From: Oscillospiraceae bacterium | Lineage (GTDB): Bacteria; Bacillota; Clostridia; Oscillospirales; Ruminococcaceae | DNA length: 55,243 nucleotides | NCBI GenBank assembly: GCA_017461565.1 | Contig: JAFTXQ010000007.1 | Coordinates: 1-55,243 of the forward strand | Reading direction: 5' to 3' | Shown here: positions 1-55,243 of the stretch, piece after piece | How the letters are laid out: each line of letters begins with the position of its first letter | How positions within the stretch are numbered: position 1 is the stretch's first letter | Position numbers and translations under genes: made by a program | The notes under the pieces: model-generated | Database searches by the model: none | What the model was told of the DNA's origin: nothing | What the model saw: the letters and a program-made list of their open reading frames with translations, nothing else

Positions 1-459
1 AAGGCAGGCGACAGCGTGATGCTCGCCGATACAAGGAAAGAGGGCACGCTTCTTACAGTGCCGAATATGTCGGGCGTGTGCTATGTGCAGGTGGGCATGA
101 TGAAGGTAAAGACCAATCAGAAGAACCTGCGCCTTGTAGAAAACAAAAAGAAACAGCAGTCCGCACCCACAGGCGGCAAGGTAAAGAAACAGCTCAAGTC
201 CAACATGGAGCGCAAGAGCTCGCTGGAGCTTGATATCCGCGGCATGATGGGCGACGAGGGCGTTATGGAGGTGGAACGCTTCCTTGACAGCTGTATCCTC
301 GGCGGAATACACTCCGTCACCATCATCCACGGCAAGGGCACAGGCGCACTGAGAGCCGCAGTGCATCAGGCACTCAAGTCCAACCCCTCGGTAAAGAGCT
401 ACCGCCTCGGAGCCTACGGCGAGGGCGAAGCAGGCGTTACAGTGGTAGAGCTGAAGTAA
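1..459 (+). CDS. mutS2: MutS2 C-terminal part (Smr domain), 5' truncated by window
   Basis: The frame is open from base 1, so the gene starts upstream of the window and only the last ~152 residues are seen. The C-terminal ~80 residues are a Smr domain: LDIRGM, then a central HGKGTGALR loop, typical of the endonuclease domain of MutS2. The preceding residues (GDSVMLAD, a basic KVKTNQKNLR stretch and a Lys-rich linker) fit the KOW-like region just before Smr in this family. MutS2 is a MutS paralogue that acts on branched DNA or collided ribosomes rather than in mismatch repair. The ATPase domain is not in the window, so a stand-alone Smr protein cannot be formally excluded, but the upstream basic linker favours MutS2. 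Confidence 0.9.
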   Translation, partial: KAGDSVMLADTRKEGTLLTVPNMSGVCYVQVGMMKVKTNQKNLRLVENKKKQQSAPTGGKVKKQLKSNMERKSSLELDIRGMMGDEGVMEVERFLDSCILGGIHSVTIIHGKGTGALRAAVHQALKSNPSVKSYRLGAYGEGEAGVTVVELK

Positions 460-517
460 GCCGCAGAAAAGCAGATAACACAGGGCGGTCACCTGCAACA
501 TTTGATGTGTCAACGCC

Positions 518-546
518 TTGACAAAAGGACCTAAGAGTCGTATAAT
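518..546 (+). promoter_or_regulatory. Consensus sigma-A promoter for ugd
   Basis: TTGACA (518-523), a 17-bp spacer and TATAAT (541-546): both hexamers match the vegetative consensus perfectly. The AGGGGG ribosome site lies at 585-590, 9 bases before the ugd ATG. Confidence 0.85.
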
Positions 547-599
547 GAATATATGTAGAAATATATCCGAAACTATCGGAAAACAGGGGGAAATATAAA

Positions 600-1787
600 A
601 TGAAGATAGCAGTTGCCGGTACAGGCTATGTAGGCATCTCAAATGCCGTTCTGCTTGCACAGAACAATACGGTAGTCACCGTTGACATCATTCCCGAAAA
701 GGCAGAGATGCTCAACAACAGAAAGTCGCCTATCGCGGATGAATACATCGAAAAGTACCTTGCCGAAAAACAGCTCGATCTCTCCGCCACGACCGACGGA
801 AAAAGCGCATATACAGGCGCAGAGCTCATCATAATCGCAACTCCCACTAACTACGATCCCGACAAGAACTATTTCGACACCTCTTCGGTAGAAAGCGTTA
901 TCGGACAGATACTTGAAGTGAACGACAACGCCACAATCGTGATAAAATCCACCGTTCCCGTCGGCTACACCATGTCGATAAGAGAACGCTTCGGCTGTGA
1001 CAGGATCATATTCTCACCCGAGTTTCTGCGTGAGGGTCAGGCGCTTTACGATAACCTGTACCCCTCCCGTATCATAGTGGGCGCACCAAAGGACAGCGAG
1101 GACTCCGTCCGCCGTGCAAAGCAGTTTGCTTCCCTGCTTGTTCAGGGCGCAATAAAGGAGGATATCCCCGTTCTCTTCACCGACCCCACAGAGGCAGAGG
1201 CTGTAAAGCTGTTCTCCAACACCTATCTTGCCCTGAGAGTGGCTTACTTCAATGAGCTTGACACCTACTGCGAGATGAAGGGTCTGGATACAAAGCAGAT
1301 AATAGACGGCGTGGGTCTCGACCCGAGAATAGGCTCGCACTACAATAATCCCTCCTTCGGCTACGGCGGCTACTGCCTGCCCAAGGACACAAAACAGCTT
1401 CTCGCAAACTTCGCAGATGTCCCCAACGAGATAATCGGCGCCATCGTGCACTCCAACAAGACCAGAAAGGACTTCATCGCAGACCGCATTGCGGAACGTC
1501 AGCCCAGGACCGTGGGAGTTTACAGACTCACCATGAAGTCCAACAGCGACAACTTCCGTCAGTCCTCGATACAGGGAATAATGAAGCGACTTTCAAAGCA
1601 CGGCATACGTGTGATAGTGTACGAGCCTGCGCTGAAAAAGGGACAGAGCTTCTTTGACTATGAGGTGTACGAGGAGCTTGAACGCTTCAAGGCGGAATCC
1701 GACGTCATCCTTGCAAACCGCCGCAGTGCGGAGCTTGAGGATGTGGCAGATAAGATCTACACCCGTGATCTTTACAGCAGAGACTGA
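600..1787 (+). CDS. ugd: UDP-glucose 6-dehydrogenase (nucleotide-sugar dehydrogenase)
   Basis: Oxidises UDP-glucose to UDP-glucuronate with two NAD+, feeding capsule or other acidic exopolysaccharide. The 395-residue length is typical of the short bacterial Ugd branch. The N-terminal Rossmann motif GTGYVG (residues 7-12) binds NAD; the C-terminal catalytic box GGYCLPKD holds the nucleophilic Cys259. ATPTNYD and STVPVGY match family-conserved segments. The ATG is preceded by a strong purine-rich site and a perfect promoter; a hairpin follows the stop. No glycosyltransferase or capsule genes lie beside it, so its polymer is unknown. Related UDP-ManNAc or GDP-mannose dehydrogenases share the fold, but the short length favours Ugd. 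Confidence 0.9.
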
Positions 1788-1799
1788 TCATAACAGACT

Positions 1800-1829
1800 A
1801 TCGCAGGGCAGAAAGCGCCCTGCGATTTT
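1800..1829 (+). terminator. Rho-independent terminator after ugd
   Basis: Perfect 10-bp stem ATCGCAGGGC (1800-1809) / GCCCTGCGAT (1817-1826), followed by a short T run. It separates ugd from the sensor kinase; the short T tract may allow read-through. Confidence 0.7.
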
Positions 1830-1847
1830 AAACAACAGGAGAAATAT

Positions 1848-4754
1848 ATGGAACGCAATTTATTAAGCACTGATCCTGCAAAGCCTGAATACGATACGCT
1901 TACAGGTCTGTTTTCACTTGAAGTGAGAGACGGAAAGCCGTGGGGAATATTCATAGACAAGGAGTTTGTCATCACGCTCGGTCTGGATCCGCTACTGCAC
2001 CCTGACGCACTGCTAAAGGAATTCTTCGCACGTGTGATGGAAGAAGACAAGCAGAGCATCATTTTCGTGCTGCACAACTGCACTGTGGGTCTTAAGGCAC
2101 AGGTGGATTTCCGCTGGGAGCACCCTGCGCTGGGTTGGATAAAGGTCAAATGCATCGGCGTACATTCCGACGGTGATGAGTCCCGCTATTTCGTCCGTGG
2201 ATATTTCAAGGGAACCGCCGACAGCCCCGAAGTCAAGGAGGAATACGACACCATCCTGCTGAAAAACCTGCTGACCGACGCCATGATGGACAGCTTTTCT
2301 GTGTGCGGCATTACCGATCTCGAAAACAACAGCGTGTATCTGCTTAAAGACTGCTTCAATACGGGCAGCGTGCTTGGCAGCACGTTTTCCTATGACCACT
2401 GGCGTGACACCATATCGGGACTTGTAGCACGTGAGGATTCTGAAAGCTTCGACGATGCCACAACACGAAAAGCATTGATGCACTATTTCAGCATAGCAGA
2501 AGACGAACGTCACGAGGAGTTCCGCTGCCTTGATCCCAAAACACGCCACTATAAGTGGATGAAGCTGCGCTTTGTAAGGCTGAAGAACGACCTTGCTTCA
2601 AAATATAAGGAATTCTTTGTTTTCCGTGATATCTCAGAGCATCATCATACCGAGTTCAAGGACTCGCTGCGTATAAAGCTGATAAACGGACTTACCCTGC
2701 CGTATGAGGACATCGACCTTGTAAACCTGAAAACAGGCAGATGGTATTCCTCGGGACAATCGGGAAGCCATTATGCGGAGGATTTCAGTATACGTGGATT
2801 TTATGACGACGAGCTTGCGAAAAATGTATATATGTGCGAGTGTACCGAGGAAAAACGTTCCGAACTGTTTGACAAATACTCCGTGCGCCGCATGAGAGAG
2901 CGATTCGCCTCAGGAGAAAAGATAATCGAAGCGGAAGTACGCCGAATGAACCCGATAACAAAGGTATATGAATGGGTGCGTATACAGGCTTCAATGTCAT
3001 CCACCGACGAGGACGGACAGCCGCATCTTGCCATCGTAACCGTGCAGGCAATAAACTCTGAAAAGGAGCGCCAGATCAAAAACCAGCAGATGCTGGAGTA
3101 TGCGCTGCGTGCAGAAAAGCAATACAAGCAGGCTATTCTTTCCAGCTCTATCGCAGTGTATACTTACAACGTGACAACGGATACTATGTACGACGAGGTA
3201 ATAGAGCAGGACGGTGTGAAACCACTGCTCCCCCAGCTGGGGCTCAGCTGTCCCTGCTCCTATAACGAATATATCAACAGAAAAACAAAGCTGCTGACAT
3301 CAAAGCAGGAGGGAGAGGTGTTCCGCAAGACGTTTAACACCACGACTCTTATTGATATGTTCAATAGCAACCGCCGATTTTTCGACGCCGAATACGAGTT
3401 CAGGGATACCCACAACCGTAAGGGCGTGTTCCGTGAGGCGGTGATCCTTACACAAGATCTCCAGACAAAGGAGATATGGGGACTCACATACGTCAAGAAT
3501 GTCACACACGAAAAGGAAGAGGACAGACGTATCGAACAGGCGCTGCGTGACGCTTTCAACCATGCACAGAGAGCAAACAGCGCAAAGACCCTGTTCATGT
3601 CACAGATGAGCCATGATATCCGCACGCCGCTGAACTCTATTCTCGGTATGGCGGCTATCGCACACGAGCATATAGACGACAAGGAACGTCTTGCAGACTG
3701 CCTGAATAAAATAGAATATTCGGGCAGGCATCTGCTTGAGATCATAAACAACGTGCTTGATCTCAGCGCCATCGAAAGCGGAAAAACCGTGCTTGCAACA
3801 GACGACTTTGATCTCAACCGCTTCATAGACGACACCCTGAAGGTGATAAAGCCGCTTGCCGACAGGCGTTGTCACAGGCTAATCACGGATATACGCCCCA
3901 TGCACACAAGCGTCAACGGAGACCAGACAAAGCTGCGTCAGGTGCTGACGAACGTGCTGAGCAACGCAGTAAAATATACCCCCGACGGCGGCGAGATACG
4001 CTTCACAGCAGAAGAGCTTGAGCCTGACCGCCAGGATATAGCAAGATATATGTTCACAGTTGAGGACAACGGTGTGGGAATGACACAGGAGTTCCTTGAA
4101 AAGATGTTCGATCCGTTCGTGCGTGCGGACAACACCCGTACCACAAAGATAGAAGGAACAGGTCTCGGCATGGCTATCGCACTCAACATCGCACGTATGA
4201 TGAACGGAAACATTACCGTCCGCAGTGAGATAGGAAAAGGCTCCGCCTTTGAAATAACCGTGTGCCTCAAGCGTGGCGAGGATCACAATGCCCGTATAAT
4301 TGACGAAATATCGATGGATGAGCCGAAAAAGGTACGTATGTCGGACTATGATTTCGGCGGCAGAAGGATACTGCTTGCAGAAGACCTGGAGTTCAACGCA
4401 GAGATAGCAACGGAATTCCTGTCCGAGGCAAACCTCATCACAGAGGTCGCAGTAAACGGCGCAGAAGCCGTAAGAAAATTCAGCGATTCCCCCGAGGGAT
4501 ATTACAGCCTGATATTCATGGATATCCAGATGCCCGAGCTTGACGGCAACGAAGCCGCAAAGAAGATCCGTGCCCTTGACCGAAATGACGCACGCACCGT
4601 GCCTATCATCGCCATGACCGCAAACGCCTTTGTAGAGGACGTAAAGAAAGCAAAGGAGCATGGTATGAACGGGCATATAGCAAAGCCGCTTGAGATATCA
4701 CGGCTTGTGACAGAACTGAAGCACTGGTTCGGCGACAAACGCAGATGTGACTGA
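1848..4754 (+). CDS. Hybrid sensor histidine kinase / response regulator
   Basis: 968 residues. The first ~560 are PAS-like sensory modules without obvious membrane segments, so it is probably a cytoplasmic sensor. The HisKA box MSHDIRTPLNSILG carries the phospho-acceptor His589. The HATPase part shows the N box (LSNAVKYTPDGG), DNGVGM and GTGLGMAIA. A C-terminal receiver domain (about 840-960) has the acidic pair in LAEDLEFN and phospho-acceptor Asp892 in FMDIQMPELDG. There is no DNA-binding output, so it probably relays phosphate to a separate HPt or regulator not in the window. Start ATG has AGGAG at 1837-1841. Stop lies 28 bases before cysK. The stimulus cannot be read from the sequence. 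Confidence 0.9.
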   Translation: MERNLLSTDPAKPEYDTLTGLFSLEVRDGKPWGIFIDKEFVITLGLDPLLHPDALLKEFFARVMEEDKQSIIFVLHNCTVGLKAQVDFRWEHPALGWIKVKCIGVHSDGDESRYFVRGYFKGTADSPEVKEEYDTILLKNLLTDAMMDSFSVCGITDLENNSVYLLKDCFNTGSVLGSTFSYDHWRDTISGLVAREDSESFDDATTRKALMHYFSIAEDERHEEFRCLDPKTRHYKWMKLRFVRLKNDLASKYKEFFVFRDISEHHHTEFKDSLRIKLINGLTLPYEDIDLVNLKTGRWYSSGQSGSHYAEDFSIRGFYDDELAKNVYMCECTEEKRSELFDKYSVRRMRERFASGEKIIEAEVRRMNPITKVYEWVRIQASMSSTDEDGQPHLAIVTVQAINSEKERQIKNQQMLEYALRAEKQYKQAILSSSIAVYTYNVTTDTMYDEVIEQDGVKPLLPQLGLSCPCSYNEYINRKTKLLTSKQEGEVFRKTFNTTTLIDMFNSNRRFFDAEYEFRDTHNRKGVFREAVILTQDLQTKEIWGLTYVKNVTHEKEEDRRIEQALRDAFNHAQRANSAKTLFMSQMSHDIRTPLNSILGMAAIAHEHIDDKERLADCLNKIEYSGRHLLEIINNVLDLSAIESGKTVLATDDFDLNRFIDDTLKVIKPLADRRCHRLITDIRPMHTSVNGDQTKLRQVLTNVLSNAVKYTPDGGEIRFTAEELEPDRQDIARYMFTVEDNGVGMTQEFLEKMFDPFVRADNTRTTKIEGTGLGMAIALNIARMMNGNITVRSEIGKGSAFEITVCLKRGEDHNARIIDEISMDEPKKVRMSDYDFGGRRILLAEDLEFNAEIATEFLSEANLITEVAVNGAEAVRKFSDSPEGYYSLIFMDIQMPELDGNEAAKKIRALDRNDARTVPIIAMTANAFVEDVKKAKEHGMNGHIAKPLEISRLVTELKHWFGDKRRCD

Positions 4755-4782
4755 TAAAACAGAACAAAAGAGGGAATTTATT

Positions 4783-5703
4783 ATGCTTTATAAAGATATA
4801 ACAGAGCTTATCGGAAGCACGCCGCTTCTTGAAATATCACGATTTGCCGAAAGCAACGGCGCCAACGGTAAGCTTTTCGCAAAGCTCGAGCGCACAAATC
4901 CCGCAGGCAGCGCCAAGGACAGAGTGGCACTGTATATGATAAGAGACGCCGAAAAGCGTGGTGCGCTGAAAAAAGGCGGAGTCATCGTAGAGCCTACCAG
5001 CGGAAATACAGGAATAGGTCTTGCCGCTGTCGGCGCAAGACTCGGCTACCGTGTCATCCTCACTATGCCCGACACTATGTCGGTGGAGCGCAGGAAGCTG
5101 ATAGCCGCCTACGGCGCCGAGGTGGTACTCACCCCGGGAGCCGAGGGTATGAAGGGCGCTATCGCAAAGGCACAGCAGATAGCAGAGGAGCTTTCGGGCT
5201 TCATCCCAGGTCAGTTCGAAAACAATGCTAATGTCCTCGCCCATTACGAGACCACAGGCCCCGAAATATGGAACGATATGGCAGGCGATATAGATGTGTT
5301 CATCGCAAGCGTCGGCACAGGCGGCACCCTCACAGGCGTGGCACGCTGCCTCAAGGAAAAGAAGCCCGATATCCGTATCGTCGCAGTTGAACCAAAAGAC
5401 TCTCCCCTGCTCTCCGAGGGCAAGGCAGGTCCGCATAAAATACAGGGCATCGGTGCAAATTTCGTTCCCGATATACTCGACAAGTCCCTGATAGACGAGA
5501 TAATCACCGTCAGCGCAGAGGACGCATTCAGGTGCGGCAGAGAGCTTGCGAAAACAGAGGGAATACTTGTCGGAATATCCAGCGGTGCGGTGCTTGCGGC
5601 GGCGCTGAGCCTCGGCGAAGAGCTGAAGGGCAGAAAAACCGTTATGGTGCTTACCGACACAGGAGAGAGATACCTTTCCTCGGAAATGTTTGCTGAGGGA
5701 TAA
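4783..5703 (+). CDS. cysK: Cysteine synthase A (O-acetylserine sulfhydrylase)
   Basis: PLP enzyme making cysteine from O-acetylserine and sulfide. The 306-residue chain shows PLP lysine Lys45 in NPAGSAKDR, the phosphate/substrate loop TSGNTG (72-77) and GTGGTLTG in the C-terminal half. An upstream in-frame start at 4747 would overlap the kinase gene; the ATG at 4783 is chosen because AGAGGGA precedes it and the family begins just before this residue. The pyridoxal kinase gene follows 4 bases later and a permease overlaps that one, so the three genes probably form one transcript: a PLP enzyme, a PLP-salvage enzyme and an exporter that might carry cysteine or related amino acids (inference). 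Confidence 0.93.
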   Translation: MLYKDITELIGSTPLLEISRFAESNGANGKLFAKLERTNPAGSAKDRVALYMIRDAEKRGALKKGGVIVEPTSGNTGIGLAAVGARLGYRVILTMPDTMSVERRKLIAAYGAEVVLTPGAEGMKGAIAKAQQIAEELSGFIPGQFENNANVLAHYETTGPEIWNDMAGDIDVFIASVGTGGTLTGVARCLKEKKPDIRIVAVEPKDSPLLSEGKAGPHKIQGIGANFVPDILDKSLIDEIITVSAEDAFRCGRELAKTEGILVGISSGAVLAAALSLGEELKGRKTVMVLTDTGERYLSSEMFAEG

Positions 5704-5707
5704 GAAC

Positions 5708-6553
5708 ATGAAAAGAATAGTAACGATACAGGATTTTTCCTGCGTGGGAAAATGCTCGCTCACCTCGGCGCTGCCCGTTATCTCAGCGGCAGGCGTTGAG
5801 GCCTGCGGTATCCCGACTGCGCTGCTTTCAAACCACACAGGCTTCCCTACCTTCTACTCCCGTGACCTCACCGAGGAGCTTACGCCGATAGGTGCGCAGC
5901 TAAGGCGTGAAAGCATAGGGTTCGATGCAGTTTACACAGGATATATAGCCTCAGTGCGGCAGATGGAGCTTATCTCGGATTTTATAGACGAATTCAGGGG
6001 CGCAAATACGCTTATATTCGTTGACCCCGTGATGGGCGACAACGGCAGGATATACTCGGGACTTTCCGGGGACTATCCGCAGCACATGAAAAAGCTGTGC
6101 CAAAAAGCCGATATATTAGCGCCAAATCTCACCGAAGCGTGTCTGCTGCTAGGAAAAGAATACAATGCGGACATTCCCTATGAGGAGATATGCAGGATGC
6201 TAAGGGAGCTGTATGAACTCTGCGGAAAATATGCATTTATCACGGGCGTCAAGCGTGATGATATGATAGGTGCGGTGGGCTTTGACGGCGTAAGCTTCAA
6301 CGACTGCTTCATGATCCACGAGGATATAGTCTGCGCAGGCACGGGCGATATACTTTCTGCGGCGTTTATAGGTGCGGTGATGCGTGGAGCGCAGTTCAGC
6401 GAGGCGCTTGACACTGCGGTAAAATTCACCTATGAGGCTGTGCGGCTTACTGCCGCAGACCCCGACAGGCGATTCTACGGCGTGCAATTCGAACTTGCAC
6501 TGCCCTATTACATAGAGCAGATAGGAAAGATAGTTGAAAATGGCAGGGTTTAA
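5708..6553 (+). CDS. pdxY: Pyridoxal/pyridoxamine kinase (PfkB family)
   Basis: Phosphorylates B6 vitamers in PLP salvage. The 281-residue protein carries family features: QDFSCVGKCSLT near the N terminus, a PVMGDNG motif in the middle and a GTGDILSAAF anion hole with the catalytic Asp in the C-terminal third. ATG at 5708 is preceded by GAGGGA, which overlaps the cysK stop. The 3' end overlaps the next gene by 14 bases. pdxY is a family-level symbol; a thiamine-precursor (ThiD-like) role is possible in this superfamily but the N-terminal signature fits pyridoxal kinases better. Confidence 0.85.
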   Translation: MKRIVTIQDFSCVGKCSLTSALPVISAAGVEACGIPTALLSNHTGFPTFYSRDLTEELTPIGAQLRRESIGFDAVYTGYIASVRQMELISDFIDEFRGANTLIFVDPVMGDNGRIYSGLSGDYPQHMKKLCQKADILAPNLTEACLLLGKEYNADIPYEEICRMLRELYELCGKYAFITGVKRDDMIGAVGFDGVSFNDCFMIHEDIVCAGTGDILSAAFIGAVMRGAQFSEALDTAVKFTYEAVRLTAADPDRRFYGVQFELALPYYIEQIGKIVENGRV

Positions 6554-7430
6554 AATTAAAAGGCTTCATAAGGCAATATTACTGCTTATCACCTCGGCGC
6601 TGTTCTTTGCATTCATGAATATGTTCGTAAACCTTTCGGGCGACGTCCCGACGGTGCAAAAAACGTTTTTCCGTAACTTCTTTGCGCTTATCGTGGCAAG
6701 CGGAGTTATGATAAAGAACAGGGAGAGCGTCATACCGAAAAAAGGCGCAAGAGCCGATCTTCTGCTGCGCTCTGTGATAGGATATGCGGGTGTCCTCTGC
6801 AACTTCTATGCGCTGGGGCATCTCGCCCTTTCAGACGCCTCGCTGCTCAACAAGATGTCCCCGTTCTTTGCGATCATCTTTTCCGTGCCGCTGCTTAAAG
6901 AAAAAGCCAACAGGACGCAGTGGCTGATAATACTCGCCGCCTTTGCAGGCGCTATGTTCGTGATAAAGCCTAGCTTTCAGAACGCAGAGCTTGTTCCATC
7001 CGTTGCAGGCTTTATAGGCGGAATGTGCGCAGGTGCGGCATACACCTTCGTGCGAAGAGCGACCCAAAAGGGCGTAAAGAGTTATTATGTTGTGTTCTTC
7101 TTTTCGGCGTTCTCTTCCCTTGCCTCGCTTCCGTTCGTGGTGTTCGACTTCCACCCGATGACGTGGTTCCAGTTCCTTATGCTGCTTGGAGCGGGTCTGA
7201 GTGCGGCAGTGGCGCAGTTCTGCATAACAGCGGCCTACTCCTACGCCCCTGCAAAAGAGGTCTCCATCTACGACTACTCGCAGATCATCTTCTCCGCCCT
7301 GCTGGGATTTCTGGTCATGGGACAGATACCCGACGGTCTGAGCGTCATCGGATATATCGTGATCATCGCAGCCGCTTATGCTATGTTCAGGTATAACAAC
7401 AGAAAAAACGCAGGCAGTGATAAAGCATAA
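6540..7430 (+). CDS. EamA/DMT-family inner-membrane transporter
   Basis: About 296 residues with ten predicted hydrophobic helices arranged as two EamA repeats (roughly 12-143 and 153-288), the standard drug/metabolite transporter plan. Start ATG at 6540 lies inside the end of the kinase gene with AGGAAAG at 6523-6529; a TTG at 6534 is also in frame but less likely. The overlap implies translational coupling. Members export amino acids, nucleotides or drugs, and the substrate cannot be read from sequence; placement after cysK suggests a sulfur-metabolite link (weak inference). A hairpin terminator follows directly. Confidence 0.87.
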   Translation: MAGFKIKRLHKAILLLITSALFFAFMNMFVNLSGDVPTVQKTFFRNFFALIVASGVMIKNRESVIPKKGARADLLLRSVIGYAGVLCNFYALGHLALSDASLLNKMSPFFAIIFSVPLLKEKANRTQWLIILAAFAGAMFVIKPSFQNAELVPSVAGFIGGMCAGAAYTFVRRATQKGVKSYYVVFFFSAFSSLASLPFVVFDFHPMTWFQFLMLLGAGLSAAVAQFCITAAYSYAPAKEVSIYDYSQIIFSALLGFLVMGQIPDGLSVIGYIVIIAAAYAMFRYNNRKNAGSDKA

Positions 7431-7431
7431 T

Positions 7432-7478
7432 AAAAAGGCCGTCCGATAGGGAGCCCCTATGGACAATTCCCGCCTTTT
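7432..7478 (+). terminator. Terminator of the cysK-pdxY-EamA operon
   Basis: Outer stem AAAAAGGC (7432-7439) / GCCTTTT (7472-7478) encloses a second hairpin, GTCC-ATAGGG with CCCTAT-GGAC (7441-7464). The terminal T run fits intrinsic termination on the + strand. Confidence 0.75.
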
Positions 7479-7490
7479 ATAAGAAATAAT

Positions 7491-7521
7491 TAATCCCGCT
7501 GTTGTTTTAACGGCGGGATTA
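7491..7521. other. Perfect 9-bp inverted repeat (hairpin)
   Basis: TAATCCCGC (7491-7499) pairs with GCGGGATTA (7513-7521) across a 13-base loop. It could be a second terminator; no long T run follows on either strand. Confidence 0.5.
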
Positions 7522-7572
7522 AAAGCTTCTGTATAGGCAACGCACCATGGACGGTCCTTTATTATGTCTATG

Positions 7573-7632
7573 CTGAGTGAAAAAGATTTCACGCTATAAA
7601 TGGAGAGCCATCCTGCGAGCCGAGCGTTTGCT
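7573..7632 (+). repeat. Dispersed repeat, copy 1 (copy 2 near 49110-49216)
   Basis: A 60-base segment, GAAAAAGATTTCACGCTATAA then GGAGAGCCATCCTGCGA and AGCCGAGCGTTTGC, recurs with few changes at 49111-49216, where a ~50-base double hairpin splits it. It lies just outside the left 18-bp inverted repeat of the mobile cassette, so it may be older chromosomal repeat material that served as target. Confidence 0.6.
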
Positions 7633-7650
7633 ATTTAAAAATCCCACTCT
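7633..7650. repeat. Left 18-bp inverted repeat of the cassette
   Basis: Identical to the reverse complement of 13244-13261. The perfect match over 18 bases at a distance of 5.6 kb is unlikely by chance. Confidence 0.7.
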
Positions 7651-7706
7651 GAAAAGGCGGCATTCACTACAGAAAAAGTAGTTAAGACAAAACAGCGGAA
7701 TATGAC

Positions 7707-7743
7707 AAATAGCGGTATCTCCTATTAGACGATACCGCTATTT
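7707..7743. terminator. Bidirectional hairpin terminator downstream of the DUF262 gene
   Basis: Perfect 13-bp stem AAATAGCGGTATC (7707-7719) / GATACCGCTATTT (7731-7743). It sits 80 bases past the DUF262 gene stop (- strand) and has a T-rich flank on the + strand. Confidence 0.65.
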
Positions 7744-7825
7744 TGTTTGCTAATAACCAATGACAGCAAGTCTTTACCAATTCAAAACAATAATTTGCAA
7801 TATAATATATTACACTGTAATCAGA

Positions 7826-10366
7826 TTAAGAAATAATATATGGTACTATTGTATCATAAAATGCTTTGCTCCACTTTGCTTGGAAATTTGACATTTGTAA
7901 CCAATCGTTTTCGTTTTCAATACTCACATTATCAAGCTGACAATAGATTTTTGACGACTTAACATCATCGTTTCTATCCCAAACAAGTGCCATTCCTAAT
8001 GTTGTTTCAATTATGTTTTTATGTTTCAGCAGATCATCAAAGGTTTTTTTGTTCGTTTCTTTATCAGATTTGCCTAAATACATTTCAACACGAGCCGAAT
8101 CATAATTGGCAACGCAGCAAATTCTAAAACCGCTTATACCAAAAGAACCATTTAGCCAATTGTCTTTGGTCGGGCTTACATTTGAAAAAGCACCTTTTTC
8201 ACCATGAGCTTGTTTAATTATAGGTAATGCAAATTCCCAATAACGCATTCTTAATTCATAACGACCTTCTAAATTTTCTTCATCGTCATCATTTTCATCT
8301 TTTAGATATAATACCAGATCAGATGGATCAGCGTTATAAAGTTTGAAAAATCGTTTTAAAAGAGAGATTTTCAGCCAGGTACTTGTGTTACGTTCAATGT
8401 AAAGACCGTTTTCAATTTCAATATACCCTCTCAATTCAGATTTGTCAGAACTAACATGAACAGATATATCATTGTCTCCCTTTATATGGGCAAGCTTCAA
8501 GAGAATTGACTTATCCTCGGAATGAAGTATTTTCATCATCGCCTCATACATCTCTACCCAGCTTGTAACAGGTTGCTCCATATTCTTGTAACTGAACTTA
8601 GCAATATTTCGTCCTGTAAGATTGATGTCATCTTCAAGAGTAAAAGTGTCCATTTGTTTTTCAGCTGGTTTGAAATCTGTTATAGGTGATTGCCATATTT
8701 CAAGAGCCTTATTCATCAGATATTGATTTCTATCTTCAAGTTCAGCAAGACTCCATTTTTCTTTTTTAGCAATCCATTGATTCATACGCAACCCGCTTTC
8801 AGCAAAACCATTCTTCATATTCTTCTTATCATCAAATGGGTTGTTGCTGTATTTGGAGTTATAAGCTGTCAGCGTTAGGTTTGCAATTCTGTGTAGCCAT
8901 ATCTCATGAATTTGCTCATAATCATCGCCGAGTGCAGTACGCCATACAGGTGTTAAATGCTGAGGCATAATATGCTCAATAGAATATCCGCCTTCTTCTG
9001 CACCTAAATCAACATGACGATAAATATCCTTATCTTCTAAAGTACCGTAATTCTCAAAGCGTTCAAGTATATAAACACGATAGCGGTTCATTGTATAAAC
9101 CTGTCGCTCAGTAAAGCATTGGATAAATTCATTGTCATCGGGAAATCTGCCTCGTTCTTTTTTAGAGAGTAGTGCATATTTGAATTTTGCAATATAATCT
9201 TCATCTGTTCCATCATAACGGATAATTTCCCTATGAAGAAGCAAAAAGATCTTATTTAGAGCATTGCTTGGAACATCGCAAATCATTCTACGAAATACAT
9301 AGTTTTCTGTTATACTGAATATTTCAGCAACATCAAATATGGTCAGTTTATTTTCATAATGAAGTCGGAGTACTTCAAGGAAAAACGGACGAGTAACAGT
9401 AGTTTCCAAACGGTTAAGTCGGTAAATACAGGCGTTCAAAGATGTGTTAACCGTTCCGCCCTTCAAAAGCACCTGATACCATTTAGCATAATCGTACAAT
9501 TCTTTCAGCAGAAGTTCTGTATCAAACTTTTTATCTTCAACATAAGCCTTAAATGTAAAATACACCTTACTCATACTTGGGGTAACTTGTTGCTTAACAC
9601 TAAGGTAATCACGAACAAATGAACTTACCTCATAATTTGTGCAGACCTCAATTTTATTCCAGTACTCCTCGTAATATTTATTTTGTAAGTTAGATGGAAG
9701 TCCCATTAAAATAAAATTACGGATTTTATCTCCTTCGTTTAATGCGACACCAGTAGAGTTTAGACTTTCAAAAATAAGTTGAGGGTTATCATCCTGATTA
9801 AGCTTTATATTGATTATTTCCAATCTGCATAGTGCTTCAAACAGCTCATCAATGGTTATTTCCTGCTTTTGTATACGCTCATAAAAATAGTAATAATTAA
9901 CAGTGAGGTTAGAATCTTTAATGTATTCGCTAGAATCATTAAACAGCTTTCCAAACGCTTCACGATCATTCTTTACAGGTTTGAGTTTTATTCTCGTATC
10001 TTCGTCCTGATATTTGTCTACAAGATACTCTGCCAAGATTTGCTCACTTAAAGAGGCTCTTTTGGGTTCCACAAGTTTTTGTTCCATTGTCTTATACATT
10101 GCAAGCATAAGTAATGAAACAGTAGTTAATCTCTGCTGTCCGTCAATTACAAGAAACTCATCGTTTGTACCGATAGGATTATATACAGAAACGATACTTC
10201 CAAAAAAGTGACTTTTTCGTTCATTACGAACAACTTTTATAAGGTCATCATAAAGCTGTTTGCAATTCTCGGTTTTCCAGTCGTAGTTTCTCTGATACAC
10301 GGGAATAACAAAACGTTTGTTTGCACCTTGCATATATGCTACTAGTTTCATTTCAGAACCTGTCAT
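7826..10366 (-). CDS. DUF262-DUF1524 protein, GmrSD/type IV restriction-like
   Basis: 846 residues. The N-terminal DUF262 domain (about 1-250) has DGQQRLTT (75-82), the ParB-like nucleotide-binding box of GmrS, and the downstream FESLNSTGVALNEGDKIRN segment. The DUF1524 His-Asn nuclease domain (about 440-560) shows EHIMPQH (464-470) and HRIANLTLT (492-500). The C-terminal ~280 residues resemble association domains such as DUF5655 and DUF4268 (RYWEFALP motif). Known relatives (GmrSD, BrxU) cleave modified phage DNA with NTP; this is therefore a probable defence gene, but activity is inferred. Start ATG has AGGAGG upstream and its own promoter. It stands alone, with no BREX or methylase partner, as cargo of the recombinase cassette. 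Base composition is AT-rich compared with chromosomal neighbours. Confidence 0.85.
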   Translation of the reverse strand: MTGSEMKLVAYMQGANKRFVIPVYQRNYDWKTENCKQLYDDLIKVVRNERKSHFFGSIVSVYNPIGTNDEFLVIDGQQRLTTVSLLMLAMYKTMEQKLVEPKRASLSEQILAEYLVDKYQDEDTRIKLKPVKNDREAFGKLFNDSSEYIKDSNLTVNYYYFYERIQKQEITIDELFEALCRLEIINIKLNQDDNPQLIFESLNSTGVALNEGDKIRNFILMGLPSNLQNKYYEEYWNKIEVCTNYEVSSFVRDYLSVKQQVTPSMSKVYFTFKAYVEDKKFDTELLLKELYDYAKWYQVLLKGGTVNTSLNACIYRLNRLETTVTRPFFLEVLRLHYENKLTIFDVAEIFSITENYVFRRMICDVPSNALNKIFLLLHREIIRYDGTDEDYIAKFKYALLSKKERGRFPDDNEFIQCFTERQVYTMNRYRVYILERFENYGTLEDKDIYRHVDLGAEEGGYSIEHIMPQHLTPVWRTALGDDYEQIHEIWLHRIANLTLTAYNSKYSNNPFDDKKNMKNGFAESGLRMNQWIAKKEKWSLAELEDRNQYLMNKALEIWQSPITDFKPAEKQMDTFTLEDDINLTGRNIAKFSYKNMEQPVTSWVEMYEAMMKILHSEDKSILLKLAHIKGDNDISVHVSSDKSELRGYIEIENGLYIERNTSTWLKISLLKRFFKLYNADPSDLVLYLKDENDDDEENLEGRYELRMRYWEFALPIIKQAHGEKGAFSNVSPTKDNWLNGSFGISGFRICCVANYDSARVEMYLGKSDKETNKKTFDDLLKHKNIIETTLGMALVWDRNDDVKSSKIYCQLDNVSIENENDWLQMSNFQAKWSKAFYDTIVPYIIS

Positions 10367-10401
10367 ATTTATGCCTCCTGAAGATAAATTGTATTAACTA
10401 A

Positions 10402-10430
10402 ATCATAACACATTTTCAGAGTAATTTCAA
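10402..10430 (-). promoter_or_regulatory. Promoter of the DUF262 gene
   Basis: Read on the minus strand: TTGAAA (10430-10425), 17-bp spacer, TATGAT (10407-10402), about 35 bases before the ATG. An AGGAGG ribosome site follows. The proximal GTTACAT cluster at 10543-10665 lies upstream and could be an operator. Confidence 0.7.
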
Positions 10431-10542
10431 TAAATTTACTGAACTATTTACAAAAGCATTTTCTACGAGACGGGATTTATATTATTGTGAGTACCATCTT
10501 AAATAGGTATTTTACACAATTATATAGTTTTATCTTTCAAAA

Positions 10543-10665
10543 GTTACATTTCAGGTTACATTTTCCACCTCAAAAAGATGTAACCATACCTCCTCCGACG
10601 AATTTAAGCCATAAAATGCCCGTTTTTTGCTACGGGCATTCTTCATTTTCACAAAAAGGTTACAT
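10543..10665. promoter_or_regulatory. Control block 1: GTTACAT cluster with two hairpins
   Basis: GTTACAT occurs directly at 10543-10549 and 10555-10561, inverted at 10578-10584 and directly again at 10659-10665. The second and inverted copies form hairpin GGTTACAT/ATGTAACC (10554-10585) whose loop has CCACCTC. TTTAAGCCA follows at 10603-10611, then hairpin ATGCCCGT/ACGGGCAT (10616-10639). The same order of parts, built on a different motif, recurs at 11074-11207. An 87-codon open frame across part of it lacks a ribosome site and is not called. Confidence 0.6.
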
Positions 10666-10703
10666 TCTTGAAAAATTAATGTCTCATATTCGGCTCAGGC
10701 AGC

Positions 10704-11056
10704 CGAAAAACAACGATTTGTTTTTCAAAAATAACAGTAATATTTTATAAAACAACATAAAGAAATTATAAAATAGCCGAATGTTTTTATAAAATAACGA
10801 AAAAGTTTTATAAAATAACGGCTATTTTTTCGAACTATTAAAAGGCTTTTATAAATAACGGAAATTTTCTATAAATCAACGAAAGCAATTTATAAAATAA
10901 CTGAAGCGTTTTCAAAAACAACGAAATAATTTTATAAAACAACAAGAAAATTTTATAAATCAACCTAAATATTTTTGAAAACAATTTGATCAAAATAACG
11001 CATATTTTTTATAAAACAACGGAAATGTTTTATAAAAGAAAATCAACTTTTATAAA
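10704..11056. repeat. Phased AT-rich array, about 17 units of TTTTATAAAAYAACG at ~21 bp
   Basis: The core hexamer TATAAA or a variant (TTCGAA, TTCAAA, TTGAAA) starts at about 10724, 10746, 10767, 10788, 10809, 10829, 10850, 10870, 10891, 10911, 10933, 10954, 10975, 10989, 11010, 11031 and 11051, with a weaker unit near 10704. Spacings are 20-22 bases except one of 14. YAACG usually follows the core. The constant two-turn spacing places every unit on one face of the helix, as in iteron or protein-bound arrays. Frames across it are interrupted by TAA stops, so it is not coding. Confidence 0.75.
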
Positions 11057-11073
11057 AAGATTTTTTAAACAGA

Positions 11074-11207
11074 ATGGACATAAAATATGGACAAAATTTC
11101 ACCTCGAAATTATGTCCATAGTATTTTTTTGACCGTTTTAAGCCAAAAAAGTGCTTTTTTCAGAAGAAAAAAGCAAAAAAATCTTTAAAAACGATCAAAT
11201 ATGGACA
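11074..11207. promoter_or_regulatory. Control block 2: ATGGACA cluster with hairpins
   Basis: ATGGACA occurs directly at 11074-11080 and 11087-11093, inverted at 11113-11119 and directly at 11201-11207. The middle pair makes a 15-bp stem with one mismatch (11086-11100 / 11106-11120) and loop ACCTC, followed by a T run at 11122-11130, so it could also terminate transcription. TTTAAGCCA is at 11137-11145, then stem GCTTTTTTC/GAAAAAAGC (11153-11174) inside an outer stem GACCGTTTT / AAAAACGATC. It mirrors block 1 part for part. Confidence 0.6.
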
Positions 11208-11357
11208 TTTTGATTTTCACAACTTTATTACAGAAAAAATTTTAATTATTTCAGATCTTCATAAAAATTTTAAGTGTTTTTAAAATTTCAGAGGATTTCG
11301 ATTTTTTTACTAGGATTTCAAATTATATCTCTTCAAACGGAAGAAGGGGGAGATATT

Positions 11358-11474
11358 ATGAACAATGTAACAGAGTACAAAATCGGCTCAACTACTTACA
11401 TAGTGGTTACTACATTCAACGGCGGCGAGAGCCTGTCAGAACTTATCGCAAGACTATTAAAAAAAGAAGTATAA
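11358..11474 (+). CDS. tnpW: TnpW-like small transposon protein
   Basis: 38-residue product MNNVTEYKIGSTTYIVVTTF then a short tail ending ARLLKKEV. The YKIGxTTYIV core followed by a charged amphipathic end resembles the small TnpW proteins annotated beside Tn4451-type serine recombinases; their role is not well established. A strong GGGGGAG ribosome site ends 6 bases before the ATG. The gene lies 88 bases before the recombinase, on the same strand, with an inverted repeat and promoter between them. The family assignment rests on short similarity plus context. Confidence 0.7.
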   Translation: MNNVTEYKIGSTTYIVVTTFNGGESLSELIARLLKKEV

Positions 11475-11497
11475 ATGTATCAAATAGGGCTAGACGT

Positions 11498-13191
<1,694 letters not shown>

Positions 13192-13243
13192 TTAAACGCA
13201 GCTTTTCGGAATAGGTTGTTTTTTCTGTTGGACAGTTCCCATA

Positions 13244-13261
13244 AGAGTGGGATTTTTAAAT
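13244..13261. repeat. Right 18-bp inverted repeat of the cassette
   Basis: AGAGTGGGATTTTTAAAT, exact reverse complement of 7633-7650. A direct repeat TCGGAATAG brackets it (13206-13214 and 13274-13282). Confidence 0.7.
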
Positions 13262-13287
13262 CTGTAAGTGGTGGTCGGAATAGATTT

Positions 13288-14622
13288 TTAATTTGTTTCT
13301 TCTTCACGGATTAATAGTACTCCTCCGAAATATTCGGGTTCTCCATGCTGATTTCTTATCATAAGTCCTTTACATATGCAAGGTACATAGTTACCGTTGA
13401 TTCCTTTTACTCTGTAACTCAGTTCAAATTCATCTTTATCGCCATTAAAAATCTCTTCAACACGCTCTCTGTAAATTTCTCTGTCGCTCGGATGTATTCT
13501 TTGCTCCCAGATTCCGCCTGCATTATACATATATTCTGACGGAAGTTCGTAATTAGCTACTATTTGTTTATCCCAGCGTGAAAAATCATATCTTATATCA
13601 CTGAGGAAAAAATACCCCTCTTCTGAAGCTATGCGGAATACTTTGAAAAATGAATCCAGACGAGCTTTTCTGATTGCCGGGATTTTTTGTATCTTTGCGT
13701 GTTCCGTTTTATCAGTATTCAGTCTTGTTACATTTTCTTTCAAGTTATTCTTATCAGCATACATTTCTTCATCTGCACGCGCAAATACATCTGATATATT
13801 CCGGTCTGTATCCTTTTCGTAAATAGACATTCCTGTTGCTACGATAGGACCTTCACCGACATTCTGATTACTGATGACTGTTTGCCGTAAGTTTTTGAAC
13901 AAGTCTAAGCGTTCCTCATAATCCTTGTCTTTCAGGAACACTACAAATTCATCTCCGCCGACACGATATATGGCACTATGTAAAAACATATTGTGCAGAA
14001 GACAGTAAACAGATTGAAGCAGTTCGTCACCGGCTTGGTGGCCCATAGAATCATTGATAGCTTTCAGGTTGTTTACATCACATACAACAATCCCAAACTG
14101 CAATTCCTGGTCTTTTTCTATCAGAAGCTGATATTCTTCCTCTAATTCCTGGTAAGCATTTTTATTATGTGAACCGGTCAATGAATCCATATATGCTTTT
14201 TTATCCATATATATCTGCTTACGTGCAATTTTATCAACATCCAGTATGCCGATGATATAATATTCATCTCCGTCCACATATTTATGAATAAGGCGCATAG
14301 CGTGGTATACCGGTTTGCCGTTCATCATAAGACGATATACAGAGCTCTGGCAATTATTGTTCTGAAACTCACTTAAAAGCTTTTCTTTTAAATTATCGGT
14401 ATGAAGGAGAGGCATATCCTCTTCGGATATTATCCGGTCGGAACCGCCTGCTATAAAGCTGAAAAAATCATCGCCACTACGGTCTTCGATTAAAAGGCAG
14501 GAGTTATCGTCCATATAATATCTATGGTATTCGTTCGTTTTCATGTTGACAAGATAAATGCGCCCGAAGTAACCTATGAGTGATTTTGCAAGCTTTTCAA
14601 ACAATTCTCTGTTATCAATCAT
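13288..14622 (-). CDS. Diguanylate cyclase (GGDEF) with PAS-like C-terminal domain
   Basis: 444 residues, no membrane segments. An N-terminal sensory region of ~130 residues is followed by a GGDEF domain (about 140-300) with intact active site RVGGDEF (222-226) and the upstream DVNNLKAIND and GHQAGDELL segments. No RxxD inhibitory site is present five residues before GGDEF. The last ~120 residues look like a PAS_3 fold (HPSDREIYRERVEEI, then YRVKGINGNYV). Domain order (PAS after GGDEF) is unusual. It would make c-di-GMP in the cytoplasm. The ATG has GGAGG upstream and an extended -10. It lies just outside the proposed cassette but is also AT-rich, so it may belong to the same acquired region. 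Confidence 0.85.
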   Translation of the reverse strand: MIDNRELFEKLAKSLIGYFGRIYLVNMKTNEYHRYYMDDNSCLLIEDRSGDDFFSFIAGGSDRIISEEDMPLLHTDNLKEKLLSEFQNNNCQSSVYRLMMNGKPVYHAMRLIHKYVDGDEYYIIGILDVDKIARKQIYMDKKAYMDSLTGSHNKNAYQELEEEYQLLIEKDQELQFGIVVCDVNNLKAINDSMGHQAGDELLQSVYCLLHNMFLHSAIYRVGGDEFVVFLKDKDYEERLDLFKNLRQTVISNQNVGEGPIVATGMSIYEKDTDRNISDVFARADEEMYADKNNLKENVTRLNTDKTEHAKIQKIPAIRKARLDSFFKVFRIASEEGYFFLSDIRYDFSRWDKQIVANYELPSEYMYNAGGIWEQRIHPSDREIYRERVEEIFNGDKDEFELSYRVKGINGNYVPCICKGLMIRNQHGEPEYFGGVLLIREEETN

Positions 14623-14696
14623 ACGTTAATCCTCCATCACGTCATGAACAATTCCTTCATAAGCCTTTCTTGATTTTAAACACTACACCATAATAT

Positions 14697-14702
14697 ATTA
14701 TA
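14697..14702 (-). promoter_or_regulatory. Extended -10 promoter of the GGDEF gene
   Basis: Minus-strand TATAAT preceded by TGG (TGnTATAAT), about 75 bases ahead of the ATG. No good -35 is seen, as is usual for extended -10 promoters. Confidence 0.55.
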
Positions 14703-14784
14703 CCATAGTCGGTTCTGTATATCTATCCTCAAAAGCAACAAAAAGAAAACTTGAACTTTGTGAATGTTTTTGGCTTGTTTTGGA

Positions 14785-14819
14785 AATAAAAAAGTCTGTG
14801 ATTTTTGAAAACCACAGAC
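14785..14819 (-). terminator. Rho-independent terminator (minus strand)
   Basis: Minus strand GTCTGTG / CACAGAC stem (14819-14813 / 14800-14794) with an AAA/TTT extension and a run of T after it. It would stop transcription from the tRNA side before the GGDEF promoter. The rest of 14620-15009 shows no gene. Confidence 0.8.
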
Positions 14820-14889
14820 GATTTGTTAATGCTTAACGAAATTAAGAGGTTATATTCTACGTGACGTAAGTTCGAGTCACATTGCTATG

Positions 14890-14918
14890 AAAAAACCACC
14901 GTAAAATATCTACGGTGG
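14890..14918 (-). terminator. Rho-independent terminator downstream of tRNA-Thr
   Basis: Stem CCACCGTA / TACGGTGG (8 bp) followed on the minus strand by six T. About 90 bases past the tRNA 3' end, it is its likely terminator. Confidence 0.8.
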
Positions 14919-15009
14919 GTGTTTAGTGGTTTTCATCAGATATCGTGCCAAAAAACCGCTTAACAAAGCCGTTTGATGGCAAAATATCTAAATCGACCAT
15001 AAATTATGG

Positions 15010-15082
<73 letters not shown>

Positions 15083-15150
15083 AAAAACTGCTTGCAAAAA
15101 ATACAAATATATGATATACTTAAAATATATTTGCATTTCAGACATCATTT

Positions 15151-15179
15151 ATTATAAACTTTATTTCGTGTTTTGTCAA
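15151..15179 (-). promoter_or_regulatory. Consensus promoter of tRNA-Thr
   Basis: Minus strand TTGACA (15179-15174), 17-bp spacer, TATAAT (15156-15151). It would leave a ~60-base 5' leader. A divergent TTGCAT-16-TATAAA (15131-15158) overlaps it and may serve the gene at 15204. Confidence 0.75.
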
Positions 15180-15203
15180 GTGGTAAAAAGGAGTTTTTGA
15201 AAA

Positions 15204-16445
15204 ATGGGCAAAAAAATCGCTCGTGGCATAGGGACAGCAATATGTATCCTGCTGTTCATCCTATGCGCTTTTATGATAATAGTTTCGCTGATATTCGGCT
15301 CGGAAGGACTGGTCGGCGCCTTCGGATATAACGTATATCTGTGCGAGGAGTCCGTGTTCAACGGTATCAACAGCGGTGCCGCCGTAATAGTGGAGCAATG
15401 CGAGCCTTATGATATCATCGACGGCAACCTGATCCTGTACGACGCAGATATAACAGAGGAAAACGTAGTGCCTGCACTGGGCTATACCGAGGCGGTAGAC
15501 CTCAGGGACGGACTGTATACCATCACCCTCACTGACTCCGCTAAAAAGCTGATAACCATAAGCGAAAGCCGCTTTATCGGCAGAGCAGGCTGGACCAGTG
15601 ACGTACTCGGCAGGCTTGCTGCGTTTGTGATAACCCCCTGGGGCGTCTGCGTTATGGCAGTGCTCCCCTGCCTTGCACTGATAATATACACGGTAGTCAA
15701 GGGCATGGTGGACAGCCAGCCGCTTCCCGAGGTAGTACCACAGCGTAAAAACGATGAGCGCAAGGACAAGCCCGCTTCATCCGCTATCGGGGTGAAGGCT
15801 GACGGAAACGCCGCCTACGGCCGCTCCGCACAAACAAGACCTGCAAGAACGGCTGACAGCGTATTGTTCACATCCGAAAATGCGCCGAGAAGATCTCCTG
15901 CCACAATGAGACAAAGCGAGCCTGCTGTACCGAAAAAACCTTCTCCTGCCGCAATCAGACCTGATACTCCAACGCCGCCCGTGAAAAAGCAGCCCGATAT
16001 CGGCGCAATGCCAAGCTCCGTTGCCGCAAAGCGTTATATAGACAATGCCACAGCTGCGCAGAAGCCTGTCGCAAAACAGACAGACAAGCTCCGTGACGCA
16101 ACCGCCGAGGTGCCTAAGCTCACCAAAAAGCCGACCAGACCCGATGCGTTCTTCTCTCAGTCGGAGGCGCCCCAGATCGGACGCACGGCATCAGCCATCA
16201 AAAAGAGCGAGCAGAACCGTGCCGTTATCGACCTTGAGGACGCACTTGCATCTGCAAGAGGTGGTTCAAACGACAAACGCTCTGCCGTAAAGACAGGCGT
16301 TGTCGGCAAGCAGCGCAGCGCAGATATCCTGGCGGCTAAATCCCGTTCCGAGCTTATCTCGGACGACACCGATGACAGCCGTGACAGAGGAAGATACGAT
16401 GTTGACGATATACTGGCGGGCTTAGATCACCGCAGAAGATCATGA
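15204..16445 (+). CDS. Membrane protein with degenerate signal-peptidase (S26/SipW-like) fold and long tail
   Basis: 413 residues. TM1 at about 9-32, an extracellular segment, TM2 at about 140-165, then a ~245-residue Pro/Ala/Lys/Arg-rich, low-complexity cytoplasmic tail. The segment from FGYNVYLCEES to the second helix lines up by eye with SipW-type signal peptidases (FGY..., TGS..VFV, a GDxI-like step, an FIGRA/IGKV segment, SPLG.. before TM2). The SGSMEP box is replaced by EESVFNGI, keeping only a candidate Ser50, and no HRV/HRI motif is seen, so peptidase activity is doubtful. GGAG precedes the ATG. It overlaps the next gene by ATGA, so the two are co-translated. The function is unknown. 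Confidence 0.8.
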   Translation: MGKKIARGIGTAICILLFILCAFMIIVSLIFGSEGLVGAFGYNVYLCEESVFNGINSGAAVIVEQCEPYDIIDGNLILYDADITEENVVPALGYTEAVDLRDGLYTITLTDSAKKLITISESRFIGRAGWTSDVLGRLAAFVITPWGVCVMAVLPCLALIIYTVVKGMVDSQPLPEVVPQRKNDERKDKPASSAIGVKADGNAAYGRSAQTRPARTADSVLFTSENAPRRSPATMRQSEPAVPKKPSPAAIRPDTPTPPVKKQPDIGAMPSSVAAKRYIDNATAAQKPVAKQTDKLRDATAEVPKLTKKPTRPDAFFSQSEAPQIGRTASAIKKSEQNRAVIDLEDALASARGGSNDKRSAVKTGVVGKQRSADILAAKSRSELISDDTDDSRDRGRYDVDDILAGLDHRRRS

Positions 16446-17140
16446 AAAAGCTGATAGGATGGGCGGCACTGGGTTCGGTGCCGCTCGTTGCAATAACAGG
16501 AACGCTGCTTTTCGGCGGCGAGCGGTGGGATATTGCCGCTGTACTTATGGCATTCCTTTGCTGTGTACCGTTCTTCATGTCCTTTGAGAGCCGTGCGCCT
16601 ATGGCAAGGGAAATAGTGCTTGTCTCGGTGATGACCGCTTTTTCGGTGGCAGGACGTTTTATATTCGCATTTGTCCCGTTCTTCAAGCCTGTTACCGCCA
16701 TAGTCGTGATATCTGCGATGCACTTCGGTCCGCAGGCAGGCTTTATGACAGGCGCAATGTCTGCCCTTATCTCCAACATCTACTTCGGGCAGGGTGCATG
16801 GACGCCTTTCCAGATGCTGTGCTGGGGACTTATCGGCTTTATTGCAGGTCTGCTCAACAAAAAAGGTCTGCTTGAAAAGGCTGTGCCGCTTTGTGTTTAC
16901 GGAGTGTTTGCGGGCGCACTTTATTCGGTAGTGATGGATGTGTGGACAGTGCTTTCCGCCGACGGAACGCTGAATTCCGCACGCTGGACAGCTGCATTGA
17001 TCACAGCGCTTCCTGTGACGATGATGTACTGTGTCTCAAACGCCGTGTTCCTGCTTGTACTGAAAAAGCCACTCGGAAACAAGCTGAAACGACTTAAAAC
17101 CAAATTCGGCGTGTTCTGCGAAAAAAGTGATACCGATTAA
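16442..17140 (+). CDS. ECF-type transporter substrate-binding (S) component
   Basis: 232 residues with about six hydrophobic helices. The segment AGRFIFAFVPFFKPVTAIVV then GPQAGFMTGAMSALISN resembles the ECF S-component family, in which the S unit binds a vitamin or metal and works with a shared AAT energising module encoded elsewhere. There is no ATPase gene nearby and no riboswitch was recognised, so the ligand is open. The start overlaps the previous stop (ATGA). Confidence 0.8.
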   Translation: MKKLIGWAALGSVPLVAITGTLLFGGERWDIAAVLMAFLCCVPFFMSFESRAPMAREIVLVSVMTAFSVAGRFIFAFVPFFKPVTAIVVISAMHFGPQAGFMTGAMSALISNIYFGQGAWTPFQMLCWGLIGFIAGLLNKKGLLEKAVPLCVYGVFAGALYSVVMDVWTVLSADGTLNSARWTAALITALPVTMMYCVSNAVFLLVLKKPLGNKLKRLKTKFGVFCEKSDTD

Positions 17141-17152
17141 TCGAAAATGTGC

Positions 17153-17181
17153 TTGAATACCTTGATAAATTATGCTATACT
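17153..17181 (+). promoter_or_regulatory. Promoter of the alpha-galactosidase gene
   Basis: TTGAAT (17153-17158), 17-bp spacer, TATACT (17176-17181), 36 bases before the ATG. No operator was recognised. Confidence 0.65.
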
Positions 17182-17217
17182 TTAAATATCATCAATGCAA
17201 GAAAGGACTTCATAGAT

Positions 17218-19491
17218 ATGGAGCTTATCAATGTTAAAAAGATCAAAAAGGAATACTCGCCCTATCGCTGGCAGATAGGCGGAAACGATCCTTATACCGA
17301 GGAGATGACGATGTTCACCCTCAGCGGAAAGGGCGTCACCTATGCGTTTGCGGCACTGGAGAGCGGTCACCTTGCGCACGTTTATTTCGGAAAACGGACT
17401 GACGACGAGGATCTTTCCTACCTGCTGCGCCTCGGCGAAAACCCCTACACCCCTAAGGTAAATCAGCGTGACATGGGTACTTTTATGGACTCCACACCCT
17501 TTGAGTATCCCTGCCACGGCATCGGCGACTACCGTGAGCCTGCCATCATGCTGATGGACAGCAAGGGAATGAGCAGCCTTGACCTGCGCTATGTATCCTA
17601 CGAGCTTATCAAGGGCAAGCCCGAGCTTCACCAGCAGCTTGAGGACTGCACAGTACAGCTCCCTGCTACCTTTGCAAAGGAGGGCGAGGCTGAAACAGTC
17701 GCTGTTACTCTCGAGGACAAGCGCACAGGTCTCAACGTTATCCTGTATTACACAGTTTTCGCTGACCTCGATGTTATCACAAGAAGCGTAAAGCTCATCA
17801 ACAAGGGTGCGGAAGCATTCGATGTAAGACGTGTGCTTTCGGGCTGTGTTGATTTCGATAATGAACAGTTCGATCTCATCACACTCAACGGCTCATGGGC
17901 ACGTGAGCGTGTTATGGAGCGCTGCCGTCTGCATCACGGCAAGCAGGGCGTTGACAGCGTAAAGGGCGAAAGCTCCCACCAGAACAACCCCTTTGTTGCG
18001 CTCGTTTCCCACAACGCTGATGAGGATATCGGCGAGGCTTATGGCTTCAACCTTGTTTACAGCGGTAATTTCTTTGCACAGGCAGAGGTGACACAGCATA
18101 AAAAGACCCGCCTTGTAATGGGTATCAACCACTTTGATTTCAGCTGGAAGCTCGCTCCCGAGGCTGAATTTACAGCTCCCGAGCTTGTTATGGTATACTC
18201 CTCCGAGGGTATCGGCAATATGTCACGTACCTTCCACGACCTTTACCGCCAGCACCTTATCAGAGGCGAGTACAAGGACAAGCGCCGTCCCATCCTCATC
18301 AACAACTGGGAGGCTACATACTTCAATTTCGATACAGAGAAGCTTATCGGTATTGCAAAGCAGGCTTCCGAGCTTGGTATCGAGATGCTGGTAATGGACG
18401 ATGGCTGGTTCGGTCACAGAGACAGCGACAACAGCTCCCTCGGCGACTGGTTCGTATATGAAAAGAAGCTCAACGGCGGACTTAAGTATCTTGTTGACGA
18501 GGTAAACAAGCTGGGTATGAAGTTCGGTATCTGGTTCGAGCCTGAGATGATCTCTCCCGACAGCGAGCTGTACAAGGCGCATCCCGACTGGGCTATACAG
18601 ATCGCAGGAATGCCCATGACCCAGAGCCGTGAGCAGTACGTTCTGGATTACAGCCGCAAGGAAGTGCGTGACCATATCTACGGCATGATGAAAAAGATCC
18701 TTGACAGCGCAAATATAGAATACATCAAGTGGGATATGAACCGCCAGCTTACCGAGGTCGGCTCCAATGCTCTCCCCGCAGACCAGCAGAGAGAGCTGTG
18801 GCACAGATATGTCCTCGGCGTTTACGATGTTATGGAAAGACTCACCTCCGAGTATCCCTACATCCTGCTGGAGAACTGCTCGGGGGGCGGCGCACGCTTT
18901 GACGCAGGTATGCTGTTCTATTCTCCCCAGATCTGGACCTCCGACGATACCGACGCTATCGAGCGTCTGAAGATACAGCACGGTACTTCGATATGCTATC
19001 CCGCTTCCGCTATGGGTGCACACGTTTCCGACTGTCCCAACCATACAGTAGGCAGAACGACTCCGTTCTCCACCCGTGGAAATGTGGCAATGGTGGGCAC
19101 CTTCGGATATGAGCTGGACGTTACCCGTATCCCCGAGCAGGACAGAAACGAGATCCCTGCGCAGGTGGAGATGTTCAAGAAATACAACCCCCTTATCCGC
19201 ACAGGCGACCAGTACCGTATCGGCAACGTGTTTGAGGACAATATGTGGGACGCATGGATGTTCGTTGCAAAGGACAAGAGCGAGGCTGTGTTCACATTCG
19301 TTCAGGTTCTTGGCAGACCCAATTACGGAAGCCGCAGAGTTAAGCTCAAGGGTCTTGACCCCGCAAAGAAATACAAGAGCAGCGCCACCGGCGAAACACA
19401 TACAGGCGCAGCACTTATGAACTGCGGTATCAATGTGACGCTGCACGGAGATTTTGCTTCTACCGTCATCCATTTCACCGAGGAAAAATAA
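17218..19491 (+). CDS. Alpha-galactosidase, GH36
   Basis: 757-residue retaining glycosidase that removes terminal alpha-1,6-galactose from raffinose-family sugars, melibiose or galactomannan. Hallmarks: MDDGWFG, KFGIWFEPEM, nucleophile Asp506 in KWDMNRQ, CSGGGARFD and acid/base Asp576 in WTSDDTDAIERL; the 70-residue distance matches characterised GH36 enzymes. No signal peptide, so it acts on imported sugar. ATG at 17218 (GAAAGGA upstream) is chosen over an in-frame upstream start at 17149 because the latter includes the promoter. It is monocistronic, with a hairpin downstream. No transporter for its substrate is adjacent. Confidence 0.95.
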   Translation: MELINVKKIKKEYSPYRWQIGGNDPYTEEMTMFTLSGKGVTYAFAALESGHLAHVYFGKRTDDEDLSYLLRLGENPYTPKVNQRDMGTFMDSTPFEYPCHGIGDYREPAIMLMDSKGMSSLDLRYVSYELIKGKPELHQQLEDCTVQLPATFAKEGEAETVAVTLEDKRTGLNVILYYTVFADLDVITRSVKLINKGAEAFDVRRVLSGCVDFDNEQFDLITLNGSWARERVMERCRLHHGKQGVDSVKGESSHQNNPFVALVSHNADEDIGEAYGFNLVYSGNFFAQAEVTQHKKTRLVMGINHFDFSWKLAPEAEFTAPELVMVYSSEGIGNMSRTFHDLYRQHLIRGEYKDKRRPILINNWEATYFNFDTEKLIGIAKQASELGIEMLVMDDGWFGHRDSDNSSLGDWFVYEKKLNGGLKYLVDEVNKLGMKFGIWFEPEMISPDSELYKAHPDWAIQIAGMPMTQSREQYVLDYSRKEVRDHIYGMMKKILDSANIEYIKWDMNRQLTEVGSNALPADQQRELWHRYVLGVYDVMERLTSEYPYILLENCSGGGARFDAGMLFYSPQIWTSDDTDAIERLKIQHGTSICYPASAMGAHVSDCPNHTVGRTTPFSTRGNVAMVGTFGYELDVTRIPEQDRNEIPAQVEMFKKYNPLIRTGDQYRIGNVFEDNMWDAWMFVAKDKSEAVFTFVQVLGRPNYGSRRVKLKGLDPAKKYKSSATGETHTGAALMNCGINVTLHGDFASTVIHFTEEK

Positions 19492-19505
19492 GGCTGATAT
19501 CATCA

Positions 19506-19540
19506 ACTACCCGAAAGGCTGCGGCTTTTCGGGTAGTTTT
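19506..19540 (+). terminator. Terminator of the alpha-galactosidase gene
   Basis: ACTACCCGAAA... pairs with ...TTTCGGGTAGT (19506-19537), followed by TTT. Confidence 0.75.
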
Positions 19541-19602
19541 CTGTGATGTCGGCAAAAGCATGGGTATGCAACAAAATATTTTATAATGGCATAAAAAAGC
19601 TA

Positions 19603-19631
19603 TTGAAAAAACAGGCGTTTTATGAGATAAT
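19603..19631 (+). promoter_or_regulatory. Promoter of upp
   Basis: TTGAAA (19603-19608), 17 bases, GATAAT (19626-19631), 46 bases before the upp start. Confidence 0.65.
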
Positions 19632-19677
19632 ATATATGAGATATTATGCTCAATATTTTTAGTTTGGAGTTTTTGAA

Positions 19678-20307
19678 ATGTCTAAAATCGTTGTATTCGA
19701 TCATCCGCTTATCCAGCACAAGATCACACTGCTGCGTGACTGCACGACAGGTACACGTGACTTCCGTATCCTTATCGAGGAGATAGCTACCCTTATGGGA
19801 TATGAGGCGCTTCGTGATCTTCCTGTTGAGATGAAGGAAATAAAGACCCCCATAGAAAACACAACAGCCCCTGTCATCACAGGCAAGACTATCGCAGTTG
19901 TTCCGATACTGCGTGCGGGTCTCGGTATGGTCAAGGGCATACTCGCACTTGTTCCCACCGCAAAGGTAGGTCACATCGGTCTTTACCGTGACCCCGAAAC
20001 CCATCAGCCCCACGAGTATTACGCAAAGCTCCCCGAGGCTGTCGAGGAGCGCACAGTGATCCTGCTTGACCCCATGCTGGCTACGGGCGGTTCCGCCGTT
20101 GCGGCTGTGGATTACCTCAAAAAGCAGGGCGTGAAGTCCATCAAGTTCATGTCCATCATAGCAGCTCCCGAGGGACTTTCTAACCTCATCCAGAGCCATC
20201 CCGATATCGAGATCTACTGCGGACATCTTGACGAGAAGCTCAACGAGAACAAGTATATCGTTCCCGGTCTCGGCGACGCAGGCGACAGGATATTCGGAAC
20301 TATCTGA
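19678..20307 (+). CDS. upp: Uracil phosphoribosyltransferase
   Basis: Converts uracil plus PRPP to UMP (pyrimidine salvage). 209 residues, the family length. The PRPP loop is [12 protein letters not shown] and the uracil-binding end is [19 protein letters not shown] is also diagnostic. GGAG at 19666-19669. A uridine-kinase-like gene 1.2 kb downstream could supply the other salvage route. Confidence 0.97.
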
Positions 20308-20354
20308 TCCGCTGCAAAACAAAATAGCAACATAAGATCAGGTGATAATCGGTT

Positions 20355-21128
20355 ATGAAAATTCTTTTTATAGGCGACGTTGTGGGAAAGCGAAGCTGTG
20401 AGGCGCTTCAGAAGCGGCTTTATGCGATAAAGCAGTCCTGCGGCGCCGACATAGTGATAGTAAACGGAGAAAACTCCGCCGAGGGCAACGGGATAACGCC
20501 GCACTCGGCAGGAATGATATTCGAGGCAGGCGCAGACGTCATAACAACAGGCAACCACTGCTTCCGTCAGAAGGGCATCGAGGAGGAGCTTGAACGCAAT
20601 CCACGAATCATCCGTCCTGCAAACTATGACGAGGATGTGTACGGCAAGGGCGTTTACGAGCTTGACTGCGGACGTTACAGCATAGCAGTGATAAACCTCC
20701 TGGGAACCACCTACCTCCAGCCGCTTGAAAATCCGTTCAAATGTGCGGACAGGCTGCTTGAGAAGATAGATTCACGCATCGTTATAGTGGATTTCCATGC
20801 GGAGGCCACCTCGGAAAAGCGAGCTATGGGCTACTACCTCAGCGGCAGGACGACTGCGGTGCTTGGAACCCATACCCACGTCACTACTGCGGACGAGCAG
20901 ATAATAAACGGCACGGGATACATCACCGATGTCGGAATGACAGGACCGAAGGAGTCTATCCTCGGCGTAGAGAAAGATATAATAATAGAGCGGTTTCTTA
21001 CCTATTACCCCAAGCGGCATATCTTCGCAGGCGGCGATATAGAAATAAACGGCGTCTGCCTTGATATCGATGAGAAGAGCGGAAAATGCTTAAATATAGA
21101 GAGGGTAAGGGAAGCAGTCAGCTTATAA
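20355..21128 (+). CDS. ymdB: YmdB-family metallophosphoesterase
   Basis: 257 residues of the TIGR00282 type. Metal ligand motifs GDVVG (N terminus), NGENSAEG, GNHCF, DFHAE and GTHTHV are all present, giving an intact binuclear centre. Bacillus YmdB hydrolyses 2',3'-cyclic nucleotides and influences development and motility. spoVS follows immediately, as in many spore-formers. The weak AGGTGAT site lies 9 bases from the ATG. Confidence 0.92.
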   Translation: MKILFIGDVVGKRSCEALQKRLYAIKQSCGADIVIVNGENSAEGNGITPHSAGMIFEAGADVITTGNHCFRQKGIEEELERNPRIIRPANYDEDVYGKGVYELDCGRYSIAVINLLGTTYLQPLENPFKCADRLLEKIDSRIVIVDFHAEATSEKRAMGYYLSGRTTAVLGTHTHVTTADEQIINGTGYITDVGMTGPKESILGVEKDIIIERFLTYYPKRHIFAGGDIEINGVCLDIDEKSGKCLNIERVREAVSL

Positions 21129-21194
21129 AAAATGTGCAGAACAAAATCGAAAGGACCCCGTATGCTGTGGCAGAACGGGGCAACGGTGAATAAA

Positions 21195-21455
21195 ATGGAA
21201 ATAGTAAAAGTATCGGCTCATTCTGTGCCGAAATCGGTAGCAGGCGCCATCGCAGGCGTCATACGTGAGCATAACGAGGTCGAGGTACAGGCGGTAGGTG
21301 CGGCAGCAGCAAATCAGGCGGTAAAGTCCATCGCAATAGCAAGAAGCTATATGGCGCTGACAGGTGTTGACATCATCTGCATCCCTGCATTTGCAACAGT
21401 CGAAATAGACGGCGAGGAGCGCACTGCGATGAAATTCATCGTGGAGCCACGCTGA
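21195..21455 (+). CDS. spoVS: Stage V sporulation protein S (SpoVS)
   Basis: 86 residues starting MEIVKVSAHS, with the near-invariant CIPAFATVEIDGEERTA segment. Family members are 86 residues, so the ATG at 21195 is preferred over longer in-frame starts at 21132 or 21162. A small nucleic-acid-binding (Alba-like) fold protein needed for late sporulation in Bacillus, but also kept in non-sporing relatives. A GC-rich hairpin follows. Confidence 0.93.
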   Translation: MEIVKVSAHSVPKSVAGAIAGVIREHNEVEVQAVGAAAANQAVKSIAIARSYMALTGVDIICIPAFATVEIDGEERTAMKFIVEPR

Positions 21456-21466
21456 CAGAAAGCCCT

Positions 21467-21502
21467 GCGGACGGTACTTTTCACAAAGCGCCGTCCGCTT
21501 TG
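21467..21502 (+). terminator. Terminator after spoVS
   Basis: GCGGACGG (21467-21474) / CCGTCCGC (21491-21498), 8 bp, then TTTG. The T run is short. Confidence 0.6.
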
Positions 21503-21524
21503 TATTTCCCGAAAGGTGTAAATT

Positions 21525-22439
21525 ATGAACTGCATTTCAACAAAACAGCTTAACGATATGTCGGCCGATCCCGAAAGGATGATACTTTCAGGTGAGAACA
21601 CCTATGCCGACGGCATATCTGCCGCCGCCGAGCAGATATTCAGACAGCGTGAGGAGCGTCCCGTAGTGCTTATCTCGGGTCCAAGCGGCTCGGGCAAGAC
21701 CACCTCTGCAAGCAGGATAGCACGCATACTCAAGGACAACGGCTGCGGTGCGCACTCTATCTCGATGGACAATTATTTCAAGACCCTCACAAAGGAGGAG
21801 CTTGAGCTGAGCGAGCGTGGCGAGTTCGATTTTGAGTCGCCAATGCGCCTTGACACCGACCTTTTCAAGGAGCACCTTGAAAAGCTGTCACGGTGTGAGG
21901 CTATCGATATCCCCACCTTTGATTTTGCGTCACAACAGAGCAAAAAAGGAATGACCCTGAAGATAAAACGTGGAGATATCGTCATACTTGAGGGCATACA
22001 TGCGCTCAACCCTATCGTTACAGGCGACAGCGACAGCTATACAAACTGCGTCTATGTCAGCGTGAGAACACGTATAGAGTCGGAAAGCGGCGAGCTTCTG
22101 CACCCGTCGAAGATACGTCTTATGCGCAGACTTATCCGTGATAAGCTGTACCGTGGCAGAGATATGAACGAAACATTTGATTTTTTCCGTTCCGTGGAAA
22201 AAGGCGAGAATAAATATATCATGCCGTTCAAGGGGCGTGCCGATTTCGATATAGACACATTTATGCCATACGAGCCGCTTGTATACCGTGACATCCTGCT
22301 CCCCGGGCTTGAAAAAGCCTCGCATGAGTATGCCGACTACGAGCGCTATTCCGACATCGAACGCTTTCTGAAAGAGCTTAACTCCATCGACCGCAAGGTA
22401 GTGCCTGAATATTCCCTTGTGAGAGAGTTTATAGGATAA
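21525..22439 (+). CDS. Uridine-kinase-like P-loop nucleoside kinase
   Basis: 304 residues of the phosphoribulokinase/uridine kinase superfamily. Walker A GPSGSGKTT at 52-60; SMDNYFK provides the substrate Asp; the LDTDLF and DIPTFDF segments and an EGIHALNP motif fit the same family. An N-terminal ~45-residue extension distinguishes it from Udk (~210 residues), and the C terminus is also longer, so the substrate may differ. Nearby upp suggests pyrimidine salvage. AAAGGTG precedes the ATG. A strong terminator follows. Confidence 0.85.
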   Translation: MNCISTKQLNDMSADPERMILSGENTYADGISAAAEQIFRQREERPVVLISGPSGSGKTTSASRIARILKDNGCGAHSISMDNYFKTLTKEELELSERGEFDFESPMRLDTDLFKEHLEKLSRCEAIDIPTFDFASQQSKKGMTLKIKRGDIVILEGIHALNPIVTGDSDSYTNCVYVSVRTRIESESGELLHPSKIRLMRRLIRDKLYRGRDMNETFDFFRSVEKGENKYIMPFKGRADFDIDTFMPYEPLVYRDILLPGLEKASHEYADYERYSDIERFLKELNSIDRKVVPEYSLVREFIG

Positions 22440-22441
22440 GC

Positions 22442-22478
22442 AAAACACGCTCCGTGAAAATGCCACGGAGCGTGTTTT
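22442..22478 (+). terminator. Strong terminator after the kinase gene
   Basis: Perfect 15-bp inverted repeat AAAACACGCTCCGTG / CACGGAGCGTGTTTT with a 7-base loop; works in both directions in principle. Confidence 0.9.
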
Positions 22479-22493
22479 CTATAAGCTTTGACA

Positions 22494-22524
22494 AAAACAG
22501 ACCTCCTTTGAAATCAAGGAGGTC
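22494..22524 (-). terminator. Terminator of the M23 peptidase gene
   Basis: GACCTCCTTTGA / TCAAGGAGGTC stem (one bulge) at 22500-22524, followed on the minus strand by TGTTTTTG. Confidence 0.8.
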
Positions 22525-22557
22525 TTTGTCATATCATGACTGCAAACACGAAGTTTA

Positions 22558-23904
22558 TTACACATATTCGTATGTATAGTTGAAAGGATTCTGAGCAACG
22601 CCGTTTACACGGGTCTCAAAGTGCAGGTGGTTTCCGCTTGACCAGCCTGTCGTGCCGACATAGCCGATGACCTCGCCCTTGTTCACCCACTGCCCTACCG
22701 AAACGGTAGTGGAGCGGCAGTGCGCATAGAGAGTGGAAAGTCCGCCGCCGTGGTCGATGATGACATAGTTTCCATAGCCGCCGTGCCAGCCGCCGTCATT
22801 GAATGCGGTGATGACGGTGCCGCTCTGCGCCGCATAGATATTTGCGCCGCCGATGCCGTAGTTTCCGACATCGATACCGTAATGATAGCCGCCACGCCAT
22901 GCGTCATATCCGAAATAGGTGGTCAGCAGCTGATACTTTGTATCAAGCGGCCATCTGAAGCCGTCCGAGCTGTAATCATAGCCGCCTGCAAGCTCTGCCT
23001 GCTTTGCACGGATAAGCTCCTCTATCTCATCGTTGAGCTTTGCGATCTCCTCTTCGTAATCCTGGGTCTCGCTTCTCAGGGAGTCTATCTGCCACTCAAG
23101 GCTCTCGTTGTACTTTGCGTATTCGTTAAGCTTGTCGTAGCGCTCATCCGAAAGCTGCTGCGCCTCCGCCTTCTTTTCCCTCAGCTCACCCATGTCGGAC
23201 TCCATCTGAGCCTTTTTGTCCTGAAGCTCCGACTTGTCATCGTTGAGCTCTGCGATATCGCCGTTGATGCTTTCGATAAGATCCTCCTGCGTATGTATAT
23301 CGTCAAGAAGATCGGTCATGAACTGCATATTCTGCTTGCTGATATCCTGCACCACGTCAACGTAGGTGAAGAAATCGTACCAGTCGTCCGAGCCGTCCAG
23401 TATAGGCAGAGTGTCGCTGGTGTCGTTCATATACAGCGTCCTGATAAGCTCCGCAAACCTGTCTAGGTTTTCCTCGTTTTCCGCTTCAAGCTCCGCTATC
23501 TGATCGTACTTTTCGTCAATGTCGATCTCTTTCTGCTTTATCGCTTTTTCAACAATGGAGATCTCCGCCTCCTTGTTGCTGATGTTCACCTGCATTTCGG
23601 TTATCATCTCGCTGTACGAGTCTATCTCGTCCGTGTAGCCTGCGATCTGCTCGTTGATGAGATCCATCATATAGTCGTTCTGGGCGATGTCGCCGTGCAG
23701 ACCGTCTATCTCCTGCTCACGGCGCTCGTTTTCCGCCTTGAGCTGCTCCTGCTTCTTTTCAAGCTCAGCTATCTTTGCGTCATAATCCGTTGCCGCCATT
23801 GCGGACATATCGACGTTCAGCGCAGGCGCTGCGGCGATGGTGAGCGCCATAACTGCCGAAAGCGCTGCTCTTGCTATGTTTTTCTTGTTTTTTATCTTCC
23901 CCAT
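22558..23904 (-). CDS. Secreted M23 (LytM-type) murein endopeptidase with coiled coil
   Basis: 448 residues. Signal peptide at 1-39 (basic MGKIKNKK start, hydrophobic AALSAVMALTIAAAPAL). A long Glu/Lys-rich coiled coil (about 42-310) resembles EnvC/PcsB-type regulators. The C-terminal peptidase domain has the zinc motifs HYGIDVG and HLHFE, plus YAHC, so it appears catalytically intact. It should cut peptidoglycan cross-links during division, perhaps under FtsEX-like control, but no ftsEX is adjacent. ATG at 23904 is preferred to an upstream in-frame codon because of AAGGGAAG and the signal-peptide fit. Confidence 0.92.
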   Translation of the reverse strand: MGKIKNKKNIARAALSAVMALTIAAAPALNVDMSAMAATDYDAKIAELEKKQEQLKAENERREQEIDGLHGDIAQNDYMMDLINEQIAGYTDEIDSYSEMITEMQVNISNKEAEISIVEKAIKQKEIDIDEKYDQIAELEAENEENLDRFAELIRTLYMNDTSDTLPILDGSDDWYDFFTYVDVVQDISKQNMQFMTDLLDDIHTQEDLIESINGDIAELNDDKSELQDKKAQMESDMGELREKKAEAQQLSDERYDKLNEYAKYNESLEWQIDSLRSETQDYEEEIAKLNDEIEELIRAKQAELAGGYDYSSDGFRWPLDTKYQLLTTYFGYDAWRGGYHYGIDVGNYGIGGANIYAAQSGTVITAFNDGGWHGGYGNYVIIDHGGGLSTLYAHCRSTTVSVGQWVNKGEVIGYVGTTGWSSGNHLHFETRVNGVAQNPFNYTYEYV

Positions 23905-23947
23905 TTGTTTCACTTCCCTTATCTGAAAAAGCCGAATATCTGTGAAT

Positions 23948-23976
23948 ATTGTAACATTTATTCCGCAGTGTGTCAA
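23948..23976 (-). promoter_or_regulatory. Promoter of the M23 peptidase gene
   Basis: Minus strand TTGACA (23976-23971), 17-bp spacer, TACAAT (23953-23948). Confidence 0.8.
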
Positions 23977-24008
23977 GAGGAAAATCCTGCATTTCACGTG
24001 GTTTACAC

Positions 24009-24072
24009 AAAAGCCGATGCGTTCCGCAGACGGCTGCGCCGTAACGCTGTATTCAGCATCAAAGCGGCTTTT
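24009..24072 (-). terminator. Nested hairpin after the radical SAM gene
   Basis: Outer AAAAGCCG (24009-24016) / CGGCTTTT (24065-24072) continued by ATGC / GCAT with a bulge, and inner GCGTT / AACGC and ACGGC / GCCGT stems. On the minus strand it ends in TTTT, so it may end the ctpE-like/radical SAM transcript. It is more elaborate than a simple terminator. Confidence 0.5.
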
Positions 24073-24115
24073 AAATCTATCCTACAAAGCGGGATACCGG
24101 AATTTCATCGAAATA

Positions 24116-24979
24116 TCAGAACAGCGTCAGCTGCTCCGCCTCGGGGAATTGGTGTATGTAGCCGAATATCTCGTTTGTGTCGTATTTAAGTCCAGCTTTT
24201 TTGCAGGCGTTGACAAAGACGTGCCACAGCTCCCTTGCTTTCGGCGAGGGTATCTCGTAGCTGTCGCCGTAGCGAGACTCGTATACACTGCGCAGCTGCG
24301 GAAAGTGCCTGTCCAGCGCCGCATAATAATACTGCCTGTCGCCGTCACGCAGCGTCATCCCCATCGCACCGAAGGTTATTATGCCATAGCTGCCTGCACG
24401 TGCGGCATAATCCACGATGCCAAGGATGTTCTCCGCAGTGTCGTTGATGTAGGGAAGTATCGGGCACATCCACACAACGGTGGGGATACCTGCCCTTTTC
24501 ATCTCGCAAAGCACCTCAAAGCGCCGTGATGTGGTACATACATTGGGCTCGACGATGCGGCACAGGTCGTCGTCGCAGGTGGTGAGGGTCATCTGCACCA
24601 CAGCCTTTGTGCTGCGGTTTATCTCGCAAAGCAGGTCGATGTCCCTCATAACAAGGTCTGATTTTGTCTGCACAGCCGCCCCGAAATCGTATTTCTTTAT
24701 CAGCTCAAGGCATCGGCGTGTGATGTTCAGCTCCCTTTCGGCGTGCAGGTAGGGGTCGCACATTGCGCCCGTGCCTATCATGCAGCGGCGGCGTTTTGAG
24801 CGCAGCGCCGCTTCAAGAAGCTCGGGGGCGTTCTCCTTTACCTCAATATCGGTGAACTCGTGCCGCATACCGTAACAGACGCTGCGGCTGTCGCAGTAGA
24901 TACAGCCGTGTGTACATCCACGGTAGACGTTTATTCCGTTGCTTTGCGAAAGTATGCTCTTCGCCTGTACTGTGTGCAT
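24116..24979 (-). CDS. Radical SAM protein, SPL/COG1533-like
   Basis: 287 residues. The cluster-binding motif CTHGCIYC (CxxxCxxC) is near residue 25, and GTGAMCDPY plus VQTKSDLVMRDIDLL match the family of spore-photoproduct-lyase-like radical SAM proteins of unknown reaction. ATG at 24979 follows GAGGTG; a GTG three codons earlier is also in frame. It lies 21 bases after the P-type ATPase gene on the same strand, so is probably co-transcribed, though no functional link is known. Confidence 0.85.
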   Translation of the reverse strand: MHTVQAKSILSQSNGINVYRGCTHGCIYCDSRSVCYGMRHEFTDIEVKENAPELLEAALRSKRRRCMIGTGAMCDPYLHAERELNITRRCLELIKKYDFGAAVQTKSDLVMRDIDLLCEINRSTKAVVQMTLTTCDDDLCRIVEPNVCTTSRRFEVLCEMKRAGIPTVVWMCPILPYINDTAENILGIVDYAARAGSYGIITFGAMGMTLRDGDRQYYYAALDRHFPQLRSVYESRYGDSYEIPSPKARELWHVFVNACKKAGLKYDTNEIFGYIHQFPEAEQLTLF

Positions 24980-25000
24980 GGTGTTCACCTCGATGCGTCT

Positions 25001-27574
25001 TTATTTATCCTGCATTTCCAACGGACGGACAACATTGCCGAAAATGTGTATCTCGTTGTCGGATATCTCATAGAAAATGCCCTTATAGCTGCCGTCGTCA
25101 CGCTGTTGTGCGATGACGGGAGCGTTTCCCGAGGAGAGCGCAAAGTAGTCTGCCAGAAGCGTGCCGAACCACACCGCAAACACAGCAGACAGCACGAACA
25201 CTGCCGCTGCCACGCCCTTTTTCAGCCTCGCAGGAATGTGCAGTGTGCTGCCATCGGTGGCGAAAAGCTTTTTTGACAGCGCTGTAAGCCCTGCAAGACA
25301 CAGCAGTGAAATTGCTCCGATCACCGCCAGAACTCCCCAAGAGAGCGCAGACAGCGGCACGATGTAAAACAGCGAGGGCAATATCAGCGAGGCTCCGACA
25401 AATGCCGCACAAAGCAGTGCAAGCATAACTGCACGCAGCCTGTTGAACGGTCTGCACACATTAAACAGCACACCGAAGCACACTGCCGCCGTCAGGAACG
25501 TTGCGATCACCGAAGTCTCCTCCTGAGGGATGGCAAATATACCCTGTGCAACAAGCAGCATGATGATCCCCAGCACCACCGAGACTCCGCCGGGGAATGC
25601 ACGCTTAAGCACGTTTGAGATAAAGCTTCCCCTTACACGGTCACGGTTGGTCTCCAGCGCAAGCAGGAACGACGGTGCGCCTATCGTCAGGGCGCTTATC
25701 AGAGTCATCTGTATCGGCTGGAACGGATACGCCATAGGCACTATCAGAAATACCACCGCAAGTATGAACGAGAATATCGTCTTTACAAGAAACAACGCAG
25801 CGGAGCGCTGGATGTTGTTGATGGCACGCCTGCCCTCCTCAACGACAAGCGGCATCGAGGCAAAGTCCGAGTCCATCAGCACAAGCTGCGAGACGTTCCG
25901 TGCCGCATCGCTTCCCGACTGCATGGCAACGGAGCAGTCCGCCTCCTTGAGCGCCAGCACGTCGTTTACACCGTCGCCCGTCATAGCGACCTTGTGTCCC
26001 CTTGCCTTGAGCGCCTTTACAAGCTCAAGCTTCTGATAAGGAGTTACCCTGCCGAATATCGTATACCTCTCCGCCGACTCGCAAAGCGCCTCGTCTGTCA
26101 GCGTGGAAGCATCGATATAGCTGTCAGCTGCGGCAAGACCTGCCTTTTTTGCGACATTTGCGACTGTAACGGGATCGTCGCCCGAGATGACCTTAAGCTC
26201 CACGCCCTGCCTGCGGAAATATTCCAGCGTTGCGGGCGCAGACTCACGTATCTTGTCCGAAAGCACCACAAGCGCCTTTGGCTCAATGTCACACGGAAGC
26301 CCGTTTTCATCCGCCTGACTTTCACTGTGTGCAAGGACCAGCACCCTCATGCCCTTTGAGGAGTATTCCTCGGTAAGCGGCTTTATCAAGCTGTACTTCT
26401 CCCCGGACAGCACAAAGCCGGGTGCACCTATTGCGTATGTTCCCACACCGTCGAATACTGCGGCGCTCCACTTCTTTGCAGAGGAAAACGGGATGGCACG
26501 TGTGCATTTCAGCTGTGTGCCGCCGTCAAAACGCCGCTTTATGGCTGAAAGCGTAGGGTTAGGGTCGCTCAGCGCCGAAGCCAGCGCATCAAGCGCCGCC
26601 CCGCTGTCAAAGCCGCTGTCGATGGCCACGATATCCGTGACCTCCATGCAGCCCTCGGTGATGGTGCCCGTCTTGTCAAGACAGAGGACATCCACACGTG
26701 CAAGATGCTCCACGCTGTAAAGGTCCTGACACAGCGTGTTTCTGCGTGCAAGGCGTATGGAGCTGACCGCAAGCGCAATGCTTGTCAGCAGCACAAGTCC
26801 CTCGGGGATCATTCCGATAAGCGCTGCGACTGTGCTGACTATACCACGGCTGAACTCCTGCTGTGTGACGAATATCGCCTTGAAGAACAGCACCAGCGCA
26901 AACGGAACTATGCACACCGAAACGGTGCTGATTATGCTATTGATAGAGCGCATCATCTCGGAATTCTGTTTTTTCACGTATTTTGCGCCGCTGGTTATCT
27001 TATTGGCGTAGGCTTCCGCTCCTACACGTATCACCTGCGCCTTTGCCGTGCCGCTGATGACAAAGCTGCCCGAAAGCAGCTCGTCGCCTGTGCGCTTGAC
27101 GATCGGGTCGCTCTCGCCTGTGATAAGGCTCTCATCCACCTCGCACTCGCCCTGTGCAAGTATTGCGTCGGCACATATCTGCCTGCCCGAGGCAAGGAGC
27201 ATTATATCATCCTTTACGATATCCGAAACGGGACGCTCGGTCTCCTTTCCCTCTCTCAGCAGATGTGCTTTCGGCGCCGATATCAGCGCAAGCCTGTCTA
27301 TGATGCGCTTTGAGCGTATCTCCTGAAATATGCCTATGGCGATATTGCACAGCACCACGCCCATGAACAGCATATTGCGATAGCTGCCTGTCAGCGCAAC
27401 AAACGCCGCAAGTATCACATTTATCAGATTGAACAGCGTGAGGATATTGTCCTTGAGTATCTGCGGAACGCTTTTTGTCTTTACGTCAAAGCTGCCGTTG
27501 CTTTCGCCGTGCTCTTTTTTCAGGCGCACCTGCTCGTCGGTCAGTCCTTTTTCAAGGTCGGTATTCGTCTCCAT
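25001..27574 (-). CDS. P-type cation ATPase, CtpE-like (probably Ca2+)
   Basis: 857 residues. Actuator TGES (152-155), M4 motif PEGL (257-260), phosphorylated Asp300 in CLDKTGT, and MTGDGVNDVLALKEAD hinge are all intact. MIPEGLVLLTSIALAV and the ARVDVLCLDKTGT context are typical of the CtpE branch, linked to Ca2+ uptake in mycobacteria; the ion here is inferred. About ten membrane helices, with an additional C-terminal extracellular tail of ~70 residues after the last helix region. It has no heavy-metal-binding N-terminal domain. GAAAGGGA precedes the ATG. Confidence 0.88.
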   Translation of the reverse strand: METNTDLEKGLTDEQVRLKKEHGESNGSFDVKTKSVPQILKDNILTLFNLINVILAAFVALTGSYRNMLFMGVVLCNIAIGIFQEIRSKRIIDRLALISAPKAHLLREGKETERPVSDIVKDDIMLLASGRQICADAILAQGECEVDESLITGESDPIVKRTGDELLSGSFVISGTAKAQVIRVGAEAYANKITSGAKYVKKQNSEMMRSINSIISTVSVCIVPFALVLFFKAIFVTQQEFSRGIVSTVAALIGMIPEGLVLLTSIALAVSSIRLARRNTLCQDLYSVEHLARVDVLCLDKTGTITEGCMEVTDIVAIDSGFDSGAALDALASALSDPNPTLSAIKRRFDGGTQLKCTRAIPFSSAKKWSAAVFDGVGTYAIGAPGFVLSGEKYSLIKPLTEEYSSKGMRVLVLAHSESQADENGLPCDIEPKALVVLSDKIRESAPATLEYFRRQGVELKVISGDDPVTVANVAKKAGLAAADSYIDASTLTDEALCESAERYTIFGRVTPYQKLELVKALKARGHKVAMTGDGVNDVLALKEADCSVAMQSGSDAARNVSQLVLMDSDFASMPLVVEEGRRAINNIQRSAALFLVKTIFSFILAVVFLIVPMAYPFQPIQMTLISALTIGAPSFLLALETNRDRVRGSFISNVLKRAFPGGVSVVLGIIMLLVAQGIFAIPQEETSVIATFLTAAVCFGVLFNVCRPFNRLRAVMLALLCAAFVGASLILPSLFYIVPLSALSWGVLAVIGAISLLCLAGLTALSKKLFATDGSTLHIPARLKKGVAAAVFVLSAVFAVWFGTLLADYFALSSGNAPVIAQQRDDGSYKGIFYEISDNEIHIFGNVVRPLEMQDK

Positions 27575-27727
27575 AGTTTTCCCTTTCGTCCTGTGTTATG
27601 TCGTTATGCTTTACCTTTCCCAATATAATTATCCATATAATTAAGTATATCCAAAACAACGTTATTTGTCAACAGCTGAGAATTATCGCACGCCATCTGG
27701 TCTTATCATATATCCTCATTCTGGACG

Positions 27728-27755
27728 TTGCAATATGCCCAAAAAGGAGTATAAT
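27728..27755 (+). promoter_or_regulatory. Promoter of the ECF S gene
   Basis: TTGCAA (27728-27733), 16 bases, TATAAT (27750-27755), 29 bases before the ATG. The leader is too short for a riboswitch. Confidence 0.7.
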
Positions 27756-27784
27756 GTATATCAGAACGATAAAGGAGAAGCATC

Positions 27785-28318
27785 ATGGTAAAGACATCAA
27801 AAAAGGATCAGCTTTTAAAGCTCTGCACAGCGGCGATGCTTGCCGCTCTGATATGCGTAGGCACAATAGTCATCGTCATCCCCACGCCATTCGGCGGAAA
27901 CATTAACCTCGGCGATTGCTTCATACTGGCGGGAGCATGGATACTGGGACCCATATACGGCGCTGCCGCAGGCGCAGTCGGCTCTGCCATCGCTGACCTT
28001 TTCAGCGGCTATGCGCTTTATGCGCCTGCAACGTTCATCATAAAGGGACTTATCGGACTGCTTGCGGCGCTCATCGCAAACGGCATTGCCGCAAAGGCTC
28101 CCAAGCTGAAAAGCCTGGGCTATGTTATCGGCGCACTGGCGGGCGAAGCGGTCATGATACTCGGTTATTTCGTATTTGAAGCCACCGTCGCAGGATACGG
28201 TATAACAGGAGCCGCTGCCAATATCCCCTACAATGCCGTACAGGGCGTGTGCGGAATGGTTTTTGGAGTGGCGCTGATACACATTGCACACAAAACAAAG
28301 CTGCTGACGAAATTATGA
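27785..28318 (+). CDS. ECF-type transporter S component (DUF1393/HmpT-like)
   Basis: 177 residues with five to six hydrophobic helices. The N-terminal LCTAAMLAALICVGT, INLGDCFILAGAWILGP and GAVGSAIADLFSGY segments are characteristic of S components for B vitamins (for example thiamine precursors or pyridoxine types). The ligand is not identifiable; energising AAT genes are elsewhere. GGAGAAG site before the ATG. It is single, divergent from the ATPase gene, with a strong terminator 130 bases downstream. Confidence 0.87.
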   Translation: MVKTSKKDQLLKLCTAAMLAALICVGTIVIVIPTPFGGNINLGDCFILAGAWILGPIYGAAAGAVGSAIADLFSGYALYAPATFIIKGLIGLLAALIANGIAAKAPKLKSLGYVIGALAGEAVMILGYFVFEATVAGYGITGAAANIPYNAVQGVCGMVFGVALIHIAHKTKLLTKL

Positions 28319-28446
28319 TATTCAAAAGCCGATAGCTTGTCGGAAAACCATATTTAAAGGCGAACTGCCGTAATCCCGCATTAAGACCACGCTTTGCGCC
28401 TGTCATGGTTGAACGACGACGCAGACGGCACTATATCGGCAGACTG

Positions 28447-28482
28447 AGACCCGTCCGTATCTGCGGACGGGTCTTTCTTTTT
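28447..28482 (+). terminator. Terminator downstream of the ECF S gene
   Basis: Perfect 11-bp stem AGACCCGTCCG / CGGACGGGTCT (28447-28474) followed by TTCTTTTT. It abuts the stop codon of the converging gene at 28481. Confidence 0.9.
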
Positions 28483-28924
28483 ATCCGCACCTTTGCAGCT
28501 CGTGCCATTTATCAAGCAGCAGCAGCGCCGCAAAGGCCGCCATATACTCGTAATCCGATATACCCTCACGCAGGCTGACAGGCAGCTCCATAGGGTCGCA
28601 GGCGCCGTTAAGGGTAGGGATGCTCCTGTTAAGCGCAAGCGTGATGCGCTCAGCTGTCCTTGAGCTGACAGAAACAGTATTGCGGCTCCCCATTCCACAA
28701 GTGACAACGGCGCTTCCCTTCAGCCCTTCGGTGTTTATACCCTCGTCAGCGTCTGCCACAACAGCAAACACCGACAGCTTTTCGGGCAGCTTTGCCCCTC
28801 GCCCCAGCACCAGCACGGAGCGGTCGGCGTAAAGCTGCGTAATATTATCTGCCGCCATCATGGGACATATCCCCAGCTCTGCCAGAAGCCCTGTCAGATT
28901 GACTTTTCCCGTTGTTATTATCAT
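28481..28924 (-). CDS. Conserved-looking hypothetical protein
   Basis: 147 residues; I do not recognise the family. The start at 28924 (MIITTGKVNL) is fixed by GGGAGGT just upstream; an earlier in-frame codon lies within the structured leader. The sequence mixes short beta-like segments (SVLVLGRG, VVADAD, SAVVTCGMGSRNTVSVSS) with a C-terminal alpha part and no signal or membrane segment, so it is a soluble cytoplasmic protein. Its transcript has a ~115-base leader with several hairpins, described separately, which suggests regulation. Confidence 0.7.
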   Translation of the reverse strand: MIITTGKVNLTGLLAELGICPMMAADNITQLYADRSVLVLGRGAKLPEKLSVFAVVADADEGINTEGLKGSAVVTCGMGSRNTVSVSSRTAERITLALNRSIPTLNGACDPMELPVSLREGISDYEYMAAFAALLLLDKWHELQRCG

Positions 28925-28928
28925 ACAG

Positions 28929-29053
28929 ACCTCCCGAAATATGAACGAGGTATTTCGGTGCGGTTTCACAGTGCGACCGCAAGCGGTCACCTTTCAAACT
29001 CCTGCTTTGCTCTTCACCTACAGAAACCGATCCTCATTCCTTATTTTATTATA
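28929..29053 (-). promoter_or_regulatory. Structured 5' leader with promoter and possible anti-SD
   Basis: Minus-strand TATAAT at 29053-29048 is the likely -10. The leader can form CGGTTTC (29029-29023) / GAAACCG (28967-28961) as outer stem, GACCGC/GCGGTC inside (28988-28975), then CGAAATA / TATTTCG just before the ribosome site GGGAGGT (28935-28929). ACCTC at 28951-28947 can instead pair with that site, giving mutually exclusive folds. No known riboswitch core was recognised. Confidence 0.45.
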
Positions 29054-29123
29054 ACAACATTTCTGTCTGAAATTCGGACGAAAAGCAAAGCTGCCTCTGA
29101 GTTGTCAGAAGCAGCCGTGGATT

Positions 29124-30707
29124 TTATGCGTTTGGAGCGTATTTCTCCATTATCTTTATGGCGGTGCGTATTCCGTCGACGGCGGCGGACATTATTCCGC
29201 CTGCGTAGCCTGCGCCCTCGCCGCAGGGGAACAGGTTGTCGGCACACTGCGCAAAGCCTGCCTCGCAGCGTGGTATCCTTACGGGAGAGGAGCTTCTTGT
29301 TTCGATGGCGGTAAGCACACTGTCGCTGTCCGAGAAGCCGTGTATGCGCCTGTCGAAGTATTTCAGACCCCTTGCCATTATATCGGATACAAACCCGGGG
29401 AAAAGCTGCTTAAGATCTGCGCTCTCAACGCCGAGCGGATACGTGGGAGTCACCCTGCCGAGGCTTAAGGAGCCGCCTGCGCCTGTGAATTCTCTTGTCA
29501 GCATAGCGGGCGCCCTGCCACTGTTTCCCATCTGATATGCACGCTGTTCAAGCCTTTGTATGAACTCCGCACCTGCCAGCGGATGGCTGCCGAAATCCTC
29601 GGGCGTCACCGATACCAGCACAGCGCTGTTGGCGTTTTCTCCCGCACGGTCAAAATAGCTCATGCCGTTGGTGACTACAGTGCCGTTTTCGCTGGCGGAC
29701 GCCACCACATAGCCGCCCGGACACATACAGAACGTGTAAACTCCACGCTCGCCCTCACGGTAGGACAGCTGATATTCCGCAGGCGGAAGCGCAGGATGCC
29801 CTGCGTATCTACCGTATAATGCGGAGTTTATGTCCGCTTGCAGGTGTTCTATCCTCGCACCCACTGAAAAGGGCTTGGGTATCATCTCAACGCCGTTTCT
29901 GAGCAGCATTGAGAACGTATCGTGCGCCGAGTGTCCCACGGCAAGCACCAGTGCGCCGCAGCTTTCCTGTGCGCCGTTCACCGTGACGGAAGAAATGCGC
30001 CCATCCGATATATCAAGCTCCTGTAACGGAGTAAGGAAGCGCACCTCGCCGCCGTATCCGATTATCTTATTGCGCAGGTTCTTTACTACGCTGCGCAGCT
30101 TATCCGTGCCGATATGCGGCTTCGCCTTAGTGAGTATCTCCTCGGGTGCGCCGAAGTCGTACAGCCTCTGAAGCACACGTGAGCACAAAGGATCGCCTAT
30201 GCGTGTTGTGAGCTTTCCGTCCGAGAACGTACCTGCGCCGCCCTCGCCGAACTGTACGTTTGTCGAGGTATTCAGCGCTGCGCCGCCCCAGTAGCCCTCC
30301 ACCGCCTTTATACGCTCATCCATGGCTGCGCCACGCTCAAGCACTATCGGCTTGTATCCGAACTCGCAAAGGGTCAGTGCGCAGAACATTCCCGCAGGCC
30401 CGAAGCCTGCGATGTAGATGTCGCCCCGAAGCTTCTCGCTGCCGAAGCTTATCTCAAGCTCCGCCTCATCGTGCAGGCGCACGTTCTGAAGCTTATCTGC
30501 AAGCCGCCGCTCCTTTTGTGCGCTGAAAAGCTCGACATATACCGAGCTTACAAAGCATATCTCACGGCGTGCGTCCACCGAGGTCTTGTACAGACGTGCG
30601 GTCCGCACCTCTTTTTTACCGACAGAAAGCAAGGATAACGCCTTGCTTATTGCGTTATCCTTTGCCTCGTCAAGTGTTGTTTTTATCTGTGATACGATTA
30701 TTGCCAT
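29124..30707 (-). CDS. FAD-dependent dehydrogenase (COG2509-like)
   Basis: 527 residues. A small N-terminal domain of ~90 residues precedes the FAD-binding GFGPAGMFCA motif (101-110); ERGAAMDER, FGEGGAGTFSDGKL and the C-terminal GEGAGYAGGIMSAAVDG match a family of uncharacterised NAD(P)/FAD dehydrogenases widespread in Firmicutes. Its ATG directly abuts the cdaR stop with no gap, so it is the third gene of the cdaA operon. No substrate is known. Confidence 0.87.
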   Translation of the reverse strand: MAIIVSQIKTTLDEAKDNAISKALSLLSVGKKEVRTARLYKTSVDARREICFVSSVYVELFSAQKERRLADKLQNVRLHDEAELEISFGSEKLRGDIYIAGFGPAGMFCALTLCEFGYKPIVLERGAAMDERIKAVEGYWGGAALNTSTNVQFGEGGAGTFSDGKLTTRIGDPLCSRVLQRLYDFGAPEEILTKAKPHIGTDKLRSVVKNLRNKIIGYGGEVRFLTPLQELDISDGRISSVTVNGAQESCGALVLAVGHSAHDTFSMLLRNGVEMIPKPFSVGARIEHLQADINSALYGRYAGHPALPPAEYQLSYREGERGVYTFCMCPGGYVVASASENGTVVTNGMSYFDRAGENANSAVLVSVTPEDFGSHPLAGAEFIQRLEQRAYQMGNSGRAPAMLTREFTGAGGSLSLGRVTPTYPLGVESADLKQLFPGFVSDIMARGLKYFDRRIHGFSDSDSVLTAIETRSSSPVRIPRCEAGFAQCADNLFPCGEGAGYAGGIMSAAVDGIRTAIKIMEKYAPNA

Positions 30708-31976
30708 TTATTCGGTCTCCACTGTTACAGGCGTTGCGTTTATCGTTGCCTTATAGCTTCCCGATATCCAGCATTTCTGCTTTATGCCTCTCAGCTGAAC
30801 AGCCACCGCCACATCCTGTGTGCCGTCGTGAAGCGATACACTGAGCAGGTTTGCCGTCACGTAGAAATCAGCGGCGGTCAGGGTGCTGAGCACCTCGGAG
30901 GGACCTATCACGCTGACAACCAGCTGGTTTGTGATAAGAGAAACGTCGTAATTGTCAGGCTTGTTGATGATATTTATGTTGTCCACAGTGAAGTCCAGCT
31001 TGCCGTAGTCTGCGATATCCCATGTGATGGTAGCATTGTTGTTGCCTGAAAGGTTCTTGTAGCCCTCGGGCAGGGATATCGGGATCTTTACATTCTGATT
31101 CAGCTTGATATCCGAAAGATCGATGGTTCCGATATCGAGCGAGCTTCTGAAATCGATGGAGTCATCAGGCGCCGCTACTATCAGCGTAGAGGGCTGGATG
31201 CTGAATTTAAGGCTGTTGATATCGAAATTGGCAGGAACATTGATATAGGTGAATGTCAGCGGAAGCTCCTTCTGCTTGTAGATCGGGATATATACCGATA
31301 CGTTGTCGGTGCTGAGTATAAGATCGTCGTTAACGAGCTTTGCACCGTTTGTGCCGTAGATGATGATCTCGCTCTGGGTATCGTGCGACTCGCTGATGGC
31401 GCCAGTGTAGGCGGAGCGTGCCTCGATACTGCCTATCTTGTCGATGACGGAAGCGGAGCCTGTCACGGATATAGTAGGCGGAGTCGCCGTGATCTGGTCT
31501 ACATAGTAGCCCTCGGGGAGACTTATGCTGGGAGCGGTTGCAGTAACAGGGAACTCACGTGTCACTATCTCGTCTATCTGGATGGTCACTGCACGGGGAT
31601 CCGTCTCAAGTATCACACACTCGCTGTCGGTCTTCACCGAAACATTTATCGGCACTGTAAAGGTTCCCGCCGATTTCACGGAGCTGAGATCCAGCGAGGC
31701 ATAGAAATCCTCTGCGCTGATATCAGTCACATCGTAGCGCTTGCCCTCTATGCGGATATCCACAGTGCTTTCCACTTCGTCCACTATACGCAGGTTGTTC
31801 TGTATCATGTATTCCGTCACCTGCGTTTCAATGGCTATGTTCCTGATGCTCTCCTCTATGGTGGGGAATATCTGTATCGAAACGAAAAGCCATGCTCCCA
31901 CAGCAATAAGGAATGACATCACTATCTTTTTGAAGTTGTTTTTAAAGTTGTTGAAAAGTCTTTTGAAAAAGTTCAT
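30708..31976 (-). CDS. cdaR: YbbR-domain protein, regulator of CdaA
   Basis: 422 residues. A basic N terminus and one membrane helix (about 18-36) anchor an extracellular chain of four YbbR-like beta repeats (recurring VPI/PV...TIDIRV-type strands, e.g. REFPVTA, KELPLTF, NVKIPISL). CdaR proteins bind and modulate the diadenylate cyclase CdaA. It lies 14 bases after cdaA, the conserved order. Confidence 0.92.
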   Translation of the reverse strand: MNFFKRLFNNFKNNFKKIVMSFLIAVGAWLFVSIQIFPTIEESIRNIAIETQVTEYMIQNNLRIVDEVESTVDIRIEGKRYDVTDISAEDFYASLDLSSVKSAGTFTVPINVSVKTDSECVILETDPRAVTIQIDEIVTREFPVTATAPSISLPEGYYVDQITATPPTISVTGSASVIDKIGSIEARSAYTGAISESHDTQSEIIIYGTNGAKLVNDDLILSTDNVSVYIPIYKQKELPLTFTYINVPANFDINSLKFSIQPSTLIVAAPDDSIDFRSSLDIGTIDLSDIKLNQNVKIPISLPEGYKNLSGNNNATITWDIADYGKLDFTVDNINIINKPDNYDVSLITNQLVVSVIGPSEVLSTLTAADFYVTANLLSVSLHDGTQDVAVAVQLRGIKQKCWISGSYKATINATPVTVETE

Positions 31977-31990
31977 TCTGCCGTCCCCCC

Positions 31991-32875
31991 TTATGTATCA
32001 GCGCCGTCGGCTTCGGGCTTAGGCTTTCTTGTCTTTTTCTTTGAGCGCACTGCGTTGTCGGGCATCTTTCGCTGGAGTATCTTTGTCAGCGACTCCTTGG
32101 AAAGTCCACGGGTGAGCTGTCCGTTCTCCGCAACGGAGATGGTGCCTGTTTCCTCGGAAACAACTATAACAAGCGAGTCGGCGTTCTCACTCATACCGAT
32201 AGCCGCCCTGTGACGGGAGCCCAGGTCGTTTGAAAGGTACTGGTCCTTGTTGGTGTTGGGCAGGAAGCAGCCTGCTGCGAATATCCTGTTGTCACGGATG
32301 ATGACAGCGCCGTCATGCAGCGGAGCCTTGTTGTAGAACAGGTTGCAGAACAGGTCAGGCTCGGGTGCAGCGTTGATGATGGTCGCCTTTTCGGTGATAT
32401 CGCCCAGCCTTGTCTGCCTTTCAACTACGATAAGTGCGCCTGTCTTTGTCATGTGCAGACGCTCGCACGCCTCTGCGATACCTGCGATCGCCATTTCTCT
32501 TGCAACGTTTGTCTTGCCGTCGTTCTGGTCGAAGTTAAGCGAGATGTTCGGAACCTTTGCACGACCCACACGCTCGAGGATACGGCGCAGCTCGGGCTGG
32601 AACACTATAACGATAGCGATAAGTCCCACCTGGAAGAAGTTCTCGAACAGAAAGCTCATAACCTTGAGCTGGCACACCTGCACAACGATGAACATCAGCA
32701 CCAGTATCAGGATGCCCTTCATAAGCTGCTCGGCACGGGTGTCACGCATCAGCTTGAACACCATATATATGAGGTATGTCAGCAGCAGGATATCGATAAC
32801 ATCGAACACTGTTATCGACATCACCACACGCACGAAATTCTGGAATATATCCGAAAGGTAAGTCATAACGTCCAA
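31991..32875 (-). CDS. cdaA: Diadenylate cyclase (c-di-AMP synthase)
   Basis: 294 residues. Three membrane helices within the first ~95 residues, then the DAC domain with catalytic DGA (188-190) and RHR (221-223) and SEETG (240-244). It makes c-di-AMP from two ATP, controlling potassium and osmolyte uptake and wall homeostasis. Followed by cdaR; in many Firmicutes glmM comes third, but here an FAD dehydrogenase does. A basic, Pro/Lys-rich tail follows the DAC domain. Confidence 0.96.
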   Translation of the reverse strand: MDVMTYLSDIFQNFVRVVMSITVFDVIDILLLTYLIYMVFKLMRDTRAEQLMKGILILVLMFIVVQVCQLKVMSFLFENFFQVGLIAIVIVFQPELRRILERVGRAKVPNISLNFDQNDGKTNVAREMAIAGIAEACERLHMTKTGALIVVERQTRLGDITEKATIINAAPEPDLFCNLFYNKAPLHDGAVIIRDNRIFAAGCFLPNTNKDQYLSNDLGSRHRAAIGMSENADSLVIVVSEETGTISVAENGQLTRGLSKESLTKILQRKMPDNAVRSKKKTRKPKPEADGADT

Positions 32876-32932
32876 GGCTTTTTTCTCCTTATATCTGTAT
32901 TAGACTGTGCAGGGCACAGTTCCCCTTTATAT

Positions 32933-32960
32933 ATTTTATCACATATTTAAATAATTGCAA
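32933..32960 (-). promoter_or_regulatory. Promoter of the cdaA operon
   Basis: Minus strand TTGCAA (32960-32955), 16 bases, TAAAAT (32938-32933), about 57 bases before the ATG; AAGGAG lies close to the start. Confidence 0.6.
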
Positions 32961-33057
32961 GAGATTTTAAGGCGAAATATATATTTTTTTCGTGAAACAC
33001 ACGACTTATGGCGAAAAACCTCCCAGAAAAGGCGCAGCAGCTATATGGAAACAAAAA

Positions 33058-33132
33058 GTAGGGGCACGGCGTGCCGTGCCCATTAATGTGATACCCGTTA
33101 TCTACGGGCACGACACGTCGTGCCCCTACGCA
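33058..33132. repeat. GTAGGGGC-type palindromic element, copy 1
   Basis: GTAGGGGCACG at one end and CGTGCCCCTAC at the other form an outer inverted repeat; inside are GGGCACGGC/GCCGTGCCC and GGGCACGA/TCGTGCCC palindromes. Resembles REP-type GTAGGGGC elements common in Firmicutes intergenic regions. Nothing else is seen in 32990-33057. Confidence 0.75.
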
Positions 33133-33233
33133 ATATATTTGTCGAGTGCCTCGACACGCAATTCCGCCTTTTAACAGGTATACCATATCCAAGAAAACGA
33201 AACGGCGGTCTCACAATGCAATCGGTTATTTAT

Positions 33234-33308
33234 GTAGGAGCACGGCGTGCCGTGGCTATTAATGCGATATCTGTTGTTTGTGGGCACGACACGTCGTGCC
33301 CCTACGAA
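33234..33308. repeat. GTAGGGGC-type palindromic element, copy 2
   Basis: Same layout and length as copy 1, but the left arm is mutated (GTAGGAGCACG). The 100 bases between copies hold GTCGAG/CTCGAC and no gene. Confidence 0.7.
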
Positions 33309-33314
33309 ATATAA

Positions 33315-33824
33315 TTTGTCGGCAACGTGTGACCCGTTGCGCAGATATCCTACGTCGATGTACTACGTTTTCGCAACGGAAACGCCGCAGGGCGTACCCT
33401 GCCCATACGCAATATATTTGTCGGCAGTGTGTGACCCGTTGCGCAGATGTCTTACGCCAATGTACTACATTTTCGCAACGGAAACGCCGCAGGGCGTACC
33501 CTGCCCCTACGCAATATATTTGTCGGCAACGTGTGACCCGTTGCGCAGATATCCTACGCCAATGTACTACATTTTCGCAACGGAAACGCCGCAGGGCGTA
33601 CCCTGCCCATACGCAATATATTTATCAGCAACGTGTGACCCGTTGCGCAGATACCCTACGCCAATGTACTACGTTTTCGCAACGGAAACGCCGCAGGGCG
33701 TACCCTGCCCATACGCAATATATTTGTCGGCAACGTGTGACCCGTTGCGCAGATGTCTTGCGCCGATATGCTACGTTTTCGCAACGGAAACGCCGCAGGG
33801 CGTACCCTGCTATCCTCCAAGTCT
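33315..33824. repeat. Five tandem 102-bp repeats running into nadA
   Basis: TTTGTC (TTTATC in copy 4) starts at 33315, 33417, 33519, 33621 and 33723: exactly 102 bases each. Each unit holds CCGTTGCG ... CGCAACGG (8-bp inverted repeat) and the hairpin GCAGGG-CGTA-CCCTGC. Copies differ at only a few positions. The last copy is cut after its CCCTGC and overlaps the nadA stop at 33810. Because 102 is a multiple of 3, frames stay open across it, but there is no ribosome site. Confidence 0.95.
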
Positions 33825-34727
33825 TATCATCTCGTCGATGCAGTGCCTTGCCTTTGCGGCGGTGTCTGCGTCAAAGGTTATCTCCATGCCGCCCGTGCCG
33901 CATACGGCGTTGTATACGTCAACAAGGGTGGTTATCTTCATGTCGGAGCAGATAAGGCGCTTTGAGAGGTTGAAGAACTGCTTTTCGGGCATCTCACAGC
34001 TCAGCTGTTCGGTTATGCTTATCTCGGTGCCGATGATGAACTGCTGTGCATCGGACTTTCTCGCATAGGCTATGATACCTGCCGTGGAGCCTATGTAGTC
34101 CGCATTTTCACAGACCTCGGGAGGGCATTCGGGATGTACCAGGAACTTTGCTTCGGGGTACTTCTGCTTTATCCTGAGCACGTCCTGTGCGGTCATCTTT
34201 CCGTGGACGGGACATCCGCCGTCCCAGCATACGATGTTCTTTTCGGGGTATGCGCTCTTCACGAAAGCACCGAGGTTCTTGTCGGGGATGAACAGGATGT
34301 TGTTGTTTTCAAGCCTGCCCACTATCTCCACCGCAGAGGAGGAGGTAACGCACACATCCGTCACGCACTTGAGTGCCGCTGTGGTGTTTATGTAGGACAC
34401 CACGGCATAGTCGGGATGCGCCTTTCTGAACTCAAGCACCTGTTCGGGGGTGAACTGCTCCGCCATGGGACAGCCTGCCTCGTCCGAGGCTATCACCACC
34501 GTCTTGTCGGGAGAGAGGAGCTTTGCGGTCTCCGCCATGAAGTGAACGCCGCACATCACTATCTTCCTGTTTTTGACCTTCTGTGCCTCGACGCTAAGCC
34601 TGAAGCTGTCGCCTACGATGTCTGCCACCTCGCATATCGCACGGGTCTGATAGCTGTGTGCGAGTATGCACACATCGTTTTCCTTTTTTGCTTCAGTTAT
34701 CATTTTCTGGAGCTGTTCGACTGTCAT
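33810..34727 (-). CDS. nadA: Quinolinate synthase A
   Basis: 305 residues. Condenses iminoaspartate with dihydroxyacetone phosphate to quinolinate in NAD synthesis. Three Cys fit the 4Fe-4S ligands: Cys86 (EAGCPMAE), Cys172 (GGCPVH) and Cys260 (RLICSD), with spacing like characterised short NadA proteins. MCGVHFMAET and NTTAALK are also diagnostic. nadB and nadC are not adjacent. Last gene of a six-gene minus-strand operon; its TAG stop is in the edge of the 102-bp repeat array, so the final residues could have been altered by it. Confidence 0.96.
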   Translation of the reverse strand: MTVEQLQKMITEAKKENDVCILAHSYQTRAICEVADIVGDSFRLSVEAQKVKNRKIVMCGVHFMAETAKLLSPDKTVVIASDEAGCPMAEQFTPEQVLEFRKAHPDYAVVSYINTTAALKCVTDVCVTSSSAVEIVGRLENNNILFIPDKNLGAFVKSAYPEKNIVCWDGGCPVHGKMTAQDVLRIKQKYPEAKFLVHPECPPEVCENADYIGSTAGIIAYARKSDAQQFIIGTEISITEQLSCEMPEKQFFNLSKRLICSDMKITTLVDVYNAVCGTGGMEITFDADTAAKARHCIDEMIRLGG

Positions 34728-34745
34728 TTCTTTACGTCCTCCGTC

Positions 34746-36026
34746 TTATTCGGCGTTATCTTCCTTTTGTTTTATCTCAAATCTGATCTTGTCAATCCTC
34801 AGGTTCTCCGCTTCCAGTACGGTTACGGCAAATTCGTCCGTTTCGTGGGTGTCTCCGCTCTTCGGGATGCTTCCGAAAAGCTCCAGCGCCCAGCCCGCAA
34901 CGGTGTGAGCCTCGCTTGTTATCTCAAGCTCTATATCTCTGGAATCGAAGTATCTGCGCAGGGAGTTCAGCGAAACATCGCCGTATATCTCGAATACGTT
35001 CTCCTCCACGAAAGTAACGGGTGCCTTTACCTCGTCGCTCTCGTCCCATATCTCGCCCACCAGCTCCTCGAGGATGTCCTCCATCGTGACTATACCGAGA
35101 GTACCGCCGTGCTGATCCAGCACAACGCTGATATGGCACTTCTGCTTCTGCATGGTGCGGAGCACCTCGGATATCTTCAGCATGTGTGGGAGATAGATGG
35201 TCTCCTGTAAGATACTGCGGATGGTGAAGCCCTCGCCGTCCTTTTCGCACGCCTTGAAGAAGTCCTTTTCGGTGATGACGCCGATGATGTTGTCAAGCGT
35301 CTTTTCGTATACGGGCATTCTGGAATACTCCTCCGAGAGGAACTTCTCACGTACCTCGTCAACGCTGTCGGATATCTCCACTGCCACTATGTTAACACGG
35401 GGAGTGATTATCTCGTCAACGGTTATCTCGTCGAATTCCAGTGCGCTTCGTACAAGGTTGGACTCCTGGGTCTCCAGCACGCCCTCGTCCTCGGACTCCT
35501 CGATGATGGCTTTAAGCTCCTCCTCGGTGAAGCTTACGGAGTCCTTTGTTTTCAGAAGCTTTGCAACGCCCTTTTTCATCAGTATGAACAGTGCGGAAAA
35601 GGGAGTGAAGATGAACATAAGGAAGCTGATGGGACCCGAAACAGCGATACTGAATGTTTCGGCATTATCTTTTGCGATGCTCTTGGGGAGCACCTCGCCG
35701 AAGATAAGCACGATGACTGTCGTAGCTATTGTTGATACAAGAGAACCGTAGGTGTCGCCCGAGCCTTTGCTGAGGTTATTCATGAGGTTTATCGTCAGCA
35801 GTGTCGCAATAGAGGAACAGGCGATGTTTACGATGTTGTTTCCGATGAGGATAGTGGTGATGGTCTTGTCGTATTTTTTCATGACCCTGAGTGCTCTTTC
35901 GGCACCCTTTGAGCCGTTGTCCGCCATGCTTCTGAGGCGTATCCTGTTTGCGCTTGAAAGTGCGGTCTCCGATGCGGAGAAGAAGGCTGAAAGTGCGATA
36001 AGTATGATTATAAGTGCTATGTCCAT
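34746..36026 (-). CDS. CNNM/CorC-HlyC family membrane protein with CBS domains
   Basis: 426 residues. N-terminal DUF21 region (about 1-180) has four hydrophobic helices and the SASETALSSANRIRLR signature; a CBS pair follows (about 205-330), then a CorC_HlyC domain (about 345-425). Family members move Mg2+ or Na+. It is often misnamed hemolysin. It starts 7 bases after the ArsC-like gene. Confidence 0.92.
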   Translation of the reverse strand: MDIALIIILIALSAFFSASETALSSANRIRLRSMADNGSKGAERALRVMKKYDKTITTILIGNNIVNIACSSIATLLTINLMNNLSKGSGDTYGSLVSTIATTVIVLIFGEVLPKSIAKDNAETFSIAVSGPISFLMFIFTPFSALFILMKKGVAKLLKTKDSVSFTEEELKAIIEESEDEGVLETQESNLVRSALEFDEITVDEIITPRVNIVAVEISDSVDEVREKFLSEEYSRMPVYEKTLDNIIGVITEKDFFKACEKDGEGFTIRSILQETIYLPHMLKISEVLRTMQKQKCHISVVLDQHGGTLGIVTMEDILEELVGEIWDESDEVKAPVTFVEENVFEIYGDVSLNSLRRYFDSRDIELEITSEAHTVAGWALELFGSIPKSGDTHETDEFAVTVLEAENLRIDKIRFEIKQKEDNAE

Positions 36027-36033
36027 GTCGGGT

Positions 36034-36369
36034 CTATTCCCATCCTTTCCATATTTCAGGCTTGTAGCCTGTGGTTGCCTGTTTTCCGTTTCTCACGATA
36101 GGTGTTTTATAAAGCTTCGGGTTCTCCGAAAGCTTTTCGGGCTTTGCGTCGTCGTAGAGATACTTTATCTCGGCGTAGTCCTTTGAGTCCTCGTCTATCA
36201 CCGAGTCTATCTTACCGCCGAGGGCTTTCACCACGCTGTCAAGCTCCCCCTTGCTGAGTCCCTTTGAAAGTATGTCAATGAACTGATATTTTATGCCACG
36301 CTCCTTGAAATACCGCTCGGCTTTTTTGGTGTCGAAGCATTTCGATTTTCCGAATATCTGGATATTCAT
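36034..36369 (-). CDS. ArsC/Spx-fold small protein
   Basis: 111 residues with a thioredoxin-like ArsC fold: FGKSKCFDTKKAERYFKERG at the N terminus with a single Cys and LYKTPIVRNGKQATTGY near the end. Spx has CxxC in this place and arsenate reductase has an Arg triad not evident here, so either a redox protein of unknown role or a regulator is possible. The start ATG overlaps the preceding stop (ATGA, 36366-36369) and has GGGGAGGT upstream, so translation is coupled. Confidence 0.85.
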   Translation of the reverse strand: MNIQIFGKSKCFDTKKAERYFKERGIKYQFIDILSKGLSKGELDSVVKALGGKIDSVIDEDSKDYAEIKYLYDDAKPEKLSENPKLYKTPIVRNGKQATTGYKPEIWKGWE

Positions 36370-37169
36370 ACCGTGACCTCCCCGAGAGCATATTGCTTTA
36401 TCGCCTTTGTCACGCCGCCGCTGTTGTTGCTTTCGGCACGATGGGTGCATATACTCTTGATGTAGTCGTTGCCGTTCTCCATCGCAAAGCTCATGCCTGC
36501 GTTAAGGAGCATATCGGTATCGTTGTAGTAGTCGCCGAACGCCATGACCTCGCTTTTGTCGATGCCAAGAAGCTCGCACATCTTTTTAAGGGCACTGCCC
36601 TTGCTGATGCCGCCTGCCATTACGTCCATCCATATCACGCCCGAGACCTGTATGTTCAGTCTGTCGCCGAATATTGCGTCAAGGGCAGGCTTTCCACGCT
36701 CCTGTGCGCCCTGCATATCGCAGACCGCAAGCTTGTAGATGGTGTCTTTGATGGACAGCAGGTCATCGCACTCGATGTGGTTCTTGTAGAACTTTGCGAC
36801 CTCCCTGTTGAAATCCTCGCTGTCGGGCAGGTGGTATGTACCGCCTTCGGCGCAGACCAGAAGCTTAAGTCCGCCTATCCTTTCCGCCGCCTGTACGAAC
36901 TCCTCAAAGGTGGCGCGGTCAAGCGGTGTGATGTGTATCGGCTTGCCGCCGTGCATTATGTAGGCGCCGTTGTCGCAGATGTAGTCCAGCCTTGTGCGGT
37001 ATTCCTCAGGAAACAGATGCCCCACCGCCGCATAGGTCCTGCCGCTGGACACAACGAATTTTATTCCCTTTTCGTCCAGACGGTCGATGACCTCGTAGAA
37101 ATCGGGCGGAAGCTGCTTTTTGTCATCAAGCAGCGTGCCGTCCATGTCGCTTGCTATCAGTTTTATCAT
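36366..37169 (-). CDS. HAD-superfamily Cof-type phosphatase
   Basis: 267 residues. DMDGTLL (nucleophile Asp8), SSGRT, a Lys in GISKGSALKK and FGDYYNDTDML give all four HAD motifs; the C2B-type cap lies between. Family members dephosphorylate sugar phosphates, FMN or PLP. Middle of the six-gene operon, coupled to the ArsC-like gene. Confidence 0.9.
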   Translation of the reverse strand: MIKLIASDMDGTLLDDKKQLPPDFYEVIDRLDEKGIKFVVSSGRTYAAVGHLFPEEYRTRLDYICDNGAYIMHGGKPIHITPLDRATFEEFVQAAERIGGLKLLVCAEGGTYHLPDSEDFNREVAKFYKNHIECDDLLSIKDTIYKLAVCDMQGAQERGKPALDAIFGDRLNIQVSGVIWMDVMAGGISKGSALKKMCELLGIDKSEVMAFGDYYNDTDMLLNAGMSFAMENGNDYIKSICTHRAESNNSGGVTKAIKQYALGEVTV

Positions 37170-37184
37170 TTCTTTTGTCCTCTG

Positions 37185-38153
37185 TCAGTTCAGTATATTT
37201 TTCTTTGTATCATAAAGCATATCGGTATCATACAGCGATATGTTGTATCTCTTTATTGCGTCGCTGATATCGTATGCAAGGTCGTCGGGTATCTCCTCGT
37301 TGTCGATGAAGTTCTCCAGTGCGCTGACGAAATTCTTTCTCAGCAGCATCTTGTCCTTGAGCATCATCTTCATGGGAACACGCTTGCCCGTATCCGCATT
37401 CCTCAGGTCCATGATGTCTGAGTCAAGCAGCCGCATTATATGGGATATGCTGTCACGGCTGTGAGGTCCGAACACAAGCTGATGGTACACGGCAGCCTTG
37501 CACAGCGCTGCCATGTTGAACTCGTCGGGAAGCACCTCGTACACCGACATCAGCGTGAACAGGAACTCCTCGATAGAAGCGTAGTTCTCGGAAAGCCCCA
37601 TGCACATAGTAAGGCTGTCCACGTTCGCCGCCGAAAATTTGATAGCGCTGTCAAGCGCTGTCTTGTACTTGTTCATCGGGCAAATGTCGATAGGGACAGG
37701 CAGTACGCACTTTGCGCCGTATACATATTTGTGCGCCTCTTCCCTGCTCATCATGGAGTAGCTGCCACGCAGCCTTACCATCTCGATGCGCCCCTTCAGC
37801 TGTGCCTGCGCAAGCGAAAGCATCTGCCTTGAAAGCTTGCTCACCGCCGGGAACTCCATAATGATAGGCGTGTTTTTAACCTTTATGCGCTCCTTGAAAT
37901 CATTGATGGTCACAACGGTGTATCTGAAATCGAACACCTCTGTAAGCTCTGCAAACATCGGGTCTCCCAGACGGAAGATATAGTTCACGCCGTCGGGAAG
38001 CTCGTTCATCTTCATCACCGTGCGGAAATCCAGCTCCACATGTTTCACGCCTGCCTCTGCGAGCGCCGATATATAATTGTAGATGTGCTTAGGTATTGCT
38101 GTCTCGCATATCGGAAGCGTGCACAGGCTGTTGTCCGTAATTACAGTTTTCAT
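37185..38153 (-). CDS. TIM-barrel protein resembling HMGL/isopropylmalate-synthase barrels
   Basis: 322 residues. The start (ITDNSLCTLP) and following alternation of hydrophobic strands and helices (VKHVELDFRTV, YIFRLGDP, EMVRLRGSYSMM, VDSLTMCMGLSE) suggest a DRE-TIM-like alpha/beta barrel as in homocitrate or isopropylmalate synthases, but the metal-binding HxH and DTTLRDG motifs are not intact. A CxPM segment (CPMNKY) occurs mid-chain. I cannot name the reaction. It lies 8 bases after the FakA-like mini-gene, so the two are likely co-expressed. Confidence 0.6.
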   Translation of the reverse strand: MKTVITDNSLCTLPICETAIPKHIYNYISALAEAGVKHVELDFRTVMKMNELPDGVNYIFRLGDPMFAELTEVFDFRYTVVTINDFKERIKVKNTPIIMEFPAVSKLSRQMLSLAQAQLKGRIEMVRLRGSYSMMSREEAHKYVYGAKCVLPVPIDICPMNKYKTALDSAIKFSAANVDSLTMCMGLSENYASIEEFLFTLMSVYEVLPDEFNMAALCKAAVYHQLVFGPHSRDSISHIMRLLDSDIMDLRNADTGKRVPMKMMLKDKMLLRKNFVSALENFIDNEEIPDDLAYDISDAIKRYNISLYDTDMLYDTKKNILN

Positions 38154-38161
38154 CGGGTGTT

Positions 38162-38413
38162 TTATCCTTTCAGACCACGTGACTGACGGTCCATATCCTC
38201 TATTACGATATCAAATATCTCGCCGAGCGTTGCGCAGTATTCCAGCAGCTTCCATGGCTCGTTGGTGTGGAAGTGTATCTTAATAAGATCCTCGTCTCCA
38301 ACCGCAAGCAGGCTGTCGCCCTTGAAATTCCCGGTTATGTAGTCGTTTATTGCGTCCTCGTCAAGGCCTTCGCCCTCAATGAGAAGCTGTGTATCATAGC
38401 GGTATTCAAGCAT
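38162..38413 (-). CDS. Stand-alone FakA/DAK C-terminal-domain mini-protein
   Basis: 83 residues. The sequence from YRYDTQLLIEG through GDSLLAVGDEDLIKIHFHTN, PWKLLEYCATLGEI and IEDMDRQ closely follows the extreme C-terminal domain of FakA-type (DhaL-like) fatty acid kinases, where it reads GDSLVVVGDDDLVKVHVHT... The kinase and middle domains are absent, and no adjacent frame restores them, so this is not a simple truncation by frameshift in the window. AGGAG precedes the ATG and a good promoter lies upstream, so it is a real gene. First gene of a six-gene operon. Confidence 0.75.
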   Translation of the reverse strand: MLEYRYDTQLLIEGEGLDEDAINDYITGNFKGDSLLAVGDEDLIKIHFHTNEPWKLLEYCATLGEIFDIVIEDMDRQSRGLKG

Positions 38414-38459
38414 TTTGTTATCTCCTTTATAATATAGCTGAGCTTATCTGCGCCAGCAT

Positions 38460-38488
38460 TATATACGATCAGACTCCGCAGATGTCAA
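38460..38488 (-). promoter_or_regulatory. Promoter of the six-gene nadA operon
   Basis: Minus strand TTGACA (38488-38483), 17 bases, TATATA (38465-38460), 47 bases before the first ATG. Confidence 0.75.
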
Positions 38489-38520
38489 AACTCCGATCCG
38501 TACGGCGATTTTTTCGGTTT

Positions 38521-39193
38521 CGCACTGCGAAAGCAACGGCGCTCCGCCGTTGAAGAAAATATTGCAAGGTGGTTCGGTCGGCAACGCCGAGCGAAACACA
38601 CTGCCGTTTGTCTGCGCCAGCAGACGATAGGATATGTTTCAATAAATTCGGCGCAAAAGCGATAGCTTTTGGAACAAGCCAAATTTATTATACCAAGAAA
38701 GCAAATGCGAAGCATTTGAGTGCCGACAGGCACAGACGGCGAATGCCGTCCTTTCTGCCATTCAATAAATTCGGCGCAAAAGCGATAGCTTTTGAAGTAA
38801 GCCAAATTTATTATACCAAGAAAGCAAACACGAAGTGTTTGTTAACGGCGACAGCCGTTGTCTGCAAAGCAGACCTTTCTGCCGTTCAATAAAAACAGCG
38901 CAATTGCGCAGCAATTGAAGCAAGCTGTTTTTATTATAATATATCCGCAGAGCGGCAGCTCTGCAAAACGGCGACAGCCGTTTGTCTGCGCCAGCAGACG
39001 ATAGGATATGTTTCAATAAATTTGGCGCAAAAGCGATAGCTTTTGGAACAAGCCAAATTTATTATACTAGGAAAGCAAATGCGAAGCATTTGAGTGCCGA
39101 CAGGCACAGACGGCGAATGCCGTCCTTTCTGCCGTTCAATAAATTCGGCGCAAAAGCGATAGCTTTTGGAACAAGCCAAATTTATTATACCAC
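38521..39193. repeat. Array of covarying hairpin (A) and cloverleaf (B) modules
   Basis: Five A modules (38641-38689, 38764-38812, 38888-38935, 39015-39063, 39138-39186) alternate with B modules (38696-38756, 38819-38880, 38941-39009, 39071-39129), with a truncated B at 38602-38636 and decayed hairpins at 38521-38600. A: a 12-bp outer stem, a 7-bp inner hairpin and a fixed asymmetric internal loop (G / GAACAA-like). B: three short hairpins inside a 5-6-bp closing stem. Stem sequences change between copies while pairing is kept. Repeat periods are 123, 124, 127 and 123 bases. Open frames across it are by-products. Confidence 0.9.
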
Positions 39194-39274
39194 ACTCCTC
39201 CCCAATATTCAAGCGGTAACTATTGCCCTTTAGTTCATTCCTAATAAAAAAATCAAAAAATTCAGTTTACCCCC

Positions 39275-39303
39275 TTGACAAATCCTGCGGAATGGTGTAT
39301 ACT
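39275..39303 (+). promoter_or_regulatory. Promoter of the DAHP synthase gene
   Basis: TTGACA (39275-39280), 17 bases, TATACT (39298-39303), 56 bases before the ATG, about 80 bases after the hairpin array. Confidence 0.85.
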
Positions 39304-39358
39304 TCATTACATAAAAGCTAAAAAGCATAAAAGCACTAAAGCAAAAAGGAGAAACATC

Positions 39359-40372
39359 ATGATACTCAGACTTAAAGCAAATTCCGCAGAAAACGAGATA
39401 AAGGAGCTTGCAGAGCGCCTGCATTCGCTCGGCTTCCGCACCAATATAAGCACCGGCGCACATCAGACAATAATCGGACTGATAGGAGACACATCCAAGA
39501 TCGACACCGATACACTGGTTGCGCTCAACCCGATAGTCGAGGACGCAAAGCGCATCTCGGAGCCTTTCAAGGCGGCAAACCGCAAATTCCATCCCGAAAG
39601 CACAGTTGTCGATGTAAACGGAGTAAAGATAGGCGAGGGCTGGTTCCATGTGATCTCGGGACCCTGCTCGGTAGAATCCGAGGAGCAGATCATAAAGGTG
39701 GCAAAGTCCGTAAAGGAGAGCGGCGCAACGCTGCTGAGAGGCGGCGCCTTCAAGCCGAGAACGTCTCCATACTCCTTCCAGGGACTCCACGGCGAGGGTA
39801 TACGCCTGCTACTGGAGGCAAAGAAGGAAACAGGGCTCCCCATCGTCACCGAGATAATGGATATCTCCACCATCGACCTGTTTGAAGACGTCGATGTTAT
39901 CCAGGTCGGCGCAAGAAATATGCAGAACTTTGAAATGCTTAAGGAGCTTGGCAAATGCAAAAAACCGATACTGCTGAAGCGTGGACTCGCAAACACCATC
40001 GAGGAGTTCCTCATGAGCGCAGAGTACATCATGGCAGGCGGCAACAGCAACGTCATCCTGTGCGAGCGTGGAGTGCGCACCTTTGAGACCATGACACGAA
40101 ATACACTCGATCTTGCGGCGGTCGCACTGCTGAAGCAGCTTACGCACCTGCCCGTCGTCGTAGACCCCAGCCATGCGGCAGGTATCAGGAGCCTTGTCGC
40201 TCCGCTTTCAAGGGCGGCTCTTGCTGTGGGCGCAGACGGTCTTATGATAGAGTCGCACAACGACCCTGCAAAGGCTCTTTGCGACGGCGCACAGTCGCTT
40301 GACCTGGATATGTTCCGTGACCTCATGGTTGATATCAGAAACAGGGTAGCTTTTGAGGGCAAAAAAATGTAA
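39359..40372 (+). CDS. aroF: 3-deoxy-7-phosphoheptulonate (DAHP) synthase, type I beta
   Basis: 337 residues. First step of the shikimate pathway: PEP plus erythrose 4-phosphate to DAHP. An N-terminal ferredoxin/ACT-like regulatory segment (about 1-70) precedes the barrel, with GPCSVES, RGGAFKPRTSPYSFQG, QVGARNMQN, KRG and VDPSHAAG motifs. This layout (as in Thermotoga) is usually feedback-inhibited by aromatic amino acids through the N-terminal domain. AAGGAG at 39345-39350 fixes the start; longer frames from 39275 include the promoter. Confidence 0.95.
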   Translation: MILRLKANSAENEIKELAERLHSLGFRTNISTGAHQTIIGLIGDTSKIDTDTLVALNPIVEDAKRISEPFKAANRKFHPESTVVDVNGVKIGEGWFHVISGPCSVESEEQIIKVAKSVKESGATLLRGGAFKPRTSPYSFQGLHGEGIRLLLEAKKETGLPIVTEIMDISTIDLFEDVDVIQVGARNMQNFEMLKELGKCKKPILLKRGLANTIEEFLMSAEYIMAGGNSNVILCERGVRTFETMTRNTLDLAAVALLKQLTHLPVVVDPSHAAGIRSLVAPLSRAALAVGADGLMIESHNDPAKALCDGAQSLDLDMFRDLMVDIRNRVAFEGKKM

Positions 40373-40375
40373 AGT

Positions 40376-40403
40376 AAAAGGAGCGGCTGCGGCTGCTCCT
40401 TTT
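40376..40403 (+). terminator. Terminator of the DAHP synthase gene
   Basis: AAAAGGAGC / GCTCCTTTT stem with a GC-rich loop and T run. Confidence 0.85.
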
Positions 40404-40423
40404 CATGTATATTTTGTATGCTG

Positions 40424-40450
40424 TTTAACCGTTTCCCTTAAACGGTTAAA
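40424..40450. promoter_or_regulatory. Perfect palindromic site upstream of the adhesin promoter
   Basis: TTTAACCGTTT (40424-40434) and AAACGGTTAAA (40440-40450), 11-bp arms with a 5-base centre, 27 bases upstream of the -35 box. No T run follows, so an operator is more likely than a terminator. Confidence 0.55.
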
Positions 40451-40477
40451 TATGTCTGTAAATTGTTTGTTTTTTTG

Positions 40478-40507
40478 TTGACAAACCACTCCTGAATGTG
40501 GTATACT
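40478..40507 (+). promoter_or_regulatory. Promoter of the adhesin gene
   Basis: TTGACA (40478-40483), 18 bases, TATACT (40502-40507), giving a ~105-base leader that is AT-rich; GGAGGT at 40610-40615. Confidence 0.75.
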
Positions 40508-40619
40508 GTATTAAATAAAATATACTGCTGTCTAAAAAAATTAGCAGAGCTTTATATTTTTTTCATTTCTGGCAATTTTTGTGCCTTTCAATTTTTCATA
40601 TACATATATGGAGGTAATT

Positions 40620-43600
40620 ATGAAAAAGAAGATATTTGCCGTGTTCACTGCGGCAATAGTTTCGCTCCAGTGCTTTACGGGCGTTCCGTTCGGCAACGGA
40701 AGCTCCGTGCAGACTGTGGCAGGCGCCGCATTTGACGACGCCGTGTCCGCCGACGAGGCAGGCATGACCTATACGGCAAGCGTACTCATCAACGGCCAGC
40801 CGCTTACAGCAGACACCACCGTAAAAACAGGCGACCGCTTGAAAATGACGTTCGACTGGAAGCTGCCGACAAACTTTGTGTACGTTAACGGAACGTTTGC
40901 GATCGACCTCAGCGAAAAGCTTTACGGCATAACGCTGGACGAGGTGACCATCCCCGTAAGCGATATCGCAAAGTACACCATCGAAGACAATATGCTTTAT
41001 ATCGAGCTCTTCACAGGTTCAAGCGGACGTGAGGGCGGATGTAACCTGGACGGTACTATCAACCTCGAGGGCGTTGACGACGCTGACGACGGCGAGTTTG
41101 AGCTGAAGTATTTCGGCACGACTATGCCTGTCCGTGTTCCCGAAAAGATCTCAGGTCTCTGGGTCAACAAGGAGAGAGTCGGCAGTGTTTATGTCGGCGG
41201 CGACGGCAACTACTACCAGGATTTCAGAGTCTATATAGGAAGCAACGGCTCCGACTCCACAAACATCAACATAACCGATATGTTTGACAGCTCGGTTTAC
41301 AGCGAGATCTCAAAAGTCGCAGTGGGCGGCGTAGGTGCGTCTTATGGCACTGTCGCAGACGATCCTGCCACCACCGATGTGACGGAAAGCGGATTTAACC
41401 TTATCATCAATGCACTCGGCGCAGGTGAGGTCACCACTGTTACCTATACCCTTAAGGTGGACAAGGACAAGGTCCTCTCCAATACGCTGACAGATACCCA
41501 GAAGCAGAATACCGTTACCGCCTACGGCAACGGCGACAGCTCCAAGACCTATACCGACAAGGAAGTATACTGGGCGGAGCTTCCCACTGTCTACAAGACA
41601 GGAACCTATGACGCCGTTACAAACAAGATCACCTGGACGATAACCGTAAAGACGAACATCGTGGGCGAGACCGACTTCACCGTGACCGATACCCCCGATG
41701 CGCTTATCGCAGATAAGGTAGCGGCTTCGGCAGTTGGCGCAGATCTCAGGATCACAAAGTCCGAGATGGATTACGACAGCATCAACAAGGCTTATACATA
41801 TTCGTATACCATCGACGCTCCTGCGGCAGGACTCACTCCCACCGCTATAAACAACAAGGCTGCTGCCGAGTTCCCCACATACCCCAATCTCGGAACAGAA
41901 AGCTCTGCAAATGTGACCATCCCCGGTTCTCTTACAGACTTCGTACACAAGAGCTATACTGAGCCTGCAGGCGGATACATCGACTGGAGTATCGATGTTG
42001 AGCTTCCCACAGGCGAGGATATCACCTCCGTTGTAGTAGAGGACAGACTTTACGACGGTGACTACGCAAACAAGACAAAATATCAGGGCGACGGAAAGCC
42101 TGTTAATATCGATCACAGCAAGCTGGATGCAGAGGTTTATGTAAACGGCGCAGTTCAGGCTTATGAGATATTCCTAAATCCCGGCACAAGCAGAGTGTTC
42201 CTCGGCCGTCTCAATCCCGACGGAACCGTTGCTGAGATCATCGGCGAGGTAAAGAACCAGTACGGCGACTACTTTGCGCTGACAATTGCTGATGTGCAGT
42301 ATAGTTATTATGAAAACGGCGAATACGGCCCCAACACATCAAAGAATCTGACCTCCGACTTCCTTGCTGTCAACAAGGACAATGACGTTGTCATCAAGGT
42401 AAAGGTCTCCACCACATATCAGGACTCCGTACTCAACTGCTCCAACACTGCCTATGCAAGCGTTACCATTGACGGCTCCACCGTGCAGGAGGGCTCAAGA
42501 GCAAAGTATGTAAAGGACTTCGACGCCTCCAAGTACGGATATCCTGCAAACATGAACCACTATGCGGATGTTATCTGGCCAAAACCCGATCCTCTGCGTA
42601 ATCCTCTCGGCTGGATGCTGACCGCCTCCTCCGCTGATTATGCCGCAGGCGATGTGCTTACCTTTACGGATACCATCCCCGATGGCCTTGAATATGTCGA
42701 CAAGAGTGCGCTGATCTATATTGCTTCTATCGATGGCGATATATATACTTACAGCGCAGACCAGACCGCTCTCAGCATCACAACGAGCGGAAATACCATC
42801 ACATTTACCATCAACGTAAACGATACACTGGTGAGCCAGCTTGCTACGGCAAACGGCGAGTCCACGCTGAAGCTCAACTACCTCACCCAGATGACCGAGG
42901 CAGCCTATGCGGAGTTCATCGCAGGAGGCGTTGAGAAGAGCTTTACAAACAGCGCAACGGTGTCTGTCTATGACGCAAGCAAGTCGCAGAACAACGATCT
43001 CGGCACCGTGACAGCAACACAGATGCTCACTCCCGATATCAAGAAGATCGTCCAGAAAGAGATCACAAGCCCCGACAAAGGCATCAGGGAGAACGGAAAA
43101 GTCTACGCAGAATACAAGATCGTTATCAATGCGGCTGATGTTGAGCTTTTCAACGGCGCTAAGTACACCGCTACCGATACGCTCGGCTCAAGACTCACAC
43201 TTGTGGACGGCACGCCCATCATCTCTCCCAATACCAACGGTGAGTCTGTCTCCTATGACAAGGCAGGCGGAAACAAGCTGACATTCAGCAACCTGCAGGA
43301 CGGCACAACATACACCATCACCTACAGAGTGCTTGTAGACCAGCTTGCATCCAATGAGGCGGACGACTGCACAAGCGAGCAGATAGTGCAGATGTTCGGA
43401 AACTATGTTTCCCTGACCCTTGCAGGCAGCAACGAGGTTTCCCAGAGCATGGTACTTGCCAAGGATTCCTACGACTCGGGCGCATACTACATCCATGACG
43501 AGCTGACAGGCACCATCACCATCTCCGGTACAAAGAGCTGGACGCAGGATGACAAGCATCCCGGTGCACGTCCTCAGTTCATTTCGGTAAAGCTGAAGGT

Positions 43601-45551
43601 GGATGAGACTCCCGCCGGCGGTGCGACTACCACTACTTATGTAACTCACAATATTCCTGCTCCCGCTGTGGATGCAGCAGGAAACTGGTCTTATACGCTT
43701 CCTGCGCTCACCACAAAGACAGCAGACGGCACTCTCTATACCTACTCCGTAGACGAGGTGCTTGTTGACGGATATGAGGTGGCATACACCTCCACTACCG
43801 GCACAGGCGAGCACGTAAACGAGGGTATTGCGAACAACAGCACAGACAAGAAGCAGTACAACCTTGATATCAAGAACACCTTTGTTGCGGCAGGCAAGGA
43901 AACAGGAAGCCTTATCGTCACAAAGGTATGGAAGAACGACATCCCCGAGAACCGCCCCGAGGCTATCACCATAACCCTTATCGACCAGTACAACGGCGAT
44001 ACCTATACACAGACGCTCACAAAGGACATGACAAGCGTTGAGTTCAAGGATCTTCCCCTGTACGTTTACACACGAAAAGCTGATGACAACTCGCTTATCA
44101 GAACACTGAGAGAATATAAGCTCAGCGAGAGCTGCGATCCTGCGTATTCCGCACTCTTCGGCAAATACACCGCAGCTCACTCCGACAAGTTCACTCTTTC
44201 GCAGACAGTGCTTGCCCCCTACACATCTCTCAGCACTCCCGCAACGCAGACTATCACCAACACCAGGAAGACGGTAGACCCCGCTATCCTGTTCAAGACC
44301 TACGAGGACGCCGAGTATGCGCAGCTTGCAGCGCTTGCAGCCGCAACGAGATTTACCGTATACAGCGACGCTGCCTGCACATCCGCAATAAAGACGCTGA
44401 CTCCCGAGCGCAACGGTATTGATGTTATCTGCCGCATCAGCGGACTTGATTTCAACAAGACCTACTATGTAAAGGAAACAGTAGCGCCCGACGGATACGT
44501 GATCTGCGAAGATGTGTACGAATGTAAGATCGACGACAACGGCGACGTCACATACAGGATCTATAACAACGGTTCTGTATTCTCTCCCGCATCTCCCACC
44601 TGCGCAAACAACAAGGTCCCCACAGCAGCTCCCATAGTGCTTGGCAAGACCTACGAAAATGCAGAGACCTCGGAGCTAACCGCACTTGCGGCAGCCACCA
44701 AATTCACACTTTACAGCAATTCCGCATGTACCGCTGTCGTTGCCGCTAAGGCTCCCACAGTAAGCGGAACAAGCGTTATCGTATCCTTTGAGGGTCTTGA
44801 TATCAACAAGACATATTACCTCAAGGAGACCACAGCACCCGCTGGCTACCAGATCAGCACAGACGTGTACGAGTGTAAGATCGCTGCTGACGGAACCGTT
44901 TCCTACAGACTTTACGGAAGCACCGATGTATTCGGCACAGGTAAGCTTACCTGCGTAAATAAGGAAAAGGTGACCGATCCTGATCCCGAGCCTACTCCCG
45001 ATCCTACACCTGATCCCGAGCCCACTCCCGATCCTACACCTGATCCCGAGCCTACTCCCGATCCTACTCCCGATCCGACTCCCGATCCTGAGCCTACTCC
45101 CGATCCCGAGCCCACTCCCGATCCCGAGCCTACTCCCGATCCCGAGCCCACTCCCGAGCCTACACCTGATCCCGAGCCTACTCCCGATCCCGAGCCTGAC
45201 GAGACCGTAGATACTGATGAAACATACGAAACTGAGGAACCCGAAACGACCGAAACAACAGTTCCCGGCGAGACCGCAGAAACCACAGAGACCACTGATA
45301 CCTACGAGACCACCGAGACCGAGGAATATGATACCACTGAAACATACGAGACCGATGAAACAGATACTCCCGACGATCCCGAAAACGATGACGGATCTAT
45401 CGGCATTGATCCTGATAATTCGGACGACGGTGATATGTCCAACCCCGGAACAAGCGGTGTTCCGTTTGGCGGCATCGCTGTAATGGCAGCGGCATCGTTC
45501 ACCACATCGTTCCTTGCTTTCAAGAACAGAAAGCGCAGAAACAGCAAATAA
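40620..45551 (+). CDS. Large cell-wall-anchored adhesin with isopeptide (Cna/SpaA) domains
   Basis: 1643 residues, starting at the ATG after a perfect GGAGGT. Signal peptide MKKKIFAVFTAAIVSLQCF. Residues ~40-350 resemble the Ig-like adhesive head (collagen-binding type) of MSCRAMMs; several DUF11/isopeptide-type beta modules follow to ~960. Four Cna-B/SpaA-like domains end with the Glu-bearing motifs YSVDE, YKLSES, YYVKET and YYLKET. Then a Pro-Asp-Glu-Thr repeat stalk (44983-45200) and a Thr/Glu-rich spacer. The C terminus has NPGTSGVPFGG (from Asn1608), a hydrophobic helix and KNRKRRNSK: a sorting signal of NPxT type rather than LPXTG. Expected role: surface attachment to host or plant polymer. 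The sortase is not in the window. Confidence 0.92.
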   Translation: MKKKIFAVFTAAIVSLQCFTGVPFGNGSSVQTVAGAAFDDAVSADEAGMTYTASVLINGQPLTADTTVKTGDRLKMTFDWKLPTNFVYVNGTFAIDLSEKLYGITLDEVTIPVSDIAKYTIEDNMLYIELFTGSSGREGGCNLDGTINLEGVDDADDGEFELKYFGTTMPVRVPEKISGLWVNKERVGSVYVGGDGNYYQDFRVYIGSNGSDSTNINITDMFDSSVYSEISKVAVGGVGASYGTVADDPATTDVTESGFNLIINALGAGEVTTVTYTLKVDKDKVLSNTLTDTQKQNTVTAYGNGDSSKTYTDKEVYWAELPTVYKTGTYDAVTNKITWTITVKTNIVGETDFTVTDTPDALIADKVAASAVGADLRITKSEMDYDSINKAYTYSYTIDAPAAGLTPTAINNKAAAEFPTYPNLGTESSANVTIPGSLTDFVHKSYTEPAGGYIDWSIDVELPTGEDITSVVVEDRLYDGDYANKTKYQGDGKPVNIDHSKLDAEVYVNGAVQAYEIFLNPGTSRVFLGRLNPDGTVAEIIGEVKNQYGDYFALTIADVQYSYYENGEYGPNTSKNLTSDFLAVNKDNDVVIKVKVSTTYQDSVLNCSNTAYASVTIDGSTVQEGSRAKYVKDFDASKYGYPANMNHYADVIWPKPDPLRNPLGWMLTASSADYAAGDVLTFTDTIPDGLEYVDKSALIYIASIDGDIYTYSADQTALSITTSGNTITFTINVNDTLVSQLATANGESTLKLNYLTQMTEAAYAEFIAGGVEKSFTNSATVSVYDASKSQNNDLGTVTATQMLTPDIKKIVQKEITSPDKGIRENGKVYAEYKIVINAADVELFNGAKYTATDTLGSRLTLVDGTPIISPNTNGESVSYDKAGGNKLTFSNLQDGTTYTITYRVLVDQLASNEADDCTSEQIVQMFGNYVSLTLAGSNEVSQSMVLAKDSYDSGAYYIHDELTGTITISGTKSWTQDDKHPGARPQFISVKLKVDETPAGGATTTTYVTHNIPAPAVDAAGNWSYTLPALTTKTADGTLYTYSVDEVLVDGYEVAYTSTTGTGEHVNEGIANNSTDKKQYNLDIKNTFVAAGKETGSLIVTKVWKNDIPENRPEAITITLIDQYNGDTYTQTLTKDMTSVEFKDLPLYVYTRKADDNSLIRTLREYKLSESCDPAYSALFGKYTAAHSDKFTLSQTVLAPYTSLSTPATQTITNTRKTVDPAILFKTYEDAEYAQLAALAAATRFTVYSDAACTSAIKTLTPERNGIDVICRISGLDFNKTYYVKETVAPDGYVICEDVYECKIDDNGDVTYRIYNNGSVFSPASPTCANNKVPTAAPIVLGKTYENAETSELTALAAATKFTLYSNSACTAVVAAKAPTVSGTSVIVSFEGLDINKTYYLKETTAPAGYQISTDVYECKIAADGTVSYRLYGSTDVFGTGKLTCVNKEKVTDPDPEPTPDPTPDPEPTPDPTPDPEPTPDPTPDPTPDPEPTPDPEPTPDPEPTPDPEPTPEPTPDPEPTPDPEPDETVDTDETYETEEPETTETTVPGETAETTETTDTYETTETEEYDTTETYETDETDTPDDPENDDGSIGIDPDNSDDGDMSNPGTSGVPFGGIAVMAAASFTTSFLAFKNRKRRNSK

Positions 45552-45558
45552 AATGCAC

Positions 45559-45590
45559 AAAAGCCCAATGACTTAAGCCATTGGGCTTTT
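45559..45590. terminator. Bidirectional terminator after the adhesin gene
   Basis: AAAAGCCCAATG / CATTGGGCTTTT perfect 12-bp stem followed by GTTTTGT; also suitable for the converging ABC operon. Confidence 0.9.
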
Positions 45591-45663
45591 GTTTTGTCTG
45601 CGGAAAGCAAAAATCGCACATATTTCGTAAAGCCAACGAAAGTTTCATCGGCTCCGTTATGTA

Positions 45664-46344
45664 TTAATTGTTTTTATTGTCAGAAATTATTACTCCGTCT
45701 GATATTTCAATTACCCTGTTGCATTGATTTGCGATACCGATATCGTGTGTAACAATAATGATAGTCTTTCCATCAGCATTGAGTGATTTGAATACTTCCA
45801 TAATTTCGGCGGCAGTTTTACTGTCAAGCGCCCCTGTAGGTTCATCCGCAAGAATTATACCGGGATTGTTAACTATTGCTCTTGCTATTGCAACTCGTTG
45901 TTTCTGACCACCCGACAGCTTATTCACATAATTATTCGCATATTTTTCCATTCCGACCGATCTAAGTGCATTAATTGCTACTTCACGGCGATTTGACTTT
46001 TTCTTTTGAGCAAAATCCAATGGCAGCATAACGTTTTCAAGAGCGGTAAAATCTTCGATCAATGCGAAATCCTGCATTACCATACCGATTTTTTCGTTGC
46101 GTATATGGGCAAGGTCGCACTCTGAAAATTTCTTCACAAGTATCCCATCTATTTTATATTCACCTTGCTGGTAACCGTCGATACACGCAAGAATATGCAG
46201 AAGTGTAGATTTCCCGGCGCCTGATTTGCCTATGACAGCAGTCATCTCGCCATCTGCAAAGGTCAAAGAAAGCTCTTTAAGGGCTGTAAATTCATTTGAC
46301 TTATTCGGGTTATATTTTTTTGTAATATTATTTATCTCGATCAC
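45664..46344 (-). CDS. ABC transporter ATPase, MacB/LolD-like
   Basis: 226 residues. Walker A GKSGAGKST (39-47), signature LSGGQKQR and ADEPTGALD (Walker B). Starts at GTG 46344, with GGGAGG overlapping the end of the upstream permease gene. It energises the two FtsX-fold permeases encoded directly upstream. The MacB-type group moves peptides or lipoproteins or relays bacitracin-type sensing; no two-component genes are adjacent, so the substrate is unknown. Confidence 0.9.
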   Translation of the reverse strand: MIEINNITKKYNPNKSNEFTALKELSLTFADGEMTAVIGKSGAGKSTLLHILACIDGYQQGEYKIDGILVKKFSECDLAHIRNEKIGMVMQDFALIEDFTALENVMLPLDFAQKKKSNRREVAINALRSVGMEKYANNYVNKLSGGQKQRVAIARAIVNNPGIILADEPTGALDSKTAAEIMEVFKSLNADGKTIIIVTHDIGIANQCNRVIEISDGVIISDNKNN

Positions 46345-46348
46345 AGTT

Positions 46349-47596
46349 TTATCCTCCCGATCGTTCCTGAAGAAGCTGCTTCGGCGTAGTCGTGCCTATC
46401 ATCAGCAGCGGCATTATCATTGAAAAAACAAGATATATCATAATTATTCCCGACAATGAAAATATCAGCCACGGATTTAAAATGATCATTATTGTTTCAG
46501 AAAGAGGCGTAAGCATTGCTGTTATCAGCAACACAAATGATACTCCCAGTGCAGCTATACTCAATACAAGTGATTGAAATAAATTAACCGCTGCACATTG
46601 CTTCCACTGCAGTCCTAAAATGTAAAACTTCGCATAATCAGCAGATCGCTGACGGGTCGATATAGCGGAAACACTTATCGCACTTACAATAACAAGTATC
46701 AACAGAACTACCACGATCGGCAGAAGCTGTAAAAGCTGTTCTCTTAAATATATAATACTATTGTTATTCATATCATTTAATGGTATTATAATTATCGGAC
46801 TAAGCTGAGCAGCGTTTTTAAGCAACTGTGCCGATTTTTCTTCCGACGCATCATCACTAAGAAAGAATGCTGAATCCATAATTAATTCAACCTCGGGGTA
46901 AAGCCTGTTGAGCGCACTTGCTGAAGCAAGAAAAACATGCTGACTCTCTGCTTCTATTTTGATATAATAGGGTTCATACATGAAACGGTAGATGTCGCCG
47001 AATTCCTCACGGGGCCGTTCTCTGCCGAGGATCTCAGTGCCGTCCTTTAGTATTCCGACAACACGCATAGTAACCTGTTTCTGAGAATTGAATTGCGGCA
47101 TCATAAGGTCAATGGTATCGCCAACATCAGCGCCATACATCCCCTCCGGAATTACAATTTCCAACTCGTCAGAGTCTTTTGATAACCACCTGCCGCTTTT
47201 TAGCTCGGGCTTATATCTTGATAACAATTCATCGTCGTAAAAAAGTGGGCGTGCCGACTTATTAAGGGTTTCGTCGGACGGTAGTACCGTTACTGTCTGA
47301 ATAGTAAAAACACTGTCTGCTTCTGTATATTTATAAAGCTCTTCCGCAGAAAAGATCGAATCACTTCTATCGACTGTTACTCCACCGGGCTTCACTGCGC
47401 CGCAGACCGGACTGTAAACACAGTACACCCCATTGCTTTCCAGAATATCACGAACAGGCTCATACGTGCGATAACGCACCGATAATGCCGATACCATGAC
47501 AGCAGTAATAAGCAATACCGCAATAAGCTGAATCAGACAGATAGTATTCATTATCGGATTTTTTCTTAAATTCCGCAAGGCGGTTTTAAATAACAT
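46349..47596 (-). CDS. MacB/FtsX-type ABC permease
   Basis: 415 residues. One N-terminal helix (about 18-38), a ~240-residue extracytoplasmic domain, and three C-terminal helices (about 290-410): the four-helix MacB/FtsX plan. It overlaps the previous gene's stop in TAATG (47594-47598), so coupling is likely. It pairs with 47596-48777. Confidence 0.82.
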   Translation of the reverse strand: MLFKTALRNLRKNPIMNTICLIQLIAVLLITAVMVSALSVRYRTYEPVRDILESNGVYCVYSPVCGAVKPGGVTVDRSDSIFSAEELYKYTEADSVFTIQTVTVLPSDETLNKSARPLFYDDELLSRYKPELKSGRWLSKDSDELEIVIPEGMYGADVGDTIDLMMPQFNSQKQVTMRVVGILKDGTEILGRERPREEFGDIYRFMYEPYYIKIEAESQHVFLASASALNRLYPEVELIMDSAFFLSDDASEEKSAQLLKNAAQLSPIIIIPLNDMNNNSIIYLREQLLQLLPIVVVLLILVIVSAISVSAISTRQRSADYAKFYILGLQWKQCAAVNLFQSLVLSIAALGVSFVLLITAMLTPLSETIMIILNPWLIFSLSGIIMIYLVFSMIMPLLMIGTTTPKQLLQERSGG

Positions 47597-48777
47597 TATT
47601 GTCCCCCCTTTTTATGAGCCTCCGACAGGCTTTTGTTGATCTGCGTCAGCAGTTTTGTGCCCATGATCACAAGCAACATAACTAAATAAATGATGAAAAT
47701 TGCCAGATAAATTACAGGAGTATAGGAGTCCTCCATATAAATGAAAATATCCGAAAGGCAACCGTGCATAAACGGAATATATGTCAGCATTCCTGACAAG
47801 AATACAGGTACGCAGATCATACAGCATTCTCCAAGACATATACTCCATACACGAATCGTAGTACAGCCACAAATACGCATTATAGCGAACTGACGACGGC
47901 GTTTTTTGAAAATGTAATCATACAGCATAGCGAAGTTTATCACACTGAGAGCAGCTATCAATATTGAAATGAACATAATGTTATTGTAAATATAAATGCT
48001 CTCCGCATCGGGGAAAGGCAGCTCGGGAAATATCAGCTTGCCCGGCAGGAGCTCCTCCGCTCTGCGTTTCAGTTCATCATAGCTCTTGCGTGATATAGCA
48101 TTTTCAAAAGATAATGTAAAGCTATCTATCAGAGCATCACCCGGCAACGATAAAAATGGCACTACAACGCCGTTTGAACTGTGAGTTCCTACGATGTAGT
48201 ATTTTTCTCCGAATAATGTGATCGTATCTGAAGCACCAAGCAGCTCCTTATATTCAAATCTTTGTAACGGGTCGTTCAGCACTTCGTCCTGGATCATTGC
48301 AACATTCTGACCTTCGGCTTCTTCAACATCCGTAAAAAACCGACCTGTTTTTATCATAGACCTGCCTTTCCATATATCAGCAACATAAGATGATGTCTGA
48401 TATTCTCCTGCGCACACTGTAAATCTTGAAATGACCATTACATTTTTCATGAATTTTTCGGAGAAATAAGGGTCTATGTGTTCAAAATCAAAAGCTGTGG
48501 AGCAGAAAATCACATTCATTTCAGATAATACAGTATCAGATAAAGAATCAAGATATAGTTTTACTTCACTTTTTGTCAAAGCTTCTCCCTGTACGATCTC
48601 CGTGATTATCTCCTTGCTGTCGGTCTCGCCTTCGATACGTATTGAATTGTAGTTTTGATACAATCCATAAGAAAAAGTCATGATCCACGCAGAAACAAAA
48701 ATGCATATCACCATCACTATGAATATGAATTTTTCGTTTTTAATAAAATTCTTTATGTTAAGAAATATGTATTTCAT
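47596..48777 (-). CDS. MacB/FtsX-type ABC permease (partner)
   Basis: 393 residues with the same plan: helix at about 15-37, large extracytoplasmic domain, then helices near 260-285, 310-335 and 350-375 and a basic tail. Sequence is only weakly like its neighbour, so the two probably form a heterodimer. First gene of the three-gene operon; the ribosome site is weak. Confidence 0.8.
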   Translation of the reverse strand: MKYIFLNIKNFIKNEKFIFIVMVICIFVSAWIMTFSYGLYQNYNSIRIEGETDSKEIITEIVQGEALTKSEVKLYLDSLSDTVLSEMNVIFCSTAFDFEHIDPYFSEKFMKNVMVISRFTVCAGEYQTSSYVADIWKGRSMIKTGRFFTDVEEAEGQNVAMIQDEVLNDPLQRFEYKELLGASDTITLFGEKYYIVGTHSSNGVVVPFLSLPGDALIDSFTLSFENAISRKSYDELKRRAEELLPGKLIFPELPFPDAESIYIYNNIMFISILIAALSVINFAMLYDYIFKKRRRQFAIMRICGCTTIRVWSICLGECCMICVPVFLSGMLTYIPFMHGCLSDIFIYMEDSYTPVIYLAIFIIYLVMLLVIMGTKLLTQINKSLSEAHKKGGQ

Positions 48778-48838
48778 TCTATAAAATTATGCCTGCCCGA
48801 TAAACGGCAAAGCAGCCCCTTTCGCCTGTATTAGAAGT

Positions 48839-48867
48839 CTTATACTTATAATTGCCAAATGGATCAA
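48839..48867 (-). promoter_or_regulatory. Promoter of the MacB-like operon
   Basis: Minus strand TTGATC (48867-48862), 17 bases, TATAAG (48844-48839). Confidence 0.5.
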
Positions 48868-49062
48868 CTCTTTTTTGAATATATTGTAGCATTATTTTTT
48901 ATAAAAAACATAACTGAATTCTTACAAATTTCTTAAAGAGTATATAAGTGAGTTTATTTGTTTCAAAAGCCCTTATTTTTGAAGTGCAATATTCAAGGGT
49001 TTTTGGTGCTTTTGCGTTTAACGACAGATAAACACCTTTAAACCGCATCATAAAAGGAAACG

Positions 49063-49087
49063 AGCCCGAACTTAGTCGGGCTTGTTT
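49063..49087 (+). terminator. Orphan + strand terminator
   Basis: AGCCCGA / TCGGGCT stem then TGTTTTT. A weaker similar hairpin CCCTT.../...AAGGG with T run lies at 48969-49005. No + strand gene precedes them; they may be remnants of lost DNA. Confidence 0.55.
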
Positions 49088-49109
49088 TTGGTATTGTGTC
49101 TAACTTGAA

Positions 49110-49340
49110 CGAAAAAGATTTTTCACACTATAACAGGAGAGCCACCCTGCGAACGTGAGCGGTTTTGCGAAGCAAAATCGGTTTTCCATCAGGGAAAACC
49201 GAAGCCGAGCGTTTGCAACCAAAATAGATTTTTCTAAACACGGGATAAACAAAGAAATTCCGCTGAACCTCATTCGGATAAGGTCCAGCGGAACGCTGGC
49301 TATATTGAGTGCAAATAGATTTTTTCGCACTATAATATAC
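49110..49340. repeat. Dispersed repeat, copy 2, with inserted hairpins
   Basis: 49111-49152 and 49203-49216 match 7579-7631. The 50 bases between hold CGGTTTTGC-gaa-GCAAAATCG and CGGTTTTCC-atca-GGAAAACCG. Further on, TTCCGCTG...ACCT / AGGT...CAGCGGAA forms another stem (49258-49293), and GATTTTTTCGCACTATAA (from 49317) repeats the start of the unit. The rest of 48778-49425 shows no gene; short frames here lack ribosome sites. Confidence 0.65.
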
Positions 49341-49425
49341 AATTATCTTAACACCGTTTTATAATATTCATCAAGCCAAACGGCGAAAAAGCCAATAGCA
49401 CGCTCCGTACGATAGCTGTCTGTCG

Positions 49426-51324
49426 TCAATCAATCAATTCCGCCTTTTTGACCGTGCGTGCTTCACCCTCCGAGGTCTCAAAGTACAGATTCTCGCTGTC
49501 GCCGTCGAGGGTTCCGCCCTTTACCTTTTCCTCGCAGACAAGTACAGTCCTTCCGCTTGAGATGTGATAGCAGTACAGCTCTGCCGCATCGTTGAGATAG
49601 TAGATACACCGTCCGTCAAATTCCAGACCGTCGCTGACATAATCCTCAATGAGCATCTGAGGCTCGCCGAAGACGTTCAGCGTATAAATACCCTTGGTGT
49701 TGACAAAGAATACATTCCTGTCATCCGAGAATACCTGTCCGTCCAGCGACATAGAGGTGTTGCTGAAATCGAACGCCAGACCGAATACCACCTTCTGTGC
49801 TTCAGAGGTCGGCTGATACAGCTTTGTTATTGAAAGATCATGGAGATCCATTCTGTACAGCGCACTGTGGCTGCTGTAAAATCCTGCGATGAAATAAATG
49901 CTGTCCTCTGTGGGGAACACTGCGTTCAGCAGCGCCACATCCTCCATGAACGGGTCAAAGGGAACAAGTGTTTCCTCGCCGCTTTCCTTGTCGATAAGCT
50001 TCAGTTGGAAGCTGCGTTCTTCAGCGCTGCCCACATTCACGGAATCTATGCGGTATCTGCTGTTTTCGGGCATTTTGTAATCCACCTTGCCACGCAGCGT
50101 TACCGAGCCACCGTAGCTTGCCAGCGCATCAGGCGTAGTGTTATCGGCGCAGGAGGTCAGCAGCGTCAGCGACATTACAGCCGATACTATCGCAGCAGCC
50201 TTTCTGAGTCTGAGATTCTTTTTCGTTATACGGTTTCTGCCCGAGCGGATGAGGATGACAGGCACCGCTATCACGAATATCACTGCGAATACCGTAAATG
50301 CAATAAAAAGTCCAGCAGGCACGCCTGCAAAGATAGTTTCGGTATAATCTTCGGTGTATTCCATCGTAACATCACCGAAAAAGTAACCGTAGCCCTTGAT
50401 AAGTCCCGTAGGCAGGAAATAACACTGGCTTCCTGTCATGGCTACATAATCCGCCGCCACAGGCACTGCGATATATGGGAATATAGAAGCGGTATAGTTT
50501 CTTGAAAAATGCGCTGTAATCATAACTGCGGCAGCTATCATCAGCACGCCCAGCAGCTTTATTCCCTGTACCAGCACAAAGGTCTGTATTATGCTCAGCC
50601 CATCGAAGGGGCAGTTGTCGTACATCTCCAGCGAGCCTATGCCGTAGCCCCAGTATTCGCTTGGGAGCTGTGCAGACAGCGCAAAAAGATCGTACACGGA
50701 CAGTACTACGCTTGTGATAGCTGTAAGCGAATACAATATGGCTATCTTTGCCGCCATCGTCTTTTCCTGTCCGTCGGGAGTGGTCTTAAGGATGATACCG
50801 CCCGAGCTGCTGTGCTCTATGATGAATGCAAAGGCGCAGCAGAAGCATATACACAGCAGGAAAAGATAGTCCACATCCGCATTCTCCATAACAGGAATAC
50901 TGCTTGCAGGTATAAGCGCACGGTTTTCGGGGTCCTCATATACATAGCTGTATTGCTTGATCAGCCTGTCGATGACATCCTTGTCCTTTGCTGTCTCACG
51001 ATATGACTCGGTAGACAGCAGGTACTCCTCGTATGTACATTCTCCGCTTGCAAGCTGCGACTGCGCCTTGGCTATCATTCGTTCTGCCTCAAGGCGCTTC
51101 TCCTGATAGGAGAAGATGGTCTGCTCCTTTTCCTCGGTAAGTATTCCCGAAACAGGCTGTATCAGCTCAAGGTACCGTTCCTTGTCACGGGAGCCTTCAA
51201 AGCCATAGGTCTGCTCCATAGCAGAGGAAAGCGAGAACAGCGGAATTATCAGCACGATAAGGAAGAAGAAAAGCGAGTATTGCTTTATCAGTATCTTTTT
51301 GGCTTCGTAAAAAAACAGCTTCAT
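49426..51324 (-). CDS. ABC-2-type permease fused to a lipoprotein-like sensor domain
   Basis: 632 residues. Residues 1-365 look like an ABC-2 permease: helix at 17-35, extracytoplasmic loop with a coiled stretch, then about five helices between 152 and 360. At 370-392 comes a complete lipoprotein-type signal: basic NLRLRK, hydrophobic AAAIVSAVMSLTLL, lipobox LTSC with Cys392. The following 240 residues have repeated beta-rich YFxxxxxxLY-like blades (IYFIAGFYSSHSALYRMDL, IYYLNDAAELYCYHI) like DUF5050 propellers. Gene overlaps the upstream permease (ATGA), last in the operon. The fusion may be real or recent; no separate ribosome site was seen at the junction. Confidence 0.75.
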   Translation of the reverse strand: MKLFFYEAKKILIKQYSLFFFLIVLIIPLFSLSSAMEQTYGFEGSRDKERYLELIQPVSGILTEEKEQTIFSYQEKRLEAERMIAKAQSQLASGECTYEEYLLSTESYRETAKDKDVIDRLIKQYSYVYEDPENRALIPASSIPVMENADVDYLFLLCICFCCAFAFIIEHSSSGGIILKTTPDGQEKTMAAKIAILYSLTAITSVVLSVYDLFALSAQLPSEYWGYGIGSLEMYDNCPFDGLSIIQTFVLVQGIKLLGVLMIAAAVMITAHFSRNYTASIFPYIAVPVAADYVAMTGSQCYFLPTGLIKGYGYFFGDVTMEYTEDYTETIFAGVPAGLFIAFTVFAVIFVIAVPVILIRSGRNRITKKNLRLRKAAAIVSAVMSLTLLTSCADNTTPDALASYGGSVTLRGKVDYKMPENSRYRIDSVNVGSAEERSFQLKLIDKESGEETLVPFDPFMEDVALLNAVFPTEDSIYFIAGFYSSHSALYRMDLHDLSITKLYQPTSEAQKVVFGLAFDFSNTSMSLDGQVFSDDRNVFFVNTKGIYTLNVFGEPQMLIEDYVSDGLEFDGRCIYYLNDAAELYCYHISSGRTVLVCEEKVKGGTLDGDSENLYFETSEGEARTVKKAELID

Positions 51325-52511
51325 TCCGATATCCTCCTTTTCCTGAGCTCAGTCCTGCCCACCGCACGGAAATAGCATATAATATGCAGTATTATTGTAA
51401 GAACGAGCGTAACGGCAGGCACAATTAAGTATGACGGCACAGGCAGTCCGAAGATATTGACGCACCTGAAGCTGCCCAGCAGGGTCTTTACGCTGAGTAG
51501 CGAAAAGGGCGAAAGATACTCGGGGATAAGCGAGTTTATGAATATCATCGCTCCGGCAGCCGCAAAGCTTACGGTAAGTGCCAGACCGATATTCTTTGTA
51601 AATGTGGATATCAGCAGAAGCACCTCTCCGATGAAAATAAGGAACAGTATTCTGAACACCAGCGAAATTATGATCGTGCCGACTATGCTGATATCAACGG
51701 GAGCATACTGATAGCTCTGTATCGCATACAGGGGCTGTTCCATAAATTCAAAGCCGTAATAGCGTCCGAAGCCCAGCAGATCTACAAGTGCGAAGATGAT
51801 CACAGCGCATATCACGAACAGATACATCACCATGTGCTTTGCACGGAACACGCTTCCTGCTCTGCCGCAGGAGCGGATTATCCTGTCGTTTCCCGTAGCC
51901 TTTTCGGCGGCAAAGGAGGACGCAAATACAAACGCCATCAGAATAAGTATAGCGAATGTGGAGAACTCGTAATCGAAGAACAGAGTGAATGCCTCGTACC
52001 TGCCGAAAGCGGAAATGCTCCTGCCCTGATAGATGGAAAGGATAAGCTCGTTTTCCTTTACAAGATAGTCGTTGCTGCCCTCGTAAAATCTGATACATTC
52101 ACGGGCTTTTTCGCTTATCTCTGCCATGGTATTCGGATACATATAGGCGTATCTTACCTCGTCCTTCAGCATATTGAGGTAGTTCAGATCGCCGTAAACG
52201 TAGCCCGTGAAAAACTCGTCGCTGGGCTTATCCATACTGAACTTGCCCTCGGCGATTACTGCGTTCAGCTCCTCCGTATAGGCGTTTATCCTGTCGAAAA
52301 GCTCCTGATCCAAGTCTCCCTTGAAGTCCTGATAAAGCTTTTCCGAATCAGGCGTTTCGCCCATGACGGCTTTGATGTAACCGTCCGCACCGTAGTATCT
52401 CACCGTTTCATATTGCTTGTAGCAGTTTACAACAAGGCACAGCACAGCTATGATAAGCAGTGACACCCTGAATATCTGCTTTTTGAATTCGTATGTAAAA
52501 AGCTTCAACAT
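51321..52511 (-). CDS. ABC-2-type permease
   Basis: 396 residues: one N-terminal helix (about 14-30), an extracytoplasmic segment of ~150 residues, and five C-terminal helices, parallel to the neighbouring fusion protein. ATG at 52511 (MLKLFTYEFKKQ) is preferred over a longer frame because GAGGGGTG lies upstream. Partner of the ATPase at 52525. Confidence 0.82.
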   Translation of the reverse strand: MLKLFTYEFKKQIFRVSLLIIAVLCLVVNCYKQYETVRYYGADGYIKAVMGETPDSEKLYQDFKGDLDQELFDRINAYTEELNAVIAEGKFSMDKPSDEFFTGYVYGDLNYLNMLKDEVRYAYMYPNTMAEISEKARECIRFYEGSNDYLVKENELILSIYQGRSISAFGRYEAFTLFFDYEFSTFAILILMAFVFASSFAAEKATGNDRIIRSCGRAGSVFRAKHMVMYLFVICAVIIFALVDLLGFGRYYGFEFMEQPLYAIQSYQYAPVDISIVGTIIISLVFRILFLIFIGEVLLLISTFTKNIGLALTVSFAAAGAMIFINSLIPEYLSPFSLLSVKTLLGSFRCVNIFGLPVPSYLIVPAVTLVLTIILHIICYFRAVGRTELRKRRISE

Positions 52512-52524
52512 TGCGCACCCCTCT

Positions 52525-53388
52525 TTACATATCACCGAAATGATATATGCACACATCCTCAAGGCTTGGCTCGCACAGGACGGCGTTTTCATCGGGACGC
52601 TCCTCGCTGATTATGCGCAGGGTGTAATCGGTGCCGTTGTTATGCACGTTTGACACACGCAGTCTGCCCATGTAGTCCATGACCTCGCTGTTCTGCACAT
52701 GACATTCCCACACCTTGCCCTTTACGGTATCGCACAGCTTTTCCTGCGGTCCTGTTTCTATTATCCTGCCGTTATCCATAAGTATAACGGTCTTTGCCAC
52801 ATAGGCGATATCGGTAACGATGTGGGTGGCAAGCAGTACGATCTTGTCCGTTCCGAGGGAGCTTATAACGTTGCGGAAGCGTATACGCTCCTTTGCGTCA
52901 AGACCTGCGGTAGGCTCGTCAAATATGAGTATCCTCGGCTCTCCGACTATCGCCTGTGCGATACCGAGGCGCTGCTTCATTCCGCCCGAAAATGCGCCGA
53001 TCTTCTTTCTGGCGTCGTTCTGAAGATTTACCTTTGTCAGTATCTCCGTTGCGTAGCCGTCGGGGTCGGCAGGGGAGTATCTTTTCAGGGTCATTATGTA
53101 TTTTATATAGTCCAGTGCGGTAAAGTTGCGGTAGAAATCTATGCCCTGCGGCATAAAGCCCAGATGAGAGATGTAATCTCCGCTGCCGCCGTCCTGAAAA
53201 CCGATATCACCGCTGTCCCTGCCGATAATTCCTGCGATGATGTTGATAAGGGTGGACTTTCCTGCGCCGTTCGGTCCCAGCAGACCGTATACGCCCTCGT
53301 TAAAGGTGAAGGTGAAGTCCTCAAGCGCATTGCGGCGCTTTTTGCCTTTGGTGTAGGATTTTGTGATGCCGTTAAGTTTAAGTTCCAT
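52525..53388 (-). CDS. ABC transporter ATPase, BcrA-like
   Basis: 287 residues. Walker A GPNGAGKST (38-46), signature FSGGMKQR, Walker B ILIFDEPTAGLD and ATHIVTDI switch. The C-terminal ~70-residue extension fits ATPases paired with ABC-2 permeases (lantibiotic/bacitracin self-protection or export types). It is centrally placed between lipoprotein and permease genes. Confidence 0.92.
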   Translation of the reverse strand: MELKLNGITKSYTKGKKRRNALEDFTFTFNEGVYGLLGPNGAGKSTLINIIAGIIGRDSGDIGFQDGGSGDYISHLGFMPQGIDFYRNFTALDYIKYIMTLKRYSPADPDGYATEILTKVNLQNDARKKIGAFSGGMKQRLGIAQAIVGEPRILIFDEPTAGLDAKERIRFRNVISSLGTDKIVLLATHIVTDIAYVAKTVILMDNGRIIETGPQEKLCDTVKGKVWECHVQNSEVMDYMGRLRVSNVHNNGTDYTLRIISEERPDENAVLCEPSLEDVCIYHFGDM

Positions 53389-53427
53389 AAGTTATACCTC
53401 GTTTGTTTCTGAAATAATCTGAGCCTG

Positions 53428-54510
53428 TCAACTATGCGGAAGAATAGCACTTGCGAAGGTCGCTGATTCTGCATAAAATTCTTTTTCATTACTGTCACAG
53501 CATATAGCAACAGTATTTATCGTATCATAGGCGTTTACATTGGCAAGCTCAGCCGGTTCGAAATAGTAAACATATCCGGGCACAGCGTCTATCTGCATAT
53601 ATCCCGTGCCATCCGAAAGCGTCGCAGGAGCGCCGTTGACAATGAAGAATAAGCGGAACGTTCCGCTGAAACCTGTCGTAAAGACCACGCCAAGTTTTGC
53701 TTTGCCGTCCTCCTGCAGTACAAGGTCATAGTTCAGAAGATCATCATAAGCGGTAGACATGGTATGATCGAAATTGTTACTGCTGCGCAGTCGTGAATAT
53801 TTTTCTTTTATAGCATCGGTGATAAGATCTTTCTGATATTCTGTATTTATCTTTTTGTCGCAGTAATTTGTGATGGGTGTTTTCACATTTATCTTTAACC
53901 CGCCCGGGGTCAGATGCTGATGCTGAAAACCACTTGACTTATAATTCTCTGTGACCCTGTAATGCGGATTGCTTACATACGTGAACGCAAGTCTGAGTTG
54001 TTCCATGTCCTTGTCTGCTTCAGCTATGACAGGTTCAAAGCTCAGCTCAAGCACCTCGCTGATGTATTCTTTGGTAGTTGGGTCATATTCAAATTCATGA
54101 ATATACATTTCGGTCGGCTGGCTGCCCTTTGCCGATATCTTCTGATGAATGGCATTCAGGGAGAGGGCTATACCTATCGTAACACGCTCGGGCTTTACAG
54201 GAGAATCGTTTTCAACGGATACCCTGACCGAAACATCTATACTGCCGCCGTTATAATCCATAACGTTATCAGTATTATTTACAGGCTCCACCACATCGAT
54301 ATCGAACGAGCATCCGTTAAGCGCGTCAAGCACCTCTTTTGCGGCTATATTAGGCGGTTTGCCTTCAACAGTTTCTGCAAATTCGGGAGCTGTGGTCGCA
54401 AAAGGGTCGGATATAGTCTGCTCCGATGATGAGATGTCCTGCGGTGTGCTGCAGGCGGTGAGCATAACAAATGCTGAAAATACAGCAAGAATTGTTCTTA
54501 TCTTTTTCAC
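53428..54510 (-). CDS. Lipoprotein, paralogue 1 of the ABC operon
   Basis: About 360 residues. Start GTG at 54510 (MKKIRTILAV) follows AAAGGA; a GTG five codons earlier would put that site inside the gene. Signal ends in lipobox LTAC, so it is a lipid-anchored extracellular protein. No recognised domain; predicted beta-rich body with a pattern (FEPVIAE.DKD, YVSNPHYRV, VKTPITNYCDKKI, GYVYYFEPAELANVNAYDTI) shared with the next upstream gene. It probably serves as the substrate-facing partner of the ABC complex. Confidence 0.8.
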   Translation of the reverse strand: MKKIRTILAVFSAFVMLTACSTPQDISSSEQTISDPFATTAPEFAETVEGKPPNIAAKEVLDALNGCSFDIDVVEPVNNTDNVMDYNGGSIDVSVRVSVENDSPVKPERVTIGIALSLNAIHQKISAKGSQPTEMYIHEFEYDPTTKEYISEVLELSFEPVIAEADKDMEQLRLAFTYVSNPHYRVTENYKSSGFQHQHLTPGGLKINVKTPITNYCDKKINTEYQKDLITDAIKEKYSRLRSSNNFDHTMSTAYDDLLNYDLVLQEDGKAKLGVVFTTGFSGTFRLFFIVNGAPATLSDGTGYMQIDAVPGYVYYFEPAELANVNAYDTINTVAICCDSNEKEFYAESATFASAILPHS

Positions 54511-54525
54511 GTTTTGTCCTTTCAC

Positions 54526-55243
54526 TTATTCTTCGTGCGGCATGATGACAAAGGGGAACTCCGCATCAGATCTTTCAAGTTCGTCAAATTCAGATGCGCT
54601 TTTTATCGCATAAGGCTTTATTGTATCATAAGCTTTAGCATCAGCTATTTCAACACAATCAAGATAATACAGATATCCGACCTCGGCGTCAACCTCGATG
54701 CAGTCAGCACCACTCGCAAGCTTTGCAGGCTTACCGTTCACCAAAAAATACACACGATATATTCCGCTTATTTCGGCTGTGAGTAAAACTCCTACTTCTG
54801 CTTTTCCTTCGTCCGTAAGGCTGATAGCATTGATCATCCTGCGGTCAAAAAGAGTTGCTCTGTTTTGTGCAAATCCCATTTTGCTGTGTATATTTGAATA
54901 CTTATTCACAACAGCGTCTGTTATAAGTATTTTTTCAAATCCCGTTTCTATTTTGGTGTCGCTGTAATTAAGTATCGGTGTTTTTACATTACATATATAA
55001 CTCGTTATTGATATCGTCGTATGTGCCCCGCCCGCCGAGGGATAGTCGGGATTGACCCTGAAATGCGGGTTATATGTCACTATCACCATCAAAGCAAGAC
55101 CCTCTTCATTTTTGTCCTGCTCTGCAATAACAGGGTCAAAGGTTATGTTCATCGTGGGTTTTGGATATGCGCCGTTTTCAGTAAGAGGATATTCCTGTGT
55201 ATACATCTGAGTATTTTCACTGCCGTTTACGGATATGTTCTGA
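54526..55243 (-). CDS. Lipoprotein-like protein, paralogue 2, truncated by window
   Basis: The frame stays open to base 55243, so the N terminus lies outside. The visible ~238 residues match the previous protein block for block (QNISVNGSENTQMYTQEY, FDPVIAEQDKN, NPHFRV, VKTPILNYSDTKI, GYLYYLDCVEIADAKAYDTI). The internal ATG at 55206 is not the true start. Stops 15 bases before paralogue 1, so the pair arose by tandem duplication and shares a transcript. Confidence 0.8.
   Translation of the reverse strand, partial: QNISVNGSENTQMYTQEYPLTENGAYPKPTMNITFDPVIAEQDKNEEGLALMVIVTYNPHFRVNPDYPSAGGAHTTISITSYICNVKTPILNYSDTKIETGFEKILITDAVVNKYSNIHSKMGFAQNRATLFDRRMINAISLTDEGKAEVGVLLTAEISGIYRVYFLVNGKPAKLASGADCIEVDAEVGYLYYLDCVEIADAKAYDTIKPYAIKSASEFDELERSDAEFPFVIMPHEE

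Follow-up and report, generated by a model that had tools for sequence, protein, structure and literature searches.

In the window (the whole 55,243-nt stretch of DNA analysed here), an array of alternating structured modules is built from copies of a small mobile DNA element that uncultured gut bacteria carry. The repeat unit is a B module followed by an A module and is bounded by ATTATA, and the end of the array is a host promoter, a feature that the preliminary description of this DNA missed. We consider it probable that the element is non-autonomous, enters the -10 boxes of promoters and is moved, probably as folded single-stranded DNA, by an enzyme acting in trans.

Layout of the array

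Reading out the sequence confirmed nine complete alternating modules, five A and four B within 38638–39189, with the stems, loops and module order originally given (Table 1); successive A modules start 123, 124, 127 and 123 nt apart. Two points of the preliminary description were revised. The A stems do swap letters as it claimed but do not all pair perfectly: three of the four AATAAATT-type stems in the window hold one mismatch because one arm reads TTCGGC. The array, whose left limit had been placed at 38521, reaches further left, to about 38458, where an eroded unit of a long B type is fused to the first A module. Copies related to this long B form occur at three other loci of the same genome (L003, L004, L005). 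Within the array, unit 39070–39192 is 96% identical to unit 38696–38818.

The array is flanked by a minus-strand gene for an 83-aa protein with a FakA-like domain on one side and by a plus-strand DAHP synthase gene on the other; the latter has, by eye, its own promoter-like TTGACA-N17-TATACT. Adjoining the FakA-like gene, the minus strand at 37188–38153 encodes a 322-aa protein that has DNA matches in several relatives and no Pfam match at E 0.001.

Table 1 Features of the array and of its surroundings in the window
Feature	Position	Strand	Remark
Gene behind the array, 83-aa FakA-like middle-domain protein	38162..38413	-	
Promoter-like TTGACA (38483-38488) N17 TATATA (38460-38465), gene-proximal end of array	38460..38488	-	consensus match only
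Gene-proximal left unit, eroded long B type	38458..38637	+	chimeric with last hairpin and closing arm of B3
A module 1, AATAAATTCGGC/GCCAAATTTATT, inner CAAAAGC-gata-GCTTTTG	38638..38692	+	starts with TTCAATAA, as do all A modules; closing ATTATA at 38687
B module, type B1, AGAAAG/CTTTCT, three hairpins	38693..38760	+	
A module 2	38761..38815	+	closing ATTATA at 38810
B module, B2 of the preliminary description	38816..38884	+	closing stem as B1, different hairpins
A module 3, AATAAAAACAGC/GCTGTTTTTATT, inner CAATTGC-gca-GCAATTG	38885..38938	+	closing ATTATA at 38933
B module, type B3, ATATCC/GGATAT	38939..39011	+	
A module 4	39012..39066	+	closing ATTATA at 39061
B module, type B1, second copy	39067..39134	+	
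A module 5	39135..39189	+	closing ATTATA at 39184 is the -10 box (TATAAT) of the minus-strand promoter
-10 box TATAAT, extended TGG	39184..39189	-	17 nt from -35 box
-35 box TTGAAT	39207..39212	-	promoter reads leftward into array

Fold, covariation and module exchange

A 686-nt stretch folds far below its shuffled versions, both as RNA (z -13.5) and as DNA (z -13.7), with 0 of 20 shuffles reaching it in each case. The compensatory stem changes first noticed in the window extend to an alignment of 36 units from several genomes, in which the covariation score for the named structure is 0.397 vs 0.138 in shuffles (0/500) and falls to 0.06–0.11 when the partner is slid by one to three columns. 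Twelve of 48 units were excluded from this alignment as long-B, partial or near-duplicate, and some of its B3 pairs are out of register because it was made by sequence. Covariation also exceeds shuffles and slid controls in a second alignment, of the two-cloverleaf form; the structure used there came from folding those very sequences and has an advantage for that reason. The number of further pair types is not above shuffles; it was reached by 170 of 500 for the 36 units and by 465 of 500 for the second alignment.

Structure is thus kept while sequence changes, and modules are recombined: B types (GAAAG/CTTTC, TGACC/GGTCA and AACATATCC/GGATATGTT) and A types (including AATAAATTTGGC, AATAAAAACAGC and AATAAACAC) are found in several combinations. 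Distant members (G014, G017, G048, G049, G405, G398) display the full plan of two domains, each with a closing stem and three hairpins; in the clade of the window the second domain has shrunk to a single hairpin with a one-sided loop. At a site shared by G009 and G024 (77% identity), the two genomes agree in promoter spacer and A hairpin; each of the three B hairpins has changed its letters, as has the closing stem, and all still pair. This may be one insertion with a swapped B module, or two insertions.

Distribution of the family

The many scattered copies expected of a mobile element were found: blastn gave 18 matches in the genome of the window, the window included. Across genomes, BLAST matches occur in 8 of 41, again counting the genome of the window, and some are to flanking sequence alone. 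The covariance-model check proposed for the array was carried out with a model built from 36 units (R1), which gave 21 hits in the same genome (G000), 28 in G008, 18 in G044, 11 in G043 and 6 in G046; hits occur in 17 of the 43 genomes of the genus. At the level of the order, R1 hits 7 of 394 genomes and a model of the two-cloverleaf form (R2) hits 10 of 394, the genome of the window being included in both counts; absence at this level means little because the searches scored only 7–8 candidates per genome. Among the order-level hits, L200, L201 and the g20 genomes inspected look like clear members. L205, a weak hit, does not look like one, and L204 (G080) was rejected as it looks like a plain palindrome. 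Similar copies stand at separate loci of G405 with 92–96% identity. A pattern scan of named genomes returned 17 stretches from metagenome-assembled genomes titled Oscillospiraceae or uncultured Clostridia, two of which are titled as deer gut. A link to phages was considered and dropped: 13 viral-contig stretches match the patterns, none with the hairpins of the element.

The suggestion that no named element has this plan agrees with Rfam searches, in which no relevant family matched at gathering or relaxed thresholds. At the gathering cut-off, the window yielded only a tRNA, located elsewhere in it, and the best weak hit of the relaxed search scored 16.5 bits against a cut-off of 48. A literature search of partial coverage brought up nothing recognisable to us as the present element.

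Position at host promoters

When the outer ends of the arrays are read on the minus strand, a -35 box, a spacer and a -10 box become visible. In the window, TTGAAT-17 nt-TATAAT points into the array, toward the gene at 38413. From 66 arrays, 60 have a readable ATTATA end, and five of these were set aside as continuing arrays or because of N, leaving 55 outer ends, of which several abut another unit or an inverted remnant (L010–L012, L024, L111, L128) and three (L010–L012) look like one orthologous site. TTG stands exactly 17 nt upstream of TATAAT in 33 of the 55, compared with three at spacer 18, none at spacer 16 and no more than four at each of the other spacers between 10 and 25; 19 ends have no TTG at spacers 16–18. 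The extended -10 TG is present in 50. A likely start codon, assigned by a simple rule, lies on the other side in 63 of the 66 arrays, in 27 of them 25–70 nt from the element.

Two arrangements depart from this pattern. A copy of a variant family, L100 (G003:C98, 1501–1744), has TTGACA-N17-TATAAT at its left side on the + strand and seems to be inserted in the opposite orientation relative to the promoter. At the outer ends of L010–L012 (G004, G012, G015) and L111 (G046), an inverted ATTATACCATAACC...GGTTATGGTATAAT-like hairpin takes the place of the -35 region and adjoins a common CGTATCGGAC sequence; it is perhaps a remnant of another related element.

Filled and unfilled orthologous sites

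For prmA, a DUF1858 gene and a transglycosylase gene, 30 loci each (90 in total) were searched with both models. The prmA gene (Pfam PrmA) was found in 41 of 43 genomes, in two of them only as a fragment or through a weak match to a paralogue. Its promoter is filled in one of 29 readable loci, that of G000 alone (L235 starts inside the gene and is unreadable), and in 27 of the 29 a spacer of exactly 17 nt separates a -35-like box from TATAAT. The nearest relatives (G043, G008, G044), whose proteins are 95–96% identical, are unfilled and read TTGATT-N17-TATAAT; next comes the leader found in G000 after the inner TATAAT. These relatives have TAG before TATAAT and both copies in G000 have TGG; the doubled stretch is therefore not simply the TGNTATAAT of the relatives.

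The DUF1858 gene (PF08984), present in all 43 genomes, is filled in 2 of the 30 loci read (G024, G009), and 28 of the 30 have a -35-like box 17 nt from TATAAT. The transglycosylase gene (PF00912), whose product is by eye a class A penicillin-binding protein, is filled in 3 of 30 (G048, G043, G017), and under a strict pattern 20 of 30 have such a 17-nt-spaced promoter. The G043 site is filled by another element type, and the G017 site by a deleted copy, detected by R2 only and then by eye. In this copy (L198, G017:C1, 1051–1163), the A hairpin is fused to B hairpins and TGTTATAAT stands at both ends. For the window gene, the sole comparable relative, L032 (G044), has TTGATA-N17-TGCTATAAT in the place of the array; no comparable promoter was seen in the other relatives examined.

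Comparison of these orthologous sequences thus shows insertion at promoters, and absence in relatives could in some cases be loss. TATAAT stands on both sides of the element and ATTATA is doubled in filled sites; the doubled TATAAT could be a copy of the target or an end of the element.

Other genes behind elements encode a class II tRNA synthetase, a pseudouridine synthase, a carbohydrate phosphorylase, a gyrase-B-type protein, a sodium/calcium exchanger and an AAA ATPase. As these genes are diverse and unrelated, no regulon is seen, and that reading was set aside.

Element ends and central box

Terminal inverted repeats were not detected in 19 elements (6.9 matches of 14, vs 6.7 in shuffles), one of which (L113) had its left end misread. 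The base N in ATTATANCA is the same at both ends in 39 of 53 rows (shuffles 18.9; 0/5000), 10 of 63 rows having been excluded for an unreadable left motif. In 30 of 31 units centred on TGN'T..AAT (TG type), the left N has its complement in N' (shuffles 17.8, best 26); the pairs are A-T 22, T-A 6, C-G 2 and T-T 1, where the 31 units were picked by their centre and are not independent (27 loci, several related). The right N is unlike the left N in 12 of the 31. Given that the left N is paired with the centre and is not always matched by the right N, we assign the left NCA to the element in the TG type; a target duplication that includes base N is weakened accordingly, and the doubled part in this type is probably just ATTATA, the -10 hexamer.

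In CCG-centred units, which make up most copies in the clade of the window, no such pairing links the centre to the left end. All 36 units of the first alignment pair the AAT of their centre with the ATT at the right end, and the adjacent pair is A-T in 31 of 34 and G-T in 3 of 34.

Loop types and strand polarity

On the + strand, 120 of 219 distinct hairpins have DNA-type loops (cGNAg 51, cGNNAg 57, cGNABg 12), where relatives by descent were counted apart if they differed at all; on the minus strand the same loops occur in 0 of 219. Control hairpins elsewhere in the same loci, the window excepted, have them in 8 of 692 on one strand and in 11 of 692 on the other. GNAB loops, too, fall within the rule for stable DNA hairpins. 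GNA and GNNA loops on G-C stems are described as making DNA hairpins exceptionally stable, with GCGAAGC melting near 78 °C (PMC4686876).

The RNA GNRA rule is not followed, because the third place of cGNNAg loops is a pyrimidine in 39 of 57 and a purine in 18. Neither strand favours wobble, as G-T (44/1511) is no commoner than A-C (45/1551). Mismatches revealed no asymmetry that would assign a strand polarity; the commonest is G-A (71/1584). The foot of the A stem, AAT, lies within TATAAT, so that it shares bases with the -10 box and a transcript from that promoter would start after it.

Search for a mobilizing enzyme

No match to Y1 transposase (PF01797) was found in G000, G043, G048, G049, G009, G024, G405 or G201, of which G048, G405 and G201 are listed as 99–100% complete and some other Y1-negative carriers are incomplete. 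Y1 matches occur in 9 of 43 members of the genus and were seen in G150, G417, G008, G044, G046 and G015. A Y1 transposase was rejected as the partner of the element, being present in some carriers and matched in none of the others. Five Y1 loci (L078, L079, L080, L082, L085) hold, by eye, no unit of the cloverleaf family. The single-contig genome G150, which carries the element, has on G150:C1 seven closely similar intact IS200-type transposase genes (L281, L283, L284 and others). Among the copies inspected, none was noticed to enclose a gene that would make it autonomous.

Proposed mechanism and alternatives

Comparison of copies and loci shows that one unit comprises a B cloverleaf, the central box (...TTCAATAA in the clade of the window) and an A domain, with ATTATA as its bounds on the + strand. 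With few departures from a single orientation, units occupy the -10 hexamer of sigma70-type promoters whose host genes are unrelated. With TATAAT on both sides, the host -35 box, 17-nt spacer and -10 box stay in register upstream and a second -10-like box adjoins the gene. Further copies join head to tail, mostly at ATTATA. In the mechanism that we propose, the element would move as the folded single-stranded + strand, the template strand of the promoter, and its stable + strand hairpins would be what a mobilizing enzyme, supplied in trans, reads. The central box, pairing with the right end (AAT/ATT) and, in TG-type units, with the left end too, would hold the ends together and may help in target choice. 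The -10 box would be favoured as a target for its AT-richness and for its single-stranded state in open promoter complexes. Stem turnover would result from selection on the fold together with the exchange of complete A and B modules among copies. We infer single-stranded movement, guide pairing and open-complex targeting from sequence patterns. The doubled TATAAT counts against this mechanism in that it resembles an ordinary target duplication of a double-strand mechanism, and selection against insertions elsewhere could mimic promoter targeting.

A more specific version can be offered only tentatively, and we hold it to be rather unlikely: the element would home to promoters as single-stranded DNA, its central box serving as its own DNA guide that pairs with the -10 box in the open complex, and insertion there would double the hexamer, leaving a promoter box at either end. 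If true, this would amount to a route of transposition in which open transcription complexes are recognised through base pairing; should such complexes be the target, transcription initiation would be linked to transposition. Exact landing on the -10 box with the promoter kept in register would be an unusual lifestyle for a parasite in gene-dense genomes, and the element adds a structured leader to the genes that it enters.

Insertion might instead occur at any TTATANCA, with purifying selection leaving the copies that preserve a promoter. This account is compatible with mobility and overlaps the mechanism above; it draws on the frequency of TTATACCA in G000 (58 forward and 46 reverse sites vs 39 and 45 for the reversed pattern) and on the expected loss of insertions into genes, and nothing decisive speaks against it, as promoter preservation fits both readings. 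We would still call it somewhat unlikely. An ordinary MITE-like double-stranded element, moved by a DDE transposase with an AT-rich preference and duplicating ~6 bp, would make the hairpins incidental or regulatory. TATAAT on both sides and the agreement of the base next to ATTATA in 39 of 53 rows suit such an element, and ISCth4 is described as having an A/T-rich 8-bp target preference (PMC7780238). We nonetheless judge it unlikely given the lack of terminal inverted repeats, the 12 of 31 TG-type units in which that base differs between the ends, the nearly fixed orientation with head-to-tail arrays, and the restriction of the DNA loop rule to one strand. In another account, a tyrosine recombinase would act on cassette-like units at a short common core, ATTATA; this would explain head-to-tail arrays behind a promoter with one short joint per unit, as well as a folded strand of conserved shape. 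Integrons offer a precedent in that their attC sites recombine as folded DNA. The units here are without cargo, however, and we give this explanation little credence.

The preliminary description had offered mobile structured DNA and a structured non-coding RNA side by side; the former is supported and the latter less so. As a 5' leader, such an RNA would fold within the transcript from the upstream promoter and control or stabilize the mRNA. The element does lie between promoter and gene in nearly fixed orientation, its stems covary, and most of the fold would be in the transcript. We nevertheless find a leader RNA very improbable, because the downstream genes are unrelated and have no common function, most orthologues read have no element at the promoter, the GNA, GNNA and GNAB loops lie on the strand that a transcript from this promoter would not carry and in none of 219 hairpins on the other, the pyrimidines in the third place of cGNNAg loops go against GNRA, G-T is not favoured, and the -10 box shares bases with the foot of the A stem. 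Covariation by itself, this case warns, is not proof of RNA, and stem turnover with kept folds lends itself naturally to testing selection on DNA secondary structure.

Relationship to known mobile elements

We place the element among small non-autonomous bacterial mobile elements, akin in its working to REP/IS200-type hairpin elements and to MITEs. Like REP/BIME sequences (TnpA-REP, RAYT), it consists of small non-coding palindromic repeats that would be read as single-stranded DNA hairpins (PMC8266576). It differs from their one hairpin by its two cloverleaves, its location at promoter -10 boxes and the lack of a Y1 match in several carriers. Non-autonomous derivatives of IS200/IS605 (IS608) are folded single strands in fixed orientation to a short target, with internal guide bases that pair with their ends (PMC5934647). 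The element would share the folded strand and the orientation, and its single internal box, which pairs with the right end and in TG-type units also with the left, is reminiscent of such guide bases. It differs in having the target hexamer on both sides, three-hairpin cloverleaves and one central box for both ends, and in that no Y1 match was found in the carriers G000, G048 and G405. Bacterial MITEs (RUP, Correia, YPAL/RU-2 and others) are <200 bp, non-coding and intergenic and have a target duplication (PMC2229807); the element resembles them in the first three respects and may do so in the fourth. Unlike them, it stands at the promoter -10 hexamer, exchanges modules with compensatory stems and lacks terminal inverted repeats. 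A Y1 gene was sought and not found in several carrier genomes, and terminal repeats were not found in the 19 elements compared, which sets the element apart from IS200/IS605 and from MITEs.

Mitochondrial double-hairpin elements and other organelle palindromes are mobile hairpins as well. They are organellar, whereas the element here is bacterial and has a six-hairpin plan and a promoter target. BOX elements of Streptococcus pneumoniae are likewise modular repeats, and the number of their internal modules varies; on this general description the element can be set beside them, and we know of no promoter-box target for BOX.

Other repeats occur at similar places. In two relatives, different large inverted repeats (L047, L048) take the same intergenic position upstream of the orthologue of the window gene. 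Further palindromic repeats lie between promoter and gene upstream of DUF1858 (L150 and L152, the ends of the latter being GGGCACCTCTAAAAACC) and of prmA (L240). The leaders of the genus may be a common landing place for repeats.
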